From assembly GCA_944323695.1 (NCBI GenBank), contig CALUTI010000008.1, positions 1 to 64,000 of the forward strand: a stretch of 64,000 nt of DNA, written 5' to 3'. Made by a program: the position numbers and the translations under genes. A model generated the notes under the pieces. That model ran no database searches. It worked only from the letters and a program-made list of their open reading frames with translations, and was not told where the DNA came from. Within the stretch, counting starts at the first letter, position 1, and the number at the start of each line of letters is the position of its first letter. This stretch comes from Candidatus Gastranaerophilales bacterium. Lineage in GTDB: Bacteria > Cyanobacteriota > Vampirovibrionia > Gastranaerophilales > Gastranaerophilaceae. Below are positions 1 through 64,000 of this stretch, piece by piece.

Positions 1-106
1 GCGAGCAGAGGGCGAAACGGCGGCGCGCAGGCGACGGCGTTGCAGTCCCGTTTAACGCGAGCAAACAAGAAAAGAAAGAGTGAACAAAAGATTCGATAAT
101 AGTTTT
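1..106. repeat. GC-rich dispersed repeat, end of a palindromic element
   Basis: The first ~66 bases are far richer in G+C than the surroundings. They begin GCGAGCAGAGGGCGAA and close with CCCGTTTAACGCGAGC, the same borders seen at 15426-15505 and, more diverged, at 52769-52852. Bases about 70-106 (AAAGAAAGAGTGAACAAAAG, then ATTC-GATAATA) repeat the right edge of the palindrome block at 6965-6998. The element starts outside the window. No coding potential is evident. It lies just beyond the 3' end of the minus-strand gene at 163-369, as the 6.7-kb block does for panC. Confidence 0.6.
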
Positions 107-112
107 TATGCA

Positions 113-147
113 AACAAAAAAGACACCATAAGCGGTGTCTTTTTTGT
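113..147. terminator. Bidirectional intrinsic terminator
   Basis: The stem AGACACC/GGTGTCT is preceded by an A-run and followed by a T-run, so it can terminate in both directions. On the minus strand it ends the wHTH gene whose stop codon is at 163. Confidence 0.8.
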
Positions 148-162
148 TGAAAATTTCAAAGA

Positions 163-369
163 CTATTTAAGTCTAACGTTAACAGAAGTACCTTTTTTAG
201 AAATTTCAACTTTATCTTCTCTGGCTAACCAGCCAAGACCTAAGTCTGCAAAGTTTCCTTTAAGATCTAATTCTTTTTTCATTTTTGAGAATGAAGATTC
301 GCCGTTGTTATTTAAGTAGTCATAAATCTGTCCAGCTGAAAATCCGATTTGTTCTTGTAATTGTTGCAT
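163..369 (-). CDS. Small winged helix-turn-helix protein (DUF2582-like)
   Basis: A 68-residue basic protein. Its helix-rich N-terminal half (QEQIGFSAGQIYDYLNN) and following helix (KMKKELDL) lead into a short beta wing (KVEISKKGTSVNVRLK). This is the layout of the stand-alone winged-helix family PF10771/DUF2582, whose role is unknown and presumed DNA-binding. The start is set by GGAGGT six bases before the ATG. It is monocistronic, with a promoter at 417-445 and a terminator at 113-147, and is divergent from the helicase gene. Family placement is from recalled sequence pattern, not a search. Confidence 0.7.
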   Translation of the reverse strand: MQQLQEQIGFSAGQIYDYLNNNGESSFSKMKKELDLKGNFADLGLGWLAREDKVEISKKGTSVNVRLK

Positions 370-416
370 TTTTTACCTCCAATTGTTACTGTAACATGTC
401 TCTTATCTATACGATA

Positions 417-445
417 ATAATAGAATAATTTTTTCAAAAATGCAA
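417..445 (-). promoter_or_regulatory. Sigma-70-type promoter of the wHTH gene
   Basis: On the minus strand, TTGCAT (440-445) is separated by 17 bases from TATTAT (417-422). The predicted start leaves a leader of about 40 bases with GGAGGT before the ATG at 369. Confidence 0.6.
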
Positions 446-510
446 TAGTGTATCAGCATTAGTTTTTTAGAATAATTTTATGATAAAATACATTATAGGG
501 GGTATTGATT

Positions 511-3500
511 TTGATTATTGAAGGGACAATAAGTTCTGAAAAGACAAATATATTAATCTCAAAATATGCAGAGCTTTTGAATTCAGGCATTCCTGCATCA
601 GAGATTTTAGTGTTGGTTCAAAATTCAACCCTGAAAAACAATTTTGTAGACAAAACACTTGAAAAATTAACTGTTGATTCAATAGAAAAACTTCAGGTGT
701 ATTCGTTTTTCGGATTGGTATATAACACGGTTTCCGACAACTGGGCTTTTTTGGAAAACCGGAACACTTTTGACAATCCGGTTATTCTCCCGAACCTTGC
801 GGGGCTTGAAATTTCACAATTTATATTAAAAGATATTTTAAAAGAAATTCCGTTTAAGGGGTATAATTCAAAAAAATCACTGCTTCACCAGCTTTTCAGA
901 AGATATTCTTTGATTGTGCAAAATAATCTTTCAGAAAGCGAAATTGAAGAACGCTCAAAAATTTTAGGCGAAACTTTTGCAGATGATGCAAGAATTGCTT
1001 TAAAAAAACTTTTGGCGAAAACTCTTGCGTTAAGAGATTTTGACTACCTTCGCCAGACGCTCGTTTTCAATTTTATCTGTAAAAACACTGATTATTTCGG
1101 AAAAATTAAATATTTAATACTTGATGACGGTGATGAAATCACACCGGTTTGCTTTGATTTTATAAGCTATCTGGCGCCGCAGCTAAAGGATGTTTTTATT
1201 GCATTTGATAAACAGGGGGCAAGCCGCAGCGGATATTTAAGTGCGGATAAAAATGCCGTCTGGGGATTTGAAGAATTATTCAAACAAAAAGCTGTGCCGG
1301 TTGAAACTTTAACGCCGCTTAAAATTGATGCGCAAACTTTATTTGATAACGTAATCAATGATGACAATCAAAAATTAAAACATTTCGTTGTACAGTCACC
1401 TTCCAAAAGAGCCAAAATGATTGATCTGGTTCTTGAAAAAATCGAAGAACTACAGAAAAAAAACGTAAAACCCTGCGAAATTTCAATTATTACCCCAATT
1501 ATAGATGATATGCTGAAATTTTCGCTTAAAGAAAATGTCAAAGCTGATTTGATGTTTTTGTCGGGAAGTGAAAAACTGGTTCAAAACAGGCTTGTGCAGG
1601 CGGCTTTAACAATTTTAAAAATGAATACTCCGCTTAAAGAAACCTTGACGGAATTTGATATAAGGGTTTTGCTGTCTGAGTTTTTAGGGATTCAGATAAA
1701 ATACTGCCGTGAGATTTTGAAAACTTTTGAGGAGACAAAATCTTTGCCGGAATATGACTTTGGCGACGAAATTTTTAATGAAAAATATACCGGTCTTATG
1801 AAGCTTATTGATAAATTGTCTGTCTCGGATTTGAAACTTTCGGAACAGGTTTGCGAAATTTATCAGGAAGTTATGCATTTTACCTCAATTAATCCTGATG
1901 AGATTAACAAATTTAACTTTTTTGTGAAGCAATTGAGGGATTTTGAAAATATCTTCGGCGATGAATTTGAAAAACGCAAGACCGACATTATTATTCAGAT
2001 AGAGAATTCAATAATTGCGGAAAACCCGTATTCCACACTTGAAATCCGGCCGTCAAATCTTGTTGTTGCAACTCCGCAAAAGATTATTGATAATCAAATA
2101 AGGACAAAATATCAATTCTGGCTTGACATTTCAAGTGACGAATGGGTTAAAAGCGACACAGGACCTTTATACAACGCATGGGTATTCCAAAAAGGCTGGG
2201 ACAAAGATTCCTACACAATTGAAGATAATATAAATTTAAGCAAAGACAAAACCGCAAGAATTTTGAGGAAATTGACACTTTGCGCGGATGAAGGGATTTT
2301 TGCATATTCAAGCCTTTTTGACGGAAACGGGGTTGAAAACTTTGGCGGAATAGAAAGTTATCTGAACTTTGAAACGGGAAATGTCCCTTTGCAAAATGTC
2401 AAACCAATTATTCCGCGTCCCGACCAGGCGCCGGTTTTGGAATACAAATCGGGCAAAATGGCGATTTCCGCAGTACCCGGCGCCGGTAAAACCACAATAT
2501 TGTTGGCGTTAATTTTAAAACTTCTTGATAACGGCATAAATCCGGAACACATTTTCGTCTTGACTTATATGGAATCAGCCGCAAGAAACTTCCGCGAAAG
2601 AATTAAAAATATCCGGCAAAACTCCAGCCAGCTGCCTAATATAAGCACAATTCACGGACTTGCACTAAGAATTTTGAAAGAAAACGGGAATTTTGAACGC
2701 TTAGGCTTGAGTTCTGATTTTGAAATTTGCGACGACACCCAGCGCTCAAGAATTATTCGTACAATCTCTGACAAATTAAAACTAAAAAAAACTGAAACTG
2801 ATGATTTTGACCGTGCAGTATCGGTTTTCAAACTTGGAGAAGGCATTTTATCAGGTGGTCAGACAGATGCCAAAATCAGAAAATTTACGGAATTTTTCAA
2901 TAATTATCAAGAAGCTTTGAGGTCTCAAAATCTGATTGATTACGACGATATGCTGATTTCGTCCGTAAAACTTTTGAGAGACAATCCGGATATTTTGAAC
3001 CATTATCAGGAGGTTTGTGAATATATTATAGAAGATGAAGCGCAGGATTCATCAGCAATTCAGCAGGAATTGATAGGACTTTTAAGCGGTAAGCATAAGA
3101 ATTTAATCAGATGCGGAGATATTAATCAGGCAATTACAACAACTTTTTCCAACGCAGATGTTGAAGGTTTCAGAAAATTTATCGCAGAAAGTCAGGACGT
3201 CAGCATGAATTGTTCCCAAAGATGCACAAAAGATGTCTGGACACTTGCAAATAATCTGGTTAATTTTGCAGAAACAAAACCGGAAACTCAAGGCGCTTTT
3301 TACAAAATTTTTATGCAGCCCGTTGAGGGGAAAAATCCCGTTCAGGAAAATGCCGTTAAGGGAGAAATATTTTCCGCACCGCTTGAGGAACGGAATTACG
3401 TTTTGAAAATTATCAAAAATACTTTTAAACAAAACCCAAAAGCTACAGTCGGAATTCTTTTGAGAAATAATTTTCAGGTTGCGCAGTGGCTTAATTTCAT

Positions 3501-4362
3501 CAATGACAGCGGGCTAAAAAGTATTACAAGAAGCGAAAGTCTTGAGCAAAAATCCATTTTTAAAACCATTTTTGCGATTTTGAAAATGATACTTAACCCC
3601 TTTGATAACGGAATTATTGCTGATAATTACGAAATCCTGGCAGAAATGGGATTTTATAAACCGCGACTCGGAACCGATATAAGAAACTTTGAAAAGCCTT
3701 TTGTCGAAACTGATTGCGACAGCATAGAAAATCCTGCACTTGTTCAATTCCACTGGGATTTGAATTACTGGATTTCAATGCCGCATCTTCAGCCTGAGGA
3801 ATTAGCTATAAAAATAGGGCTTGCACATTTTAACAGTGAAATAGAAAAGTCCAATGTTTACCTGATTGCAACACTTATAAAAAGGTTAAGCACGGTAAAT
3901 AAAAACCTTGTGTACATAACCGAAAGGCTTGGCGAACTTGCTAAAAAGCCATCTCTCAGCGGGTTTAAGTTTTTCTCCGAAGAAGACGAAAGCAACCGCG
4001 AATTTTTGGAAGGGAAAGTCCAGATTATGACGCTGCACAAGTCTAAAGGTGATGAATTTGATCTGGTATTTTTACCCGAGATGGCAGAGAAAAATCTTAC
4101 GCTTGATTTTAATGAAATAAAACTGAAATCATCTGATTTTATGGAAAATATCAGACGGCTTAACCCGAAATACAAACCCAAAACCGAAGCCGATTTAAAA
4201 AAAGAACTTCTGGCAGAGAATTTAAGACTTTTGTATGTAGCAATTACCCGTGCCAAACGGAATTTATATATTACGGCAAGCCGCAAGGCAACAGCTTTCG
4301 GCAAAACAATTGACCAGCAGCCGAGCTTGATATTCTATGAATTAGAGGTGTGTGATGAATAA
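511..4362 (+). CDS. AddAB-type tandem UvrD-family helicase, one polypeptide
   Basis: Protein of ~1283 residues that appears to contain two SF1 helicase cores. The C-terminal one is intact: GAGKTT at ~657-662, DEAQD at ~842-846, a late TLHKSKGDEFD motif and ITRAKR at ~1245-1250. The N-terminal half shows eroded counterparts: GTISSEKT at residues 5-12 (Walker A with E for the second G) and LILDDGDE at ~202-209. In AddAB/RecBC the inactive helicase (AddB/RecC) and active helicase (AddA/RecB) are separate proteins, so this resembles a natural fusion of the two. The nuclease is encoded by the overlapping next gene. Expected role: double-strand break processing. TTG at 511 is preferred over TTG at 505 because AGGGGG at 497-502 is well spaced only for 511. 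Confidence 0.75.
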   Translation: MIIEGTISSEKTNILISKYAELLNSGIPASEILVLVQNSTLKNNFVDKTLEKLTVDSIEKLQVYSFFGLVYNTVSDNWAFLENRNTFDNPVILPNLAGLEISQFILKDILKEIPFKGYNSKKSLLHQLFRRYSLIVQNNLSESEIEERSKILGETFADDARIALKKLLAKTLALRDFDYLRQTLVFNFICKNTDYFGKIKYLILDDGDEITPVCFDFISYLAPQLKDVFIAFDKQGASRSGYLSADKNAVWGFEELFKQKAVPVETLTPLKIDAQTLFDNVINDDNQKLKHFVVQSPSKRAKMIDLVLEKIEELQKKNVKPCEISIITPIIDDMLKFSLKENVKADLMFLSGSEKLVQNRLVQAALTILKMNTPLKETLTEFDIRVLLSEFLGIQIKYCREILKTFEETKSLPEYDFGDEIFNEKYTGLMKLIDKLSVSDLKLSEQVCEIYQEVMHFTSINPDEINKFNFFVKQLRDFENIFGDEFEKRKTDIIIQIENSIIAENPYSTLEIRPSNLVVATPQKIIDNQIRTKYQFWLDISSDEWVKSDTGPLYNAWVFQKGWDKDSYTIEDNINLSKDKTARILRKLTLCADEGIFAYSSLFDGNGVENFGGIESYLNFETGNVPLQNVKPIIPRPDQAPVLEYKSGKMAISAVPGAGKTTILLALILKLLDNGINPEHIFVLTYMESAARNFRERIKNIRQNSSQLPNISTIHGLALRILKENGNFERLGLSSDFEICDDTQRSRIIRTISDKLKLKKTETDDFDRAVSVFKLGEGILSGGQTDAKIRKFTEFFNNYQEALRSQNLIDYDDMLISSVKLLRDNPDILNHYQEVCEYIIEDEAQDSSAIQQELIGLLSGKHKNLIRCGDINQAITTTFSNADVEGFRKFIAESQDVSMNCSQRCTKDVWTLANNLVNFAETKPETQGAFYKIFMQPVEGKNPVQENAVKGEIFSAPLEERNYVLKIIKNTFKQNPKATVGILLRNNFQVAQWLNFINDSGLKSITRSESLEQKSIFKTIFAILKMILNPFDNGIIADNYEILAEMGFYKPRLGTDIRNFEKPFVETDCDSIENPALVQFHWDLNYWISMPHLQPEELAIKIGLAHFNSEIEKSNVYLIATLIKRLSTVNKNLVYITERLGELAKKPSLSGFKFFSEEDESNREFLEGKVQIMTLHKSKGDEFDLVFLPEMAEKNLTLDFNEIKLKSSDFMENIRRLNPKYKPKTEADLKKELLAENLRLLYVAITRAKRNLYITASRKATAFGKTIDQQPSLIFYELEVCDE

Positions 4363-4975
4363 TTTTTCTCCAAATATGTTGAAAACATTCAAAGAATGTC
4401 CGAAAAAATATTACTATAAATATATAGAAAAAATTTCAGTACCGCAAAAATCAACACCGTTTGAAAAAGGTAAAAAAGTCCACGCGCTTGCAAATTATTA
4501 TCTTAAAGGCGAGGATATTTCAAAACTTGAAAAAGTTCTGACACCCGATGAAGCACACGCATGGAATCTTTTAAAATCAAATGAATATTTTCAAAAAACT
4601 TACGTAAATTCCGAATATAATCTTTCCTGCAAAATCGGAGATTTTTGGGTAGGCGGACGAATTGATGCCCTTGTAAAAGATGGCGACGACTACTATATTC
4701 TGGATTATAAAACCGGTGCCGTCCCGCAGGATCCCGAACATGATTATCAAACAATTGTCTATCTTCTTGCTGTATCTAAATTCTTAAAAACCTGCAACAG
4801 CTTGACATTTGTCTATATTGATTTAAAAAATAACATGAATCACAAAATTAAATTTAATAAAAAAGATGAGTATGAAACAGAGTTATTGAAAATCTGCACA
4901 CAAATAACCGATATGCAAAACTTTCCGTCAAATACAAACAGATGCAAATATTGTGAGTACAACAAATTTTGCTAA
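4355..4975 (+). CDS. PD-(D/E)XK nuclease with predicted Fe-S cluster (RecB/Cas4-like)
   Basis: 206-residue nuclease. The core shows H43, D104 in GGRIDAL, and D117-x-K119 in ILDYKTG, the PD-(D/E)XK signature of the RecB/AddB/Cas4 group. One cysteine near the N-terminus (C15) and three at the end (C197, C200, C206, in CKYCEYNKFC) match the arrangement that holds a 4Fe-4S cluster in AddB and Cas4. It overlaps the helicase gene by 8 bases, so the two are surely co-translated and probably form one complex. ATG 4355, after GAGGTG, is preferred to the in-frame GTG at 4352. No cas genes or CRISPR repeats are nearby, so a Cas4 role is unlikely. Confidence 0.8.
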   Translation: MNNFSPNMLKTFKECPKKYYYKYIEKISVPQKSTPFEKGKKVHALANYYLKGEDISKLEKVLTPDEAHAWNLLKSNEYFQKTYVNSEYNLSCKIGDFWVGGRIDALVKDGDDYYILDYKTGAVPQDPEHDYQTIVYLLAVSKFLKTCNSLTFVYIDLKNNMNHKIKFNKKDEYETELLKICTQITDMQNFPSNTNRCKYCEYNKFC

Positions 4976-4978
4976 CTA

Positions 4979-5362
4979 TTAATTTTGAGAGGTTGTGCAG
5001 ACTTCCGGAATTTTCTTAAATCTATTCCAGGTTTGTTTTGCAATTCCTTCGCCTGTAGGATCACTTTTCATTGCAGAAACAAGTTCGTTCACCTGTTCTC
5101 TTGCAAGATTGCAATTATAGGTTGTCGTATTATCCGCAGTTTGCACAGTCTCGGTATAACGGCATATTCCATCTTTCCAGCCATGCAATCCCATTTGGAC
5201 GGTTGTGTTATTGCCGTTTGCATCCATATATGTAAAGCTACCCTTTGACGGTAAGCAGTGCAAAAACTTATTAATAAATATATTTGAATAAATAACCTCT
5301 GCCGAATATACGGTAATCGCAGAAATAATCATTAATCCCATTATTAAAAGTATTTTTTTCAT
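4979..5362 (-). CDS. Small exported protein of unknown function
   Basis: 127 residues. It has a typical Sec signal peptide (MKKILLIMGLMIISAITVYS) and then a region with four cysteines (C36, C68, C84 and C122 approximately), compatible with disulfides in the periplasm or outside. No family is recognised. It has its own start after a short leader and is convergent with the nuclease gene, with 3 bases between the stops. Upstream of it lies the rplL terminator, so it is probably transcribed alone. Confidence 0.65.
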   Translation of the reverse strand: MKKILLIMGLMIISAITVYSAEVIYSNIFINKFLHCLPSKGSFTYMDANGNNTTVQMGLHGWKDGICRYTETVQTADNTTTYNCNLAREQVNELVSAMKSDPTGEGIAKQTWNRFKKIPEVCTTSQN

Positions 5363-5409
5363 ATAGCCTCCGTAAGTTTATAATATCAAACTTTTACAAT
5401 TTAAGCAAC

Positions 5410-5439
5410 AAAAAAGAGGTTCAAATGAACCTCTTTTTT
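5410..5439. terminator. Intrinsic terminator after rplL
   Basis: AAAAAAGAGGTTCA / TGAACCTCTTTTTT is a near-perfect hairpin with A and T runs on both sides, 20 bases past the rplL stop on the minus strand. It is symmetric and works in either direction. Confidence 0.85.
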
Positions 5440-5458
5440 AAAAAATATTTCAAAAGAA

Positions 5459-5836
5459 CTACTTGATTTCAACAGTAGCGCCTGCAGCTTCAAGTTGTTT
5501 TTTGATAGCTTCAGCATCTTCTTTTTTAACATTTTCTTTAACCGGTTTCGGAGCAGCGTCAACCAAATCTTTAGCTTCTTTCAAGCCAAGACCTGTGATA
5601 GCACGTACTTCTTTCAACACAGCGATTTTGTTAGCGCCTGCTGATGCTAATACAACAGTAACTTCAGATGCTTCTTCAGCACCTGCTTCTGCGCCTGCTG
5701 CTGCAACAGGTGCTGCTGCAACTGCTACCGGAGCGGCTGCTGATACGCCGAATTTTTCTTCCATAGCTTTTACTAATTCAGCTGCTTCTAATAATGTTAA
5801 TTTTTCAATTGATTCTAAAATTGCTTCTACGCTCAT
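5459..5836 (-). CDS. rplL: 50S ribosomal protein L7/L12 (bL12)
   Basis: 125 residues, normal length. The order is the N-terminal dimerisation helices, an Ala/Gly/Glu-rich hinge (~35-57), and the C-terminal factor-binding domain beginning [20 protein letters not shown] with [11 protein letters not shown]. It forms the stalk on L10 that recruits elongation factors. It is the second gene of the rplJ-rplL unit, 61 bases after rplJ with AAAGGAG before the ATG, and ends at a strong terminator. rplK and rplA are not adjacent here. Confidence 0.98.
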
Positions 5837-5897
5837 TTTTTTCTCCTTTATACTTTGTTTTTTAATTACTACTAAATTTTAGCTGATAAACACAGCC

Positions 5898-6419
5898 TTA
5901 TGCTGCCTTTTGATCTCTGACAGCTGCCATAGCTCTTGTAAGCTGAGCCATAACTGCGTTGATTGAACCAACAATACCTGTAGCAGGTGAGTTGACACAA
6001 CCAAGCATTTTTGCGTAAAGTTCTTCTTTTGAAGGAAGATTTGCCAATGCTTTTGTTTCGTCTTCTGTTAAAAGTTTTCCATCTAAAGCTGCGCCTATAA
6101 TAACACCTTTTTTAGTGTCTTTTATAAATTTAGATACAGCTTTTGCAGGGCTTACAGGATCGTTGTAACCGAAAGCCAATGCGATTGGGCCGGTTAATTT
6201 TTCTGTAAGTATTTCGTATGGAGTATCTTTAACAGCAATTTTTGCTAAAGTATTTTTTACAACTGTATAATCGCCGCCGTCTTTTTGCAAAGCACGTCTC
6301 AAGTTTGTGATTTCTTCTACAGTGTAACCTTTATACTCAGTAACAATAGCTACTTGGGCTTTTTCAATTTTTGATTTTAACGCATCAATTTTTTCTGATT
6401 TAAATGCTTTTGTTGCCAT
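5898..6419 (-). CDS. rplJ: 50S ribosomal protein L10 (uL10)
   Basis: 173 residues starting MATKAFKSEKI, preceded by AAAGGAGCG. The frame is open 54 bases further upstream, but that stretch overlaps the leader terminator and has no ribosome binding site. Typical L10 segments are VTEYKGYTVEEITNLRR and KNTLAKIAV; the last part is the L7/L12-binding helix. The protein anchors the L7/L12 dimers on the ribosome. It is first in the operon and probably autoregulated through the leader at 6537-6588. Confidence 0.98.
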   Translation of the reverse strand: MATKAFKSEKIDALKSKIEKAQVAIVTEYKGYTVEEITNLRRALQKDGGDYTVVKNTLAKIAVKDTPYEILTEKLTGPIALAFGYNDPVSPAKAVSKFIKDTKKGVIIGAALDGKLLTEDETKALANLPSKEELYAKMLGCVNSPATGIVGSINAVMAQLTRAMAAVRDQKAA

Positions 6420-6455
6420 TTTTCGCTCCTTTACTTTTATCGACCGGCTATATAT

Positions 6456-6495
6456 ACAAAAAAGATTTTGCACATATAGTTAACCGCAAAATCTT
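6456..6495 (-). terminator. Leader terminator (attenuator) before rplJ
   Basis: Read on the minus strand, AAGATTTTGC (6495-6486) pairs with GCAAAATCTT (6471-6462) and is followed by a U-run. It lies between the promoter and the rplJ start, so it can only act as an attenuator. Placed downstream of an L10-leader-like segment, it fits transcriptional feedback control. Confidence 0.7.
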
Positions 6496-6536
6496 ACACA
6501 AGCTTATTATATATTTATATATTTCGACTTTATGTA

Positions 6537-6588
6537 ACCTCGGCTGGCGAATTTTAAAGACTTTTGTCTACCAACGGTCTGCGGTTGT
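6537..6588 (-). ncRNA. L10-leader-like regulatory RNA
   Basis: On the minus strand the segment runs ACCGCAGACCGTTGGTAGAC, then ...CGCCAGCCGAGGTT. It resembles the conserved L10 binding site of rplJ leaders (Rfam ribosomal_L10 family), with paired GTTGGT/GCCAGC arms and a CCGAGGT tail. Promoter upstream and terminator hairpin downstream support the role. The match is by eye. Confidence 0.6.
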
Positions 6589-6594
6589 ATTGTT

Positions 6595-6623
6595 AATTTA
6601 CATTAAAAACATTTTCCTGTCAA
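6595..6623 (-). promoter_or_regulatory. Promoter of rplJ-rplL
   Basis: On the minus strand, TTGACA (6618-6623) and TAAATT (6595-6600) are 17 bases apart. The transcript would begin just before the L10-leader-like segment. Confidence 0.65.
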
Positions 6624-6678
6624 CATTATTGTTAAGAAATAGTAAATGCTTTTTACATAATAAATATTATACGCCCAT

Positions 6679-6998
6679 CAAGCATTTTCTTTCTCTTTGT
6701 TGCGAAGCAAAGAGAAAGAAAACGCTTGCAAAAGAAAGAGAAACACGCGACCGAAATGAACGAGTGAGCAGGGGACACCCCTGCTACCCCGTTAAAGCCG
6801 GCTGTGCCGGCTCCGCGCCGTGATTATAGGCGCGGGGAAAGATTGCAAGCGTCAGCTTGCAACGGCACGGATGTGCGCCCGTCAGGGCTTGAGCAATCCG
6901 TAGGATTGCAAATATAACAGCGTGTTTTTCTTTCTCGGTTCACTCTTTCTTTTTACATCGCAATAAAAAGAAAGAGTGAACAAAAGATTCCGATAATA
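6679..6998. repeat. Nested-palindrome element, MITE-like, non-coding
   Basis: About 320 bases, much richer in G+C than its surroundings, made almost entirely of hairpins: 6679-6728 (21-bp stem with one mismatch, 8-base loop), GCAGGGG/CCCCTGC, GCCGGC/GCCGGC, CCGCGCC/GGCGCGG, TTGCAAGC/GCTTGCAA, GCAATCC/GGATTGC, and 6938-6981 (perfect 17-bp stem, 10-base loop). Segments near 6731-6748 and 6920-6936 are inverted copies of each other (AGAGAAACACGC versus GCGTGTTTTTCTTTCT). The right edge recurs at 70-106. No transposase gene is present. It fills the gap between the panC 3' end and the rplJ promoter. Confidence 0.65.
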
Positions 6999-7007
6999 TT
7001 TATTATG

Positions 7008-7859
7008 TTATAGCATAATATTATCGATCAGCCTTACATCACCGATTTTTACGGCAATAAACACCCGTGTGTTAGCATCCGCAACAGTCTTTTCATCTAA
7101 TGTATCCGCGTCCAAAAATTCAAGATACTCTAAATTATGATGCTCATTTAAAAATGAAAAAGCTGTATCTTTTAGTGACTCAATATCTGTTATACCTTTA
7201 TCGTAACAGGCTTTTATATTAAATAAAATTTTACTTAGGGCGAGTGCATCTTCTTTTGCGCCATCAGTTAAGTATTTATTTCTTGAGCTTAGAGCCAAAC
7301 CTGACGGTTCTCTAACAATTGGACAAGGAATAATTTCAACAGGAATATTCAGATCTCTTACCATTTTTCTGATTATAATAAGCTGCTGTGCATCTTTTTG
7401 TCCGAAAAATGCAAAATCCGGCCGGACTATATTAAACAATTTGTTTACAACCGTACAAACCCCGTCAAAATGTCCTACTCTTGACTTTCCGCATAATTTA
7501 TTAACGTAAAAATACGGCGGGATTACATAAGTTAAAAAATCATTTGAGTGAATATGCCCTTCGCCGTACATTTCATTAGGACTGGGTGCAAAAACAATAT
7601 CTGCCCCCACCTGTTCACAAAGTTTGTTATCCGCATCAAGAGTTCTCGGATATTTGTCCAAGTCTTCTCCGGGGCAAAATTGTATCGGGTTTACAAAAAC
7701 TGATACGACAGTTCTGTCACATTGTTCAACTGATTTTTCAATTAAGCTTTTGTGCCCCGCATGGAGTGCGCCCATTGTCGGCACTAAACCTATTGTTAAA
7801 CCTTCCTTTTTCCAATTCTTAATCTGCTCTCTTACTTCAGCTATAGTATGTAATATCAT
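7008..7859 (-). CDS. panC: Pantoate--beta-alanine ligase
   Basis: 283 residues, normal length. ATP-dependent condensation of pantoate and beta-alanine, the last step of pantothenate synthesis, in the cytoplasm. Recognised by TMGALHAGHKSLI (HIGH-like nucleotide-binding motif), VSVFVNPIQF, GKSRVGHFDGVCTVV, FGQKDAQQ and GLALSSRNKYL. It is last in the minus-strand run pxpA-yvcK-panB-panC, 42 bases after panB. The ATG at 7859 follows a GAGGGA sequence. panD is not in the window. Confidence 0.97.
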   Translation of the reverse strand: MILHTIAEVREQIKNWKKEGLTIGLVPTMGALHAGHKSLIEKSVEQCDRTVVSVFVNPIQFCPGEDLDKYPRTLDADNKLCEQVGADIVFAPSPNEMYGEGHIHSNDFLTYVIPPYFYVNKLCGKSRVGHFDGVCTVVNKLFNIVRPDFAFFGQKDAQQLIIIRKMVRDLNIPVEIIPCPIVREPSGLALSSRNKYLTDGAKEDALALSKILFNIKACYDKGITDIESLKDTAFSFLNEHHNLEYLEFLDADTLDEKTVADANTRVFIAVKIGDVRLIDNIML

Positions 7860-7901
7860 AATAAAATCCCTCTCTGAAAAACCTTAATAAATATTTTTTT
7901 G

Positions 7902-8753
7902 TCAAATTGTACCGGAATGTATTTTTAATTGCTTTAACTCATCTTCAGACAACTTAAAAACCTCATCATCCGAGGGGTAAAGTCCGTGTTTTACATCATA
8001 ATCATATTGTTTTGCACAATCCAAAATTAATGACCTCATATCTCCGTATTTACGCGCAAATTTCGGTTTAAACTCAGAAAATTTTCCAAGCATATCATCA
8101 GATACCATAACCTGCCCGGTGCAGTATCTTCCGGCACCGCAGGAAATCGTTGCGACTTTCAAGTTTTCCGTAATATATTTTGCACTCTCTTCAGGAACCA
8201 TTTCCAACACTATTGAGAACACACCCGCTTCTTCAAGTTTTTTTGCCTGCTCCAGAATGGAGAGCGTTGCATCATAGGATTTGCCTTGAATATTATACCC
8301 GCCGATTGTATTTAAAAATTGCGGGGTAAAACCCAAATGTCCCATAACAGGGACGCCGGATTCTACGCATCTTTTTATAACTTGTAAGATATAGTCGCTG
8401 CAGCCTTCAATTTTTACGGCATTGGCACCATATTTAACCATATTACAAACATTTGTCAGAGCTGATTCAATATCAATATTGTAACTCATAAACGGCATAT
8501 CCGTTACCACCATTGCACGGCTAACCCCGCGGGCAACAGCTTTTGTGAAGATAGACATCTCATCAACACCTATCTTGTGGGTTGTATCATAACCGAGCGC
8601 AACCATTGCAAGGCTGTCACCTATTAAAATTATATCAATTCCCGCTTCATCAAGATATTTTGCGGTTGAATAGTCATACGCCGTCAAAACAGAAAACTTT
8701 TCGCCGTTATTTTTAATCTTCTGGATTGTGTTTACGGAAACCTTTTTAATCAT
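7902..8753 (-). CDS. panB: 3-methyl-2-oxobutanoate hydroxymethyltransferase
   Basis: 283 residues. It transfers a hydroxymethyl group from methylene-THF to alpha-ketoisovalerate, the first committed step to pantothenate. Diagnostic segments are LTAYDYSTAKYLDEAGIDII, LIGDSLAMVALGYDTT, VVTDMPFMSY, GANAVKIEG and MGHLGFTPQ. Its ATG shares one base with the yvcK stop (TAATG), so the two are translationally coupled. It precedes panC. Confidence 0.97.
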   Translation of the reverse strand: MIKKVSVNTIQKIKNNGEKFSVLTAYDYSTAKYLDEAGIDIILIGDSLAMVALGYDTTHKIGVDEMSIFTKAVARGVSRAMVVTDMPFMSYNIDIESALTNVCNMVKYGANAVKIEGCSDYILQVIKRCVESGVPVMGHLGFTPQFLNTIGGYNIQGKSYDATLSILEQAKKLEEAGVFSIVLEMVPEESAKYITENLKVATISCGAGRYCTGQVMVSDDMLGKFSEFKPKFARKYGDMRSLILDCAKQYDYDVKHGLYPSDDEVFKLSEDELKQLKIHSGTI

Positions 8754-10117
8754 TATACATTACATTCCTGTTTTTCTTCTTCGCATTCTTCTATTGAAAA
8801 ACATCCGTAACCGTCACGAAGAACTTTTTTATACCAGTATAAAATTGCTCTTGCTACACGGTGTGAACTATGTCTTACAAGTCCTTCTTTACTGTCCTCA
8901 ATTAATTTTTTAGAGCAAAGAGTTATGCCCAGCTTTTTCAAATTACTTCTGTCAAGTTTAACAGGATAAGAGCCTGCCTGTTGATATTTTTGAGCCATAT
9001 TAGCCGGTAAATAATCATTCACCAGAACCGCATCGACAATTCTTCTGCTGTTTGCATGCTGCATCAATGCCTTAACATGATCTGATACGGCATATCCGTC
9101 AGTTTCACCGGGCTGTGTCATAATATTGCAGACGTAAATCTTTTTAGCTTTTGATTTTACAATTTCCTGCGAAATTTCATCAACAAGCAAATTCGGAATA
9201 ACACTTGTATATAAACTGCCGGGGCCAAGTATTATTAAATCAGCATCTTTAATTGCAGCAATTACATCTTCCAAGGCTTTACAGTGTTTTGGATCTGTAA
9301 AGAGTCTTTTGATACGACCGTGAGCTTCAGGAATATTAGATTCGCCTTTGATAATTCTTCCGTCTTCCATTTCCGCAACAAGTTTCATATCATCCAAAGT
9401 AGCCGGCAGAACCCTTCCTCTGATAGACAAAACATTAGATGATTCTTTAACCGCACGAACCATATCACCTGTAATTGAGCAAAGAGCAGTTAAGAACAAA
9501 TTGCCAAAACTGTGGCCTTCAAGCCCTTCGCCTGTTTTAAATCTGTATTGGAAAAGCTTTGTCACCAAATCTTCATCATCAGCTAATGCCGCAATACAGT
9601 TTCTGATATCGCCGGGTGGCAAAATCCCCATTTCTTCACGAAGTCTGCCTGAACTTCCGCCGTCATCACCCACGGTTACAACAGCAGTAATATTATTTGT
9701 TATATGCTTAATACCTTTTAAAAGCATTGATAAGCCTGTTCCGCCGCCTACAGCAACAATTTTCGGACCTCTATTGAGCTTTCTTCTTCTGTATAAATTC
9801 TCCAACAAGGAATTGTCGCCTTTTTCATCTCCCAAATCCAATATTGAAAGATTTGTTTTTTGCCAGCCTTTAAAAAATATTGCCGCACCAAACATACAAA
9901 TCGCAAATGCTAACCATTCGGTTGAAACTGTGTTTGCAATTCTTCTGATGAATTCCATTGTATAAAAAATCGGTTTTATATCAATCAGAATTAATATCCC
10001 TATAGTCATTAAAACAGCACCAAACAAGATAAGCGCAAACCATCTTTTTACCTGCAATCCGGGTATAAGCCAGCCTGCATCCTTCGGTATTGTTACATTA
10101 GCTCTAAATCTTTTCAT
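8753..10117 (-). CDS. yvcK: YvcK/CofD-like gluconeogenesis factor with N-terminal membrane anchor
   Basis: 454 residues. The first ~90 carry two predicted membrane segments (~28-47 and ~68-83). The rest is the YvcK fold: VAVGGGTGLSMLLKG, GDDGGSSGRLREE, GILPPGDIRNCIAAL, GEGLEGHSFGNLFLTAL and ILGPGSLYTSVIPNLL. YvcK proteins bind UDP-sugars and influence carbon flux and cell-wall synthesis; the membrane-anchored form is common in cyanobacteria-like genomes. It sits between pxpA (15-base gap) and panB (1-base overlap). Confidence 0.9.
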   Translation of the reverse strand: MKRFRANVTIPKDAGWLIPGLQVKRWFALILFGAVLMTIGILILIDIKPIFYTMEFIRRIANTVSTEWLAFAICMFGAAIFFKGWQKTNLSILDLGDEKGDNSLLENLYRRRKLNRGPKIVAVGGGTGLSMLLKGIKHITNNITAVVTVGDDGGSSGRLREEMGILPPGDIRNCIAALADDEDLVTKLFQYRFKTGEGLEGHSFGNLFLTALCSITGDMVRAVKESSNVLSIRGRVLPATLDDMKLVAEMEDGRIIKGESNIPEAHGRIKRLFTDPKHCKALEDVIAAIKDADLIILGPGSLYTSVIPNLLVDEISQEIVKSKAKKIYVCNIMTQPGETDGYAVSDHVKALMQHANSRRIVDAVLVNDYLPANMAQKYQQAGSYPVKLDRSNLKKLGITLCSKKLIEDSKEGLVRHSSHRVARAILYWYKKVLRDGYGCFSIEECEEEKQECNV

Positions 10118-10132
10118 TACTATTAACCTTCT

Positions 10133-10927
10133 TTACTCCACCCAGCCTGAAGCACAAGCATTTTTATAATTTACCGGAACCGGTGTTATAATTTCTCTTG
10201 CCTGTGTTATTAATTCAAGAGCATTAGGTATTCTGTTTGTAAAATGTATTGTATCAGCCTGAACAACCGTTCTGCCGCATTCGTTATTCATAATTTGTGA
10301 ATTATTTAATAATTCTTTTAATCTGCCTATTGAAACATTTGTATTTTCAATATCATTTGCGGAAAAATCAACTGTTCCGTCAACATTATAAGATTTTTCC
10401 AAACAAATTTCATGTGCCACGGGAATATTTACATATTCCCCGACTTTTGCGGTAACATCACCTGACGCCCCGTAATAGACAAGCCATTCGGAACATTTCT
10501 TAACGGCATTTGCAATTGCACATGCAAACCCGAAATCCTCGGCAGCCATTTTATACATAGCACCATGAGGTCTTACATGCTCAATTTCCAGGCCGTAAGA
10601 TTTTGCAAATGACATCAAAGCACCCACCTGATAAATAACAAGCGCTTCAATTTCATCGTCAGAAAGCTTCATAGGCCTGTATCCAAACCCTTGAATATCG
10701 TCAAAACCTATATGCGCACCTACTACAACATTTTTTTCTTTTGCGCGCAATAAGGCTTCTTTAATACTCATCGGATCGCCGGCATGAAATCCGCATGATA
10801 TATTCACGGAGCTTACGTAATCCAGCAATCTGTATTCGGAGCCGTTTTTATAAACGCCGAAACTCTGCGCCAAATCACAATTGAAATCTATATTTTTTAT
10901 CTGCTTTCTTTCCAGTGTTTCCTGCAT
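10133..10927 (-). CDS. pxpA: 5-oxoprolinase subunit A (LamB/YcsF family)
   Basis: 264 residues. The LamB/YcsF signature is clear: DFNCDLAQSFG, VNISCGFHAGDP, VVGAHIGFDD, EHVRPHGAMYK. PxpA works with PxpB and PxpC to open 5-oxoproline with ATP. No pxpB or pxpC is in the window, so function depends on genes elsewhere or on another use of the fold. It is first in the run leading to yvcK and pan genes. The end, KNACASGWVE, is unusual but plausible. The start follows GAGGAAATAATA before ATG. Confidence 0.88.
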   Translation of the reverse strand: MQETLERKQIKNIDFNCDLAQSFGVYKNGSEYRLLDYVSSVNISCGFHAGDPMSIKEALLRAKEKNVVVGAHIGFDDIQGFGYRPMKLSDDEIEALVIYQVGALMSFAKSYGLEIEHVRPHGAMYKMAAEDFGFACAIANAVKKCSEWLVYYGASGDVTAKVGEYVNIPVAHEICLEKSYNVDGTVDFSANDIENTNVSIGRLKELLNNSQIMNNECGRTVVQADTIHFTNRIPNALELITQAREIITPVPVNYKNACASGWVE

Positions 10928-11003
10928 TATTATTTCCTCTTTTGAAATAATTATACAACATAAACACTATAAAACCATATCTTTATAAAATATTAATTTA
11001 CAA

Positions 11004-11819
11004 TTAATACCACGGGTAGTCATCTTTAATCTGCCAGTTGTCAATAAATATAAGCTGACCGCAAAATTGTGATCCGCTGTCGGTTTTGCAAGTATTCAAA
11101 AGAGCTGTCCTATCCGTATCAGAACCCATCATGGAAAATTTCTTTTCTACAACATCAAACTGCATATAAAACAAATCTTTACCCACAGTATTAGGCTTAT
11201 TAAATCCGTTCACATCAACTAAAAATACAATATTTCCGAACTTACGTGCTATACAACTGCCGTCATCATCATATTCAGTGCATCGACCACTAAAAGCAAC
11301 ATTGACATACACATTATTAGAAAGTAAAAACATATATCCCTGATTATTATAATATTTACCGGATATAGGAGTATACCTGCCATCATAACCTATAGCAGAA
11401 CCTGTTGTATAACCAAAATCTTTTGCCACTTTCATATACGGCAGCAAATATTTCTGAGAAAAATCCGTTAGTTTTTCCTCTTTTGGAAAATTCGGATCAA
11501 GAGCATCGCCGCCTCTTATACCTGAGACATCCCAAGTTGATGTATCACCATGCTCAACCTGTGCCATTGTTAAGGCTTGCGACAATATTGAATATGCTTG
11601 TTTTAATTTTACCAAAGTCTGTTTTTTCTGGTAATTTGCAACAAGTGTCGGGATTGTCATTGCCGCAACTATTCCGATTATTCCAAGAGTAATTAACACC
11701 TCCGCTAAAGTAAAGGCAGCATGTTTTGAAAAACCATTCCTCGCCCCTTGTGGGCGAGGAAAAAGCTTTTTGTCATTCCGAACTCGGTTCGGAATCTCTT
11801 GTTGGGCAAGTATGCCCAA
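11004..11819 (-). CDS. Prepilin-like protein, start frameshifted by a G9 tract
   Basis: The C-terminal ~235 residues are a type IV pilin/pseudopilin: [15 protein letters not shown] followed by one hydrophobic helix and a soluble domain with cysteines. A proper promoter (TTGCCA-17-TATAAT), AAGGAG and ATG (12052) lie upstream in a different frame. The only in-frame start is TTG at 11819, without a ribosome binding site. The ATG reading passes a run of nine Gs (12017-12025) and soon meets a stop. With ten Gs it would join this frame with no stop over ~350 codons. The extra region encodes hairpin repeats. So this copy is either phase-off, miscounted at the homopolymer, or decayed. Confidence 0.7.
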   Translation of the reverse strand: MGILAQQEIPNRVRNDKKLFPRPQGARNGFSKHAAFTLAEVLITLGIIGIVAAMTIPTLVANYQKKQTLVKLKQAYSILSQALTMAQVEHGDTSTWDVSGIRGGDALDPNFPKEEKLTDFSQKYLLPYMKVAKDFGYTTGSAIGYDGRYTPISGKYYNNQGYMFLLSNNVYVNVAFSGRCTEYDDDGSCIARKFGNIVFLVDVNGFNKPNTVGKDLFYMQFDVVEKKFSMMGSDTDRTALLNTCKTDSGSQFCGQLIFIDNWQIKDDYPWY

Positions 11820-11995
11820 CCTACTAATATCTATGTCATTCTGAGCGGCAGCGAAGAATCTCTTGAGATCCTGCGGAAAAACCGGACATTTTTCACAAAA
11901 TCTAAGATTTTGGAAAAAGTAGTCAAACGAGTTCAGGATGACAAACTGCTCCTTCGGCTTCGCCTCAGGATGACATAGATCCTCAAAACCCTTGC
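11745..11995. repeat. Mosaic of short dispersed hairpin repeats inside prepilin 5' region
   Basis: Several small repeat units stand in series: GTCATTCCGAACTCGGTTCGGAATCTC, GTTGGGCA/TGCCCAAC palindrome (same unit at 61635-61654), GTCATTCTGAGCGGCAGCGAAGAATCTC, and GTCATCCTGAACTCG. They read without a stop in the frame of the prepilin. The types are like the small palindromic repeats known from many bacteria. They separate the shared leader cassette from the pilin domain. Confidence 0.75.
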
Positions 11996-12107
11996 TATAT
12001 CTACTTAGAGGAGATGCCCCCCCCCGTTTCTGAAAAATTTTCTTAAATTCATAAGCTTTCTCCTTCTTTGCATGTTTAATTATAGCAAATTAAATGTATT
12101 TTGGCAA
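11990..12107 (-). promoter_or_regulatory. Shared prepilin expression cassette (promoter, SD, ATG, G9)
   Basis: On the minus strand: TTGCCA (12102-12107), 17 bases, TATAAT (12079-12084), AAGGAG, ATG at 12052, nine Gs (12025-12017), then CATCTCCTCTAAGTAGATAT and AGCAAGGGTTTT. The part after the G-run is identical to that at 57779-57808 in front of the other prepilin. Confidence 0.7.
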
Positions 12108-12108
12108 C

Positions 12109-12140
12109 AAAGAAGCACTTCCCGCGGGAAGTGCTTCTTT
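12109..12140. terminator. Terminator after rpsT
   Basis: AAAGAAGCACTTCCC/GGGAAGTGCTTCTTT is a perfect long stem with A/T flanks, 13 bases after the rpsT stop on the minus strand. Its far end abuts the -35 element of the prepilin promoter. Confidence 0.85.
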
Positions 12141-12152
12141 AGGCTTTTAATC

Positions 12153-12419
12153 TTATTTTGCTAATTTGTTTACGGCAAGTGTTAATCTTGATTTTTTTCT
12201 TGCAGCGGTATTTTTGTGCAAAATACCTTTTGAAACGGCTTTGTCGCATAATTGATATGCTCTTGACATTGCTTTGTTTAAAGCTTCTTTGTCATCGCCT
12301 TTTGCGAGTTCTAACACTTTTTTAACTGCTGTTTTAATTGATGTTTTGAAAGCTACGTTTCTTACTCTGTTTTTTTCAGCAATTAATACTCTTTTTTTAG
12401 CAGATTTAATGTTTGCCAT
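12153..12419 (-). CDS. rpsT: 30S ribosomal protein S20 (bS20)
   Basis: 88 residues, basic and helical: MANIKSAKKRVLIAEKNRV, then FKTSIKTAVKKV and LHKNTAARKKSRLT, diagnostic of S20, which binds 16S rRNA early in 30S assembly. Single gene with its own promoter (12484-12511) and terminator (12109-12140). AAAGGAAAT precedes the ATG. Confidence 0.97.
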   Translation of the reverse strand: MANIKSAKKRVLIAEKNRVRNVAFKTSIKTAVKKVLELAKGDDKEALNKAMSRAYQLCDKAVSKGILHKNTAARKKSRLTLAVNKLAK

Positions 12420-12483
12420 TTTTATTTCCTTTCACATTTGCGGCAATTAATGACTTTGCCATTTGAGGATGTGAGTAATTCTT

Positions 12484-12511
12484 ATTTTAGCCGAAAAAAG
12501 TTAATTTGCAA
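12484..12511 (-). promoter_or_regulatory. Promoter of rpsT
   Basis: On the minus strand, TTGCAA (12506-12511), a 16-base spacer and TAAAAT (12484-12489) give a ~55-base leader. The rest of 12420-12656 is AT-rich and must also hold the start of the GH57 gene; TATAAT at 12581-12586 is a possible -10 for it, without a clear -35. Confidence 0.5.
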
Positions 12512-12656
12512 GTGTTAAAATAACAATATATTAATAATTGTAAAATTATTCACAAGAACTAATTCTAAAGGGTTATATTTTATAATCGTTTGTGCTATAT
12601 ATATAATATATAAAATTGGGTTATATTAAAAATAACTTAGAGAAACGGAGGCGTAA

Positions 12657-14378
12657 ATGTCAGTAGGACAATTCGTATTTATGTTACACAGCCATCTTCC
12701 TTATTACAGAAAAGCCGGCATGTGGCCTTTCGGGGAAGAAAACCTTTATGAATGTATGGCAGAGACCTATGTTCCGCTTCTAAATGCAATTGCAGAATTG
12801 TATGATGAAGGAATTAAAGCAAAATTAACCGTAGGTATTACGCCCATATTGGCAGAACAGCTTAATGACGAATACCTTAAGCATGGTTTTGTAAAATATC
12901 TTGATTCAAGAATTGAAAAAGTTTCAAAGGATTTGGAAAGATATCCTGATCCGAATGTTGCGCATTCACAACATTTAAAATACTTAGCAAAATACTATTT
13001 TGATTGGTTCAACCATATTAAAGATTCATTTGTAAATAAATACGGAATGGATTTAATAGGTGCTTTCAAAAAATATCAGGATTTAGGATGTATAGAAATC
13101 ACAACATCCGGTGCTACCCACGGTTTTTCACCGTTATTGGCAACTGATAACAACTTGAATGCACAATTCAAAGTAGGTTCAGATACAACAAAAAGATTAT
13201 TCGGTAAAAAAGCAAAAGGCTGCTGGCTTCCGGAATGTGCCTACAGACAGGGTTATGAATATGTAGGCAAAGACGGACAAAAACACTGGCGTCCTGCAAT
13301 TGAAGTAACGCTTCAAAATAACGATATTGAATATTTCTTCACGGAATCTCACGTAATCGAAGGCGGAAATTCCATCGGAAACAGACGTGTAATCGGTGTT
13401 TACGGAAATATTGAATATATTCCGCTTCCAGAACGTGCGGCAACGGGTTACGATACATATTCAGCATACTGGCTGCCTGATGCACAGGTTGCGGTTATGG
13501 GAAGAAATGACCGTGCAGGTTATCAGGTTTGGTCTGCTGCTGACGGATATCCGGGCGACGGCTGCTTTAGAGAATTTCACAGAAAAGACGACAAATCCGG
13601 TATGCATTATTGGAGAATAACTTCACCAACTACTGATTTGGGCGACAAAATGCTTTACGATCCTGTATTAGCTTTGAATAAAGTAAACGAAAATTCAGAT
13701 CACTATACAACCCTTATTTACCATTTGCTCAATGATTACAAAATGGCGCACAACGGTAAAGAAGGTCTTGTAATGGTGTCATTTGATACAGAATTATTCG
13801 GACACTGGTGGTTTGAAGGTGTTGAATTTATCAAACAGGTTATTAAAAAATTCAACCAGTATTTACCTGAAGTTGAAAGAATGACCGCAGGTGAATATAT
13901 TCAGGCACACCCGCCTACAGAAGCAATTCAGATTCCTGAAAGCTCATGGGGTCAGGGCGGACACTTCTATGTATGGAATAACCACCTGACAGAATGGATG
14001 TGGCCGATTATTCACTCTTGTGAAAAACGTGCAACAGAAATTGCGTCAAAATATGAAGAAATTCCTCAGGATAAACTTTTGCACCGTGCCTTGAATCAAA
14101 TGGCAAGAGAGAATTTGTTATTACAAAGCTCAGACTGGCCGTTTTTGATTACAACTTGGCAGGCAAAAGATTATGCAACGGATAGATTCAGAGAACATGT
14201 CGACAGATTTGAAAAAATTTGCGACATGATAGAAAGCGGAAATATTAATGAAGATGAATTGAGAAACATTGAAAGCATTGATAACTGCTTCTCTGAAATT
14301 GACTACAGGGTCTATCTGCCGATAGAAGAGGGAGTAATCCCGCAGCAAGCCAAAAAACTTGCTCCGTTATATAATTAA
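12657..14378 (+). CDS. GH57 1,4-alpha-glucan branching enzyme (DUF1957 type)
   Basis: 573 residues. The order is QFVFMLHSHLPYYRKAGMWP (GH57 start, HSH), TTSGATHGFSPLL, GCWLPECAY with the presumed nucleophile E193, and VSFDTELFGHWWFEG with presumed acid D377, then a helical C-terminal domain. This matches GH57 branching enzymes (Thermus TTHA1902, Thermococcus TK1436), which make alpha-1,6 branches in glycogen. It is monocistronic, with GGAGGCGTAA before the ATG and a terminator at 14381. GH57 branching enzymes occur beside GH13 GlgB in some cyanobacteria, so the role may be partly redundant. Confidence 0.88.
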   Translation: MSVGQFVFMLHSHLPYYRKAGMWPFGEENLYECMAETYVPLLNAIAELYDEGIKAKLTVGITPILAEQLNDEYLKHGFVKYLDSRIEKVSKDLERYPDPNVAHSQHLKYLAKYYFDWFNHIKDSFVNKYGMDLIGAFKKYQDLGCIEITTSGATHGFSPLLATDNNLNAQFKVGSDTTKRLFGKKAKGCWLPECAYRQGYEYVGKDGQKHWRPAIEVTLQNNDIEYFFTESHVIEGGNSIGNRRVIGVYGNIEYIPLPERAATGYDTYSAYWLPDAQVAVMGRNDRAGYQVWSAADGYPGDGCFREFHRKDDKSGMHYWRITSPTTDLGDKMLYDPVLALNKVNENSDHYTTLIYHLLNDYKMAHNGKEGLVMVSFDTELFGHWWFEGVEFIKQVIKKFNQYLPEVERMTAGEYIQAHPPTEAIQIPESSWGQGGHFYVWNNHLTEWMWPIIHSCEKRATEIASKYEEIPQDKLLHRALNQMARENLLLQSSDWPFLITTWQAKDYATDRFREHVDRFEKICDMIESGNINEDELRNIESIDNCFSEIDYRVYLPIEEGVIPQQAKKLAPLYN

Positions 14379-14380
14379 AA

Positions 14381-14406
14381 AAGAAGCCTTCGGGCTTCTT
14401 TTTTTT
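14381..14406 (+). terminator. Terminator of the GH57 gene
   Basis: AAGAAGCC-TTC-GGGCTTCTT with an eight-T tail directly after the GH57 stop. It overlaps the last bases of the convergent gene at 14405. Confidence 0.85.
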
Positions 14407-15124
14407 ATTTCTTAAACAATAATTCAGGGTAAGATTGTTTTAATTGGCTTAATTCATTATCCGAAAGGTTTAAAGATTTTATGTGGTCAAAACCGAATTT
14501 ACCGTCCCGCGGGATGTAGAAATAATCTTTAAACATATTTTCATATTTTTTAAACATATTACCGGCAAAATCACAAATCCCGCCCCATGAATCTAAAATT
14601 ATGGTATTTTTATTCCATTCACCGTTAAACGGGCTTCCGTCTTTGTTAAACAGACAAACCATGTGATCAATCTTTTCATCGCCACGCTTAAGATGTGCGG
14701 TATAGACATTATTAAATCCATTCATTTTCATTATAGCCGCCGAAGCCTCAGCATTTTCCCTACAGTTGCCTAATCGCGCAAGTTTTAGCTGAGAAAAGGT
14801 ATTATTAACCCTTTCAAAATCCGTTTTACTCCTTGTAGAAAAACAATCTCTCACATTATTCATTCTTCTGATCAATTCTCTTTGGCAAAGCATTAAGTTA
14901 AAAAACTTTTTTTCCGAAGCATTGGAACAACTTAACGGAAAAAGCGGGTTATGATTTAGAAATTTATCGTAACTGTCTGTGAACTTCCACTTCATTTTTT
15001 CAAACATGGGCGAAACCTTTGTTGATGAAACGTGCGGGAGATTTTCATTAACAATATGACAAACCTTATATGCTGTTTTAATTTGCGGGCATCTGCCCGT
15101 AAAATTTACCTTAGGAGAATTCAT
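14405..15124 (-). CDS. Unknown protein with possible Cys-His-Asp active site and N-terminal FTGR motif
   Basis: 239 residues, no signal peptide. No family recognised with certainty. RLGNCRENAEAS (C121), KIDHMVCLF (H154) and IILDSWGG (D178) appear in the order and local context of papain/transglutaminase-like enzymes, where Cys starts a helix and His and Asp sit on strands. The N-terminus MNSPKVNFTGR has a short motif also seen at 20156-20737 and, more loosely, at 53845-54144. It could be a peptidase or transamidase, perhaps exported by an unknown route. The triad is inference from spacing. Convergent with the GH57 gene. Confidence 0.6.
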   Translation of the reverse strand: MNSPKVNFTGRCPQIKTAYKVCHIVNENLPHVSSTKVSPMFEKMKWKFTDSYDKFLNHNPLFPLSCSNASEKKFFNLMLCQRELIRRMNNVRDCFSTRSKTDFERVNNTFSQLKLARLGNCRENAEASAAIMKMNGFNNVYTAHLKRGDEKIDHMVCLFNKDGSPFNGEWNKNTIILDSWGGICDFAGNMFKKYENMFKDYFYIPRDGKFGFDHIKSLNLSDNELSQLKQSYPELLFKK

Positions 15125-15225
15125 ACTGATTAAAGTAAAGTAAAGAATTAAATTGCGTATATCAAGTAAAATTTTAAGATTTATTAATATTTTTCAGGAG
15201 ATGATGTTAATTCAAAAATAGTTAT

Positions 15226-15253
15226 TGCATTTTTTTTTTCAGCATTTTATAAT
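15226..15253 (+). promoter_or_regulatory. Promoter of tRNA-Asp
   Basis: TTGCAT (15226-15231), 16 bases, TATAAT (15248-15253), 14 bases before the mature tRNA start. Confidence 0.65.
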
Positions 15254-15267
15254 AATAAATGTCAAAT

Positions 15268-15341
15268 GGGAGCGTAGCTCAGTTGGTTAGAGCGCATGCC
15301 TGTCACGCATGAGGTCGCGAGTTCGAGCCTCGTCGTTCCCG
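15268..15341 (+). tRNA. tRNA-Asp (GTC)
   Basis: 74 nt cloverleaf: acceptor GGGAGCG/CGTTCCC, anticodon arm CATGC-CTGTCAC-GCATG with anticodon GTC after T33, T-loop TTCGAGC. CCA is not encoded. Its last bases (15326-15339) recur at 17347-17360, which suggests it served as an integration target. Confidence 0.95.
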
Positions 15342-15342
15342 A

Positions 15343-15382
15343 ATTAAATAACCACTGGTAATACCGGTGGTTATTTAATTTT
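15343..15382 (+). terminator. Terminator of tRNA-Asp
   Basis: ATTAAATAACCAC / GTGGTTATTTAAT long stem with TTTT following, two bases after the tRNA. Confidence 0.8.
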
Positions 15383-15420
15383 GTTAAGGTTTCGGGGAGA
15401 GAACTTTTAACAGTTCGAGC

Positions 15421-15509
15421 GACCTGCGAGCAGAGGGCGAAGGCTTGTCTGTGTATGGCGTTTAGCCATATAAGCAGACAACCGTAGACCCGTTTAACGC
15501 GAGCAGGTC
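15421..15509. repeat. Hairpin repeat with conserved flanks (copy 2)
   Basis: Bounded by GACCTGC and GCAGGTC inverted ends. Inside are GCGAGCAGAGGGCGAA and CCCGTTTAACGCGAGC, as in the copy at 1-66. The centre is a private hairpin (TTGTCTG/CAGACAA, with TATGGC/GCCATA inside) not shared with the other copies. Confidence 0.65.
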
Positions 15510-15813
15510 AAGTGTACTTTTTTGAGTAATTTGGTCGTGAGGGTTTCATGAGTAGGTTTGGGTTTCTACCCCAACAATACTAAATCAGAGGTGGTTGGAA
15601 GCAGGTTGAGTATTTCTATTTCAAATTACTCTTTTTACTCTTTAAATGGTCACATAGAAATTTTATTTCTCAAAAAAAAACACTTTATCTCTACACCACA
15701 AGCCAATTTTTCCCTGAGTAATTAAAGAGTAATTTGAGCATTTTGATATTGTTGGTTTAGTAAAACCGACCTAGATAACTTGATTTCTTATATAATCGAT
15801 ATATAATGGTGTT

Positions 15814-16227
15814 ATGAAGAAATTATTATTAATTATATTCTGCTTATTGGCATTGGCTCTGCACGTATTTGCTGACAACTGGATTCAAGTTTCCAGTAAT
15901 AAATACGTAAATACAGAAAGTGCAATTAGATACAATACCAACTTGCCAAATACATTAAGATATAGTTTCTGGGGTAAATCGTTTAACGATAATTCTAAAA
16001 CATTCAATGATGTCGAAGATAGACTTAAACAAAAAACTAATCTGGTCGATATTCAAATGATAATTGATTGTAATAACAAAACATATATGCCCAAGAGATA
16101 TATCCTCTACGATGGGAATTCTAAAGTAATTGAAGATTTTACAGCAGAAGATTATCAAGTAACTTGGAAACAATTTGGTGAATACTCACCAATGCAAAAA
16201 GTTTATGAATTAATTTGTAAGCCATAG
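15814..16227 (+). CDS. Secreted protein, possibly surface-adhesin E-like
   Basis: 137 residues. The signal peptide MKKLLLIIFCLLALALHVFA is followed by DNWIQVSSNKYVNTESAI and then strands with WGKSF and two cysteines (~C89 and C135). The W-x-V...Y.(D/N)T.S start and repeated W positions recall the surface-adhesin protein E family (PF16747), but the match is by eye. It is alone on the plus strand inside the candidate island. The start is the first ATG before the signal peptide; the ribosome binding site is weak. Confidence 0.6.
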   Translation: MKKLLLIIFCLLALALHVFADNWIQVSSNKYVNTESAIRYNTNLPNTLRYSFWGKSFNDNSKTFNDVEDRLKQKTNLVDIQMIIDCNNKTYMPKRYILYDGNSKVIEDFTAEDYQVTWKQFGEYSPMQKVYELICKP

Positions 16228-16287
16228 AACTACAATTCTGTAAAGCACAAGTTAGTAGAATCTGTTAAAGATTGGAAATATTCTGTT

Positions 16288-16482
16288 TTAACTGTTTAAA
16301 ATGTTTTTTGCAATATTTACAATATTAGCATCATTTTTCATTGCAGGAAAAGCTTTTTTTAACAATTCCACTAATACTGTCTCGTTCATTTTTAAACGAA
16401 ACTCCTGTGTATTTCTGGACTTTGCAAGTTGCGCTGCTGTTGTAAACATATTTAATAATTCTAAAGCATCTTTATCTGTCAT
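16288..16482 (-). CDS. Small helical partner of the zeta-like kinase
   Basis: 64 residues, predicted mostly helical (DALELLNMFTTAAQLAKS and VLVELLKKAFPAM). Not recognised. It overlaps the kinase gene by 11 bases and follows it, so the two are co-translated; AAAGGAAG precedes its ATG. A neutralising or activating partner of the kinase is the simplest idea. Classical epsilon antitoxins are usually upstream and larger, so an antitoxin call would be a guess. Confidence 0.55.
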   Translation of the reverse strand: MTDKDALELLNMFTTAAQLAKSRNTQEFRLKMNETVLVELLKKAFPAMKNDANIVNIAKNILNS

Positions 16483-17074
16483 TTATTTCTTCCTTTGCTA
16501 GTTTAAGAATACTCTCAAAATTATGTTGCATTTCCTTATTGATAATATCAAAATTATCTTTTCCCCCAAAAGATACAATCACCGGAGCATAATCGTATCC
16601 ATTATAAAATATAGTCCACTCATCAACGATAAGACGATATTTATCCCAAAATTTTACAACGCTTTTATAATATCTGCGGATTATATCTTCTTCCGGAACA
16701 TTGTGTCCGCCGTTTTTTACTCTCCTTTTTACGCGTTCAATACAAGTTGTGCAATTTTGTAAAAATGAATATACTAATATTATTTTATAATTTTGTTTTC
16801 GTGCTTTATTAATAATCCTAACAATATTATTGCCTGATAAAGTTGATTCAACTGCGAAAGATTTGTTGTTCCTAAAATACTCATCCAAACGTTGAAAATA
16901 AATTTTTCCCGCGGAAATTGGAACACTATTTATTGCATCAGGAGCAATTTCTTTAGCAATTTCATCTGCATTTAAGAACTCTAAATTTTTTTCCTTTAAA
17001 AGTACTTCTGCCAAAGTACTTTTTCCACTGCCGTTAGCTCCTGCTATTATATATAATAATTTATTATCTTTCAT
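16472..17074 (-). CDS. Zeta-toxin-like P-loop kinase
   Basis: 200 residues. The P-loop IIAGANGSGKSTLAE lies at ~9-23, then FLNADEIAKEIAPDA, KSFAVESTLSG and a lid-like CIERVKRRVKNGGHNVPEEDIIRRYYKS. This is the order seen in zeta toxin/UNAG kinase-like proteins, which phosphorylate UDP-GlcNAc or other small substrates. Many bacterial members of this subgroup lack proven toxicity. It sits within the island flanked by the tRNA-Asp end repeat, and overlaps its small downstream partner. Confidence 0.8.
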   Translation of the reverse strand: MKDNKLLYIIAGANGSGKSTLAEVLLKEKNLEFLNADEIAKEIAPDAINSVPISAGKIYFQRLDEYFRNNKSFAVESTLSGNNIVRIINKARKQNYKIILVYSFLQNCTTCIERVKRRVKNGGHNVPEEDIIRRYYKSVVKFWDKYRLIVDEWTIFYNGYDYAPVIVSFGGKDNFDIINKEMQHNFESILKLAKEEINDR

Positions 17075-17346
17075 AGTTATATTTTAACATAAATATTTAA
17101 AATAAAATTGTCAAACTTGCTGTTCAAAATCATCAAACCGACTGCCGTTTTACATGTATTTTTATATAACCACGAAAAGAATTATTAAGCAGGTGTTCCA
17201 TTGTTGGTCAAAACACGTTAATGTGTGTATGATGAACCATTATATACCTCGTAGGATGGGTGGAACAATTGTCATTCAACCCATCAATAATTTACTCACA
17301 TTCCCTGTCAAAAATTATCAAAGTTACTGTCATTTTATATCAAGAC

Positions 17347-17360
17347 AGCCTCGTCGTTCC
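17347..17360. repeat. Copy of the tRNA-Asp 3' end (candidate attachment site)
   Basis: AGCCTCGTCGTTCC matches bases 15326-15339 of the tRNA exactly. Outside these 14 bases the flanks differ. Confidence 0.55.
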
Positions 17361-17367
17361 AGTCATG

Positions 17368-17396
17368 AAAAAAGAACCCATAAAGGGTTCTTTTTT
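17368..17396. terminator. Bidirectional terminator
   Basis: AAAAAAGAACCC/GGGTTCTTTTTT, placed after the minus-strand gene ending at 17420 and immediately outside the candidate attachment repeat. Confidence 0.8.
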
Positions 17397-17419
17397 GCTA
17401 CATAAAGAAATATATAATT

Positions 17420-17749
17420 TTAATTTTTATCACCATACTGGTCAATTAGTTCTTTTACCAATTTGCGTTTTTCAAGTTCTTCCGGTGATAGTTTATAAAA
17501 TATTTCAAGTGCATTCTGTAATTCGTCATATGTCAATTTATTGAATTCTTCTGATCCGGCATATTGCATCCCAAACATTTCATCCGAACGCCGTTTATCC
17601 AGCATCTTTGTCAATTCAATACTTCTAACCATATCATTCATTTTATCAAGTTCTTTACATTTTCCCTCTGCATCCTTTGGAGTTTTATAATATATAGAAT
17701 TAACAGCTTTCCCATCGTGAAGTGTTAACTCTCTGCCTCTATAATTATA
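17420..17749 (-). pseudogene. Small helical protein gene missing its start
   Basis: From ATG 17641 the frame encodes 73 residues (LTKMLDKRRSDEMFGMQYAG, then LSPEELEKRKLVKELIDQYG), but that ATG has no ribosome binding site. The frame stays open 36 codons further upstream (YNYRGRELTLHDGKAVNSIY, then YKTPKDAEGKCKEL) with protein-like composition and no ATG, GTG or TTG, up to a TAG at 17750-17752. The flavodoxin hairpin follows at once. The gene looks cut at its 5' end by a rearrangement, or uses a non-standard start. Function unknown; not a family I recognise. Confidence 0.6.
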
Positions 17750-17751
17750 CT

Positions 17752-17783
17752 AAATAGCGGTAGTTTTATGACTACCGCTTTTT
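17752..17783. terminator. Hairpin after the flavodoxin gene
   Basis: AAATAGCGGTAGT / ACTACCGCTTTTT. The T-run is on the plus strand; on the minus strand, where the flavodoxin gene ends, the tail is ATTTAG. It may be only a partial terminator in that direction. Confidence 0.55.
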
Positions 17784-17790
17784 AATATAA

Positions 17791-18363
17791 TTATAATTTA
17801 TTAATCCAATCGGAAAGGTCTTTATCAACACCGACACCGCCTCTGCCATAAACAACAAACGGAGAAAGGACTTTAGCACCTTTTGCAAGTTCTGCCATAT
17901 CCTTATCTATGGTATAGCCGCCTCCGCCGCCATGGGTTACAAACGGAACGATTGTTTTTCCTTCAAAGTTATTCTCTGCCAAAAACGTCATAACAGGCGG
18001 TGCCATTGTATACCACCATGCCGGTGTGCCGACAAAAATTACATCATAAGATGAAACATCCGTATTTGTTATCGGCGGGTGAATCCCTTTGTCTTTCTGC
18101 GCTTTTGCAACGCCGTATGCTGTTTCATTGTAATCTTCGGGATACGGGGTTACAGGTTCAATCCTGAATATGTCTCCGCCTACCTGGTTGTGGATTTTTT
18201 CAGCAATTGATTTTGTGTTGCCGCTCCATGAAAAATAAGCTACTAAAATCTTTTTATCCATAAGTCCTCCTATTTTTGATGATGTAGATGCATTTGCTAT
18301 CTGATAAACCGCAAATCCGGCTATCAAAACTACCGGTAAAAGAATTAATAATATTTTTTTCAT
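17791..18363 (-). CDS. Flavodoxin with membrane/export N-terminus and a second internal start
   Basis: 190 residues in the long form. The N-terminal MKKILLILLPVVLIAGFAVY is a signal or anchor. The flavodoxin core follows: ILVAYFSWSGNTKSIAEKI (FMN phosphate loop), VFVGTPAWWYTMAPPVMTFL, FVTHGGGGGYTIDKDM. The long start has AAAGGAGGAT before ATG 18363. An internal ATG at 18261 is preceded by AGGAGG with ideal spacing, and IGGL just before it is simply the translation of that Shine-Dalgarno. So a soluble 156-residue form is likely also made. Possibly an electron carrier for the adjacent oxidoreductase; that is inference. Confidence 0.85.
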   Translation of the reverse strand: MKKILLILLPVVLIAGFAVYQIANASTSSKIGGLMDKKILVAYFSWSGNTKSIAEKIHNQVGGDIFRIEPVTPYPEDYNETAYGVAKAQKDKGIHPPITNTDVSSYDVIFVGTPAWWYTMAPPVMTFLAENNFEGKTIVPFVTHGGGGGYTIDKDMAELAKGAKVLSPFVVYGRGGVGVDKDLSDWINKL

Positions 18364-18464
18364 CTATCCTCCTTTAACTTAAAGCAGATATAATTCATTT
18401 TAACAATTGATAGCAGCTCTCAGTCAAGAGTACCTTACACAAATTTATTACTTTCTGCCGGTAA

Positions 18465-19466
18465 TTAATTAAACTCCCGAGCTTTTACGGAACCGAGTTT
18501 ATGGATATCTTCATCTGTTCTGTTGCCATAGATTGTAATTTTATTTAATTCAGCTTCTATATTATTAAATTCTTCCTCTGTCAAGATAACATCAGCCGCA
18601 CCGAGGTTTTCAATGACTCTTTCATCTTTCCTCATACCCGGAATCGGTACAACATGCGGATATTTATGTAACATCCAGGCTAAAGAAATTTGTGCGGGAG
18701 TTATTCCTTTTTTATCGGCAACTTCATGCAGCAAATCCAAAAGCGGCTGGTTTTTCTCAACATTTTCAGGGTTAAATCTTGTAATTACGCGTCTTACGTC
18801 ATCACCTTTGTATTCGGTATTTTTAGAATATTTTCCGCTTAAAAATCCTGATGCCATCGGTGAAAACGCAACAAAACCAATATTCAACTCCTGACAGGCA
18901 GGAATAACGTCACGCTCAAACATTCTTTCCATCATAGAATATTCACTTTGGATTGCAGTCAAAGGAGTTACGGCATGAGCCTTTCTTATTTGTTCTTCTG
19001 TAGATTGAGATTGTCCCCAGGCGCGGATTTTACCTTCTTTTATAAATTCGCCCATCCACCCTGCGACTTCTTCTACATTACTGTCCAGCGGAACTCTGTG
19101 TTCGTAATAGATATCAATGTAGTCGGTTTGCAATCTTTTTAAAGAGTCATTAAGCGCATTTGTAACACCTTTTTTACTTAATTTACCTTCAGGGATTTCC
19201 TGCCCCGGCTGGAACACAGGAACAAATTTCGTTGTCAGAATAATTTTATCTCTGAAAGGTTTTACTGCTTTTCCGACCAATTCTTCATTTATATAAGGTC
19301 CGTAAGCCTCTGCGGTATCAAACAAAGTACAGCCCAAATCGTAAGCTTTATGAATTAATCTTATTGATTCATCTTCCGGCGGAACAGCGCCATAACCATG
19401 ACTGAATCCCATACACCCCATACCAACCGCTGAAACTTCAATATCTCTGAGATTTCTGTATTTCAT
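18465..19466 (-). CDS. Aldo/keto reductase
   Basis: 333 residues, normal for the family. An (alpha/beta)8 NADPH enzyme: VGMGCMGFSHGYG start, LFDTAEAYGPYINEELVGKA (catalytic D and Y), KIILTTKF (K), DYIDIYYEHRVP (H at the active site), and LTAIQSEYSM. The C-terminal VVPIPGMRKDERVIENL holds the NADP site. It is like the YhdN/IolS type that reduces sugars or ketones; substrate unknown. The flavodoxin gene follows on the same strand, 101 bases away with its own ribosome binding site, so co-transcription is possible. Confidence 0.93.
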   Translation of the reverse strand: MKYRNLRDIEVSAVGMGCMGFSHGYGAVPPEDESIRLIHKAYDLGCTLFDTAEAYGPYINEELVGKAVKPFRDKIILTTKFVPVFQPGQEIPEGKLSKKGVTNALNDSLKRLQTDYIDIYYEHRVPLDSNVEEVAGWMGEFIKEGKIRAWGQSQSTEEQIRKAHAVTPLTAIQSEYSMMERMFERDVIPACQELNIGFVAFSPMASGFLSGKYSKNTEYKGDDVRRVITRFNPENVEKNQPLLDLLHEVADKKGITPAQISLAWMLHKYPHVVPIPGMRKDERVIENLGAADVILTEEEFNNIEAELNKITIYGNRTDEDIHKLGSVKAREFN

Positions 19467-19612
19467 AAAATTAGCTCCTTTCTCTAAACAACATTTTTAA
19501 ATTTTGATTATATCTTATCACTTGAGAGAAACTCTAAGTCAAGCAGAAATTATTTTTTATTTAAGCCGCAAGGAGGATGACATTATTTTAAATTTTGTAA
19601 TAACATAAACCT

Positions 19613-20176
19613 ATGAATATATTGGTTATAAACGGACATAAATATTATCCTTATGCAAAAGGAGAGCTGAATAAAACTCTTTTTAACAAAATTTTAGAGG
19701 TATTAAAACCTTATTGTGAAGTTGAAACAACAGTAATTGAAGAAGGATATGATGTACAAAAAGAGGTTGAAAAAATCAATAAAGCCGATATAATAATCTT
19801 TCAATCACCGATTTACTGGTATTCGGTACCGCATAGCTTTAAGGAATATTTTGACGTTGTATATACTGTCGGGAATTTTGCAAGACCTGCTGAAAAATAC
19901 GGATTTGGCGGGATTTTAAAAGCTAAAAAATACATGTATTCGCTAACGCTTGGTGCTCCAAAAGAGGCTTATACAAACACCTTGAACTTCTTTGACGAAA
20001 GATGCCCTGATGAAGTTTTTATAGCACTTCACAAAATTCAACAGTATTGCGGCATGGAAAAAATTAAAAGCTTCTTTGTATTTGACTCTACAAGAAAACC
20101 GAATGTGGAAGAAATTCTAAAAAATTTGGAGCTGCATCTGAAAAATAGCATTCTACTACCAGCAAATCTCATCTAA
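19613..20176 (+). CDS. NAD(P)H-dependent flavin oxidoreductase (MdaB/quinone reductase family)
   Basis: 187 residues with a flavodoxin-like fold: MNILVINGHKYYPYAKGELN, ADIIIFQSPIYWYSVPHSFK, FGGILKAKKYMYSLTLGAP. The pattern fits the NQO1/MdaB/KefF family that reduces quinones or drugs with FMN or FAD. The first ATG is used; no strong ribosome binding site is visible. The last 21 bases overlap the convergent gene at 20156. Divergent from the aldo/keto reductase, it may be regulated with it. Confidence 0.88.
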   Translation: MNILVINGHKYYPYAKGELNKTLFNKILEVLKPYCEVETTVIEEGYDVQKEVEKINKADIIIFQSPIYWYSVPHSFKEYFDVVYTVGNFARPAEKYGFGGILKAKKYMYSLTLGAPKEAYTNTLNFFDERCPDEVFIALHKIQQYCGMEKIKSFFVFDSTRKPNVEEILKNLELHLKNSILLPANLI

Positions 20177-20737
20177 ATCACATATTTTGACCTTATCAAA
20201 AATATTTTCAAATATAGGTTCCGGTTTTTTGAATGCTTTTTGCATCCTGTCTTTTACTGAAGAATTCGATATAATCCATTCATCTTTTAATGAAAAATAT
20301 GCAACATGGTTTTCATAAGGACCGCCTTTAAATTGTGAAAAAGGCACATTGTATGAGTTCAAAAATTCAACAAATTTATCAAAAAGTTTTGTACTGTTCG
20401 GACTATCTTTGACCTCTTTTGAACCAAGTAAAAAGCCCTGTATATAATCGCCGGTCAAATCAATTTTAGATCGTATAAAATCAGCAATTTTACCAAAGTT
20501 ATCATTTGCAGGGTTTGTCGGACATATATGATTCAGCAAGACTTTTTGCCCGTCAGTTATTCCGCAAACAGTACAATCCAAAATATCTTTTGTGTATGCA
20601 CTATCAGCCAATACACTTTGATTAACCGTCCACGGCGGCTTGGCATATAAACGCTGGTTTAACGGGAAAATTAACCTTGTATATTCCTCAAGAGGAACCA
20701 ATCGTATTCTTGATGTGAATGAAATATTGTTATTCAT
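20156..20737 (-). CDS. Unknown protein with N-terminal FTSR motif
   Basis: 193 residues, no signal peptide or membrane segment. It begins MNNNISFTSRIRLVPLEEYT, sharing a [hydrophobic]-[N/S]-F-[T/A]-[G/S]-[R/K] motif with proteins at 14405-15124 and 53845-54144. The middle has C55, C58 and H70 in DCTVCGITDGQKVLLNHICP, faintly like the Cys-then-His order of CheD/CNF1-type deamidases. That similarity is weak and no function is claimed. Overlaps the 3' end of the convergent oxidoreductase gene by 21 bases. Confidence 0.6.
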   Translation of the reverse strand: MNNNISFTSRIRLVPLEEYTRLIFPLNQRLYAKPPWTVNQSVLADSAYTKDILDCTVCGITDGQKVLLNHICPTNPANDNFGKIADFIRSKIDLTGDYIQGFLLGSKEVKDSPNSTKLFDKFVEFLNSYNVPFSQFKGGPYENHVAYFSLKDEWIISNSSVKDRMQKAFKKPEPIFENIFDKVKICDLDEICW

Positions 20738-20784
20738 ACCGCCTATAAAACCTATGAATATGAAAAATTGCCCATAAAAAATAA

Positions 20785-20803
20785 AAGCGGCTTAAAGCCG
20801 CTT
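20785..20803 (-). terminator. Terminator of the small ORF at 20842-21018
   Basis: On the minus strand AAGCGGCTT-TAAGCCGCTT with a TTATTTTTT tail, 39 bases after the small ORF's stop. Confidence 0.7.
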
Positions 20804-20841
20804 ATTCCTGTATTCCCAAATCCTATATTTCCAACGATCTT

Positions 20842-21018
20842 TTATGCTATAAAATTTGTTCCAAATCTGTTTGCACCGTGAAAGAATGATTGCTTCATCA
20901 ATTCGGTAAGAGATTTTCTTATAATTAATTTATCATTAAGTTTTACACCCTTAATTGCATCGGATGTTGTTTTATATGTATCAGAAACTGCATTAGAAAA
21001 TAACAGCATAGTTGCCAT
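20842..21018 (-). CDS. Short ORF of 58 codons, unknown
   Basis: Starts MATMLLFSNAVSDTYKTTSD, with AGAGAGGT seven bases upstream of the ATG, and ends FFHGANRFGTNFIA. A terminator follows at 20785-20803. The good ribosome binding site, start and terminator make it a believable small gene. Mildly basic and probably helical in the middle (LNDKLIIRKSLTELMKQ). Not recognised. Confidence 0.55.
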   Translation of the reverse strand: MATMLLFSNAVSDTYKTTSDAIKGVKLNDKLIIRKSLTELMKQSFFHGANRFGTNFIA

Positions 21019-21204
21019 AATTTTACCTCTCTCTTTAAAATTTACTTTATTTATCTCTCGTACTTATATAAAAAATTCCTATAAAAATTTATTGACTTTT
21101 TATATTCACTTTATATAAAAACTGTTACATAACTTAACAATATACAATTAAAGTTTTAAGAGAACTGTGCCGATAACTAAAATGTTGTACAAAAGGAGAA
21201 GTAT

Positions 21205-21651
21205 ATGGATATTCAAAAACTAAATGCAAACATCAAATGGCAGCAGCTAACGGCAAAAGAAATCTTGAGATATCAAGAGCAAGGGGAAGAAGTACCAAAC
21301 GAATATCAAAAATGGGCAGCTGCAATTAATGCCGTACTTGATGTTCCGGACGAGGTAACTTATGAAATGGCAAATGGTGAAACGGATATTGCAGCATTAG
21401 AAGAAACTCTTGGCAGAGATATTTTAAAAACTGATGTTCAGCCTGCAGACCGGACCGAAAATAATATTGGTAATGAAAATGAACAAACACGTGATGAAGC
21501 TGAAATTTCACTTCCACCGGAAGAAAAACGTCCTGAGCAAAGAACTCAAGAAGAACAGGATAATATAACTCTTGCAGATCAGGCAATAACAACGGATCCG
21601 AATGAAATTTTAAAACGTAAACAAAGACTAGGAATTCCGCCGTTATCGTAG
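21205..21651 (+). CDS. Unknown acidic protein
   Basis: 148 residues. A short helical N-terminal part (MDIQKLNANIKWQQLTAKEI) is followed by a long Glu/Gln/Asp-rich, probably disordered tail ending NEILKRKQRLGIPPLS. AAAGGAGAAG precedes the ATG. TTGACT near 21092 and TATATAA near 21111 form a possible promoter. No family recognised. Convergent with rpe; the last 9 bases overlap. Confidence 0.6.
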   Translation: MDIQKLNANIKWQQLTAKEILRYQEQGEEVPNEYQKWAAAINAVLDVPDEVTYEMANGETDIAALEETLGRDILKTDVQPADRTENNIGNENEQTRDEAEISLPPEEKRPEQRTQEEQDNITLADQAITTDPNEILKRKQRLGIPPLS

Positions 21652-22281
21652 ACTTTGAATAGCTGATTTTATATTGTCGGATTTATAGATATAATTTCCG
21701 GCGACAAGCGAATTTGCACCGTAATTGGTGCAAATTTTTGCTGTTTCGGCATTAATTCCGCCGTCAACCTGAATAATCAAATTTTCAGGTGCATGACGCT
21801 TTATAACCGGAATTTTTTCAGCACAGTCACCCATAAAACTTTGCCCGCCAAAGCCGGGCTCTACCGTCATAACAAGAAGCAAATCCAAATATTTTAAATA
21901 TTCCAGAACCTCATCAGGTGAAGTTTTCGGTTTTATAGACACACCGGCTTTAACATTGAAAGATTTTATCAAGTCAATAACTGATTTTACATCTTGAACC
22001 GCTTCATAGTGAAATGTCAAAATATCAGCACCGGCATCCGCAAAAGGTTTAATATATTTTTCCGGATTTTCAATCATCAAATGGACATCCAGAGGGATTT
22101 TAGCAATTTTTTTAATAGATTTTACAACAGGAACGCCTATTGTAATATTCGGGACAAAATGTCCGTCCATAACATCAACATGAATCCAGTCAGCGCCTGC
22201 ATCTTCCACAAGTTTGATATCGCGTTCAAGGTTTGCGAAATCTGCTGATAATATTGATGGTGAAATAATTACATTTGACAT
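21643..22281 (-). CDS. rpe: Ribulose-phosphate 3-epimerase
   Basis: 212 residues from ATG 22281 (MSNVIISPSILSADFANLER). The frame is open 24 bases more, to an ATG without support. TIM-barrel signatures: WIHVDVMDGHFVPNITIG (metal His and Asp), DVHLMIENPE (His, Asp), VMTVEPGFGGQSF, IQVDGGINAET. It interconverts ribulose-5-P and xylulose-5-P. Its start lies inside the 3' end of rnc (13-base overlap), and it is the last gene of the pyrH-frr-cdsA-rnc-rpe run. Confidence 0.96.
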   Translation of the reverse strand: MSNVIISPSILSADFANLERDIKLVEDAGADWIHVDVMDGHFVPNITIGVPVVKSIKKIAKIPLDVHLMIENPEKYIKPFADAGADILTFHYEAVQDVKSVIDLIKSFNVKAGVSIKPKTSPDEVLEYLKYLDLLLVMTVEPGFGGQSFMGDCAEKIPVIKRHAPENLIIQVDGGINAETAKICTNYGANSLVAGNYIYKSDNIKSAIQSLR

Positions 22282-22964
22282 TCTGCTATCCCCAACTTTT
22301 TGCATGCTTCATAAGCACATTTTTGCTCGGCATCCTTTTTAGACTTGCCGCAAGCTTTTGCAACAAGATCACCCCCATACCAAACTTCAACCTCAAAAGT
22401 CTTGTTGTGCGCAGGCCCTGACTCATTTACAATTCTGTATTCCGGAGTTGTTTTTGTCTTGCTCTGGGTATATTCCTGCAAAAGTGCTTTGGCATTATAT
22501 TTTTCAAAATTTTTATCAACTTCTTCTATATAAGATGAAAAAATACGGTTAATAAAATTAACAAGCTCTAAAAATTTACCATCCAGATAATAAGCACCCA
22601 AAACAGCTTCAAATGCACAGGCACAAACAGATTCAAGCTTACGGCAGCCCTGTTTTTCTTCATGCTTTCCGAGAATTATTAACTCAGAAAGCCCGATTTT
22701 TTCCGCAATTTCAAACAAAACAGCATCTGATACAACTATTGACCTAATTTTTGACATGCTGCCTTCTGTATAATCAGGATATTTTTTATACAAAATATCA
22801 GATACCGCAAGTTTTAAAACCGCATCACCCAAAAATTCCAGACGTTCATAACTTTGCGTATAATCAAGATTCCGCTCTTTTGTATAAGAAGGATGTGTAA
22901 GCGCCCGTTTAAAGAGTTCTGCGTTTTCAATATCAATATTAAAAATCTGCCGCAAATCTTCCAT
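22269..22964 (-). CDS. rnc: Ribonuclease III
   Basis: 231 residues. The catalytic segment ERLEFLGDAVLKLAVSD and the second conserved stretch CACAFEAVLGAYYLDG give the acidic metal site. The C-terminal double-stranded RNA-binding domain (~155-225) includes GPAHNKTFEVEVW and GKSKKDAEQKCAYEA. Processes rRNA and cleaves duplex RNA. Its ATG touches the cdsA stop (shares a base) and it overlaps rpe. Confidence 0.97.
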   Translation of the reverse strand: MEDLRQIFNIDIENAELFKRALTHPSYTKERNLDYTQSYERLEFLGDAVLKLAVSDILYKKYPDYTEGSMSKIRSIVVSDAVLFEIAEKIGLSELIILGKHEEKQGCRKLESVCACAFEAVLGAYYLDGKFLELVNFINRIFSSYIEEVDKNFEKYNAKALLQEYTQSKTKTTPEYRIVNESGPAHNKTFEVEVWYGGDLVAKACGKSKKDAEQKCAYEACKKLGIAECQM

Positions 22965-23836
22965 TAAAATAAACCTTTAATAAATATTATAAAATTGCTC
23001 AAAAGATCTTGAGAAAATATAAAATATTTACAAAAATAATACATTACAGGAATTGTAAAGATATAGCTGTCGCATCTGTCTAAAAATCCGCCATGCCCCG
23101 GCAAACTGTCGCCTGAATCCTTAACCCCCGCATCGCGTTTGATTAATGATTCGCTCAAATCTCCAATTTGCGCAAATATAGTACAAAGCAGTCCGGCTAA
23201 AAACGACATATACCACTCAAGGCCAATATACCAGCCAATGACCATTGCACCTATTACAGCACAAATTGCCCCGCCGATAGAGCCTTCAATTGTTTTATTA
23301 GGACTTATTACAGGTGCAAGTTTATGTTTGCCTAAATGACGTCCCGTATAATAACATCCGGTATCTGTTAATAACACAGCAATAAACATCATAACAACAA
23401 ATCCTAAACCATCATGGAAACGAGTGCTTTCAAGATTCCTTAAAAACAATAAATGCAACGGGAACCACCCGCAATATACCATTCCCAAAAGCGTTGTTGC
23501 GACATTTGCAATATACGGCTGTCTTCCTCTAAATAAAACCCACATAAATGCGCCGATGCCGCATATAGTAAGTGCAAAAGCCACAAGGTCAAACCTTTGG
23601 ACATACGCAATAACCGCTAACAAAGCTTCTGATATATAAATCATTTTTAAACTCGGGTAAAAGCCTTTGTGATTCAAGATTTTTACATATTCTCTTGATG
23701 CGAAATAAAGAATAAACAAAAGCATTGCAACAAGTGCAAGTTTACCCTCGATAATACAGCCCATTGCGGCCGTTCCCATTATAAGCCCCGTAAGCATTCT
23801 GGTGGCATTTTTATTGAGGCCTTTGATTTCCATCAT
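22964..23836 (-). CDS. cdsA: Phosphatidate cytidylyltransferase
   Basis: 290-residue integral membrane protein with about eight hydrophobic segments. The family signature near the C-terminus is present: SLIKRDAGVKDSGDSLPGHG followed by GFLDRCDS, with the catalytic acidic residues. Makes CDP-diacylglycerol from phosphatidic acid and CTP. The ATG shares one base with the frr stop, and its end shares one with rnc. frr-cdsA adjacency is common in bacteria. Confidence 0.96.
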   Translation of the reverse strand: MMEIKGLNKNATRMLTGLIMGTAAMGCIIEGKLALVAMLLFILYFASREYVKILNHKGFYPSLKMIYISEALLAVIAYVQRFDLVAFALTICGIGAFMWVLFRGRQPYIANVATTLLGMVYCGWFPLHLLFLRNLESTRFHDGLGFVVMMFIAVLLTDTGCYYTGRHLGKHKLAPVISPNKTIEGSIGGAICAVIGAMVIGWYIGLEWYMSFLAGLLCTIFAQIGDLSESLIKRDAGVKDSGDSLPGHGGFLDRCDSYIFTIPVMYYFCKYFIFSQDLLSNFIIFIKGLF

Positions 23837-24402
23837 TATACAGTCATAACCTCTTTTTCTTTAGATGCAACGTTTGTATCAATTAAGCCTGTATATTTAT
23901 CAGTTAATTTCTGGATTTTATCCTGATTATCTTTAACCATGTCTTCCGGAAGATTTTCGGATTTTTCCAATTTTTTCAAATCGTCAGACATATCACGGCG
24001 AACATTTCTTACTGCAACCTTAGCTTCTTCGCCCAATTTTTTAACGTCTTTAACGATTTCACGTCTTCTTTCTTCTGTCAAAGGCGGGAAGATCAATCTT
24101 ATACAAATACCGTCACTGTTCGGAGTAATACCGATTTCAGCTTTAATAATTGCTTTTTCAATATCTTTCAATATAGATTTGTCATAAGGCGATATAACAA
24201 GTGTAGTACCGTCTTGAACGGTAACCTGTGACATTTGTCTTAAAGGTGTCGGAACACCGTAATAATCTACCAAAACTTTATCTAAAATACCCGGATTTGC
24301 GCGTCCTGAACGGATTGACGCAAATTCACGGTGCAATTGTGCAATTGCTTTTTCCATTTTTTCTTCACCGAATAAAAATAATTCTTCTAATGCCTCTGAC
24401 AT
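23836..24402 (-). CDS. frr: Ribosome recycling factor
   Basis: 188 residues, normal. MEKAIAQLHREFASIRSGRANPG with the conserved RSGRANP loop, YYGVPTPLRQMSQVTV, and GICIRLIFPPLTEERRREIVK. It splits post-termination ribosomes with EF-G. The start could be this ATG or ATG 24357 (MEKAIAQ); AGAGGTAAGAG favours the longer one. It follows pyrH by 16 bases, the standard pair. Confidence 0.97.
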   Translation of the reverse strand: MSEALEELFLFGEEKMEKAIAQLHREFASIRSGRANPGILDKVLVDYYGVPTPLRQMSQVTVQDGTTLVISPYDKSILKDIEKAIIKAEIGITPNSDGICIRLIFPPLTEERRREIVKDVKKLGEEAKVAVRNVRRDMSDDLKKLEKSENLPEDMVKDNQDKIQKLTDKYTGLIDTNVASKEKEVMTV

Positions 24403-24418
24403 CTCTTACCTCTTTCAA

Positions 24419-25129
24419 TTATTTAATATATGTTCCTATTTGTTCACCATTTAGAATATCTACTATACCATTTTCAGCTTCAAAGTCAAATACGACAATC
24501 GGTATATTATTTTGCTTGCATAATGCACAAGCCGCTGTATCCATAACCTTCAGACCGTTTTTAATAATATCGTCATATGTAATATTTTCAAGCCTTTTAG
24601 CCTGCGGATTAGTATTCGGATCATCTGTATAAACCCCGTCAACACCGTTTTTAGCCATAAGCATGGCTTCTGCATTAATTTCTGAGGCTCTTAATGCTGC
24701 AGCGGTATCGGTTGTAAAGAACGGATTTCCGGTGCCTGCCGCAAAAATAACCACCCTTCCTTTTTCAAGATGGCGTATTGCACGGTGGCGAATATAAGGT
24801 TCTGCAATCTGATTCATTGCAATTGCACTTTGAACCCTGCAGGGCACATCCATTTGATTAAGCGCACTTTGTAACGCTATTGCATTCATAACAGTTGCAA
24901 GCATGCCGACATAATCACCTGATGCCTGATCCATTCCGAGTTTTGCACTGTTTTTCATTCCGCGGAAAATGTTTCCTCCGCCGACTACAACAGCAATCTG
25001 TGCACCCATATTGAGCGCCTTTTTAATTTCGCCTGCTATCATTTTTACAGGCTCCTGATCAATACCAAACTGCTGTGTGCCTAAAAGTGCTTCCCCGCTA
25101 ATCTTTAACAAAATCCGTTTATATTTCAT
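24419..25129 (-). CDS. pyrH: UMP kinase
   Basis: 236 residues. Amino-acid-kinase fold: [55 protein letters not shown]. Phosphorylates UMP to UDP. First gene of the run pyrH-frr-cdsA-rnc-rpe; AGAGATAAG precedes the ATG. rpsB and tsf, its usual upstream neighbours, are not here. Confidence 0.97.
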
Positions 25130-25195
25130 CTTATCTCTCCATAGGATACTATATATACTTAATAGTAGCCTAAAAACGCAGATTTGTAAAGATAT

Positions 25196-26002
25196 TTACT
25201 TAATTTTATAAGATAATCCTTTTTTTATAAGGAAATTTTGAATATCCTGAGGCAGGTATGAAATAACTTGTGCGACTTTAGCGTCAAAACCTATAGTATA
25301 AGACGATTTTGGATTTTCGAGACAGTTAATCTCCGCAATCAAATCAACAACTTTGGATACTTCCAACCCGTGCGTTTGATTTTTGCGTGCATTTTTAACC
25401 ATATAATTCATCTCGTTTTCAAACCCTTGACAATGTTCAATTGAAGATTTATTTAGTTCAACTGATTTTTCCCACAAAGGTGTTGCGATTACACCGGGTT
25501 TGACAGAAATAACCTTAATATTACGCTTTGTCTCAATCATCATTGAATTAAACAAAATATCCAGTGCTCTTTTTGAGGCGCAATATGGCGCAACAAAAGG
25601 GAAAATACCGAAGCTTGACATAGAACTTATGTTAATAATTCTTCCGCCGTCAAGCAAATCCAGAAGTCTTTGAGAAAAATCCAGATGCGAAAATGTATTT
25701 ACCTGAAACTGTTCGCGAATTCTTTCAGGTTCAATATTTTCAACCACACCGGCAATAACACACCCTGCGACATTTATAAGCGTATCTATCTTATCCGTTT
25801 TTGATTTTATAAAAGATGCGGCAAGCTTAATAGATTCAGGCTCTGACATATTTATATAAAAAGGGATAACGCCAAGGTCTTCAAGCTCTTTCACATAACT
25901 TTCATTACGATAGCCCGCAAAAACACAATTATTTTTTGCAAAGAATTCCGTAAGAGCTTTTCCTATTCCTGATGTTGAACCGGTTATAACAATTGTTTTC
26001 AT
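25196..26002 (-). CDS. Short-chain dehydrogenase/reductase
   Basis: 268 residues. TIVITGSTSGIGKALTEFFA (TGxxxGIG cofactor loop), LINVAGCV, INISSMSSFG, and Y-x-x-x-K in YCASKRALD. The classical SDR type with the catalytic Ser, Tyr and Lys. The longer C-terminal part suggests a lipid or retinol-like substrate, not determinable. It begins 9 bases after the gspF/pilC-like gene and may be co-transcribed with the secretion cluster. Confidence 0.92.
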   Translation of the reverse strand: MKTIVITGSTSGIGKALTEFFAKNNCVFAGYRNESYVKELEDLGVIPFYINMSEPESIKLAASFIKSKTDKIDTLINVAGCVIAGVVENIEPERIREQFQVNTFSHLDFSQRLLDLLDGGRIINISSMSSFGIFPFVAPYCASKRALDILFNSMMIETKRNIKVISVKPGVIATPLWEKSVELNKSSIEHCQGFENEMNYMVKNARKNQTHGLEVSKVVDLIAEINCLENPKSSYTIGFDAKVAQVISYLPQDIQNFLIKKGLSYKIK

Positions 26003-26011
26003 GGTTTTTCC

Positions 26012-27241
26012 TTATGTTGACATATAAGATCCGAACAACGGCAGATAAAGTGCCAATGCCAGAACAAGTACGATACTACCAATTACAATCAACATTATCG
26101 GCTCAATCATCTTAGTCATTACGTCAATAATGTTGTCCAGCTTTTTATCAATGAAGTTTGTTGCTTGCAAAAGCATGTCTCCCAAACGACCTGATTGTTC
26201 ACCTGTTGCAATCATAAACAAAATCATCTTCGGCATAACTCTTGTTGATCTTAACGCTGATGACAAATGCTGACCTTGCTGAACTTTAGTTGTGGCAGAT
26301 TCAATTCTGGTTTTAAGCGTATGGTTTGTAAGTGTTAAATTCGCAAGATACAAACATTCAATAATAGGAACACCCGCATCATAAGCAACCTGTAATACTG
26401 CTATAAAGTTTGAAAAGTTTGAAAATTGTATCAAATCCGTTATAACAGGAATTTTTAACACATACTCATCAATTTTTCTTTTACTCGGCTGCCATCTGAA
26501 TAAAAATGTTACGAACCCGAATGCACCACCAAGCATAACAGGAACAAAATACCAGTATGTTTTCAAAAACACACCGATATCCATTAATTTTGCGGTAATC
26601 CAAGGTAATTCCTTCCCCATTGTATCAAACATATCTTTAAATACAGGGAATACAAACATCAACATAACCAATACAATAAGAATAGCCAAAACAATTACAA
26701 AAATCGGGTACATCAATGTACCAATAACTTTACTTTTAATCGCAGCCTCTTTATTCAAAAGTTCCAATAAACGTTCAAGAGTTTTTTCCAATTCACCTGA
26801 ATCTTCACCGGCTTTACATAAACCTATATAAATCTGCCCGAACTGCTGCGGATATTTGGCTATTGTATCAGCAAATGTACCGCCGTTCATAATCTGCCGC
26901 CTCAGCTCCTGGGCAACAAGTCTTATTTTTAACTTTGCGGCATCATTTTCAATAAACAATAATGATTCAATAATCGGAATACCTGACTGTGCAAGTATTT
27001 GCAAAGTTGAGGTAAAATCAATTCTATCCTGAAGTCCAAGCTTTGATATTTTACCTTTTTTGGGGCCTTGTCCGGCATCTTTACCATCATTTTGCCCTTT
27101 GGCATGTTCTTCTTCAACTTTTGTAGGCAAAAATCCGAGCTTACGAATATTTTCTCTTGCCTCGCGCGGCGTAGCAGCTTCTATTTTACCTTTAACTATT
27201 TCTTTATTATTTTTTAATGCCGTATAATTATATATAGTCAT
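26012..27241 (-). CDS. Type II secretion/type IV pilus inner-membrane platform protein
   Basis: 409 residues of the GspF/PilC family. A cytoplasmic start (YNYTALKNNKEIVKGKIEA and AREN), two T2SSF repeats (~75-195 and ~275-400; FTSTLQILAQSGIPIIESL and FIAVLQVAYDAGVPIIECL) and three membrane segments. It couples the ATPase to the periplasmic pseudopilus. Placed directly after the GspE/PilB gene (14-base gap). Whether the machine is a T2SS or a T4 pilus cannot be decided from this gene. Confidence 0.93.
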   Translation of the reverse strand: MTIYNYTALKNNKEIVKGKIEAATPREARENIRKLGFLPTKVEEEHAKGQNDGKDAGQGPKKGKISKLGLQDRIDFTSTLQILAQSGIPIIESLLFIENDAAKLKIRLVAQELRRQIMNGGTFADTIAKYPQQFGQIYIGLCKAGEDSGELEKTLERLLELLNKEAAIKSKVIGTLMYPIFVIVLAILIVLVMLMFVFPVFKDMFDTMGKELPWITAKLMDIGVFLKTYWYFVPVMLGGAFGFVTFLFRWQPSKRKIDEYVLKIPVITDLIQFSNFSNFIAVLQVAYDAGVPIIECLYLANLTLTNHTLKTRIESATTKVQQGQHLSSALRSTRVMPKMILFMIATGEQSGRLGDMLLQATNFIDKKLDNIIDVMTKMIEPIMLIVIGSIVLVLALALYLPLFGSYMST

Positions 27242-27255
27242 TTTTTACACCTGTA

Positions 27256-29268
27256 TTATTCATTTACAATACCCAATACACGAACAAACTCTTCAATAGT
27301 TGTTTCTCCGTTTAATATATGTTGAAAACATGACTTATTAAGAGTTGTCATACCATTTTCAACAGCAGCTTCTTCAATTTCCAAATCATGTGCACCCTGT
27401 GCAATAAGCTTTTTAATCTCTTTTGTCATAGGCATAATTTCATATACGCCCAAACGACCTTTGTAACCTGAAAAATCACATTTATTACAGCCTTTAGCTC
27501 TATATATCGGAGTTTTCATTAACTTTTGAATAGACTCCTCATCTGCAACGACCTGTCTTGCCTCGTCATGTGTCGGGAAATACTGTTCTTTACAATCAGG
27601 ACATAATGATCTGACAAGTCGTTGTGCTATAACGCCTGAAAGTGTTGAAGAAACAAGATAATCTTTAGCACCCATTTCTATCAAACGGGTAACGGTTGCA
27701 GCTGCAGAGTTTGTGTGAACCGTACTTAAAACAAGGTGACCGGTCAAGGCCGCGGAAATCGCAATTTCAAGTGTTTCATAGTCACGAATTTCACCGACAA
27801 GAATAATATCAGGGTCTTGTCTTAATATTGCACGCATACAAGATGCGAATGTAATCCCGGCTTTCGGGTTTACCTGTGACTGGTTAATACCTTCGAGCTT
27901 AATTTCTATCGGATCTTCAATTGTTGTAATATTAACATGTTCATCATTCAAACTTTTCAAAACAGAATAAAGTGTTGTTGTTTTACCGGAACCAGTAGGA
28001 CCTGAAGTTAATATAATACCGTTTGGACAGCTAACCATATTTTTTATTTTTACAAGATCACTTTCAGAAGCGCCTACAAGCATGATCTTTCTGTCTTCTG
28101 CTTTCAAGCTGACTGCAGGTGCCAATACACGGATAACCATCTTTTCTTTACCCGATACGGGAAGTGTATTAATACGGAAATCATAAGATTGTTTTTTATA
28201 TTTAATTGAGAAGGTACCGTCTTGCGGACGTCTGTGTTCCGCGATATTCATTCTTGACATAACTTTGAAACGGGCAATTACGGAAGATTCAACCTTTGCC
28301 GGCATATCCAGAACTTTTTGCAGCATACCGTCTTTTCTGTAACGGACAATATATCCGTTAAGACGCGGCTCTATATGAATATCGGAAACCTTATTATCAA
28401 TTGCATTTGTAATAATCTGGTTTACAAATTTTGCAACAGAACCTGTTGAATCTTGCAATTCCGCATCGACTTGCTCCCACAAGCTTTCTTCAACTTCAAT
28501 TTCCGCAGCTTCTGTTTCAATTTGCTGGATAATCTTCTGGGTTTCTTTTTTCTGGGCGCTGAAAAACATATCCAGAGAGTTTTGGAACTCGTAATGAGTC
28601 ATCAATAACTGTTTTGGATTTTGCCCTGTTAAATAAATAATTTCTTTTAAAACATCCGGCTTAACAGGTTTTACAACACCCAAGGTCAAGGTTTTTCCGT
28701 CTGAAGATATAGGAATAACCTTATTTTCTTTAATAAAATCCTCCGGCAAAATATTAACAAACTTATCCTGTTTTGCGAGCTGCTCATTGCTGACCATATC
28801 AAAACCGGTTTGTAAATGCAGGATAGACTTCAACTGATCAAGCGATATAAAGCCGAGTTTAAATAATGTTGAACCTATAGGCATCTTCTGACGCTTACTT
28901 TCTGCAAGAGCTTGCAGTAATTGAACATCAGTTATATAGCCTTTTTGGATTAAAAGTTCACCAAGTTTTATTTGTTTATCAACATGACCTTCCTCAATAG
29001 TCTGTGAGGAAGGGGTTTTTTTCAAACTAAGAATTAATTCATCCAAATCAACATTCGGGACCTGAATAAACTTGATTTGATAAGGAAAATACTCTTTTAA
29101 GATTTTATTAACTGTATCTTTATCTGAGGAAGAATTTACCGCAACAAATAAAAATTTATCCTTCACACTAATAGGAACAAATTTATTTTGTTCCATTAGT
29201 GCGTCATCTATGTGATTAAGTATTTCTTTATTAACACTGTTTTTTAATCTGTTTAGTAATTCATTCAT
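27256..29268 (-). CDS. GspE/PilB-family assembly ATPase
   Basis: 670 residues. Two N-terminal MshEN/T2SSE_N-like domains (~90-250), then the ATPase: SDIHIEPRLNGYIVRYR, Walker A LTSGPTGSGKTTTLYSVL, ITTIEDPIE, Walker B RQDPDIILVGEIRD, and the His box TGHLVLSTVHTNSA. A tetra-Cys zinc module is present (CPDC and CNKC). It powers pseudopilus/pilus extension. The N-terminus (~1-85) is extra and unrecognised. 19 bases after the secretin gene. Confidence 0.94.
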   Translation of the reverse strand: MNELLNRLKNSVNKEILNHIDDALMEQNKFVPISVKDKFLFVAVNSSSDKDTVNKILKEYFPYQIKFIQVPNVDLDELILSLKKTPSSQTIEEGHVDKQIKLGELLIQKGYITDVQLLQALAESKRQKMPIGSTLFKLGFISLDQLKSILHLQTGFDMVSNEQLAKQDKFVNILPEDFIKENKVIPISSDGKTLTLGVVKPVKPDVLKEIIYLTGQNPKQLLMTHYEFQNSLDMFFSAQKKETQKIIQQIETEAAEIEVEESLWEQVDAELQDSTGSVAKFVNQIITNAIDNKVSDIHIEPRLNGYIVRYRKDGMLQKVLDMPAKVESSVIARFKVMSRMNIAEHRRPQDGTFSIKYKKQSYDFRINTLPVSGKEKMVIRVLAPAVSLKAEDRKIMLVGASESDLVKIKNMVSCPNGIILTSGPTGSGKTTTLYSVLKSLNDEHVNITTIEDPIEIKLEGINQSQVNPKAGITFASCMRAILRQDPDIILVGEIRDYETLEIAISAALTGHLVLSTVHTNSAAATVTRLIEMGAKDYLVSSTLSGVIAQRLVRSLCPDCKEQYFPTHDEARQVVADEESIQKLMKTPIYRAKGCNKCDFSGYKGRLGVYEIMPMTKEIKKLIAQGAHDLEIEEAAVENGMTTLNKSCFQHILNGETTIEEFVRVLGIVNE

Positions 29269-29287
29269 TTTTGTACATTATGATTTT

Positions 29288-31108
29288 TTAGAGAGTATTT
29301 TCATTCCTCATCGCATCATCCGTATCTACAACGATTTTCGGAGTAATCATAATAAGCATTTCTTCCTTGGATTTTGTAGATACAGTAGAACGGAAGAACA
29401 TACCCAATCCGGGGATATCACCCAAAATAGGGATCTTTTGAACGGTTTTTTGATCTTCTTCACGTATCATACCGCCAATAACAAGGGTTTCGCCATCTTT
29501 TATACGAACATTCTTCAATTCAAGATTTCTTCTCTGCAAAAGAGTTGCCTGAATATCCATAATATCAGGGTTTTCTTCGTTTGGTGTAGTTACCTGGCTG
29601 GCAATAGTTGCATATTCCGGTGTAATATTTAAGGTTACATAGCCGTCAGGACTTATAAACGGCGTTATACTAATTTTTATACCGTTATCATCACCAATTT
29701 CGTAATCTCTTTGAACGGCACCTGTTAATGATTCAGAAACAACCTGTGATGTAACCGTTTTTACATAATCCGATGTTAAGTCAATAACAGATTCCTGACC
29801 GTTTGTAATCAAGATACGCGGATTAGCGACAACGCGTCCTTTTCTGTTTTCCAATATATAGTTAATTGCATAAGTCAACGCCTGTGGTCCATTATATCTG
29901 TGGACATAATAATCAGGGTTATCAACGTTTTCAGGAGCATCTACGTGAGGGTACTGACTGCCGCTGAAGAATATAGGATAATACGGGCTGGTACCAAAGC
30001 TACCTGCTGACGCATTAAAGCTAAAATGTTTACTCAGGTATTGCCATGTATTTGTAAGAGTTTTACTGCCGCTTTCATTCAATTCAATAATTGAAAGTTC
30101 AAGGTAAGCCTGAGGCTGTTTCTTATCATTTTCCGCAATAAAATCTTTTATCATTTCAAGTTGCTGCTGAGAACCGCCGATTACACCTATTGTTCCCTGC
30201 TGGGTAAAATATGATATAACAAGAGTTTGTAAAGGCAAGGATGTTAGCGAGCCGGAAGCCCCGCCTTCAATTTGGCATGCTACTTCTCCGCCGCCAAGCT
30301 CAACTTCGTCAGAGCTGCCACCGCCGCCTGAGCTTGCGGCACCGGTCATAACACCTTTAATGCCTGCCGCACCGCCGGTTGAACGTCCGCCACCTTTGCC
30401 GCCGCCTGATGATGTGACAGGAATCAGCATATCACATATTAAATTCGCCATTTGTTCGGGAGTTGTATGATTTATTACAATAGACGTCGTTAATGGTTTT
30501 CTGTCAAATTTTTCAACTATTTTTTTCGCGATAGCAACGTCATTTTTATTACCGAAAACCAAAAGCTCGTTTGTCATAGGATTTGTAGTAACAATCTCAG
30601 AATTTGATAATCCCGGTTTTTTCATAGTAAAAATATTTTTATTTAAAAATTCAGCAAGAACAGAAGCATCAACATATTTAACAGGGATCATGGTTATTTC
30701 TTGTTTAGCGGCACTAATGTCAGCACCGGATGCAGAGACTATGAGTGTATTATCTTCTACAACATAAGAAAGCCCTGCAATACTTAACACAAGATCAAAA
30801 GCGGAATTCAACGGGACATCAACAAGATCTAATGTAACGGTTCCGGATACACCTGAATCAAAGATAATATTCATGCCGGCCTTATCAGCAAACATTCTCA
30901 ATACCTGCTTTACATCGGAATCCCGCAAGCTCAAGCTTACCGGTTCATTTGACTTGGTAATGGAAATATCAGCTTTAAGCTGTATTGTATCTTCATTGCG
31001 CAATGAAGGTTTTTCACTGACGGCCAATGCCGATATGGCTGTATTTGAAAACGCAAAGACAACCAATATTAAAACTGCAATAACTTTTTGTGAAATCTTA
31101 TTTTTCAT
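29288..31108 (-). CDS. Secretin (GspD/PilQ family)
   Basis: 606 residues. Signal peptide (residues ~1-30, AVLILVVFAFSNTAISALA), STN/N0-like domain (~60-128: LSLRDSDVKQVLRMFADKAG), NolW-like domain (~138-200), a Gly/Ser-rich loop at ~232-275, and a C-terminal secretin barrel (RVVANPRILITNGQES; TLVIGGMIREED; KIPILGDIPGLGMFF). Forms the outer-membrane channel, so the cell has an outer membrane. Downstream of the PilP-like gene by 14 bases. Confidence 0.94.
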   Translation of the reverse strand: MKNKISQKVIAVLILVVFAFSNTAISALAVSEKPSLRNEDTIQLKADISITKSNEPVSLSLRDSDVKQVLRMFADKAGMNIIFDSGVSGTVTLDLVDVPLNSAFDLVLSIAGLSYVVEDNTLIVSASGADISAAKQEITMIPVKYVDASVLAEFLNKNIFTMKKPGLSNSEIVTTNPMTNELLVFGNKNDVAIAKKIVEKFDRKPLTTSIVINHTTPEQMANLICDMLIPVTSSGGGKGGGRSTGGAAGIKGVMTGAASSGGGGSSDEVELGGGEVACQIEGGASGSLTSLPLQTLVISYFTQQGTIGVIGGSQQQLEMIKDFIAENDKKQPQAYLELSIIELNESGSKTLTNTWQYLSKHFSFNASAGSFGTSPYYPIFFSGSQYPHVDAPENVDNPDYYVHRYNGPQALTYAINYILENRKGRVVANPRILITNGQESVIDLTSDYVKTVTSQVVSESLTGAVQRDYEIGDDNGIKISITPFISPDGYVTLNITPEYATIASQVTTPNEENPDIMDIQATLLQRRNLELKNVRIKDGETLVIGGMIREEDQKTVQKIPILGDIPGLGMFFRSTVSTKSKEEMLIMITPKIVVDTDDAMRNENTL

Positions 31109-31122
31109 ATCTGCTCCTGCTT

Positions 31123-31815
31123 TTATTTTTTAGATCCTCCAAATTTTTGTTCCAAATTATAAACATTATTATAATTCATTTCAGCGTCTGCAATTACTTC
31201 GCCAACACGTGCTTTATAAACATTTGTACCGAGCTGAACCGTAACTAAATCTTTACTTATAGATAAAACTTTATAGTTATTAATATAATCGCCGGAACGC
31301 ACAAGATAATCCGAACCTTCAATATTTAAAATAGCTGACGGATTTTTAGGCTCATACATTATACCGGATACTTTAGTAGTCATTACTTTTGCCGCATCGG
31401 ATTCAGAACCGGACAAACTCTCCGGAGGTGCCATAAGTTCAAATCCGTACTTTCTTGTATTTGCATAGGATTCACTCCCCGGCAAAAAAGGATTAGGTCT
31501 GCCGTAATCCTCTATAGACAAGGATACCATCTTTTCCGCAGACTTATCTATTTCATCAAGATCGTCATCTATTTCAATTTCTTTCATATTTGCCGCAGTA
31601 GAATCTTCGATTGTCTTTTGAATATCCTCATTGACCGGTAATCCTGACTGAACCTCTTTTTTACCGCCGAAAGACGTAACCCCGAAATATATACAGGCAG
31701 CAATTGCAAGGCAAATAATCACTAGAAATATTATTTTACCGTTAGGGCTAAAATAACTATCTAACCTCGCATTCAGCTCTTTAAATACTTTTTTCAACTC
31801 TTCCTCTATGTTCAC
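31123..31815 (-). CDS. PilP/GspC-like inner-membrane protein
   Basis: 230 residues. One membrane segment (~28-47), an acidic linker (~55-100), then a small C-terminal beta domain (~135-205: VSGIMYEPKNPSAILNIEGS, YLVRSGDYI, VLSISKDLVTVQLG) like the homology region of GspC and PilP that contacts the secretin. First gene of the cluster. pilM, pilN and pilO genes are absent here. The identity is inferred from position and shape. Confidence 0.7.
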   Translation of the reverse strand: MNIEEELKKVFKELNARLDSYFSPNGKIIFLVIICLAIAACIYFGVTSFGGKKEVQSGLPVNEDIQKTIEDSTAANMKEIEIDDDLDEIDKSAEKMVSLSIEDYGRPNPFLPGSESYANTRKYGFELMAPPESLSGSESDAAKVMTTKVSGIMYEPKNPSAILNIEGSDYLVRSGDYINNYKVLSISKDLVTVQLGTNVYKARVGEVIADAEMNYNNVYNLEQKFGGSKK

Positions 31816-31975
31816 GTGACACCTTTTCTTCTAATAGAATTATAATTGAAGATTAATGCTATTGTATCAGTTATTTAATGTATTTAATTCAATTTCTATC
31901 AAAAAAATACACAATCCTACCTGAATATTGTAACATATTTCAAAAAACGTGGCAATAAATCAAAAAATGTTAAGT

Positions 31976-32845
31976 TTATTGAAAATTATTTGTAATAGTA
32001 TGAATGTATTCAAGAATTTGGGCAAAGTATTTTAAATCAGCTTTACCATTAATAATCATATCAGCTTCACGTCTGTAAGGCTTAACATATTTTTGCCCTG
32101 CTTCCGTAATATAATCCCAATGCTTAAGCGCATTTTCAATATCCTGATTTCTTTCTTCAACGGCTCTTGTAATAAACCATTTTTTACGGATTTCATCATC
32201 AGTTTCCACATAAATTTTTACATCAAAAACGTCCTTAACATCTTCATACATTGTTGCGGTGCCTTCAACAATAATAATTTTTGAAGATTTCACATCAATT
32301 GCTTTAGGCATTGAAACACCCGTGCCATTCGGCAAATACATAGGGCATTTTATATCAAGCCCGTCTGCCAAATCCTGAAGATCACTCTTTAGAATATCCA
32401 GCTGAAAACTTGTCGGTGCATCAACGTCATAACCGCTGTCACGCAATTTATCGAAAGTTCCGTATTTTGCAATAAGTTTGGAAATATCATTAAAATAATT
32501 ATCCGTGCTTAAAATCGTAACAGGCATTGATAATTGTTCAATAACCTTGCTGATTTCACGGCATATAGTAGATTTTCCCGCGGCAGATTCGCCGGTAATA
32601 CTTATTAAAAACCTTTTTTCAGGATTATTAATCAAACGTTTTGCAAATCTGTTGACAAAATCCGGATTAACCTCTCTAAAAATCGGCATAGGATATTTTT
32701 TATCAAAAGCCAAAATCTGCTTAAATTTTGTCTGCAGATAAAACGCCAAAAGCTCGCGCCCTGTTTTAGAATTAAAATCGGGCTTTAATATTTTATCTTT
32801 TGAAGATAATTCCTTTTCTATAAGTCCTTGCATAACATTATCCAT
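31976..32845 (-). CDS. Uridine kinase-like P-loop kinase
   Basis: 289 residues. P-loop LISITGESAAGKSTICREI (~80-98), TILSTDNYFNDISKL, a lid region with TSFQLDILKSDLQDLADG, IIIVEGTATMYEDVKDVFD, then RAVEERNQDIENAL. The order matches the uridine kinase/phosphoribulokinase family. The ~75-residue N-terminal extension is not recognised, so the true substrate may not be uridine. Divergent from atpD, alone on its strand. Confidence 0.8.
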   Translation of the reverse strand: MDNVMQGLIEKELSSKDKILKPDFNSKTGRELLAFYLQTKFKQILAFDKKYPMPIFREVNPDFVNRFAKRLINNPEKRFLISITGESAAGKSTICREISKVIEQLSMPVTILSTDNYFNDISKLIAKYGTFDKLRDSGYDVDAPTSFQLDILKSDLQDLADGLDIKCPMYLPNGTGVSMPKAIDVKSSKIIIVEGTATMYEDVKDVFDVKIYVETDDEIRKKWFITRAVEERNQDIENALKHWDYITEAGQKYVKPYRREADMIINGKADLKYFAQILEYIHTITNNFQ

Positions 32846-32911
32846 AGGTAGTATGAATATATAAACACAAGAAAAAAAATTTTGCTAGTCCAAAAATTAA
32901 TTTTTTAAAAT

Positions 32912-32943
32912 TTGACATACTAAAATTTTTTTTGTTATATAAT
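32912..32943 (+). promoter_or_regulatory. Promoter of atpD-atpC
   Basis: TTGACA at 32912-32917; the -10 is ambiguous: TATAAT at 32938-32943 with a 20-base spacer, TATATA at 32936-32941 (18) or TTATAT at 32935-32940 (17). AGAGGGGCAGAGG before ATG 32976 is the ribosome binding site. Confidence 0.55.
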
Positions 32944-32963
32944 TAATTTATAAAAATAAATAA

Positions 32964-34385
<1,422 letters not shown>

Positions 34386-34388
34386 TTT

Positions 34389-34787
34389 ATGCACTTAAAA
34401 ATAATAACACATGAAAGAGTTGTTTTTGATGAAGACGTAGACGAAATCTATTCAAAAGGCGTTGACGGCGAATTCGGTATTTTAAAAGGCCACGTGCCTT
34501 TTATGTCAGCTCTCGATATAGGAATAACAAAAGTTGTTCAGGGCGATAAATCAAGACTTTTCACTACAATGGGCGGAGTTTTCCAATTTAAGGATGAAGA
34601 GGGTTTGATTTTAACCCAATGTGCTGAATGCGGAGACGAAATTGATGCCGTACGTGCAGAAAAGGCTTTGGAAAGAGCAAAAGCACGGCTTGCGGAACAC
34701 GATGCCAAAGTAGACGCCAAACGTGCGGAAGCGGCATTAGCAAGGGCAATGGTTCGATTAAAAGCGACAATGAATAATGAAAAATAA
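34389..34787 (+). CDS. atpC: ATP synthase F1 subunit epsilon
   Basis: 132 residues. A beta-sandwich N-domain (MHLKIITHERVVFDEDVDEI, GEFGILKGHVPFMSAL) and a helical hairpin C-domain (EKALERAKARLAEHDAK). Central-stalk subunit that regulates ATP hydrolysis. Second and last gene after atpD, followed at once by a terminator. Confidence 0.97.
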   Translation: MHLKIITHERVVFDEDVDEIYSKGVDGEFGILKGHVPFMSALDIGITKVVQGDKSRLFTTMGGVFQFKDEEGLILTQCAECGDEIDAVRAEKALERAKARLAEHDAKVDAKRAEAALARAMVRLKATMNNEK

Positions 34788-34809
34788 GCGGTCGAATTGA
34801 CCGCTTTTT
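34787..34809 (+). terminator. Terminator of atpD-atpC
   Basis: AGCGGTC-GAATT-GACCGCT plus a T-run. Its stem is nearly the same as that of the minE terminator at 44747-44777. Confidence 0.85.
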
Positions 34810-34852
34810 CTATAAATAACAAATCCTTATTGTTTATGATAAGATAAATGCT

Positions 34853-35422
34853 ATGGACAAGTCATTTTATACGATATTTAAAACGTTTTTTAAAGTCGGC
34901 ACTTTGCTATTAGGCGGCGGATATGTAATATTACCGCTATTACAGGCCGAACTTGTTGATAAGAAAGGATGGATAGATTCTGATGGATTATGTGAGTATT
35001 ACGCACTGGGACAGTCTGTTCCGGGAATTATTGCAGCTAATATGTCTATTTTTGTAGGGTACAAACTCAAAGGACAAATCGGCGCGCTTGCGGCAGTTTT
35101 GGGAATAGTTACACCTGCGTTTCTTGCAATAATTCTTGTTGCAAGCATACTGGAAGAAATTGTTCACTTAAGTTTTATACAAAGTATTTTCTGGGGCGTA
35201 GGAATTGGTGTTATTTTGCTTGTTTATCTTGCGACAAAAGAAATGTGGACAAGAAGCATTGTTGATAAATTTACCTGTATAATATTTTTTGCGGCATTTA
35301 TTCTATCATCATGCTTTAAGGTTTCACCCGCATTAATCATTATTCTATCAATCGCTGCCGGAATAATTTACAAAAAACAGGTTTCCGCTCAAACCCAATC
35401 CGTTGAGGAGTGTGAAAAATGA
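34853..35422 (+). CDS. Chromate transporter half, first
   Basis: 189 residues, one CHR domain with about six membrane segments: TLLLGGGYVILPLLQAELVD, ALGQSVPGIIAANMSIFVGY. Short-chain CHR proteins occur as pairs that act together. Proven for chromate efflux in some species; here the true substrate is unknown. Its stop overlaps the next gene's start by 4 bases (ATGA). Confidence 0.88.
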   Translation: MDKSFYTIFKTFFKVGTLLLGGGYVILPLLQAELVDKKGWIDSDGLCEYYALGQSVPGIIAANMSIFVGYKLKGQIGALAAVLGIVTPAFLAIILVASILEEIVHLSFIQSIFWGVGIGVILLVYLATKEMWTRSIVDKFTCIIFFAAFILSSCFKVSPALIIILSIAAGIIYKKQVSAQTQSVEECEK

Positions 35423-35949
35423 TTTATCTTAATCTTTTCATACAATTTTTTCATATAGGTTTATTTTCATTTGGCGGCGGGTATGCGACATTACCGTTTT
35501 TGTATCATATTGCGGAAAACCAAAAATGGTACACCATAAAACAATTAACAGATATGATAGCAATATCTTCAATAACTCCAGGGCCTGTCGGGGTGAATGT
35601 TGCAACTTTTGCAGGATTTACAACGTCCGGAGTCCTTGGTGCGCTTGTTGCAACCACATCAGTAATTTTGCCATCATACATACTTGTAATTGTAATTTCA
35701 AAATTTCTTGAGCAATTTGAAACAAACAAAAATGTAAGAGCAGCAATTTATGCACTAAAACCTGCCGGCTGCGGACTTTTAGCAGCTGTTGCAGTGGATA
35801 TGTTTATGGATAATGCAAATTTACCGGGGATGTTTCTGCTTGCAATATTATTCTTTATCAGTGTAAAACAAAAGCATGACCCGCTTTTTTATCTTGCAGT
35901 ATCAGCTTTAGTGGGATTGTTTGCTGGTTTTCTGCACCTGACAGCTTAA
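35419..35949 (+). CDS. Chromate transporter half, second
   Basis: 176 residues, one CHR domain: LFSFGGGYATLPFLYHIAEN and SSITPGPVGVNVATFAGF, the GGGY and PGP motifs of the family. Overlaps the first half by 4 bases, so the two are translated together and probably form an antiparallel heterodimer. Confidence 0.88.
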   Translation: MIYLNLFIQFFHIGLFSFGGGYATLPFLYHIAENQKWYTIKQLTDMIAISSITPGPVGVNVATFAGFTTSGVLGALVATTSVILPSYILVIVISKFLEQFETNKNVRAAIYALKPAGCGLLAAVAVDMFMDNANLPGMFLLAILFFISVKQKHDPLFYLAVSALVGLFAGFLHLTA

Positions 35950-36021
35950 CAAACTTTAATATTTAAATAAAATTAGAAAATTATTTGCTTTAGCTATTTT
36001 AAATACATAGAAAGGAGTTAT

Positions 36022-36363
36022 GTGATGATTAATAACGTGAAAAGCTGTCCGAATTTCGGTTCAACCAGAATCCCGTATAAAGATGTACCGGTGGCAAAAT
36101 ATCTTGAGCCATTAAATAAATACTTTGAAGTAAAAGGCTTTAATCTTATGAAACCTCAGGAAGCAGCTGATAAACTTGATTTTGGAAAAGCTGCTGCAAT
36201 GATGGATAAAGATGCCATGATTATTGTAGGCAAAGACGGCGGCCCTGGCGGTGCTGATACCTTTATAGGACGTCTTTTGAAAAAAATTGATCCTGATGTT
36301 AAATATATTGATGATGTAAAGCCGGTTGAAATCGACGGACCGGTTATTGATCTGAATATTTAG
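36022..36363 (+). CDS. Small protein of unknown function
   Basis: 113 residues: MMINNVKSCPNFGSTRIPYK, then KYFEVKGFNLMKPQEAADKL, AMIIVGKDGGPGGADTFIGR and a C-terminal VEIDGPVIDLNI. The N-terminal PNFGST recalls loosely the FTGR-type motif on other proteins of the window. AAAGGAGTTATGTG precedes the start; either of two ATGs, 36022 or 36025, can serve. It overlaps the comM 3' end by 20 bases. Not recognised. Confidence 0.6.
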   Translation: MMINNVKSCPNFGSTRIPYKDVPVAKYLEPLNKYFEVKGFNLMKPQEAADKLDFGKAAAMMDKDAMIIVGKDGGPGGADTFIGRLLKKIDPDVKYIDDVKPVEIDGPVIDLNI

Positions 36364-37882
36364 GATCAAACATTTTATATTGTAAAGCTTGCATCAAATG
36401 CGATTGCTGAATTTGTTCTGAATTATCCAAATCAGCGATTGTGCGTGCAAGCTTTAATATTCTGTCATAACGTCTGCCTGACAGCTGGTATTTTACAATT
36501 GCAGTTTTAAAAATAGCTTGAGACGCTTCATCTATCCGGCAATATTTTTTAATAAGTTCGGAGGTTAATTCCGAATTTGTCAAAATATTTTCATTTTTAT
36601 ATCTTTCAGCTTGAATTTGACGGGCTTTAATAACTCTTTTTCTTATATCGGAAGATTTTTCGGCATTGTTGTCAATGTTTAAAAGTTCACTTGCGGTAAG
36701 CCGCGGAACTTCAATCTGCAAATCAATTCTATCCAGAAGCGGTCCTGAAAGTTTTGCAAGATATCTGCTTATCATATATTCAGAGCACGTGCAATGTTTT
36801 TCTCTGTCGCCTTTAAAACCGCATGGACAAGGGTTCATTGCGCCTAAAAGCATGAATTTTGCCGGATACTTTATTGAATGTTTTGCACGAGAAATAACGA
36901 TTTCGCCGTCCTCCAGAGGTTGTCTTAAAACCTCAAGTACATTCCTCGGAAACTCCACCATCTCATCTAAAAACAATACCCCTCTGTGCGCAAGCGTAAT
37001 CTCACCCGGCATAGGATTACTTCCGCCGCCTATAATCCCGTTTGCGGATGCCGTATGATGAACAGCTCTGAATGGACGTTTTGTCATCAGTGGCTGATCA
37101 GGTGACAAAAGTCCGCAAATACTATATATTTTTGTTAATTCCAGGGCTTCTGATAATTCCAGAGGCGGCAAAATTGACGCAAAACACTTTGCCATAAGAG
37201 TTTTCCCCGATCCCGGAGAGCCTGTCATCAGCAAATTATGTCCGCCTGCCGCAGCAATTTCCAGTGCTCTTTTTGCCTTTTGCTGACCTTTTACATCCTT
37301 AAAATCGTATTCAAAATTCTCTTCAATATTTGAAAGATAAGAATTTATATCAATTTTAAACTGACTTAAAGGCGTTTCAATAAAATGATTAACAACATCA
37401 ACGAGGCAAGCCGCACCAAAAACATTAATCCCGTCGATCAGTGCAGCCTCTTTTGCATTATCTGAAGGTACAATTACATTTTTAATACCGATTTCCTTTA
37501 GACCGATAACAATAGGCAGAACCCCGCGGACTCCGCGCAAATCGCCGTTCAACGAAAGCTCGCCGACAAAAGCGTAATCTTTTACCTGTTCCGGCTGCAA
37601 AACACCTTCTTCTATAAGAATCCCCACCGCAATAGGCAAGTCAAAACTTGTTCCTGCTTTTTTCAAATCAGCCGGCGCAAGATTAATGACTATTTTTCTG
37701 TTCGGAAAACTGTATTCTGAATTTTTGACTGCGGAACGAACCCTGTCTCTTGCTTCATTAACGGCAGCATCGGGTAAGCCGACAACAGAAAAGCCCGGAA
37801 GTCCGTTTTGGACATCCGTTTCAACAGAAACTTCATACGCATTCAAGCCGATTACGGTTGCAGTTGTAACTTTATTAACCAT
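36344..37882 (-). CDS. comM: YifB/ComM-family AAA+ ATPase (Mg-chelatase-like)
   Basis: 512 residues from ATG 37882 (MVNKVTTATVIGLNAYEV); a further ATG 18 bases upstream is less likely. An N-terminal ChlI/Lon-like domain (VVGLPDAAVNEARDRV, INLAPADLKKAGTSFDLPIA), Walker A MTGSPGSGKTLMAK, HRGVLFLDEM, CPCGFKG and CTCSEYMISRYL with four Cys that bind zinc, and a C-terminal YQLSGRRYDRILKLART. ComM is a branch-migration helicase aiding natural transformation, which would fit the pilus-like genes nearby. Confidence 0.93.
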   Translation of the reverse strand: MVNKVTTATVIGLNAYEVSVETDVQNGLPGFSVVGLPDAAVNEARDRVRSAVKNSEYSFPNRKIVINLAPADLKKAGTSFDLPIAVGILIEEGVLQPEQVKDYAFVGELSLNGDLRGVRGVLPIVIGLKEIGIKNVIVPSDNAKEAALIDGINVFGAACLVDVVNHFIETPLSQFKIDINSYLSNIEENFEYDFKDVKGQQKAKRALEIAAAGGHNLLMTGSPGSGKTLMAKCFASILPPLELSEALELTKIYSICGLLSPDQPLMTKRPFRAVHHTASANGIIGGGSNPMPGEITLAHRGVLFLDEMVEFPRNVLEVLRQPLEDGEIVISRAKHSIKYPAKFMLLGAMNPCPCGFKGDREKHCTCSEYMISRYLAKLSGPLLDRIDLQIEVPRLTASELLNIDNNAEKSSDIRKRVIKARQIQAERYKNENILTNSELTSELIKKYCRIDEASQAIFKTAIVKYQLSGRRYDRILKLARTIADLDNSEQIQQSHLMQALQYKMFDPKYSDQ

Positions 37883-37922
37883 ATGGCTATTATACAACAA
37901 ATTTTTGGGTTATAATTAATTT

Positions 37923-38906
37923 ATGGAAAAAATTAACAAAATACTTGCTGTAAATTTTGGCGGAATAGGTGACGAGATTTTATTTTTACCTGCATTGATT
38001 TCGCTGAAAAAAGAATTTCCGAATGCCAAAATCACACTTGCGCTTGAGCCGAGAAGCAAAAGCGTTAAGGATTTGACAGATGTAATTGATGATTTAATCC
38101 TTGTGGATATAAAAAACAAAAACAAATATTTTGAGCTTATAAAATTTATATTTGCAGCCCGCTGTAGACATTTTGACCTTGCAATAACAGCAGGTGGGAA
38201 TAAATTTATGAGTATAATTTTATTTTTAACAGGTGCAAAAAAACGCTACGGATATGACTGCGGGGCTTTAAGCCGAAAACTTCTGACATTTGCGGTTCCT
38301 TTGAATAAAAATCAATATGCCGCAAAAATGTATCACGATCTGGTAACTCCGGTTACGAAAAATATTACCGAACTACCTGAGATAAACGTACCGGCGCAGG
38401 AAAAAATTCCTAATTCCATACTCATTCATCCCGGAGTAAGCAAGATGAGCGTTCAAAAGGGAATGATTAAAACTGTTCCGCCTCAAGTTTGGGCTGAAAC
38501 CATTGATCTTTTAGCAGCAAAAGGGAAAAAAGTAATCCTTGCAGGCGGTCCGGATGATAAAGAATGTATTGAAACAATTTTGAAAACCGTTAAGACAAAT
38601 GATTTTGAAAACTTTTACGGCAAAACAAAAAATCTCAGAGAGCTTGCAGAACTTATAGGGAGAGCCGAAATATTTTTGTGCTCGGATTCCGCGCCTTTGC
38701 ATGTAGCAGTTGCAATGGGGACAAAAACTTATGCAATATTCGGTCCGACTGACGATAAAAAACTTATTCCGCCGATGATTACGGCAATCAAAGCGAATGA
38801 CAATTGCCCCTTAAAACCATGTCTTTGGGAGAAAAGACAGACTACATGCGAAAGTTTAGACTGTTTGAAAATTACAGCATATAATATTGCAGACCACATC
38901 AATTAA
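37923..38906 (+). CDS. Glycosyltransferase family 9 (heptosyltransferase-like)
   Basis: 327 residues, GT-B fold. ILAVNFGGIGDEILFLPALI at the N-terminus, then SILIHPGVSKMSVQKG and IGRAEIFLCSDSAPLHVAVA with nucleotide-sugar-binding pattern (FGPTD). GT9 proteins add heptose in LPS core synthesis; substrate here unknown, but an outer-membrane polysaccharide role fits. The 38903-38906 tail overlaps the convergent SDR gene by 4 bases. Confidence 0.9.
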   Translation: MEKINKILAVNFGGIGDEILFLPALISLKKEFPNAKITLALEPRSKSVKDLTDVIDDLILVDIKNKNKYFELIKFIFAARCRHFDLAITAGGNKFMSIILFLTGAKKRYGYDCGALSRKLLTFAVPLNKNQYAAKMYHDLVTPVTKNITELPEINVPAQEKIPNSILIHPGVSKMSVQKGMIKTVPPQVWAETIDLLAAKGKKVILAGGPDDKECIETILKTVKTNDFENFYGKTKNLRELAELIGRAEIFLCSDSAPLHVAVAMGTKTYAIFGPTDDKKLIPPMITAIKANDNCPLKPCLWEKRQTTCESLDCLKITAYNIADHIN

Positions 38907-39607
38907 ATTCCGACACTCAAACCTGCGCAAAGATTTATTGACTGACCGGTAATCCCCTTTGCATCATCTGATACGAGATACTTAACCAGCTTTGCTATCT
39001 CAATTGGCTGAACAAAACGTCGCTGAGGAATGGTTTCCAAAATCTCATCCTTGAAAAATTCGGAAAGCTCAACTGATGTCATGCCCATTTCCGTATCTAC
39101 CCAGCCCGGATTTACGGTATTTACAGTAATATTATATTCAGCTAATTCAAGTGCCAACGCCCTTGTAAGCCCTACCAAACCTGATTTTGTTGATGAATAA
39201 AGACTTGCATTTGCCTCGCCCATAATGCCTGAAATTGAGCCTATATTTATAATTCTTCCCCATTTATTTTTTTTCATATTTACGCTTGCTTTTGCTATAA
39301 GTTTAACCGGGGCAAGCAGGTTGACTTCAAAAATTTCCCGAATCTGCTCATCAGTCATTTTATCAATTGACCCGTAAATATATTCACCGGCATTATTTAT
39401 CAAAATGTCAATCTTCTTGGACTGAATATAACTCTCCAACGTTTCAACATCGGTTGCAAGGTCACATACACAGTAGTTTTTATACTCTCTGAGTAATTCA
39501 ACATTTCTGCCGGTCGCAAAAATAGTGCCGACATCGCTTAATTCTTCCGCAATCGCTTTACCTATTCCTTGTGTAGCGCCTGTAACCAGAATGTTAACCA
39601 TTTTCAA
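38903..39607 (-). CDS. SDR reductase of the FabG (3-oxoacyl-ACP reductase) type
   Basis: 234 residues. LVTGATQGIGKAIAEELSD, LINNAGEYIYG, IINIGSISGIMG, Y-S-S-T-K at the active site, NTVNPGWVDTEM and GITGQSINLCAGLSVGI. The terminal GG-less end and short length fit FabG-like proteins, but paralogs abound, so fatty-acid synthesis is not asserted. Start overlaps the tcdA 3' end by 14 bases. Confidence 0.9.
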   Translation of the reverse strand: MKMVNILVTGATQGIGKAIAEELSDVGTIFATGRNVELLREYKNYCVCDLATDVETLESYIQSKKIDILINNAGEYIYGSIDKMTDEQIREIFEVNLLAPVKLIAKASVNMKKNKWGRIINIGSISGIMGEANASLYSSTKSGLVGLTRALALELAEYNITVNTVNPGWVDTEMGMTSVELSEFFKDEILETIPQRRFVQPIEIAKLVKYLVSDDAKGITGQSINLCAGLSVGI

Positions 39608-40349
39608 ACTCCTTTTTGAATTGCCTTATTATATATGATGCCATAAAAATTCCGGCAGCGCTTGCTACAAACGGTGTAGATGAAGGCGTTATTTTTGTAA
39701 ATTCAATCTCTTCACCCGATTTTGTAATTAAATGTTCCGTTTGGGATAATTTTTCCTGAACAAAAGGTTTTTCACGGCTTGCAACAACAGTAATACCGCT
39801 TTCTATACCGCGTTTTTTCAACTGATAAATTATATTAGAAACAAATGAAGCATTTTTATCTTCAATCTCCTTAATATCGCAAATATAAAGCTTTGTGGGA
39901 TCAATACGGTTTCCTGCACCCATGGAACTTATTACAGGAAGCCCGTTTTTTACACAAGTTTCCAAAAGAGAAATCTTTGAACGCATTGTATCTATTGCAT
40001 CCGCAACAAAATCCGCATTAATTTCTCCATCTGTATAAAAATCATCAATTATATCCAATTCAATTTTGGGGTTAATGTCTTTAAACCGTTTTGCAAAAAG
40101 CTCGGTCTTTTTTTGTCCTACAGTAGAATTTAGTGCTACAATCTGCCTGTTTATATTAGATAAAGAAACCTCATCAAAGTCGACAATAGTAAGTTTTCCA
40201 ACCCCCGAACGTGCAAGCGCTTCGGCACAAAAGCCACCGACCCCGCCAAGCCCGAATACAGCAACATGCTTGGATTTAAGCAAAGCTTGAAAATCCTTGC
40301 CCCAATAAAGCTCATTTCTCGAGTATATTTCTTTTAAAGAATCACACAT
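39594..40349 (-). CDS. tcdA: tRNA threonylcarbamoyladenosine dehydratase (TcdA/CsdL)
   Basis: 251 residues of the ThiF/E1 fold. RNELYWGKDFQALLKSKHV, VFGLGGVGGFCAEALARSGV (nucleotide site), IVDFDEVSLSNINRQI, DAIDTMRSKISLLETC and MGAGNRIDP. Makes cyclic t6A37 in tRNAs using ATP. It starts 5 bases after secG and runs into the SDR gene. Confidence 0.92.
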   Translation of the reverse strand: MCDSLKEIYSRNELYWGKDFQALLKSKHVAVFGLGGVGGFCAEALARSGVGKLTIVDFDEVSLSNINRQIVALNSTVGQKKTELFAKRFKDINPKIELDIIDDFYTDGEINADFVADAIDTMRSKISLLETCVKNGLPVISSMGAGNRIDPTKLYICDIKEIEDKNASFVSNIIYQLKKRGIESGITVVASREKPFVQEKLSQTEHLITKSGEEIEFTKITPSSTPFVASAAGIFMASYIIRQFKKEFENG

Positions 40350-40354
40350 ATAGT

Positions 40355-40579
40355 CTATTTAACTATACCATACCCGAGTAAAAATGTGCAAATTATAAAT
40401 ACGGCGGCTACAATACCGGTAATTTTATTCAAACCTTTTTCGGCACTTTTTTGTGATGTAAAAAGATGTGATGCCCCGCCAATACCTGCGATGCCGTCAC
40501 CTTTTGGTGAATGCAGTAATATTAATATAATTAAAAACAATGCAGATAAAATCTGGATTGCCCATACAAATGTAACCAT
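40355..40579 (-). CDS. secG: Protein translocase subunit SecG
   Basis: 74 residues with two membrane segments (~1-20 and ~52-72) around a Gly-rich loop: ILLHSPKGDGIAGIGGASHL and FTSQKSAEKGLNKITG, typical of SecG. Partner of SecYE in the inner membrane. Its ATG shares a base with the upstream stop codon. Second in the four-gene operon. Confidence 0.93.
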   Translation of the reverse strand: MVTFVWAIQILSALFLIILILLHSPKGDGIAGIGGASHLFTSQKSAEKGLNKITGIVAAVFIICTFLLGYGIVK

Positions 40580-41262
40580 TATTTTTTCTCCTTTTTACCA
40601 GAAATAAAATGTGCCCGTTTTGAGTTTAATTTGATGCTTTCAAATGTATAAAGCCTTGCCGGACGCTTGGAAGAAGATTTTGTATACTCATCCAATTCAA
40701 TAAGTCCCTCTGTACTTAAAGCTTTTTTTCTGAAATTACGTTTATCAAGTTTTTTATTCATTATAAGTTCGTATGCTTTTTGCATTTCGGTAAGCGTAAA
40801 TTTTTCATTTAATAATTGGTACGCTACAGGGCAAAGTTCTAACCTTTCACGGGTTCTTTTAAGGGAATACTCAATAATTTCCTTGTGGTCAAATGCCAGC
40901 GGCGGAAGATCGGAAACCTTATGCCAACCGAGTTCCGGAGATGTTGTAATGTTAAGATCCTCAGCTCTTACCAGAGCAAAATATGCGCATGTTATAACCC
41001 TTGCATTAGGGTGGCGCAAAGGATCACCAAACGTATATAACTGTTCAAGATAAATGTTATCTACATTTGTACGTTCTTTCAACACTCTTAATGCCGCCTG
41101 ATCAAGGTTTTCGGACAAACGAACATAACCGCCCGGAATTGCCCATTTATCCTTGAACGGTTCATTCAAACGCTTAACCAATAATACCTGTATGGCATTA
41201 TTTTTCATTGTTAAGATAACTACATCGACTGTAATTTCGTGGGTTTTTGTCTCGTTGAACAT
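40579..41262 (-). CDS. NrtR-like Nudix protein, probably a regulator
   Basis: 227 residues. The N-terminal Nudix fold (VDVVILTMKNNAIQVLLVKR, WAIPGGYVRLSENLDQAALR) has an eroded Nudix box: the expected RE..EE.G reads RVLKERTN, so the metal-binding glutamates are partly lost. The C-terminal ~80 residues (FTLTEMQKAYELIMNKKLDK, then NFRKKALSTEGLIELDE) look like a winged helix. This is the NrtR layout: an inactive Nudix sensor (ADP-ribose type) with DNA-binding wing, regulating NAD genes. Some family members remain hydrolases. First gene before secG. Confidence 0.75.
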   Translation of the reverse strand: MFNETKTHEITVDVVILTMKNNAIQVLLVKRLNEPFKDKWAIPGGYVRLSENLDQAALRVLKERTNVDNIYLEQLYTFGDPLRHPNARVITCAYFALVRAEDLNITTSPELGWHKVSDLPPLAFDHKEIIEYSLKRTRERLELCPVAYQLLNEKFTLTEMQKAYELIMNKKLDKRNFRKKALSTEGLIELDEYTKSSSKRPARLYTFESIKLNSKRAHFISGKKEKK

Positions 41263-41412
41263 AGTAATCTCTTTCCCTTGTTTATATAATACAATAAACA
41301 GGGTTATATTTTAAAATTACAGGGAAAAATTTTTAACATATATTAACAAAAAGGACAATTTTACAGTATAAAAAAACTTTATATTAATAGAGGAATAAAA
41401 TCAGGGGAAATT

Positions 41413-42402
41413 ATGTTTTGGGGATTTGGATATTTTAATAATCCATTTATGCTGAATACATTTTTCATGCCGAATTTCTTTTTCAATTTCGGGTTCAGCA
41501 ATTTTTGTATGCCAAATCTGTTTATGCCGTCATTATTTATGTTTTCAAATCCTTACAGTAATGTAAGTATCTTTGCTAACAGACCAAACTATTCAAATAC
41601 GCCCATGACTGCAGAATATCCAATGCCCACAAGGCATAAAAAACATATGAGTGCAGCGAGTGTTGAACAAAATACTCCAGGCAACGCACCGGCACGCAGG
41701 GTTAAAACAGAATTAGCAACAAGCTCAAGTAAAATAAGTCATCAAACAATTACACATGATATGCCAACAGCTAAAAAAACAACAGTAACTCAAACAATTA
41801 CACATGACACGCCAACAGCTAAAAAAACAACAGCAACTCAAACAATTACGCATGATACGCCAACAGCTAAAAAAACAACAGTAACTCAAACAATTCGTCA
41901 TAAAGCTTCAACAGACAAAAAAGATTCTGCATTTTTACAAAAGACAAAACAAATTGCAAAAAGGCTCAACTGCGATTATAAAGATTTGCTGGCTCTGATG
42001 AATTCGGAATCAGGACTTAATTCAAAAGCCGTCAATTCTTCAAGCGGAGCTACAGGTTTAATCCAGTTTATACCTTCTACGGCCAAAGATCTCGGAACTA
42101 CTACCGAAAAATTAAAAAATATGACACCAACAGAGCAACTGGACTATGTAGAAAAATATCTTGTTAAGATGAAAAAAGCTGCAGGTTTCAAATCAGGTGA
42201 AAAACTGGACAGCGGAGATTTGTATGCACTCGTATTTTTACCTGGCAGGGCAAAACGCGAAATTGTAACGGATTCTTCCGAAAAATACTATGCCGTTAAC
42301 GCCCCTGCATTAGATTTAAACAAGGATGGCAAGATAACCAAGACCGAACTTGCACAACGCCTTAACGGACATCGGGTGAGTGATTCAATATTCCTTGCAT
42401 AA
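41413..42402 (+). CDS. Lytic transglycosylase (SLT) with FNM-rich start, Thr-rich repeats and EF-hand
   Basis: 329 residues. The first ~55 are extremely rich in Phe, Asn and Met (MFWGFGYFNNPFMLNTFFMP). Residues ~111-158 are three 16-residue repeats (ITHDTPTAKKTTVTQT) plus a decayed fourth. From ~175 comes the SLT domain (LLALMNSESGLNSKAVNSSS with catalytic E199; GATGLIQFIPSTAKDLG). At 301-312 lies DLNKDGKITKTE, a perfect EF-hand loop. Likely cuts peptidoglycan outside the inner membrane; no standard signal peptide is visible, so export is unclear. AGGGGAAATT precedes the ATG. Confidence 0.8.
   Translation: MFWGFGYFNNPFMLNTFFMPNFFFNFGFSNFCMPNLFMPSLFMFSNPYSNVSIFANRPNYSNTPMTAEYPMPTRHKKHMSAASVEQNTPGNAPARRVKTELATSSSKISHQTITHDMPTAKKTTVTQTITHDTPTAKKTTATQTITHDTPTAKKTTVTQTIRHKASTDKKDSAFLQKTKQIAKRLNCDYKDLLALMNSESGLNSKAVNSSSGATGLIQFIPSTAKDLGTTTEKLKNMTPTEQLDYVEKYLVKMKKAAGFKSGEKLDSGDLYALVFLPGRAKREIVTDSSEKYYAVNAPALDLNKDGKITKTELAQRLNGHRVSDSIFLA
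41743..41886 (+). repeat. Three tandem 48-base repeats within the transglycosylase gene
   Basis: Units begin at 41743, 41791 and 41839 with CAAACAATTACACATGATAT or a near copy, and differ at only a few positions. A fourth, degenerate unit starts at 41887. The unit length is a multiple of three, so copy changes keep the frame. The low divergence suggests recent expansion. Confidence 0.9.
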
Positions 42403-42490
42403 ATAATTATTACAAATCTCAATATTTCATTGCGGTAAAAATCTTTTTCGTGTAATGTCATGAGTATTAACCATGATTGGAAGGGAAAAG

Positions 42491-43330
42491 ATGGATAAGG
42501 GATATATTGAAAACGGTTTTATCGTCGATTTAAGCAATGCAAGAAAAACTTCCGAGATAATTTATGAATTATCCAGGATACTTGACATTCCGGAAGCCAA
42601 AAATAAACAGGTTTGCCTCAAACTGGGCAGTGTAGATTTGTCACAGCCTGAATTAACAAGTATTAAGGCACTTGTAGAGTCAATGGATTCACAGATAGAA
42701 TTTATAAGCACAAATTCGCCTGAGACAATAGATTCAGCCAAATCACTCGATATTGAGGTATCAGAATTAGAAAATGTCGTCGAAGCACCTGATTTTGAAA
42801 TGGAGCCGAACGTAAGCCCTGAAGTTGAAACAGCTCTTGATAAAATCTTCGGCGATAATGACTTTGATAAAGATGAGGATGAGCCTCAAAAAGAAGTCAA
42901 AGAAATGGAAGAAAGTTTTGAATTCATTGAAGATGAAGATGATGAAGAAACCCGACAGCTAAAAAAAGAAGCTGAAAAACTTCCGACGTTATATATTAAA
43001 AAGACCATACGTTCAGGTCAAAGCATAACTTCTGACGGCAATTTGATAATTGTAGGAGATGTAAACCCCGGAGCGGAAATTATTGCAAAAGGCGATATAA
43101 CAGTTTGGGGGATTCTCGGCGGGATTGCACATGCCGGCTGTGAAGGCAATACTCAGGCGAGAATAAGAGCCTTAAAAATGAATGCAATTCAATTAAGGAT
43201 AGCCGATATTTTTGCCAGACGACCGGATGGAGCTAATACTCCGTTTGTACAAAAAACAAATGAGTTCATTCCGGAAGAAGCTAAAATATACAGGAAAAAT
43301 ATTATTATAAATAAATTATTAGAAAATTAA
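42491..43330 (+). CDS. minC: Septum site-determining protein MinC
   Basis: 279 residues from ATG 42491 (MDKGYIENGFIVDLSNARKT); the upstream ATG 42473 is in frame but overlaps the GGAAGGG ribosome binding site. A MinC_N-like domain, an acidic linker (~115-160), then the MinC_C beta-helix (LYIKKTIRSGQSITSDGNLI, IVGDVNPGAEIIAKGDITVW, GILGGIAHAGCEGN). Inhibits FtsZ polymerisation when bound to MinD. Followed by minD and minE. Confidence 0.94.
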   Translation: MDKGYIENGFIVDLSNARKTSEIIYELSRILDIPEAKNKQVCLKLGSVDLSQPELTSIKALVESMDSQIEFISTNSPETIDSAKSLDIEVSELENVVEAPDFEMEPNVSPEVETALDKIFGDNDFDKDEDEPQKEVKEMEESFEFIEDEDDEETRQLKKEAEKLPTLYIKKTIRSGQSITSDGNLIIVGDVNPGAEIIAKGDITVWGILGGIAHAGCEGNTQARIRALKMNAIQLRIADIFARRPDGANTPFVQKTNEFIPEEAKIYRKNIIINKLLEN

Positions 43331-43340
43331 GGAGAAATAA

Positions 43341-44156
43341 ATGAGCGGTAGAGTTATCGTAATCACATCCGGTAAAGGCGGTGTAGGTAAAACAACTGCA
43401 AGCGCAAATATCGGAACAGCCCTCGCAAAAGCAGGAAATAAAGTCGTAATGATAGATACAGACTTAGGCTTGAGAAATCTGGATTTGTTATTAGGCTTGG
43501 AAAACAGAATTGTATATACAATTGTAGATGTTGTTGAAGAACGCTGCAAGCTTAAACAGGCACTGGTAAAAGATAAGAAAAATCCTAACCTTTGTCTTTT
43601 AGCTGCTGCACAAACACGAGATAAAAGTGCAGTAACGGAAGAACAGTTAAAAGATATCTGCGAAAAACTTAAAAAAGACTATGATTTCATTCTTGTAGAC
43701 TGTCCGGCAGGTATTGAACAAGGATTCCAAAATGCAGTAGCAGGTGCAACAGAAGCAATTGTTGTAACAACACCAGAAATGTCAGCCGTAAGAGATGCAG
43801 ACAGAATTATAGGACTTTTGGAAGCAAAAGAAGAAATCGAATCCTACAGACTGCTTTTAAACAGAGTAAGACCTAACCTTATCAAGTCAAAGGATATGAT
43901 GAGTGTCGAAGATGTTGTAGAAATTTTGTCTGCTGACTTAATCGGAATAATTCCGGAAGACACAGGCATCATAACATCAACCAACAAGGGCGAACCTATT
44001 GTTAATGACGAAAAATCACTTGCGGGACGTGCTTATATGAACGTTGCAAGAAGAATAATGGGCGAAGAAGTTGACTTTATGAACCTGGAAGAAGAAACCA
44101 GCGTAGTTGCTAAAGTTAAAAAATTCTTCAAAGGTTTAATGGGTAAGGAGAAGTAA
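43341..44156 (+). CDS. minD: Septum site-determining ATPase MinD
   Basis: 271 residues. Deviant Walker A VITSGKGGVGKTTASANIG, DTDLGLRNLDLLLGL, DFILVDCPAGIEQGFQNAV, TTPEMSAVRDADRIIGLL. The C-terminal amphipathic helix (VAKVKKFFKGLMGKEK) is the membrane targeting sequence. Recruits MinC to the membrane. 10 bases after minC with GGAG, one base before minE. Confidence 0.98.
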   Translation: MSGRVIVITSGKGGVGKTTASANIGTALAKAGNKVVMIDTDLGLRNLDLLLGLENRIVYTIVDVVEERCKLKQALVKDKKNPNLCLLAAAQTRDKSAVTEEQLKDICEKLKKDYDFILVDCPAGIEQGFQNAVAGATEAIVVTTPEMSAVRDADRIIGLLEAKEEIESYRLLLNRVRPNLIKSKDMMSVEDVVEILSADLIGIIPEDTGIITSTNKGEPIVNDEKSLAGRAYMNVARRIMGEEVDFMNLEEETSVVAKVKKFFKGLMGKEK

Positions 44157-44157
44157 A

Positions 44158-44748
44158 ATGAAGGATAATATTTTTGCAGAATTATACAATAAATTACTTG
44201 GCTTCTTCCGCCAGGCCGAAGAAGAAGAAAGCGCAAAAGACGTTGCCTGCAACAGATTACGTGTCGTCTTAATGCAGGACAGAACAAATTTAACACCACA
44301 GCTTTTGGAAAGAATGCGTAGCGAGCTTGTTGAACTGCTTTCTAAATACTTGGAAATGGACAAAGAAGCTTTAGAGCTAAACCTTGATCAAGAAGGTGAA
44401 CAAATGGCTCTAATGCTTTCAATTCCCGTTATCAGAGCTAAAGATGAAGCTGAAATCGAAAAAGCTTTGGCAGAGGAAGAAGAAAAAACAGAAGAAACCA
44501 CGGATGAGAATTCCGAAGAATCTGATGAATCAGAAGATGATGAAGATGAGATACAGGAAGAAGACTCCGATGATACTGAAACGGATGAAGAAACAAGTCA
44601 TCCTGAACTTGTTTCAGGATCTCAAGCAGCAACTGTCCGTAAATTTCCTGATAAAGAAATCTGCGGAGACTGCAGAGAATGCGAACTTTCAGATGATATC
44701 GAATGCGAGAAAAAATCACAAAATCTATCAGTTAAAAAGACAAAATAA
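44158..44748 (+). CDS. minE: MinE with acidic tail and translated repeat
   Basis: 196 residues, about twice the usual length. Residues ~1-95 are MinE (CNRLRVVLMQDRTNLTPQLL, RSELVELLSKYLEMDKEAL, ...LSIPV). The rest is a Glu/Asp-rich stretch (~100-148), then HPELVSGSQ, which is the translation of a palindromic repeat (44597-44624), and a tail with CGDCREC and a fourth Cys. MinE displaces MinC from MinD and drives the oscillation. The added tail is of unknown use. Confidence 0.9.
   Translation: MKDNIFAELYNKLLGFFRQAEEEESAKDVACNRLRVVLMQDRTNLTPQLLERMRSELVELLSKYLEMDKEALELNLDQEGEQMALMLSIPVIRAKDEAEIEKALAEEEEKTEETTDENSEESDESEDDEDEIQEEDSDDTETDEETSHPELVSGSQAATVRKFPDKEICGDCRECELSDDIECEKKSQNLSVKKTK
44597..44624. 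repeat. Palindromic repeat inserted in frame in minE
   Basis: GTCATCCTGAACTTGTTTCAGGATCTCA with arms ATCCTGAA/TTCAGGAT. Pieces of the same repeat stand in intergenic spaces at ~53504-53520, 55428-55446 and, with C for T, near 11922-11942. Confidence 0.8.
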
Positions 44749-44777
44749 AAAAAAGCGGTCAATTGACCGCTTTTTTT
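44747..44777. terminator. Bidirectional terminator between minE and the charged protein gene
   Basis: AAAAAAAGCGGTCAATTGACCGCTTTTTTT, a perfect palindrome with A and T runs. It overlaps the minE stop and the 3' end of the gene at 44776. Confidence 0.9.
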
Positions 44778-46002
44778 ATTCCTCTTTAAAATTTTCAGGA
44801 TTATAGAATTTTGCAATATCAGCTTCAAAGTTTTTCATAAATGTCTTTTCGTTCGCATTAAGTTCAGTACCCGAATTCTGTTTATTTACTAAATCCATAT
44901 ATACGGCTTGTTGCAATGATAAATCCTGTACGTGGAAATTCAAGCTTGTTTTTAGCATTTCTTTATTTTTAGATTTGAAACCTAAAGCCGTATATTCTCC
45001 TGTGTTTGTATCTTGAAAAATTCTTACATTGTTTAATTTCTTAAACAAGTCATTCTTTTCCGGATCAGTTGAAGATAAAACATCCTGATTATGAGAAATA
45101 TTACCCTTTTCATCTATTTCATATTCAAAATCCGGTACATTAACCTTAATTTCAGAAATTTGCTCAGAAGTAAACGGTTCAACTTCAGTTTTTTCAGAGC
45201 CTGATTTTCTATTTGATGCTTGTGAGGAAGCAGCTTTCAGCTTGGCATTTTCAAATACGTCTTGTTTTACTTCTCTGTTATTAATGTAATATTTACCGTC
45301 GATAATCCTACCTGTTTGACCTCTAAATTGAAATTCAGGTACAGCTTCTGCTAAAGCTTTTTTCAATTCTGCTTTTTCTTGACTTCGTTCTAAACGTTCT
45401 TCCCGGCGTTCTTCTCGACGTGCTTCACGACGTTCACGCGCGGTCATCGGTGCTTCTTCAGCTGTATCGCTTACAGGATTTTCTTCACCGTCAGCAGGCA
45501 CTTCTGCATCAGGTACAGTGGCAATAGTGTTATCTTCGGTCTTTGGTACTTCCGGATGCTCAACTGGTCTTGTTTTTATTGATAATTCAGGAGCTTCAGC
45601 CTGTGTGACAATGGTATCTGTTATAGCAGGCAGAGATTCTAATGGTTCTATTTTGGGTCGTTCCGGGTTTTCAGCGGTTTTTTCAACGATTTCGTAACCT
45701 GCTGCTTTTGCCAGCGCTTTCATCTCATCTGCCGTGTAATCAAATTCTTGACCTACCTGCATAGTTGTATAATTAGTTGCTCGTTTCGTTTCCTGATGAA
45801 TTTTATTTAGCTTTTCATACAAGTTCAAGGCATCCTGCTTTGTTAAGCCTTTTCCATCGGTGTCCTTTATCAATCCTTGTTTGGCCATTTCATCAAATAC
45901 AGATTTTAATTCAAATGTTATACCGCTTGATTTTGCACCTCTATTTTGTAACTTCACTTTAAAGCCGGCACTTAATGCCTCGTTGATACCATTTGTACTC
46001 AT
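44776..46002 (-). CDS. Highly charged protein of unknown function
   Basis: 408 residues, no signal peptide. Residues ~1-70 are helical with DTDGKGLTKQDA, a degenerate EF-hand-like loop (Lys and Ala at two liganding sites). ~115-190 is Pro/Glu/Thr-rich and likely disordered. ~188-220 is an Arg/Glu coiled coil (RERREARREERREERLER). Then a globular part with two FQFRG/FEYEIDEKGN-like beta stretches. It is not a known family to me. Repetitive charged helix may mediate binding to RNA or protein. Upstream 46003-46122 shows no other gene. Confidence 0.65.
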   Translation of the reverse strand: MSTNGINEALSAGFKVKLQNRGAKSSGITFELKSVFDEMAKQGLIKDTDGKGLTKQDALNLYEKLNKIHQETKRATNYTTMQVGQEFDYTADEMKALAKAAGYEIVEKTAENPERPKIEPLESLPAITDTIVTQAEAPELSIKTRPVEHPEVPKTEDNTIATVPDAEVPADGEENPVSDTAEEAPMTARERREARREERREERLERSQEKAELKKALAEAVPEFQFRGQTGRIIDGKYYINNREVKQDVFENAKLKAASSQASNRKSGSEKTEVEPFTSEQISEIKVNVPDFEYEIDEKGNISHNQDVLSSTDPEKNDLFKKLNNVRIFQDTNTGEYTALGFKSKNKEMLKTSLNFHVQDLSLQQAVYMDLVNKQNSGTELNANEKTFMKNFEADIAKFYNPENFKEE

Positions 46003-46122
46003 AGTAAAACCTCATTTTTTATACTCTTATTATTAATAAAATATTTTTTCGGGAATAATTGCACTAACTTACAAATATTTTTTCAAAAATTTACAAATCT
46101 AAACAATTTAAGAAATTCAATG

Positions 46123-46151
46123 TTGACAGTGAATTATGTTTGTTTTACTAT
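46123..46151 (+). promoter_or_regulatory. Promoter of the ribosomal protein cluster
   Basis: TTGACA (46123-46128), 17 bases, TACTAT (46146-46151), giving a leader of about 100 bases before rpsJ. The leader contains AAACCCCGCAAAGGGCTTTC, a possible hairpin. Confidence 0.7.
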
Positions 46152-46255
46152 CGTTATGCTTGGAGAATAGCCGAAATTTAGTTTTCTTCAAGAAATAGAA
46201 ACCCCGCAAAGGGCTTTCTGTACGTGTAACACATATAAAACAAAAAGGAATGCAC

Positions 46256-46576
46256 ATGGCAAGTAGTACTAAAAGACAAAGAATCCGCGTTTGTTTGAAA
46301 GCATACGACCACAAACTTATCGACGTATCATCAGACAAAATCGTAGAAACAGCAAAAAGAACTGACGCAAAAGTAGCCGGTCCGATTCCTTTACCTACAA
46401 AAAGACGTATATATTGCGTTCTTAGATCACCACACGTTGACAAAAAATCACGTGAACATTTTGAATTAAGAACACACAAACGTATTATAGATATATACGA
46501 ACCGACTCAACAGACAACTGAAGAGTTAAGCAGATTAGATTTACCGGCTGGTGTAGATATCGAAGTTAAATTATAA
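46256..46576 (+). CDS. rpsJ: 30S ribosomal protein S10 (uS10)
   Basis: 106 residues: [59 protein letters not shown]. First gene of the cluster. ATG 46256 is preferred (AAAAAGGAA before); an ATG two codons upstream is weaker. Also part of transcription antitermination with NusB in bacteria. Confidence 0.98.
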
Positions 46577-46777
46577 ACACAGGCAGGAAAAAGCTTCATT
46601 GAAAATTTAATAGCATTATGCATATATAATGTGAACTGCGACTTCCTAGAGAAGGATGTGAGGTGAAAGCCCTCAAAGGTAAAGAAAGACGAACGTAGCG
46701 CTCGCAAGAGAAAATGCAAACCCGAAACGGGGCGGAAAGTGTCCGCACCAAGTAAGGCGAGCAGGAAAGGTAAAAAT
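46577..46777 (+). other. Long structured spacer rpsJ-rplC
   Basis: 200 bases, G-rich from 46636 on, with small hairpins (CCCGAAACGGG; GCGGAAAGTGTCCGC) and GGCGAGCAGGAAAGG just before the rplC start. It has no coding potential and is unusually long for this junction. Confidence 0.5.
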
Positions 46778-47413
46778 ATGACACTAGGTGTAATAGGAAA
46801 GAAAGTCGGAATGACTCAAATCTTCGACGAAAACGGTTTGGCAATACCTGTCACCGTAATTAAAGTTGATGAAACTGTAGTTACTCAGGTTAAAACTGAA
46901 GAAACTGACGGTTACAACGCAATTCAAGTCGGAACAATTTCAGCAAAAGAAAAACACTTAACAAAAGCTGAAATGGGTCATTTCAAAAAGAACGGTTTAA
47001 ATAACTACAGACACTTGCAGGAATTCAGAGTAGATAACCCGCAAGACTACAAAGTAGGCGATAAAATTGAATTATCCGTTCTCGATAACGTAGAAAAAGT
47101 TGATGTAACCGGAAAATCAATAGGAAAAGGGTTCCAGGGAACAGTAAAAAGATGGAACTTCGGCAGAGGACCAATGGGTCACGGTTCAAAAAACCACAGA
47201 GAACCAGGTTCAATCGGTGCAGGTACAACACCGTCCCGTGTTATTAAAGGCAAAAGAATGGCAGGAAACATGGGCAACGAAAGAGTTACAATTACTAAAT
47301 TAAAATTAGTAAGAGTAGACGCAGCAAACAACTTAATTTTAATCAAAGGTTCAGTACCGGGCTGCGAAGGAAGATTGGTAACAATTGTTCCGACAAGAAC
47401 TAAGTGGAACTAA
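46778..47413 (+). CDS. rplC: 50S ribosomal protein L3 (uL3)
   Basis: 211 residues from ATG 46778 (MTLGVIGKKVGMTQIFDENG); in-frame sequence further upstream is spacer. GTVKRWNFGRGPMGHGSKNH and GSIGAGTTPSRVIKGKRMAG hold the conserved loop reaching the peptidyl transferase centre. GGAAAGG precedes the start. Confidence 0.98.
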   Translation: MTLGVIGKKVGMTQIFDENGLAIPVTVIKVDETVVTQVKTEETDGYNAIQVGTISAKEKHLTKAEMGHFKKNGLNNYRHLQEFRVDNPQDYKVGDKIELSVLDNVEKVDVTGKSIGKGFQGTVKRWNFGRGPMGHGSKNHREPGSIGAGTTPSRVIKGKRMAGNMGNERVTITKLKLVRVDAANNLILIKGSVPGCEGRLVTIVPTRTKWN

Positions 47414-47600
47414 CGGATTTTGTGCGTGGGCGCGAGCGACATCCAGCCCGAAGCAACGACGACAATGAATGAGCATCTTGTCCGAGTTAAACAATAATCC
47501 AAGAGCTACAAACAGACAAGTTTAAAAAATCCCGAGTTGCCATATAAAACGGAATATCCGAAAGGGGTAACAGGCACAATAAAAGAAAAGGAAAACAAAA
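47414..47600 (+). other. Spacer rplC-rplD
   Basis: 187 bases without a gene. It has GC-rich GCGTGGGCGCGAGCGACATC at the start and AT-rich sequence before AAAGGAAAAC and the rplD ATG. It may hold decayed repeats of the GCGAGC kind. Confidence 0.4.
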
Positions 47601-48227
47601 ATGTCAAAAGAAATATTAAGCACAAACGGAGAAAAATTAGGCGAAATCACTTTGAATAAAGAAGTATTCGGAGTAGAACCCAATTTACACGTAATGCACT
47701 TAGCATTAAGAAGACAATTAAACAATGCACGTCAAGGCTCAGCTTGCACAAAAACAAGAGCTGAAGTATCAGGCGGCGGCAGAAAACCATGGAAACAAAA
47801 AGGTACAGGCCGCGCAAGAGCAGGATCTTTAAGATCACCATTATTTGCAGGCGGCGGCGTAATTTTTGGACCAAAACCAAGAGATTACGGCTTCTCAATG
47901 CCTCAAAAAGCAAGAAAACTTGCTTTGAAATCAGCATTGTCAGCAAAAGAATCTCAATTGGTTGTTGTTAAAGATTTCTCAACAATCACAGAACCAAAAA
48001 CAAAATTGATGGTTAGTGCATTAAAATCTTTAAAAGTAAGCGGTAAAACATTAATCGTTGCAGATGCAAAAGCTGATGAAAACAAAAATCTTGAATTGTC
48101 AGCAAGAAACATCCCGAGCGTAAAAATCATTTTACCGTCAAACTTAAACGTAAAAGACTTATTGGAAGCTGATTTCGTTGTAATGACAGAATCTGCTGTA
48201 AATGAAATAACTGAAAGGTTACAATAA
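47601..48227 (+). CDS. rplD: 50S ribosomal protein L4 (uL4)
   Basis: 208 residues. The exposed loop with SACTKTRAEVSGGGRKPWKQ and KGTGRARAGSLRSPLFAGGG is typical of L4, reaching into the exit tunnel. Stop overlaps rplW start by one base (TAATG). Confidence 0.98.
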   Translation: MSKEILSTNGEKLGEITLNKEVFGVEPNLHVMHLALRRQLNNARQGSACTKTRAEVSGGGRKPWKQKGTGRARAGSLRSPLFAGGGVIFGPKPRDYGFSMPQKARKLALKSALSAKESQLVVVKDFSTITEPKTKLMVSALKSLKVSGKTLIVADAKADENKNLELSARNIPSVKIILPSNLNVKDLLEADFVVMTESAVNEITERLQ

Positions 48228-48535
48228 TGAGTAAAGAAAGAACAAACACAGAAAAGTTATACGACGTAATCAAAAAACCTTTGATTACTGAAAAATCAGT
48301 AGGTGCAACAACTATGGGTCAATATACTTTTGAAGTAAACAAAGACGCAACAAAAGTTGAAATTGCACAAGCAGTAGAATTAGCTTTTCCTGGAAGAAAA
48401 GTTAAAAAAGTAAGAACAGTTTATATGCCGTCACATTCAAAAAGAATGGGCTACAAATTCGGCAGAACGGACAGTTCTAAAAAAGCCATCGTAACAATCG
48501 AAGGCGATCCGATTGAAGAACTCGTCGGAGCATAA
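48227..48535 (+). CDS. rplW: 50S ribosomal protein L23 (uL23)
   Basis: 102 residues: YDVIKKPLITEKSVGATTMG, YTFEVNKDATKVEIAQAVE and MGYKFGRTDSSKKAIVTI. At the tunnel exit; docking site for trigger factor and SRP. Translationally coupled to rplD. Confidence 0.98.
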   Translation: MSKERTNTEKLYDVIKKPLITEKSVGATTMGQYTFEVNKDATKVEIAQAVELAFPGRKVKKVRTVYMPSHSKRMGYKFGRTDSSKKAIVTIEGDPIEELVGA

Positions 48536-48674
48536 TTCCACCCTCACCAAGGGATGAACATTTGACGAAATTATAAGTCTAAGTGTTCAGGGTAAGGGGT
48601 AACCTTTACCAATATATAGGGGCGAAAGGCATAAGTCCCAAACAGTACAAAGCCAATAAAAGGAGAAAATAAAA
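48536..48674 (+). other. Spacer rplW-rplB
   Basis: 139 bases, no gene. AT-rich with GAACATTTGACGAAATTATA and AAGTGTTCAG; possible long-range GAACA/TGTTC pairing. Ends with AAAGGAGAAAATAAAA as the rplB ribosome binding site. Confidence 0.4.
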
Positions 48675-49502
48675 ATGGCAATAAGAAAAATCAATCCGAC
48701 ATCTCCGGGACAAAGAGGTATGACAAAGAGTGATTATCAAGAAATCACTTCAACAACTCCTGAAAAATCATTGCTAAAATCATTGAAAAAAACAGCAGGA
48801 AGAAATAACACCGGTAGAATTACGTGTCGTCACAAAGGCGGCGGTGTAAAAAGAGCATACCGTGTAATAGATTTCAAACGTGAAAAATTCGGCGTACCGG
48901 CAACAGTAAAAACTATTGAGTACGATCCGAACAGAAACGTAAGAATTTCATTAGTATACTACGCAGATGGTGAAAAAAGATATATTTTGACACCGGAAGG
49001 CTTAAACGTAGGTGACGTAATTGTATCAGGTCCTGAAGCACCGGTACAAACAGGTAACGCACTTCCGTTAGAATTAATCCCGTTAGGTACAATAGTTCAT
49101 AATATAGAATTAACACCGGGACGCGGCGGCGTGATGGTAAGATCAGCAGGTAACGCAGCACAGGTTATGGCAAAAGAAGGTAACTACGTTACAATCAAAC
49201 TTCCTTCATCAGAAATGAGAATGGTAAGAAAAGAATGTATGGCAACAATAGGAACCTTGGGAAATGCCGAATTCAAAAACCTTTCAATCGGTAAAGCCGG
49301 CAGAAAACGTTACCTTGGCATCAGACCAACAGTCCGCGGTGTAACGATGAACCCATGCGATCACCCTCACGGTGGTGGTGAAGGTAAAACAGGTCCGGGC
49401 GGACACCCGAAAACACCTTGGGGTAAACCGGCACTTGGTCATAAGACCAGAAAAGTAGGAAAAGCTTCTGATAAACTAATAGTTAGAAGAAGAAAGAAAT
49501 AG
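48675..49502 (+). CDS. rplB: 50S ribosomal protein L2 (uL2)
   Basis: 275 residues: [38 protein letters not shown], and [20 protein letters not shown] with the conserved His needed for peptidyl transfer. Normal length and context. Confidence 0.99.
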
Positions 49503-49667
49503 GCGTAAGCCGGAGTTGAGCCGGTGTCGGCACACGACAGTGCGACTAGCAGGGCGAAACTCAACGATACCGCCGTTGTGAATGGAGCGGCAGCGAAATG
49601 AACGAAGCAATCTTTGATTGCACAGGCGGAAAAATAAATATACTCAAACAAATTAAAGGAGAAATTA
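49503..49667 (+). other. GC-rich spacer rplB-rpsS with repeats
   Basis: 165 bases, no gene. GAGTTGAG/CTCAAC pairing at 49513-49565, GCAATC-TTT-GATTGC at 49608-49622, and GCGGCAGCGAAATGAACGAA, a dispersed repeat type. AAAGGAG before ATG 49668. Confidence 0.5.
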
Positions 49668-49949
49668 ATGGCACGTTCATTAAAAAAAGGTCCATACGTA
49701 GAACAAGCTCTACAGACAAAAATCGAAAAAATGAATGCAAACTCTGAACATAAAGTTATAAAAACTTGGTCAAGAGCATCAATGATTATACCTGATATGT
49801 TGGGTCACACAATTGCAGTTCATAACGGCAAAACTCACGTACCCGTATATGTAACTGAACAAATGATCGGACATAAATTAGGTGAATTTGCACCGACAAG
49901 AATGTTTAGAGGACACGCAGGTTCTGATAAAACCGCAAAAAGAAAATAA
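49668..49949 (+). CDS. rpsS: 30S ribosomal protein S19 (uS19)
   Basis: 93 residues: [56 protein letters not shown]. Head of the 30S subunit. rplV follows after 12 bases. Confidence 0.98.
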
Positions 49950-49961
49950 AGGAAAATAAAA

Positions 49962-50297
49962 ATGGAAGCAAAATCAAGACAAACAGATATCAAAATGACA
50001 GCAAGAAAACTTCGCAGAGTAATCAACGAAGTACGTGGAAAAGCTGTTAAAGATGCTCAAGATATGTTACGTTTTATGCCTTACTTTGCAGCAAGAGTGG
50101 TAGAAAAGAACTTGAAAGCCGCAGTTGCAAATGCACAGGAAAAATACGGCGTAGGAGCAGAGAACTTAAAGATTTCTGAAATCTATGCAGATGAAAGCGT
50201 TACATATAAAAGAGGTAAACCAAGAGCGCAAGGTCGTATCTACAAAAGACTAAAACGTACATCACACCTTACATTAAAAGTTAGTGATAATAATTAA
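49962..50297 (+). CDS. rplV: 50S ribosomal protein L22 (uL22)
   Basis: 111 residues. KSRQTDIKMTARKLRRVINE, RFMPYFAARVVEKNLKAAVA and KRGKPRAQGRIYKRLKRTSH (beta-hairpin and end, tunnel wall). Short gaps to rpsS and rpsC. Confidence 0.98.
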   Translation: MEAKSRQTDIKMTARKLRRVINEVRGKAVKDAQDMLRFMPYFAARVVEKNLKAAVANAQEKYGVGAENLKISEIYADESVTYKRGKPRAQGRIYKRLKRTSHLTLKVSDNN

Positions 50298-50313
50298 GTA
50301 AAAGGAATAAAAA

Positions 50314-51036
50314 ATGGGACAAAAAACACATCCAACCGGATTTAGAGTAGGAATCATTCAACCTTGGGTAAGCACATGGTTTGCAAAGGTTAAAGACTAC
50401 GGTGAATTTGTAGCAGAAGATGCTAAAATCAGAAAATTCATAAAGAAAAAATTATACGCAGCAGGGATTTCTAAAATATTAATAGCAAGAAAAGCCCAAA
50501 ATACAACCGTAACAGTTGTAACCGCAAAACCGGGTATCGTAGTAGGCCGCGGCGGACAGGGTATTGAAGAATTAAAACAAGATGTAACAAAATATCTTGG
50601 AAAACCTGTAGTAATCAACGTAGTAGAAGTAGCAAGAATTGACGCAGATGCTCAATTGGTAGCGGAAGCAATTGCACAACAGCTTGAAAAACGTGTAGCA
50701 TTCAGACGTGCAATGAAACAAGCAATGCAAAGAACAATGAGAGCAGGCGTTCAAGGTATAAAAGTTATGGTATCAGGCCGTTTGGGCGGAGCAGAAATTG
50801 CACGTTCAGAATGGGCAAAAGAAGGCAGAATTCCTCTTCAAACATTACGCGCAGACGTAGATTACGGATTTACCGAAGCAGATACCATAATGGGTAAAAT
50901 CGGTGTTAAGGTATGGATTTTCAAAGGCAACTTGATGCCTGGTGAAAAAGCAGACCAAAACATTAAAGCAAAAACCGGCAAAGGCGACGAAAAAGGTATG
51001 AGACGCCCGAGACGTAAGGCAATAGAAACTGAATAA
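50314..51036 (+). CDS. rpsC: 30S ribosomal protein S3 (uS3)
   Basis: 240 residues: [22 protein letters not shown] domain ([20 protein letters not shown]), [39 protein letters not shown]. mRNA entry site. The tail carries extra Lys-rich residues. Confidence 0.98.
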
Positions 51037-51055
51037 AATATAGGAGCAAATAATA

Positions 51056-51475
51056 ATGTTACAGCCTAAAAAAACAAAATACCGCAAAATGATGAAAGGC
51101 AGAATGAAAGGTACCGAAACAAGAGGCACAAAACTTGAATTCGGCGGCTATGCACTTCAAGCCTTAGAACCGGGCTGGATAACCAGCAGACAAATCGAGG
51201 CAGCACGTCGTGCAATGACTCGTGAAATCAAACGTGGCGGTAACGTTTGGATAAAAATATTCCCGGATAAACCTATTACAGCAAAACCTGCCGAAACTCG
51301 TATGGGTTCAGGTAAAGGTAACTTGGAATACTGGGTAGCGGTTGTAAAACCGAACAGAATACTTTTTGAACTTGATTATTTTGATAGAAACGTTGCAGTT
51401 CATGCATTGGAATTAGCTGCACAAAAACTTCCTATCAAAGTTAAAGTTGTAGAAAAAGCTAAAATTGAAGCTTAA
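51056..51475 (+). CDS. rplP: 50S ribosomal protein L16 (uL16)
   Basis: 139 residues: [58 protein letters not shown]. Near the A-site tRNA elbow. Typical neighbours rpsC and rpmC. Confidence 0.98.
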
Positions 51476-51492
51476 GAAAAGGAAAAATAACA

Positions 51493-51684
51493 ATGAAATT
51501 AAGTGAAATGCGAGAAAAAACAATTGATGAGCTGCAAAATCAAATTGTTGATTGGAAGAAAGATTTGTTCAACTACAGATTACAACTTTCAACACACAAA
51601 TTGGAAAACACAGCATTGATTTCCAAAACAAAAAGATTAATAGCTCAGGCAAAAACAGTGATAAAAGAAAAAGCAGCAGTGTAA
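51493..51684 (+). CDS. rpmC: 50S ribosomal protein L29 (uL29)
   Basis: 63 residues, two helices: MKLSEMREKTIDELQNQIVD, LFNYRLQLSTHKLENTALI. GGAAAAATAACA before ATG. Close to the tunnel exit. Confidence 0.97.
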   Translation: MKLSEMREKTIDELQNQIVDWKKDLFNYRLQLSTHKLENTALISKTKRLIAQAKTVIKEKAAV

Positions 51685-51705
51685 TTGCTTTTAAAGGAGA
51701 AACAA

Positions 51706-51951
51706 ATGCCTAAAAAAGAAAAACAAGGAATGGTAATCAGCAATAAAATGGATAAAACAGTTGTCGTAAAAGTAGCTGATTATGAACCACATCCGAAATA
51801 CAAAAAGATTATAGAATCAAACAAAAACTATAAAGCACACGATGCAGAAAATGTCTGCAACGAAGGCGATATCGTAAGAATTGTGGAATCAAAACCGATT
51901 TCAGGCGACAAACGCTGGGTAGTGGCAGAAGTAGTAGAAAAAGCACGTTAA
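51706..51951 (+). CDS. rpsQ: 30S ribosomal protein S17 (uS17)
   Basis: 81 residues from ATG 51706 (MPKKEKQGMVISNKMDKTVV), with AAAGGAGAAACAA before it; the frame reaches 21 bases upstream into the ribosome binding site. HPKYKKIIESNKNYKAHDAE and DIVRIVESKPISGDKRW complete the OB fold. Confidence 0.97.
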   Translation: MPKKEKQGMVISNKMDKTVVVKVADYEPHPKYKKIIESNKNYKAHDAENVCNEGDIVRIVESKPISGDKRWVVAEVVEKAR

Positions 51952-52014
51952 TGTGCGCGGACATCATTACAAAGCTAATGCGCTGTCAAAAGTAAATGAT
52001 AAAGGAAAAGAAAA

Positions 52015-52383
52015 ATGATACAACAAGAAACAAGACTAGAAGTAGCAGATAACACAGGTGCAAAAGAACTTTTGTGTATCCGTGTTATGGGAAGCTCAAA
52101 CAAGAAATTTGCAGCAGTAGGTGACGAAATTGTTGCTACAGTAAAAGATGCAACCCCGAATATGGCTGTAAAAAAATCAGAAGTTGTAAGAGCTGTTGTA
52201 GTAAGAACCAAAGCTGATATCAAACGTAACGACGGATCAGTAATCAGATTTGACGAAAATGCGGCAGTAATTATCAATAAAGACGGAAACCCGAGAGGAA
52301 CTCGTGTATTCGGACCGGTAGCCAGAGAATTAAGAGACAAAGGCTATATGAAAATAGTTTCATTGGCACCGGAAGTAATTTAA
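52015..52383 (+). CDS. rplN: 50S ribosomal protein L14 (uL14)
   Basis: 122 residues: [60 protein letters not shown]. Usual length. 63 bases after rpsQ. Confidence 0.98.
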
Positions 52384-52428
52384 CATGTAATAGACCGTAA
52401 GGTCAGTCCATGAAACAGGAGAATAAAA

Positions 52429-52767
52429 ATGACAGACAAGAATAAAAAATCCTTGCATGTAAAAACCGGTGACAGAGTCATCGTAATAGCAGGAAAAGAC
52501 AAAGGAAAAACAGGTAACGTAAAAAAAGCGTATCCTGCAGAAGGTAAAGTATCTGTAGAAGGCGCAAACATGGTTACCAAAGCACAAAAGCCGATGCCGG
52601 CAGCCGGAATTCAAGGCGGCTTGGTAAAACTTGAAGCACCTATGGATGCGTCAAAAGTTATGGTAGTTTGCCCGGCTTGTGAAAAACCGACCAGAATCAA
52701 ACACAGCGTCATCGACGGTAAAAAAGTTCGTGTTTGCAAAAAATGTGGTGAACAGTTAGATGTGTAG
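52429..52767 (+). CDS. rplX: 50S ribosomal protein L24 (uL24) with zinc-ribbon end
   Basis: 112 residues. KOW motif near the start (TGDRVIVIAGKDKGKTGNVK), then a C-terminal CPAC...CKKC pair consistent with a zinc ribbon, seen in many bacterial L24s. Initiates 50S assembly. Confidence 0.97.
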   Translation: MTDKNKKSLHVKTGDRVIVIAGKDKGKTGNVKKAYPAEGKVSVEGANMVTKAQKPMPAAGIQGGLVKLEAPMDASKVMVVCPACEKPTRIKHSVIDGKKVRVCKKCGEQLDV

Positions 52768-52852
52768 CGCGAGCGAGCTGAGGGCGCCGACTTTGTGGAG
52801 TTGGCTTGCGAAGCAACCAGACAAAGTCAAGACCCGTTAACAGCGAGCGAGT
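52768..52852. repeat. Hairpin repeat with conserved flanks (copy 3)
   Basis: Lies right after the rplX stop: GCGAGCGAGCTGAGGGCGCC, a private stem GACTTTGT/ACAAAGTC, and GACCCGTTAACAGCGAGCGA. The flanks match the copies at 1-66 and 15426-15505 allowing for small changes; the core does not. Confidence 0.55.
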
Positions 52853-52910
52853 AAGATAACCACCTTACAAGTCACTCGGCGTCAATCATCTTAAGATAAG
52901 GAAAAGAAAA

Positions 52911-53462
52911 ATGACAACAAAAACTGAAAGCTTAAAGAAAAAATACGAAAACGAAGTAAAATCAGCATTAAAAGAAAAATTTGGCTACAAAAATGAACAC
53001 CAAATCCCAAGACTACACAAAATAGTTTTGAACATGGGTGTTGGTGAAGCTTCACACAACTCAAAAATAGCTGAATCAATTGAAGCACAATTAACAAAAA
53101 TAGCAGGTCAAAAAGCAGTTGTAACAAAAGCAAAAAAATCAATTGCGTCTTATAAATTAAGAGAAGGAATGCCTGTAGGTGCAATGGTAACCTTGCGCGG
53201 CGAAAGAATGTATGACTTCTTGCAGAAATTAATCTGCGTAGTATTGCCAAGAATCCGTGACTTTAGAGGCGTAAGCGCTAAAAGTTTTGACGGCCGCGGC
53301 AACTACACATTAGGATTGAAAGAACAAGCATTGTTCCCTGAAATCACATATGAAGAAGTTGATTTGGTAAAAGGTATGAACGTATCAGTAATCACAACAG
53401 CGGAAACTGATGACGAAGCCAGAGAATTGTTAAGATTACTCGGTATGCCTTTCAAAAAGTAA
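52911..53462 (+). CDS. rplE: 50S ribosomal protein L5 (uL5)
   Basis: 183 residues: [59 protein letters not shown]. Contacts 5S rRNA and the P-site tRNA. The order rplX-rplE-rpsN is canonical. Confidence 0.98.
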
Positions 53463-53520
53463 GATAGCTGTCAGCGAGCGTGCGAGCTTTACAGATATCT
53501 TAAACTTGTTTCAGGATCTA
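53462..53520. repeat. Spacer repeat, copy A
   Basis: AAGATAGCTGT / ACAGATATCTT stem around AGCGAGCGTGCGAGC, followed by AACTTGTTTCAGGATCT. It is the sister of 55386-55446. It begins at the rplE stop. Confidence 0.75.
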
Positions 53521-53580
53521 TGGACAAAGCCTGATAATTGAACTAGAATATAATTACAAAAGAACATAAAGGAGAAATTC

Positions 53581-53787
53581 ATGGCTAAAAAAGCGATGAT
53601 AAACAAAGAAGAAAAAAGAAGAATGCTTGCTGCACAGGGCAAATACCCGACAGTAAGACTTCATAACAGATGCAGCATATGCGGAAGACCTCACGGGTTC
53701 CACAGAGATTTCGGCTTATGCAGAATTTGTTTAAGAAAAATGGCACACCAAGGTTTGTTACCGGGTGTTACAAAAGCAAGCTGGTAA
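53581..53787 (+). CDS. rpsN: 30S ribosomal protein S14 (uS14), zinc-binding type
   Basis: 68 residues. The zinc site [20 protein letters not shown] marks the short C+ form, although the N-terminus is slightly longer than the usual 61 residues. Ends [11 protein letters not shown] as expected. A strong terminator follows, which is unusual inside this cluster. Confidence 0.96.
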
Positions 53788-53794
53788 TCTTTCA

Positions 53795-53824
53795 CAAAAA
53801 AGCACCCAAAAGGGTGCTTTTTTT
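53795..53824. terminator. Terminator after rpsN, inside the ribosomal cluster
   Basis: AAAAAAGCACCC/GGGTGCTTTTTTT. Bidirectional; also just past the 3' end of the opposite-strand gene at 53845. It splits the cluster into two transcripts unless read through. Confidence 0.85.
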
Positions 53825-53844
53825 AATATTGAAATAAAGTTAAT

Positions 53845-54144
53845 TTATCCTATTTTATCAAATTTTTGCCCAACTTTTGACATGCTTTCTTCAAACATAG
53901 CCTCTTGATTTTCCGGGATATTGAATACTACATTAAAAGGAGCGGATTTATCTTTATTATAAAGTCCATTGTAAAAATCAGCCAATTTTTTTGAGACTTC
54001 TTCACCATTATATGCATAACCGCAGGCGACACCAAGCATATAATCACGTTTTAAACAAGCATCCTGATTAGGCATAGCCTGATTTGCGTTAAGCTGATAT
54101 TTTCCGGCAAAGTTAAGATTTGAGTTAATTTCATTACATTTCAT
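53845..54144 (-). CDS. Unknown protein inserted between rpsN and rpsH
   Basis: 99 residues on the opposite strand to the ribosomal genes. N-terminus MKCNEINSNLNFAGKYQLNA shows NFAGK, like NFTGR and SFTSR of other window proteins. The body has CGYAYNGEEVSKKLADFYNG and PENQEAMFEESMSKVGQKF. AAGGTGGTAG precedes its ATG. No family recognised. Its location breaks a very conserved gene order and implies a lineage-specific insertion. Confidence 0.65.
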   Translation of the reverse strand: MKCNEINSNLNFAGKYQLNANQAMPNQDACLKRDYMLGVACGYAYNGEEVSKKLADFYNGLYNKDKSAPFNVVFNIPENQEAMFEESMSKVGQKFDKIG

Positions 54145-54380
54145 TGCACTACCACCTTTCTTGTTTTACTAAAAACACCTGCATAAAATTAATTGCCAAA
54201 AAATTCATTTTATGTAACATGTCTAAACAAATTACTTGTAAAATAAAAAAGTTTATAATAAAATAAATACGTTGACTGCCGAAAGACGCTTTAGAATGAG
54301 CAACAATTAATTCGGTAAGAACGGGTAGAAGGAGCCATAAGTAAAGCCGTATGGTTTCCGCAAACAGAAAAGGAATAACT

Positions 54381-54776
54381 ATGAACACAGATCCTATAGC
54401 AGATATGCTAACAAGAATCAGAAACGCAAGCCTTGTTTCACACGAAACAGTTTCTATGCCTTCATCAAAATTGAAAGCAGAATTGGCTAAATTATTAAAA
54501 TCAGAAGGTTTCATCACAGATTACGAAGTAAAAGAAGAAGGAAAATTCAAAGTTCTTACAATTACTTTAAAATATGATGAAAAACACAAACCTGTAATTA
54601 CAAAACTTGAAAGAGTTTCAAAACCCGGTTTAAGAAACTATTCAAAAGCTAAAAACTTACCGCAGGTATTGGGCGGTATGGGTGTAGCAATTGTATCAAC
54701 AAGCAAAGGTTTGTTGACAGACAGAAAAGCCCGCAAAGAAAACGTTGGCGGCGAAGTTCTTTGCTACATTTATTAA
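54381..54776 (+). CDS. rpsH: 30S ribosomal protein S8 (uS8)
   Basis: 131 residues from ATG 54381 ([20 protein letters not shown]); the frame upstream is open but unsupported. [53 protein letters not shown] precedes the start. Upstream 54145-54380 lies between two opposite genes and must hold a new promoter. Confidence 0.97.
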
Positions 54777-54847
54777 TGAAATTTATCAGACATAATTGGT
54801 AGAAAAGTCTGATAATTAGTAGAAATATACCAAAAGGAGAAATTAAA

Positions 54848-55387
54848 ATGTCACGTATAGGTAAAAAACCAATTGAAATTCCGCAAGGAGTTGAGATTAA
54901 AATAGACGGTCAAACAGTTACTGCAAAAGGACCTTTGGGCGAAGAAACAGTAGAAGTTCGTCCTGAAATTGCAGTTAAAATTGAAGATAACCACATCATC
55001 TTGTCAAAAGTTGGTGAATCAAGAGAAACAGATGCATTGTACGGCTTATTCAGAACATTAGTTGCAAACGCTGTACACGGTGTAAAAGAAGGTTTTGAAA
55101 AGAAACTTGAAATCCAGGGTGTTGGTTATCGTGCACAAATGCAGGGAACAACATTAAATATGCAATTGGGTTATTCACACCCTGTTGATATTGTTCCGCC
55201 GAAAGGCATTACAATTTCTGTTGAAGCAAACACAAAAATCACCGTAAAAGGCTCAAATAAACAAACAGTAGGTGATGTTGCTGCAGAAATCAGAGGCAAA
55301 CGTCCGCCGGAAGTTTATAAAGGAAAAGGTATCAGATACGAAGGCGAATACATCAGACGTAAAGCCGGTAAAGCCGGTAAAAAATAA
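54848..55387 (+). CDS. rplF: 50S ribosomal protein L6 (uL6)
   Basis: 179 residues, two similar domains: MSRIGKKPIEIPQGVEIKID, GYSHPVDIVPPKGI and RGKRPPEVYKGKGIRYEGEY. AAAGGAGAAA precedes the start. Near the factor-binding centre. Confidence 0.98.
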   Translation: MSRIGKKPIEIPQGVEIKIDGQTVTAKGPLGEETVEVRPEIAVKIEDNHIILSKVGESRETDALYGLFRTLVANAVHGVKEGFEKKLEIQGVGYRAQMQGTTLNMQLGYSHPVDIVPPKGITISVEANTKITVKGSNKQTVGDVAAEIRGKRPPEVYKGKGIRYEGEYIRRKAGKAGKK

Positions 55388-55446
55388 GATAACTGTTAGC
55401 GAGCATTGCAAGCTTTACAGATATCTTATCCTGAACTTGTTTCAGA
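55386..55446. repeat. Spacer repeat, copy B
   Basis: AAGATAACTGT / ACAGATATCTT stem around AGCGAGCATTGCAAGC, followed by ATCCTGAACTTGTTTCAG. Starts at the rplF stop, as copy A starts at the rplE stop. Confidence 0.75.
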
Positions 55447-55529
55447 AACTAACGAATATATTAAGCCCGCATAAACCCTTAGAAGTGGTTCTTTTAAGAA
55501 GGTTTGGGTAAAATGAAAGGAAAAATAAA

Positions 55530-55898
55530 ATGATTAAACAAAAAACAAGAAAACCACAGGTACAAAAAAGACACAGATCAATCAGAACAAAGATTTCAGG
55601 CACATCTGAATTCCCGAGATTGGCTGTATATAGAAGCACAAAACACATTTACGCACAATTAATTGATGATGAAAACCATGTAACAATCTGTTCAGCATCA
55701 TCAGTTGACAAAGACCTTAAAGAAAAATTAGCACACGGCGGCAACATTGACGCAGCAAAAGTTGTTGGTGAAGCCATTGCTAAAAAAGCGAAAGCAAAAG
55801 GTATTGAATGTGTAGTATTTGACCGCGGCGGATTTTTATATCACGGTCGTGTAGCAGCATTAGCTGATGCCGCCCGCGAAGCCGGATTGATGTTCTAA
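55530..55898 (+). CDS. rplR: 50S ribosomal protein L18 (uL18)
   Basis: 122 residues: [57 protein letters not shown]. Binds 5S rRNA. Last gene here: the usual rpsE, rpmD, rplO and secY do not follow, and a terminator at 55915 ends the unit. Confidence 0.98.
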
Positions 55899-55914
55899 TT
55901 GACACATACAATTG

Positions 55915-55948
55915 CAAAAAAGACTTCCATCAGGAAGTCTTTTTTTTT
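55915..55948 (+). terminator. Terminator after rplR
   Basis: AAAAAAGACTTCC-ATCA-GGAAGTCTTTTTTTTT, ending the ribosomal cluster early. Confidence 0.88.
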
Positions 55949-56022
55949 ACATACTATTAAAAAATAATTAACAATTTAATGATTTAAAAAAATTTATATT
56001 ATCATAATAATAGGAGAAAAAT

Positions 56023-57066
56023 ATGCAATACAAAGATTATTATGAGATATTGGGAGTAAAACGCGAGGCAACAGAAGCCGAAATCAAATCAGCCTACAGA
56101 AAACTTGCGCGTAAATACCACCCGGATGTAAATAAAACAAAAGAAGCGGAAGCAAAATTTAAAGATATAAATGAAGCCTATGAAGTTTTAGGCGACAAAC
56201 AAAAACGCCAAAGATATGACAGCTTGGGTTCAAACTGGCAGGGCGGAGCTGAATACACCCCGCCGCCGGGATTTGAGCAATTTAACTTTGGCGGAGGTCA
56301 GGGTTATCAAACCTTCAACTTTGGCGGGCAAGATTTTGGAGGATTTTCCGACTTTTTCAGCTCACTATTCGGTGATATGATGATGGGACAAGCTCAATCC
56401 GGCGGCAGGAAAAGCCGTATGGATTTTGGCGGATTTGACTTTGGCGGGGCAGCCCAACAGCAAAGCACGCGTTCACGCCGCCAGCCAAAAACGGAAAACC
56501 TTGATGTTACAATGACATTAAATGTAACCGCGAAAGATTTATTTGACCAAAAACCAATTACCGTAAAATTTAATCAGATGGAAAAATGTCATCAATGTCC
56601 TCCTGGAGGCGGTTTTTGCGCTGCCTGCGGCGGTACCGGCATAAAATCAGAACAAAAATCCATTAAAGTAAAACTTCCGGCTGAAATAAAAGAAGGACAA
56701 AAAGTTCGTGTTAAAGGCGAAGGAAAAACCGACGATTTCGGTCAAAAGGGCGATCTTTATTTAATAGTACACATGAAAGACAGCAATTACGAAATCGACG
56801 GCAACGACTTGACCAAAGATATTGAAATAACCCCGCCGGAAGCTGTTCTTGGTACAAAAAAAGATATAGAAACTCTGCACGGCAAAATCGGAATAAAAAT
56901 TCCGCCTAAAACATCTACAGGTCAAATGCTTAGACTTAAAGGATTAGGTTTGCCTAAAAAGGGCGGCGGATACGGCAATTTGAATGCACGGATAAAGATT
57001 GTTATTCCAAAATCCTTATCCGACAAACAAATTGAACTCTATAAAAAATTATCTGAATTTAATTAA
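56023..57066 (+). CDS. DnaJ-family co-chaperone with shortened zinc module
   Basis: 347 residues. J domain 1-70 ([28 protein letters not shown] with HPD), a Gly/Phe-rich region (~75-150), then a reduced cysteine module ([19 protein letters not shown], two CxxC instead of four), then the C-terminal substrate domains ([36 protein letters not shown]). Between DnaJ and the zinc-less CbpA type. Partner of DnaK. AGGAGAAAAAT before ATG. Ends 4 bases inside the convergent prepilin gene. Confidence 0.88.
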
Positions 57067-57845
57067 AATTTATAAGGATAATCATCAGGAATTTTCCAGC
57101 CGTTTTCTATAATATCTGCAACACAAGACGGATCATCCGGATCTTCCTCATTAATATAAGGTACAATACCATTTTCGGTTCGTGTAAATACAAATAAATC
57201 AGCACATAATCTATTTGGTTTTTGAGCACCGTTTATATCAGCATAAACAATATTTGTTGATAATGGATTTCCATCAGCATCTGCACCTTGAGCAATCGCA
57301 AACCAGTATATCATTCCGTCCTTTGCCATTAATGGCATACGTCTTAAGGGATCCACAACTTGCATCGCCCAAGCATTACCATCTTCCTGCAAATATGGAG
57401 TCAATGTGTCAAAACCGCACTGTGCATAATCCTTACAAATTTGTGCACCGCTGAAATAAGGCAAAAAATACTTATCAACAAAGACCTCTGCATCTGTGCC
57501 GGCAGATGAGATATATCCATTATCAATCATTGATAATTTATAAACATTTGTAATTGTAGCATAGGCTTTTTTTAATTTTGAAATTGTCATAGTCTCGGTA
57601 TATTTTGCAATTAGTGTCGGTATGGTCATTGCTGCCACAACCCCGATTATTCCTAACGTTATTAACACCTCTGCTAATGTAAAAGCAAATTTTTTATAAC
57701 TATAATTCATCATACAAGCATTATAGTTTAATTTTATATTCTTGTCAATTACATAATCGACAAAACATTTTGCCCCAAAACCCTTGCTATATCTACTTAG
57801 AGGAGATGCCCCCCCCCTGTTTATAATTTTTTTTAACATTTGCAT
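57063..57845 (-). CDS. Prepilin-like protein with two possible starts
   Basis: Long form 260 residues from ATG 57845: leader [20 protein letters not shown], of which the Gly codons come from a G9 tract, then KGFGAK..., and the pilin start [18 protein letters not shown]. The short form begins at ATG 57713 ([20 protein letters not shown]), a normal-length prepilin leader, and has its own promoter. The body has a hydrophobic helix then a soluble domain ([32 protein letters not shown]). Both pilins in the window share the DDYPY/W ending. Probably a pseudopilin for the GspEF/secretin machine at 26-32 kb. Confidence 0.85.
57720..57748 (-). promoter_or_regulatory. Near-consensus promoter for a leaderless short prepilin
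   Basis: On the minus strand TTGACA (57743-57748), 17 bases, TATAAT (57720-57725), 6 bases, ATG (57713). The expected +1 falls on the A of the start codon. No Shine-Dalgarno precedes that ATG. Confidence 0.7.
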
Positions 57846-57896
57846 CAGCCTTTCTCCTTCTTTTTATATAATAACAAGAAATATAAATTTTGACAA
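57809..57896 (-). promoter_or_regulatory. Shared prepilin expression cassette (promoter, SD, ATG, G9)
   Basis: On the minus strand TTGTCA (57891-57896), 17 bases, TATTAT (57868-57873), then AAGGAG eight bases before ATG 57845, then nine Gs (57817-57809) and the shared CATCTCCTCTAAGTAGATAT. Same layout as 11990-12107. Confidence 0.7.
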
Positions 57897-57947
57897 GATG
57901 CTTGACATTTTCTTTAAAAAATCAGAAAATAAACTCAAGGGGGCAAT

Positions 57948-59054
57948 ATGGTCAAAAAAACTTACTTACACGAAAAACACATTGAATTAGGCGCTAAAAT
58001 GGTTGATTTTGCGGGCTGGCACATGCCGGTGCAATACAGGTCAATTATTGAGGAGCATAAAAACGTTCGCGAAAATATAGGCTTATTTGATGTGTCGCAC
58101 ATGGGAGAAGTTTTTGTTGTCGGCGAAGATGCAGAAGAATACTTGAACAAACTTGTGCCTCAGAATATTTCCAAATTAACTGACGGCAAAGCTGTTTATT
58201 GCCAGCTTCCGAACCGTCAGGGCGGGCTGATTGACGATTTAATCATTTACAAGCTTAAAGAAAACACCTACCTTATCGTTTGCAACGCTTCAAGAGTGGA
58301 TGAAGATATTAACTGGATGTCCTTGAACCAGAGAGGATATAACATAAATTTGGACAATCAGTCGCATAATCTGTCTTTGCTTGCGGTGCAGGGGCCTAAG
58401 GCCATTGATTTAATGCACAAACTGGGTTATAAAGACGATCAGGATTCCTTCACAATAATTGAAGGCAAACTCTTAAACATTCCAATGTACATTTCAAGAA
58501 CAGGTTACACCGGCGAGGATGGATTTGAACTGCTTGTGATTAACGAATATGTTGAGCACCTCTGGGATAAATTGTTAGAGGAAGGAAAAGAATTTAACAT
58601 ATTGCCGATAGGTTTGGGCGCACGTGATACCTTAAGACTGGAGGCTGCATTACCTTTATATGGAAATGATCTTGATGAAAATACTACACCCGTCGAGGCA
58701 GGTTTGTCATGGTCAATTCCAAAGGATAAATTTGACGATTATAACGGAAAAAAGGTTATTATGTGGCAAATTGAAAATGGGGCGCCCAAAAAACTTATAG
58801 GCTTAAAAATGCTTGATAAATCTATAGCGCGCCACGAATATGAAGTTTATTATAAAGGAGAAAAAGCCGGTATAATCACAAGCGGCGGGGTTTCTCCAAT
58901 GCTGAATGCAAATATTGCAATGGCTTATGTAAATAATATTAAAGAAATTTGCGCAGGTTCTGTTGTTCAGGTTATGATAAGAGAAAAACTTCATGATGCA
59001 GAAGTTGTTAAACGACCTTTTATTAAAAAAAGAAATAAAGTAACAAGGAGCTAA
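57948..59054 (+). CDS. gcvT: Glycine cleavage system T protein (aminomethyltransferase)
   Basis: 368 residues. MVDFAGWHMPVQYRSIIEEH, GLFDVSHMGEVFVVG, LAVQGPKAIDLMHKL, RTGYTGEDGFELLV and GLGARDTLRLEAALPLYGND give the folate/active-site pattern. Transfers the C1 unit to THF. AAGGGGGCA before ATG. No glycine riboswitch is evident in the ~100-base leader. Confidence 0.97.
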   Translation: MVKKTYLHEKHIELGAKMVDFAGWHMPVQYRSIIEEHKNVRENIGLFDVSHMGEVFVVGEDAEEYLNKLVPQNISKLTDGKAVYCQLPNRQGGLIDDLIIYKLKENTYLIVCNASRVDEDINWMSLNQRGYNINLDNQSHNLSLLAVQGPKAIDLMHKLGYKDDQDSFTIIEGKLLNIPMYISRTGYTGEDGFELLVINEYVEHLWDKLLEEGKEFNILPIGLGARDTLRLEAALPLYGNDLDENTTPVEAGLSWSIPKDKFDDYNGKKVIMWQIENGAPKKLIGLKMLDKSIARHEYEVYYKGEKAGIITSGGVSPMLNANIAMAYVNNIKEICAGSVVQVMIREKLHDAEVVKRPFIKKRNKVTRS

Positions 59055-59055
59055 A

Positions 59056-59436
59056 ATGAGTATTACAGAAAAAATTTTATGTTCAAAATCTCACGAATAT
59101 TTGCTGGAAGAAAACGGTCATTACATAATCGGATTAACGGATTACGCAATTGAACAATTGGGCGACATAGTTTTTGTAGAACTTCCCGAAGTTGATACCG
59201 AATACAAAAAAGGCGATACTTTTGCTACAATTGAATCTGTTAAAGCCGCATCTGAAATTTATATGCCGATAAGCGGTAAAATTATTGAAGTAAATGATTC
59301 AATTGCGGATGCACCTGAAATTTTGAACGAAGACTGCTATGAAAAAGGCTGGCTTGTAAAAATTGAAAAAACAGGCGATGAATCCGAATTTGCCGACCTT
59401 TTAGAATACGAAGATTATAAAGAAGAATTGGAATAA
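59056..59436 (+). CDS. gcvH: Glycine cleavage system H protein
   Basis: 126 residues. Lipoyl domain with the lipoylated Lys in FATIESVKAASEIYMPISGK. YIIGLTDYAIEQLGDIVFVE at the start. One base after gcvT, and its stop overlaps the gcvPA ATG. Confidence 0.97.
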   Translation: MSITEKILCSKSHEYLLEENGHYIIGLTDYAIEQLGDIVFVELPEVDTEYKKGDTFATIESVKAASEIYMPISGKIIEVNDSIADAPEILNEDCYEKGWLVKIEKTGDESEFADLLEYEDYKEELE

Positions 59437-60671
59437 TGAAAAACTTTTTAGTACATAATGAAGATGTTATAGAAAAAATGTGCGCAGAAATCGGTGTGCG
59501 GGATGTGGAAGATTTATTCAAACAAATTCCTGCTCAAGCCCGCATGCAGAAGCTTGAACTTTCTGATGCACTTAGCGAAATGGACACCCAAAAGCTTATT
59601 AAATCACTTGCAAAAAAAAATAAAACAGATTACATAAGCTTTTTAGGAGCAGGTTACTATAACAAATTTATACCTGCATGTATTTCGCAAATTACACAGA
59701 GATTTGAATTCAACACGGCATATACACCTTATCAGCCGGAAATTTCTCAAGGCACATTGCAGGTTATGTACGAATTTCAAACAATGATGTGCCGCCTTAC
59801 CAATATGGATGTAGCAAATGCAACGGTATATGATGCGGCAACAGCTTGTGCAGAAGCTATTTTGATGGCTGTGCGTATCAAAAAAATTGACAAAGTTTTA
59901 GTTTCAAATTCCATCAATCCTGAATACAAAAAGGTTATTGAAACTTACACTCACGCAAATTCAATTGGAGTTGAATGGTTTGACGAAATTCCTGATAAGA
60001 CATCCGAATATTCATGCGTTTTAGTGCAGACACCGAATTTTTACGGTGAAATTTTGGATATAAAACCTGTTGATACTTTGCTTGTAGTTTGCACTGATGT
60101 TTCAACGCTTTCAATACTAAAACCCGTTGAATGCGATATTATGGTAGGAGATGTGCAGACATTAGGTATTCCGGTAAGCTTTGGCGGCCCTGGTGCCGGA
60201 TTTATGGCATGTAAAGAAAAATATATGAGACAGCTTCCCGGAAGGCTTGCAGGCAGAACTGTTGACGCAGAAGGAAATCAGGCATTCACGTTAACCATCC
60301 AAACCCGTGAACAGCATATTAAACGTGAAAAGGCTACAAGCAACATCTGCTCAAATCAGGCTCTTATAGGTTTATGCACAACCGTTTATTTGAGCGTTAT
60401 GGGCGAAAAGGGATTTAAACAGGCAGGATATTTGTCTGCAAAACAGGCACATAAACTTTCCCAAAAACTTGCAGCTAAGGGCATTAAAACCTTAAATAAA
60501 AACTTCTTTAATGAATTCGTTATAGAAGTTAAAAATGCTGATGAAACGCTTTCCAAACTCAAATCTGCAGGCATAATCGGCGGTTTGAAACTTGAGGATA
60601 ATAAAATTCTTGTTGCGGCAACGGAAATGATATCAAACGATGATATTGACTTGTATGTAAGTTCTTTGTAG
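59436..60671 (+). CDS. gcvPA: Glycine dehydrogenase (decarboxylating) subunit 1
   Basis: 411 residues, slightly shorter than usual (~440-450). ISFLGAGYYNKFIPACISQI, TAYTPYQPEISQGTLQVMYE, NATVYDAATACAEA, GGPGAGFMACKEKYMRQLPG and RTVDAEGNQAFTLTIQTREQ mark the PLP P-protein N-half. gcvPB does not follow (tRNA-Val does), so the other half must be elsewhere. Confidence 0.96.
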   Translation: MKNFLVHNEDVIEKMCAEIGVRDVEDLFKQIPAQARMQKLELSDALSEMDTQKLIKSLAKKNKTDYISFLGAGYYNKFIPACISQITQRFEFNTAYTPYQPEISQGTLQVMYEFQTMMCRLTNMDVANATVYDAATACAEAILMAVRIKKIDKVLVSNSINPEYKKVIETYTHANSIGVEWFDEIPDKTSEYSCVLVQTPNFYGEILDIKPVDTLLVVCTDVSTLSILKPVECDIMVGDVQTLGIPVSFGGPGAGFMACKEKYMRQLPGRLAGRTVDAEGNQAFTLTIQTREQHIKREKATSNICSNQALIGLCTTVYLSVMGEKGFKQAGYLSAKQAHKLSQKLAAKGIKTLNKNFFNEFVIEVKNADETLSKLKSAGIIGGLKLEDNKILVAATEMISNDDIDLYVSSL

Positions 60672-60682
60672 AATTTACTTAT

Positions 60683-60755
60683 GGACGATTAGCTCAGTTG
60701 GTAGAGCACTTGAACGACATTCAAGGGGTCACAAGTTCGAGCCTTGTATCGTCCA
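60683..60755 (+). tRNA. tRNA-Val (GAC) with C33
   Basis: 73-nt cloverleaf: acceptor GGACGAT/ATCGTCC, D arm GCTC/GAGC, anticodon stem CTTGA/TCAAG, loop ACGACAT, T-loop TTCGAGC. Position 33 is C rather than the near-invariant U. It follows gcvPA by 11 bases with no separate promoter, so it may be co-transcribed with the gcv genes. CCA not encoded. Confidence 0.9.
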
Positions 60756-60759
60756 TTTT

Positions 60760-61413
60760 TTATATTGTATAATCAATACCGAATTTATTCAAAATATTAT
60801 TGTGCTTTGCGTTGTTTTTCATTGCATCTTTTAATGTAAGCTTCATATCAACTGTACTTGGAAAATTAGCACGTTCGTCGGGAATCCCGTTTTTAAACAC
60901 AGCTTCTAAATATTCATCATATAATTTATCGGCTTCTTTAATAGCTTTTTGGTCTTTTAAAGATAATCGCATCCACAAATCATTTGCCTGTTCTTTTAAT
61001 TTAGAAAAAGGGGTATCAGACTTAATAATAGAACGCATACAAGCTGCCGCAGCCTCATTACCTCCGCTTGACGTTCTAAACCCGTTCATATAATGGAATT
61101 TGATTGCCTGCGGTAAAGAATTAAGGTGAATATACTTAGCCTTATTTTCCTTCATAAGCATCACTGATAAAGCATGTATAAGACTTCCGAAACCCTTTCT
61201 TTTTTCAGCAGTATTTTCAATTTCAATATCAATACATTTAAGAAAATCTTTTTCTCTGCTAAAAAGCTCACGTCCGATACTATTTGAACCTCTTTCAAGA
61301 GAAATCATATTGAACATACCGTCAAAATCCGCGGTCAAATTATCATTTAACTGCATTTTCTGCGGCAGCTTAAAGCCGGTTTTCTTTACTACGCACCAAA
61401 CAGGTTTTATCAT
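60760..61413 (-). CDS. GNAT-like acetyltransferase domain protein
   Basis: 217 residues. Residues ~60-115 show a GNAT core: CIDIEIENTAEKRKGFGSLI, HALSVMLMKENKAKYIHLNS, PQAIKFHYMNGF (motif A with KGFGS, motif B with Y/NGF). The rest is helical and unrecognised. No confident substrate. Its short leader follows the tRNA-Cys terminator on the minus strand; its end is convergent with tRNA-Val. Confidence 0.65.
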   Translation of the reverse strand: MIKPVWCVVKKTGFKLPQKMQLNDNLTADFDGMFNMISLERGSNSIGRELFSREKDFLKCIDIEIENTAEKRKGFGSLIHALSVMLMKENKAKYIHLNSLPQAIKFHYMNGFRTSSGGNEAAAACMRSIIKSDTPFSKLKEQANDLWMRLSLKDQKAIKEADKLYDEYLEAVFKNGIPDERANFPSTVDMKLTLKDAMKNNAKHNNILNKFGIDYTI

Positions 61414-61435
61414 AATTTTATAAAGAAAATTTCAA

Positions 61436-61460
61436 TAAAAAAATTGCCTCGACGGCAACT
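61436..61460 (-). terminator. Terminator of tRNA-Cys
   Basis: TTGCC-GTCGA-GGCAA with a T7 tail on the minus strand, about 25 bases past the tRNA. Confidence 0.75.
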
Positions 61461-61483
61461 TTCAACTTAATATTAATTAAAAA

Positions 61484-61554
61484 AGGCGACACCCGGATTC
61501 GAACCGGGGGTAAAAGCTTTGCAGGCTTCTGCCTTACCACTTGGCCATGTCGCC
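61484..61554 (-). tRNA. tRNA-Cys (GCA)
   Basis: 71-nt cloverleaf on the minus strand: GGCGACA/TGTCGCC acceptor, loop CTGCAAA with anticodon GCA after T33, T-loop TTCGAAT. CCA not encoded. Confidence 0.95.
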
Positions 61555-61610
61555 GCCTCGTTTCTTTATAATAAAAAAGACATAACCGAATGTCAAGGTT
61601 AAATTTATTA

Positions 61611-61988
61611 ATAGAGGCGCCGGCGAAGTAAGTAGGTTGGGCATACCTGCCCAACTATTCCTGTCATTGCGAGGGTGCTACGCACGTAGACATGTCTGAC
61701 AATTTTGGTAAAGCCTATACATGTCATTGTGAGGGAACTAAGCGACCGTCGCAATCTCATTATTATGCGATTACTACGTCGTGTGCTGTGCACACTCCTC
61801 GTAATGACAAAAATACTTTCCCTATCCCTACGGGAAACAAAGCGAACCAACGAGGAATGAGTTTGTGAGTCTGTTTCCGGAGCATAGCGTAGATGAGGGA
61901 GATGAGGGGCTATATCTCCTGAGATTCTTCGCTAACGCTCAGAATGACAAGAATATAGAGGCGCCGGCGAAGTTTCGCCGGCGCCTCT
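61611..61988. repeat. Repeat mosaic flanked by 19-base direct repeats, with a strong hairpin
   Basis: ATAGAGGCGCCGGCGAAGT stands at 61611-61629 and 61955-61973. Between are dispersed repeats: GTTGGGCA/TGCCCAAC, GTCATTGCGAGG, GTCATTGTGAGG, GAGATTCTTCGCTAACGCTC. The right copy is one arm of a perfect 15-bp hairpin (61957-61988) 18 bases beyond the adhE stop; without a U-run it is not a classical terminator. No gene in the ~400-base stretch. Confidence 0.65.
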
Positions 61989-62006
61989 AAATATTAGTGA
62001 TAATTA

Positions 62007-64000
62007 TTATTTATCGTTGGTGTAATCTCTCACAACACCTTCATAAGCGTCGATGTAGATTTTCTTAATATCTTCCATTAACGGATATGCCGGGTTTGCA
62101 CCTGTACATTGATCGTCAAATGCCAATTCCACCATTTCATCAAGTTTGTCGTAGAAGTCTTTTTCTTTTACGCCAAATTCCTTGATTGATTTCGGAAGGT
62201 GAATTGCATCTTTCAATCTTGTAATTTCAGATAACAACAATTCAACTTTTTCGTCGTCATTCTTACCGCCAAGTTTAAGTTCATCAGCTATCTGGCCATA
62301 TTTAGCCTTAGCATTCGGGAACTTATATTGCGGGAAGATACATTGTTTTTTCGGACAATCAGTTGCGTTGTATTTGATTACCTGATTAATCAACAATGCG
62401 TTTGCAACACCGTGAGGTATGTTAAACATAGCACCGAGTTTGTGAGCCATTGAGTGGCACAAACCTAAGAATGCGTTTGCAAATGCCATACCAGCAATTG
62501 TTGCTGCGTAATGCATTTTTTCTCTTGCTATCGGATCATTTGCACCTTCATTGTAAGATCTTTCAAGGTATCTGAAAATTAATTTTGTTGCTTCCAACGC
62601 ATTTGAGTTAGTAAAGTTTGTAGCCATTGAAGAAACATAAGCTTCAATAGAGTGAACCAATGCGTCGATACCTGATGCTGCAGTCAAGCCTTTTGGCATA
62701 CCGTCAACAAAGTTCGGGTCAATAATTGCCATATTCGGTGTTAATGCGTAATCAGCGATTGCATATTTAACATGAGTTGCATCATCAGTAATAATAGCAA
62801 ACGGTGTAACTTCAGAACCTGTACCTGATGTTGTCGGAATTGCAACCATAGTTGCTTTTTTGCCCAATTCAGGAATTCTGCAGATTCTCTTTCTGATATC
62901 CATGAATCTCATTGAGATATCTTCAAACACTGTATCAGGCTGTTCATACATCAACCACATAATTTTAGCAGCATCCATCGGAGAACCGCCGCCTAATGCG
63001 ATAATGATATCAGGTTCGTAAGGTTTAATAATTTCCATTGCCTGATTAATTGTAGACAAAGTCGGATCCGGTTTAACATCAAAGAAGATTTGGTGGTCAA
63101 TACCGATTTCATCCAATACATTAACTATTTGATCAACTGCGCCTGAATTGAATAAGAATCTGTCAGTTACAATAAATGCGCGTTTCTTGCCTTCAAGTTC
63201 ACGGAGAGCCAAATCAACGGCGCCTCTTTTGAAGTAAACTTTCGGCGGAACTTTAAACCATAACATGTTTTCTCTCCTTTCAGCAACAGTCTTGTAGTTT
63301 AATAAGTGTTCAACACCAATGTTACCTGATACTGCGTTTTTACCCCAAGAACCGCAGCCTAATGAAAGTGACGGTTCAAGTTTGAAGTTATACAAATCAC
63401 CGATACCGCCCTGTGCTGAAGGTGAGTTGATCAATACACGGCAGGTAGGCATTTTTTCTGCATATCTGTCAATTCTTTCCTGATGACGTGCATCTGTATA
63501 AAGGTCTGCTGAGTGGCCTGCGCCGCCTTTTATAACAAGCTCATAAGCCATTTCTGCAGCTTCTTCAAAGTCTTTTGCTTTATACATTGTCAAAATCGGT
63601 GACAATTTTTCTCTTGAGAACGGATCTTCCCAATCAACTGAAGGTCTTTCAGCTAACAAAATTTTAGCACTTGCAGGAACTTCAAAACCGGCAAGTTCAG
63701 CAATCTTATGAGCATTTTGACCAACAATAGCCGGATGTGCGGTACCGCGTTTCGGGTCTATAAACGGCAATGCCATAAGTTTCTTTTCATCAGCTTTGGT
63801 TAACAGGTGTGCGCCTCTGTAGATGAACTCTTTTTTAACTTCTTCATAAACTTTGTCAACAACTACAACTGATTGTTCTGATGCACAAATCATACCGTTA
63901 TCAAAAGTTTTTGAAAGAATAATTGATGAAACAGCCATTTTGATATCGGCAGTTTCATCGATAACAGCTGCGGCGTTACCGGGCCCTACACCTAATGCAG
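62007..64000 (-). CDS. adhE: Bifunctional acetaldehyde-CoA/alcohol dehydrogenase, 5' end outside the window
   Basis: 664 codons are visible and the frame is open to the window edge (ALGVGPGNAAAVIDETADIK), so about 200 residues are missing. The aldehyde dehydrogenase part has SKTFDNGMICASEQSVVVVD with catalytic Cys. The iron alcohol dehydrogenase part has ALGGGSPMDAAKIMW, TTSGTGSEVTPFAIITDD and LCHSMAHKLGAMFNIPHGVA (iron ligands). Converts acetyl-CoA to ethanol with two NADH; a fermentative sign. A local ATG at 63938 is internal. Confidence 0.97.
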   Translation of the reverse strand, partial: ALGVGPGNAAAVIDETADIKMAVSSIILSKTFDNGMICASEQSVVVVDKVYEEVKKEFIYRGAHLLTKADEKKLMALPFIDPKRGTAHPAIVGQNAHKIAELAGFEVPASAKILLAERPSVDWEDPFSREKLSPILTMYKAKDFEEAAEMAYELVIKGGAGHSADLYTDARHQERIDRYAEKMPTCRVLINSPSAQGGIGDLYNFKLEPSLSLGCGSWGKNAVSGNIGVEHLLNYKTVAERRENMLWFKVPPKVYFKRGAVDLALRELEGKKRAFIVTDRFLFNSGAVDQIVNVLDEIGIDHQIFFDVKPDPTLSTINQAMEIIKPYEPDIIIALGGGSPMDAAKIMWLMYEQPDTVFEDISMRFMDIRKRICRIPELGKKATMVAIPTTSGTGSEVTPFAIITDDATHVKYAIADYALTPNMAIIDPNFVDGMPKGLTAASGIDALVHSIEAYVSSMATNFTNSNALEATKLIFRYLERSYNEGANDPIAREKMHYAATIAGMAFANAFLGLCHSMAHKLGAMFNIPHGVANALLINQVIKYNATDCPKKQCIFPQYKFPNAKAKYGQIADELKLGGKNDDEKVELLLSEITRLKDAIHLPKSIKEFGVKEKDFYDKLDEMVELAFDDQCTGANPAYPLMEDIKKIYIDAYEGVVRDYTNDK

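Follow-up and report, generated by a model that had tools for sequence, protein, structure and literature searches.

A fused two-module helicase and its adjoining nuclease in Gastranaerophilales: a probable DNA end-resection pair with separate helicase counterparts in cyanobacteria

The window, i.e. the whole 64,000-nucleotide stretch of DNA analysed here, is the start of a contig and encodes a single helicase chain in which two UvrD-type modules are joined, the first predicted to be degenerate and the second apparently intact. A small Fe-S nuclease is encoded by the adjoining gene. This pair is probably the helicase-nuclease that resects DNA double-strand ends in Gastranaerophilales, similar in plan to AddAB, AdnAB and RecBCD but assembled from other genes. 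By sequence and tree comparisons, both helicase halves have cyanobacterial orthologs that stand alone. A distinct end-resection machine of the RecBCD/AddAB type is proposed, encoded by three genes in cyanobacteria and fused in Gastranaerophilales. Literature searches on fused AddAB, on end resection in cyanobacteria and on repair in Melainabacteria brought up no description of this system.

The gene pair and its modules

The coordinates of the features are collected in Table 1. The open reading frame of the helicase extends from 505 to 4362 on the forward strand, and TTG 511 is its likely start codon, giving 1283 amino acids, because a GGGGG Shine-Dalgarno-like run lies about 8 bases upstream. 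The nuclease (206-207 amino acids) starts at ATG 4355 or at GTG 4352. The ATG produces an overlap of 8 bases with the 3' end of the helicase gene, exactly as an earlier note on this DNA had described for a Cys4 PD-(D/E)XK nuclease occupying its own small gene. A gene for a small winged-helix protein is transcribed divergently, about 140 bases upstream of the fused helicase gene, and its product is a possible regulator of the pair. The genes flanking the pair encode ribosomal proteins and are not defence genes. Elsewhere in the window (11004-11819, reverse strand), type IV pilin-like proteins with a recurring leader are encoded; they are repeated in the host genome, for example at L040:8640-9611.

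Table 1. Features of the helicase-nuclease locus in the window
Feature	Position	Strand	Evidence
N-terminal half, residues 1-634: predicted degenerate UvrD-type SF1A helicase module	511..2412	+	AF2 model, Foldseek, VIA-align, cyanobacterial homologs
C-terminal half: apparently intact UvrD-type helicase	2413..4362	+	PF00580 E 1e-49, PF13361, ortholog alignment, tree
Stand-alone Cys4 PD-(D/E)XK (RecB/Cas4-family) nuclease	4355..4975	+	PF12705 E 7e-24, conserved residues, AF2 model
Small winged-helix gene (DUF2582), divergent	163..369	-	PF10771 E 1e-18; kept in 29/32 orthologous loci (tblastn)

The C-terminal half carries the motifs AVPGAGKTT, IIEDEAQDSS, TLHKSKGDEFD and RLLYVAITRAK, and none of its helicase motifs varies among 30 orthologs. 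It matches the Pfam models UvrD-helicase at residues 641-893 and UvrD_C at residues 1160-1260. Judged by these motifs it is an intact SF1A helicase, in agreement with the earlier note. In a maximum-likelihood tree it forms one clade (support 100/99) with cyanobacterial helicases bearing the motif EDEAQDSS and with the helicase of a divergent genome (G035). This clade stands apart from PcrA, from AddA-type proteins, from the PHP-UvrD protein and from UvrD-nuclease chains of about 1020 amino acids. The scores against the NCBIfam addA models are 104 and 82 bits, where 708 and 861 would be required. In G035, the helicase gene overlaps by 14 bases a gene for a PD-(D/E)XK nuclease of 228 amino acids, and the gene corresponding to the N-terminal half is located elsewhere.

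The N-terminal half retains a P-loop, GTISSEKT, in which Lys-Thr is kept and Gly is lost, a Walker-B-like LILDDGDE and a conserved motif QFWLDxSSxxW. Despite the missing Gly, every one of the 32 aligned N-terminal halves has this Lys-Thr; the P-loop is lost altogether in the genome of a sister family (G209). Sequence searches with residues 1-640 gave no match in Pfam, NCBIfam or PDB, and neither the fused protein nor its cyanobacterial N-half homologs matched the NCBIfam addB model at E 1 or below. An AlphaFold2 model built on a 32-sequence alignment (pLDDT 83, pTM 0.81) was compared with known structures. Foldseek retrieved UvrD at E 1e-17, and AdnB, AddB, AdnA, AddA, RecB and RecC at E 1e-9 to 1e-15. 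With VIA-align, the Z scores were about 28 for UvrD (424 residues, 3.0 A), 23.6 for AdnB (581 residues), 23.0 for AddA, 22.9 for AdnA, 21.7 for AddB (574 residues, 5.4 A) and 20.4 for RecB. The N-terminal half is thus predicted to be a complete but degenerate UvrD-type helicase fold, and the eroded helicase read in the earlier note from these same two motifs is borne out. This identity was resolved by the structure prediction together with cyanobacterial intermediates that match PF00580. AddB was considered as the nearest structural relative and dropped, since UvrD, AdnA, AdnB, AddA and AddB all score high.

For the combined family profile of the N-terminal half, the C-half helicase family is the closest (6e-20), followed by the UvrD-nuclease chains, PcrA and AddA, these being small alignments. 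The profile gave no match to cyanobacterial AddB-like proteins (hhalign E 0.19, only 3 sequences). Profile comparison, which the earlier note had proposed against AddB and RecC, points to the partner helicase and not to these AddB-like proteins. The simplest reading is that a single SF1A helicase was duplicated and gave rise to the N-terminal half, a parallel to AddA/AddB.

The nuclease is a Cas4-like member of the PDDEXK_1 family, with cysteines at C16, C198, C201 and C207 and catalytic residues in LDYK. These cysteines, together with H44, D105, D118, K120 and Q133, vary little or not at all among 27 orthologs. Its AlphaFold2 model (pLDDT 92) is closest to the nuclease domain of AdnA (Z 16.9, 2.9 A, 203/207 residues), a similarity of fold only. 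The next matches are ACE1, a cyanobacterial Cas4-family protein (Z 16.0), the AddB nuclease (13.2), Cas4 (11-12) and RecB (9.5).

Conservation of the fusion in Gastranaerophilales

The close relatives of the locus belong to Candidatus Gastranaerophilales metagenome-assembled genomes (MAGs), from which 33 orthologous loci were collected. The full-length helicase frame is intact in 32 of them and frameshifted in one; the intact proteins measure 1266-1306 amino acids, plus one of 1481. The nuclease starts between -35 and +28 bases from the helicase stop in 28/32 loci. It lies 1.1 kb downstream of the helicase in L037 and upstream on the opposite strand in L035, and was not found within the sequence stretch taken around the helicase in L021 and L024. 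On a larger scale, the fusion is present in 129 of the 132 sampled genomes of the Gastranaerophilaceae-type family and in the sole sampled genome of the sister family (G209). The pair is single-copy, with shared neighbour genes across the family, and each part shows a dN/dS of about 0.05-0.15 (window against five orthologs), with dS near saturation. A chance event or an assembly artefact can be dismissed because the orthologous loci are intact in independent MAGs and because of this near-universal presence.

The three family genomes that lack the fusion (G112, G280 and G285) each encode a UvrD-nuclease chain of 1019-1032 amino acids, which is their only PF12705 protein. This hints that the chain may replace the fused pair in these genomes. 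Single chains of this type, a UvrD helicase of about 1020 amino acids with a C-terminal Cys4 nuclease, occur in many Gastranaerophilaceae (L108:3186-6245, L109:5438-8515, L110:4288-7386, L111:3951-7022). A strict alternation of the two forms was considered and dropped, since many genomes have both. Insertions are also observed in the N-terminal half. In the MAG STE_97 (L037:4739-9184), a DUF559 domain (PF04480 E 4e-36) and repeat-like sequence are inserted in frame after residue ~288, and in G072, G183 and G227 reading frames of 1480-1580 amino acids are interrupted near residue 262-272.

The host genome (1.73 Mb, 97.8% complete) was found to contain no separate addA, addB, recB or recC, a check that had been suggested for addA and addB in the earlier note. 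Its single PF12705 nuclease is the stand-alone gene of Table 1, and its UvrD-type genes are three: the fused helicase, a PcrA-like protein and a PHP-UvrD protein. RecC (PF04257) is absent from this genome and from the whole Gastranaerophilales sample. AddAB and RecBCD are regarded as undetected in the host on the basis of these counts. No RecD was seen with the fused system. The third UvrD-type gene, a PHP-domain/UvrD fusion, is a reading frame of 991 amino acids at L040:3023-5998.

Separate counterparts in cyanobacteria

The N-half profile finds separate reading frames of about 650-800 amino acids in other genomes of the phylum. The cyanobacterial proteins, of about 700 amino acids, align with the N-terminal half along its whole length (hhalign E 1e-47), and the G-K-T of the P-loop is kept in 11/12 cyanobacterial rows of the alignment. 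They have no NCBIfam assignment and mostly none in Pfam; two of them reach the UvrD-helicase model (PF00580 E 5e-6 and 2e-8). The best cyanobacterial matches of the C-terminal half are helicases of about 780 amino acids with motif II EDEAQDS[S/T]. The two genes are separate and unlinked in cyanobacteria. In three families (L065, L066, L069), the cyanobacterial N-half gene adjoins the same divergently oriented gene of about 450 amino acids, which presumably resembles pcxA. The N-half homolog of one genome (G174, L068:6517-8571) is split into two reading frames of 331 and 349 amino acids.

The nuclease partner is the weakest link. Cyanobacterial nucleases of about 265 amino acids join the window nuclease in the tree only if it is rooted elsewhere (86/71), and many of them have lost some of the cluster cysteines. 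A firm orthology was abandoned in view of this weak tree support, and the PDDEXK_1 protein of about 265 amino acids is retained only tentatively as the cyanobacterial partner.

Strong matches were counted in 153 genomes of the phylum outside Vampirovibrionia. Of these genomes, 99 have the N-half gene, 100 have the EDEAQDSS helicase and 97 have both (exceptions 2 and 3). RecC is present in 40/153, and none of these 40 has a strong match to either helicase gene. The corresponding Fisher p of 3e-25 is confounded by relatedness and rests mainly on one family (f29), in which all 35 genomes have RecC and all 35 lack both helicase genes. The genomes of this family are small and would fit marine Prochlorococcus/Synechococcus, where recBCD has been reported (PMC5101192). 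Five RecC genomes of deep families (f6 and G044) have a divergent N-half-like reading frame, and the idea of a perfect exclusion between the N-half and RecC was given up for this reason. The two helicase genes are largely complementary to RecC in the phylum. Model cyanobacteria are reported to have no recB, recC or recD (PMC5101192), and no paper was found that names what resects broken DNA ends in them.

Known systems, competing explanations and significance

Like AddAB (RexAB), the fused system has a Fe-S RecB-family nuclease in addition to two SF1A helicase modules, of which one is active and the other degenerate. In the AddAB gene order the degenerate module is encoded first, and the fused protein likewise has it first. 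Unlike AddAB, the helicase halves form one chain and belong to other sequence families than AddA and AddB, and a single unattached nuclease is found in place of two, each at a subunit C-terminus. AdnAB of mycobacteria also has two UvrD-like modules of unequal activity, and resembles the fused system in structure, both in the nuclease and in the N-terminal half (Z ~23 to AdnA and AdnB). In contrast to the fused helicases and free nuclease seen here, each of AdnA and AdnB is a chain of its own that carries a nuclease. RecBCD likewise places a scaffold with a dead helicase fold, RecC, next to a nuclease and an active SF1A motor, RecB, but the fused system has no RecC or RecB match. The fused system departs from the defining features of AddAB (clade, two nucleases, domain order), of AdnAB (two nuclease-bearing chains) and of RecBCD (RecC). 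Close counterparts are the cyanobacterial proteins, full-length homologs or orthologs of the two halves, even if their genes lie apart and the N-half protein keeps its P-loop. Adjacent helicase and nuclease genes are also known from Clostridiales operons, in which an unfused UvrD-like helicase beside a Cas4-like nuclease is thought to serve repair (PMC5704561); compared by description, no N-terminal dead helicase module is mentioned there.

The earlier note had seen a rearranged AddAB. The parts and their different split hold good, and a true AddAB, with its AddB and AddA helicase halves fused and the AddB nuclease cut off as its own gene, would account for the inactive half coming first, the Fe-S nuclease, the lack of addAB elsewhere in the genome and the presence of AddB among the structural matches of the N-terminal half. 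This origin is nevertheless quite unlikely. The C-terminal half falls outside the AddA clade and no AddA-type nuclease tail is present, the N-terminal half has no AddB match by model or by profile (the latter against only 3 sequences), and the nuclease is nearer to that of AdnA than to that of AddB. In addition, one cyanobacterium (G080, L107:918-6799) has a compact pair of AddB-like (890 amino acids) and AddA-like (1079 amino acids) genes, far below the NCBIfam cut-offs, alongside separate N-half and EDEAQDSS helicase genes. The fused system is for this reason neither AddAB itself nor everywhere alone, and AddAB with re-split parts does not describe halves that have stand-alone cyanobacterial orthologs. 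It should rather be labelled a fused form of a separate helicase pair of the cyanobacterial phylum with a free nuclease.

A housekeeping role in another pathway (fork restart, Okazaki or RNA-DNA processing, Dna2-like) instead of end resection also appears unlikely. The C-terminal half and its cyanobacterial orthologs do match PcrA/Rep models and PcrA structures best. The system also occurs in some cyanobacteria beside AddA/AddB-like genes, and five genomes combine RecC with a divergent N-half-like frame. Against this, a separate PcrA is present in the host, the combination of a dead second helicase module with a RecB-family nuclease is the plan of AddAB, AdnAB and RecBCD, and the distribution is mostly complementary to RecC. 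The PADLOC GajB and Cas4 models match the helicase and the nuclease, and UvrD-Cas4 fusions have been linked to defence (PMC5704561), but an antiphage system of the Gabija or UvrD-Cas4 kind is very improbable for a near-universal, single-copy pair that has shared neighbours and lies beside ribosomal protein genes; a search with the seed patterns used brought up no relatives on viral contigs. The neighbour of the helicase is a PD-(D/E)XK nuclease and not a GajA OLD-family nuclease, and GajA matched neither protein among the PADLOC matches listed. As to a CRISPR Cas4, TIGR00372 gives 61.9 bits against a cut-off of 65, and the neighbouring reading frames are not cas genes.

The end-resection reading is preferred, and the fused system most likely works like AddAB, AdnAB and RecBCD because the parts match: an active motor, an inactive helicase module and a Fe-S nuclease. 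The C-terminal half would be the motor that unwinds the DNA end, moving 3'->5' on one strand. The role of the N-terminal half, a dead second module, would be that of AddB, RecC and AdnA: to hold the separated strand or to guide it. The small nuclease may dock in trans on the fused chain and trim the unwound strand or strands, leaving RecA with a 3' tail; loading of RecA and a Chi-like regulation may be expected by likeness to AddAB and AdnAB. The ancestral genes would be those still apart in oxygenic cyanobacteria, namely the ~700-residue N-half protein, the ~780-residue EDEAQDSS helicase and, tentatively, the ~265-residue nuclease. The two helicase genes would have fused in the gut lineage, after which the N-terminal half would have lost its P-loop.

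The fusion shows the motor, the scaffold and the nuclease distributed in another way. It also shows a dead helicase module with a P-loop that one lineage has preserved and that has decayed in another after fusion. It serves as a Rosetta stone that ties an unassigned cyanobacterial protein to a specific UvrD-like helicase, and this link opens the way to a direct test by knockout and pull-down in laboratory cyanobacteria. Tentatively, these genes could constitute a further class of bacterial end-resection machine beside RecBCD, AddAB and AdnAB, encoded by unlinked genes across RecBCD-less cyanobacteria and recognisable only through the helicase fusion and adjoining nuclease of their gut relatives. 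If so, they would explain how broken DNA ends are processed in most cyanobacteria.
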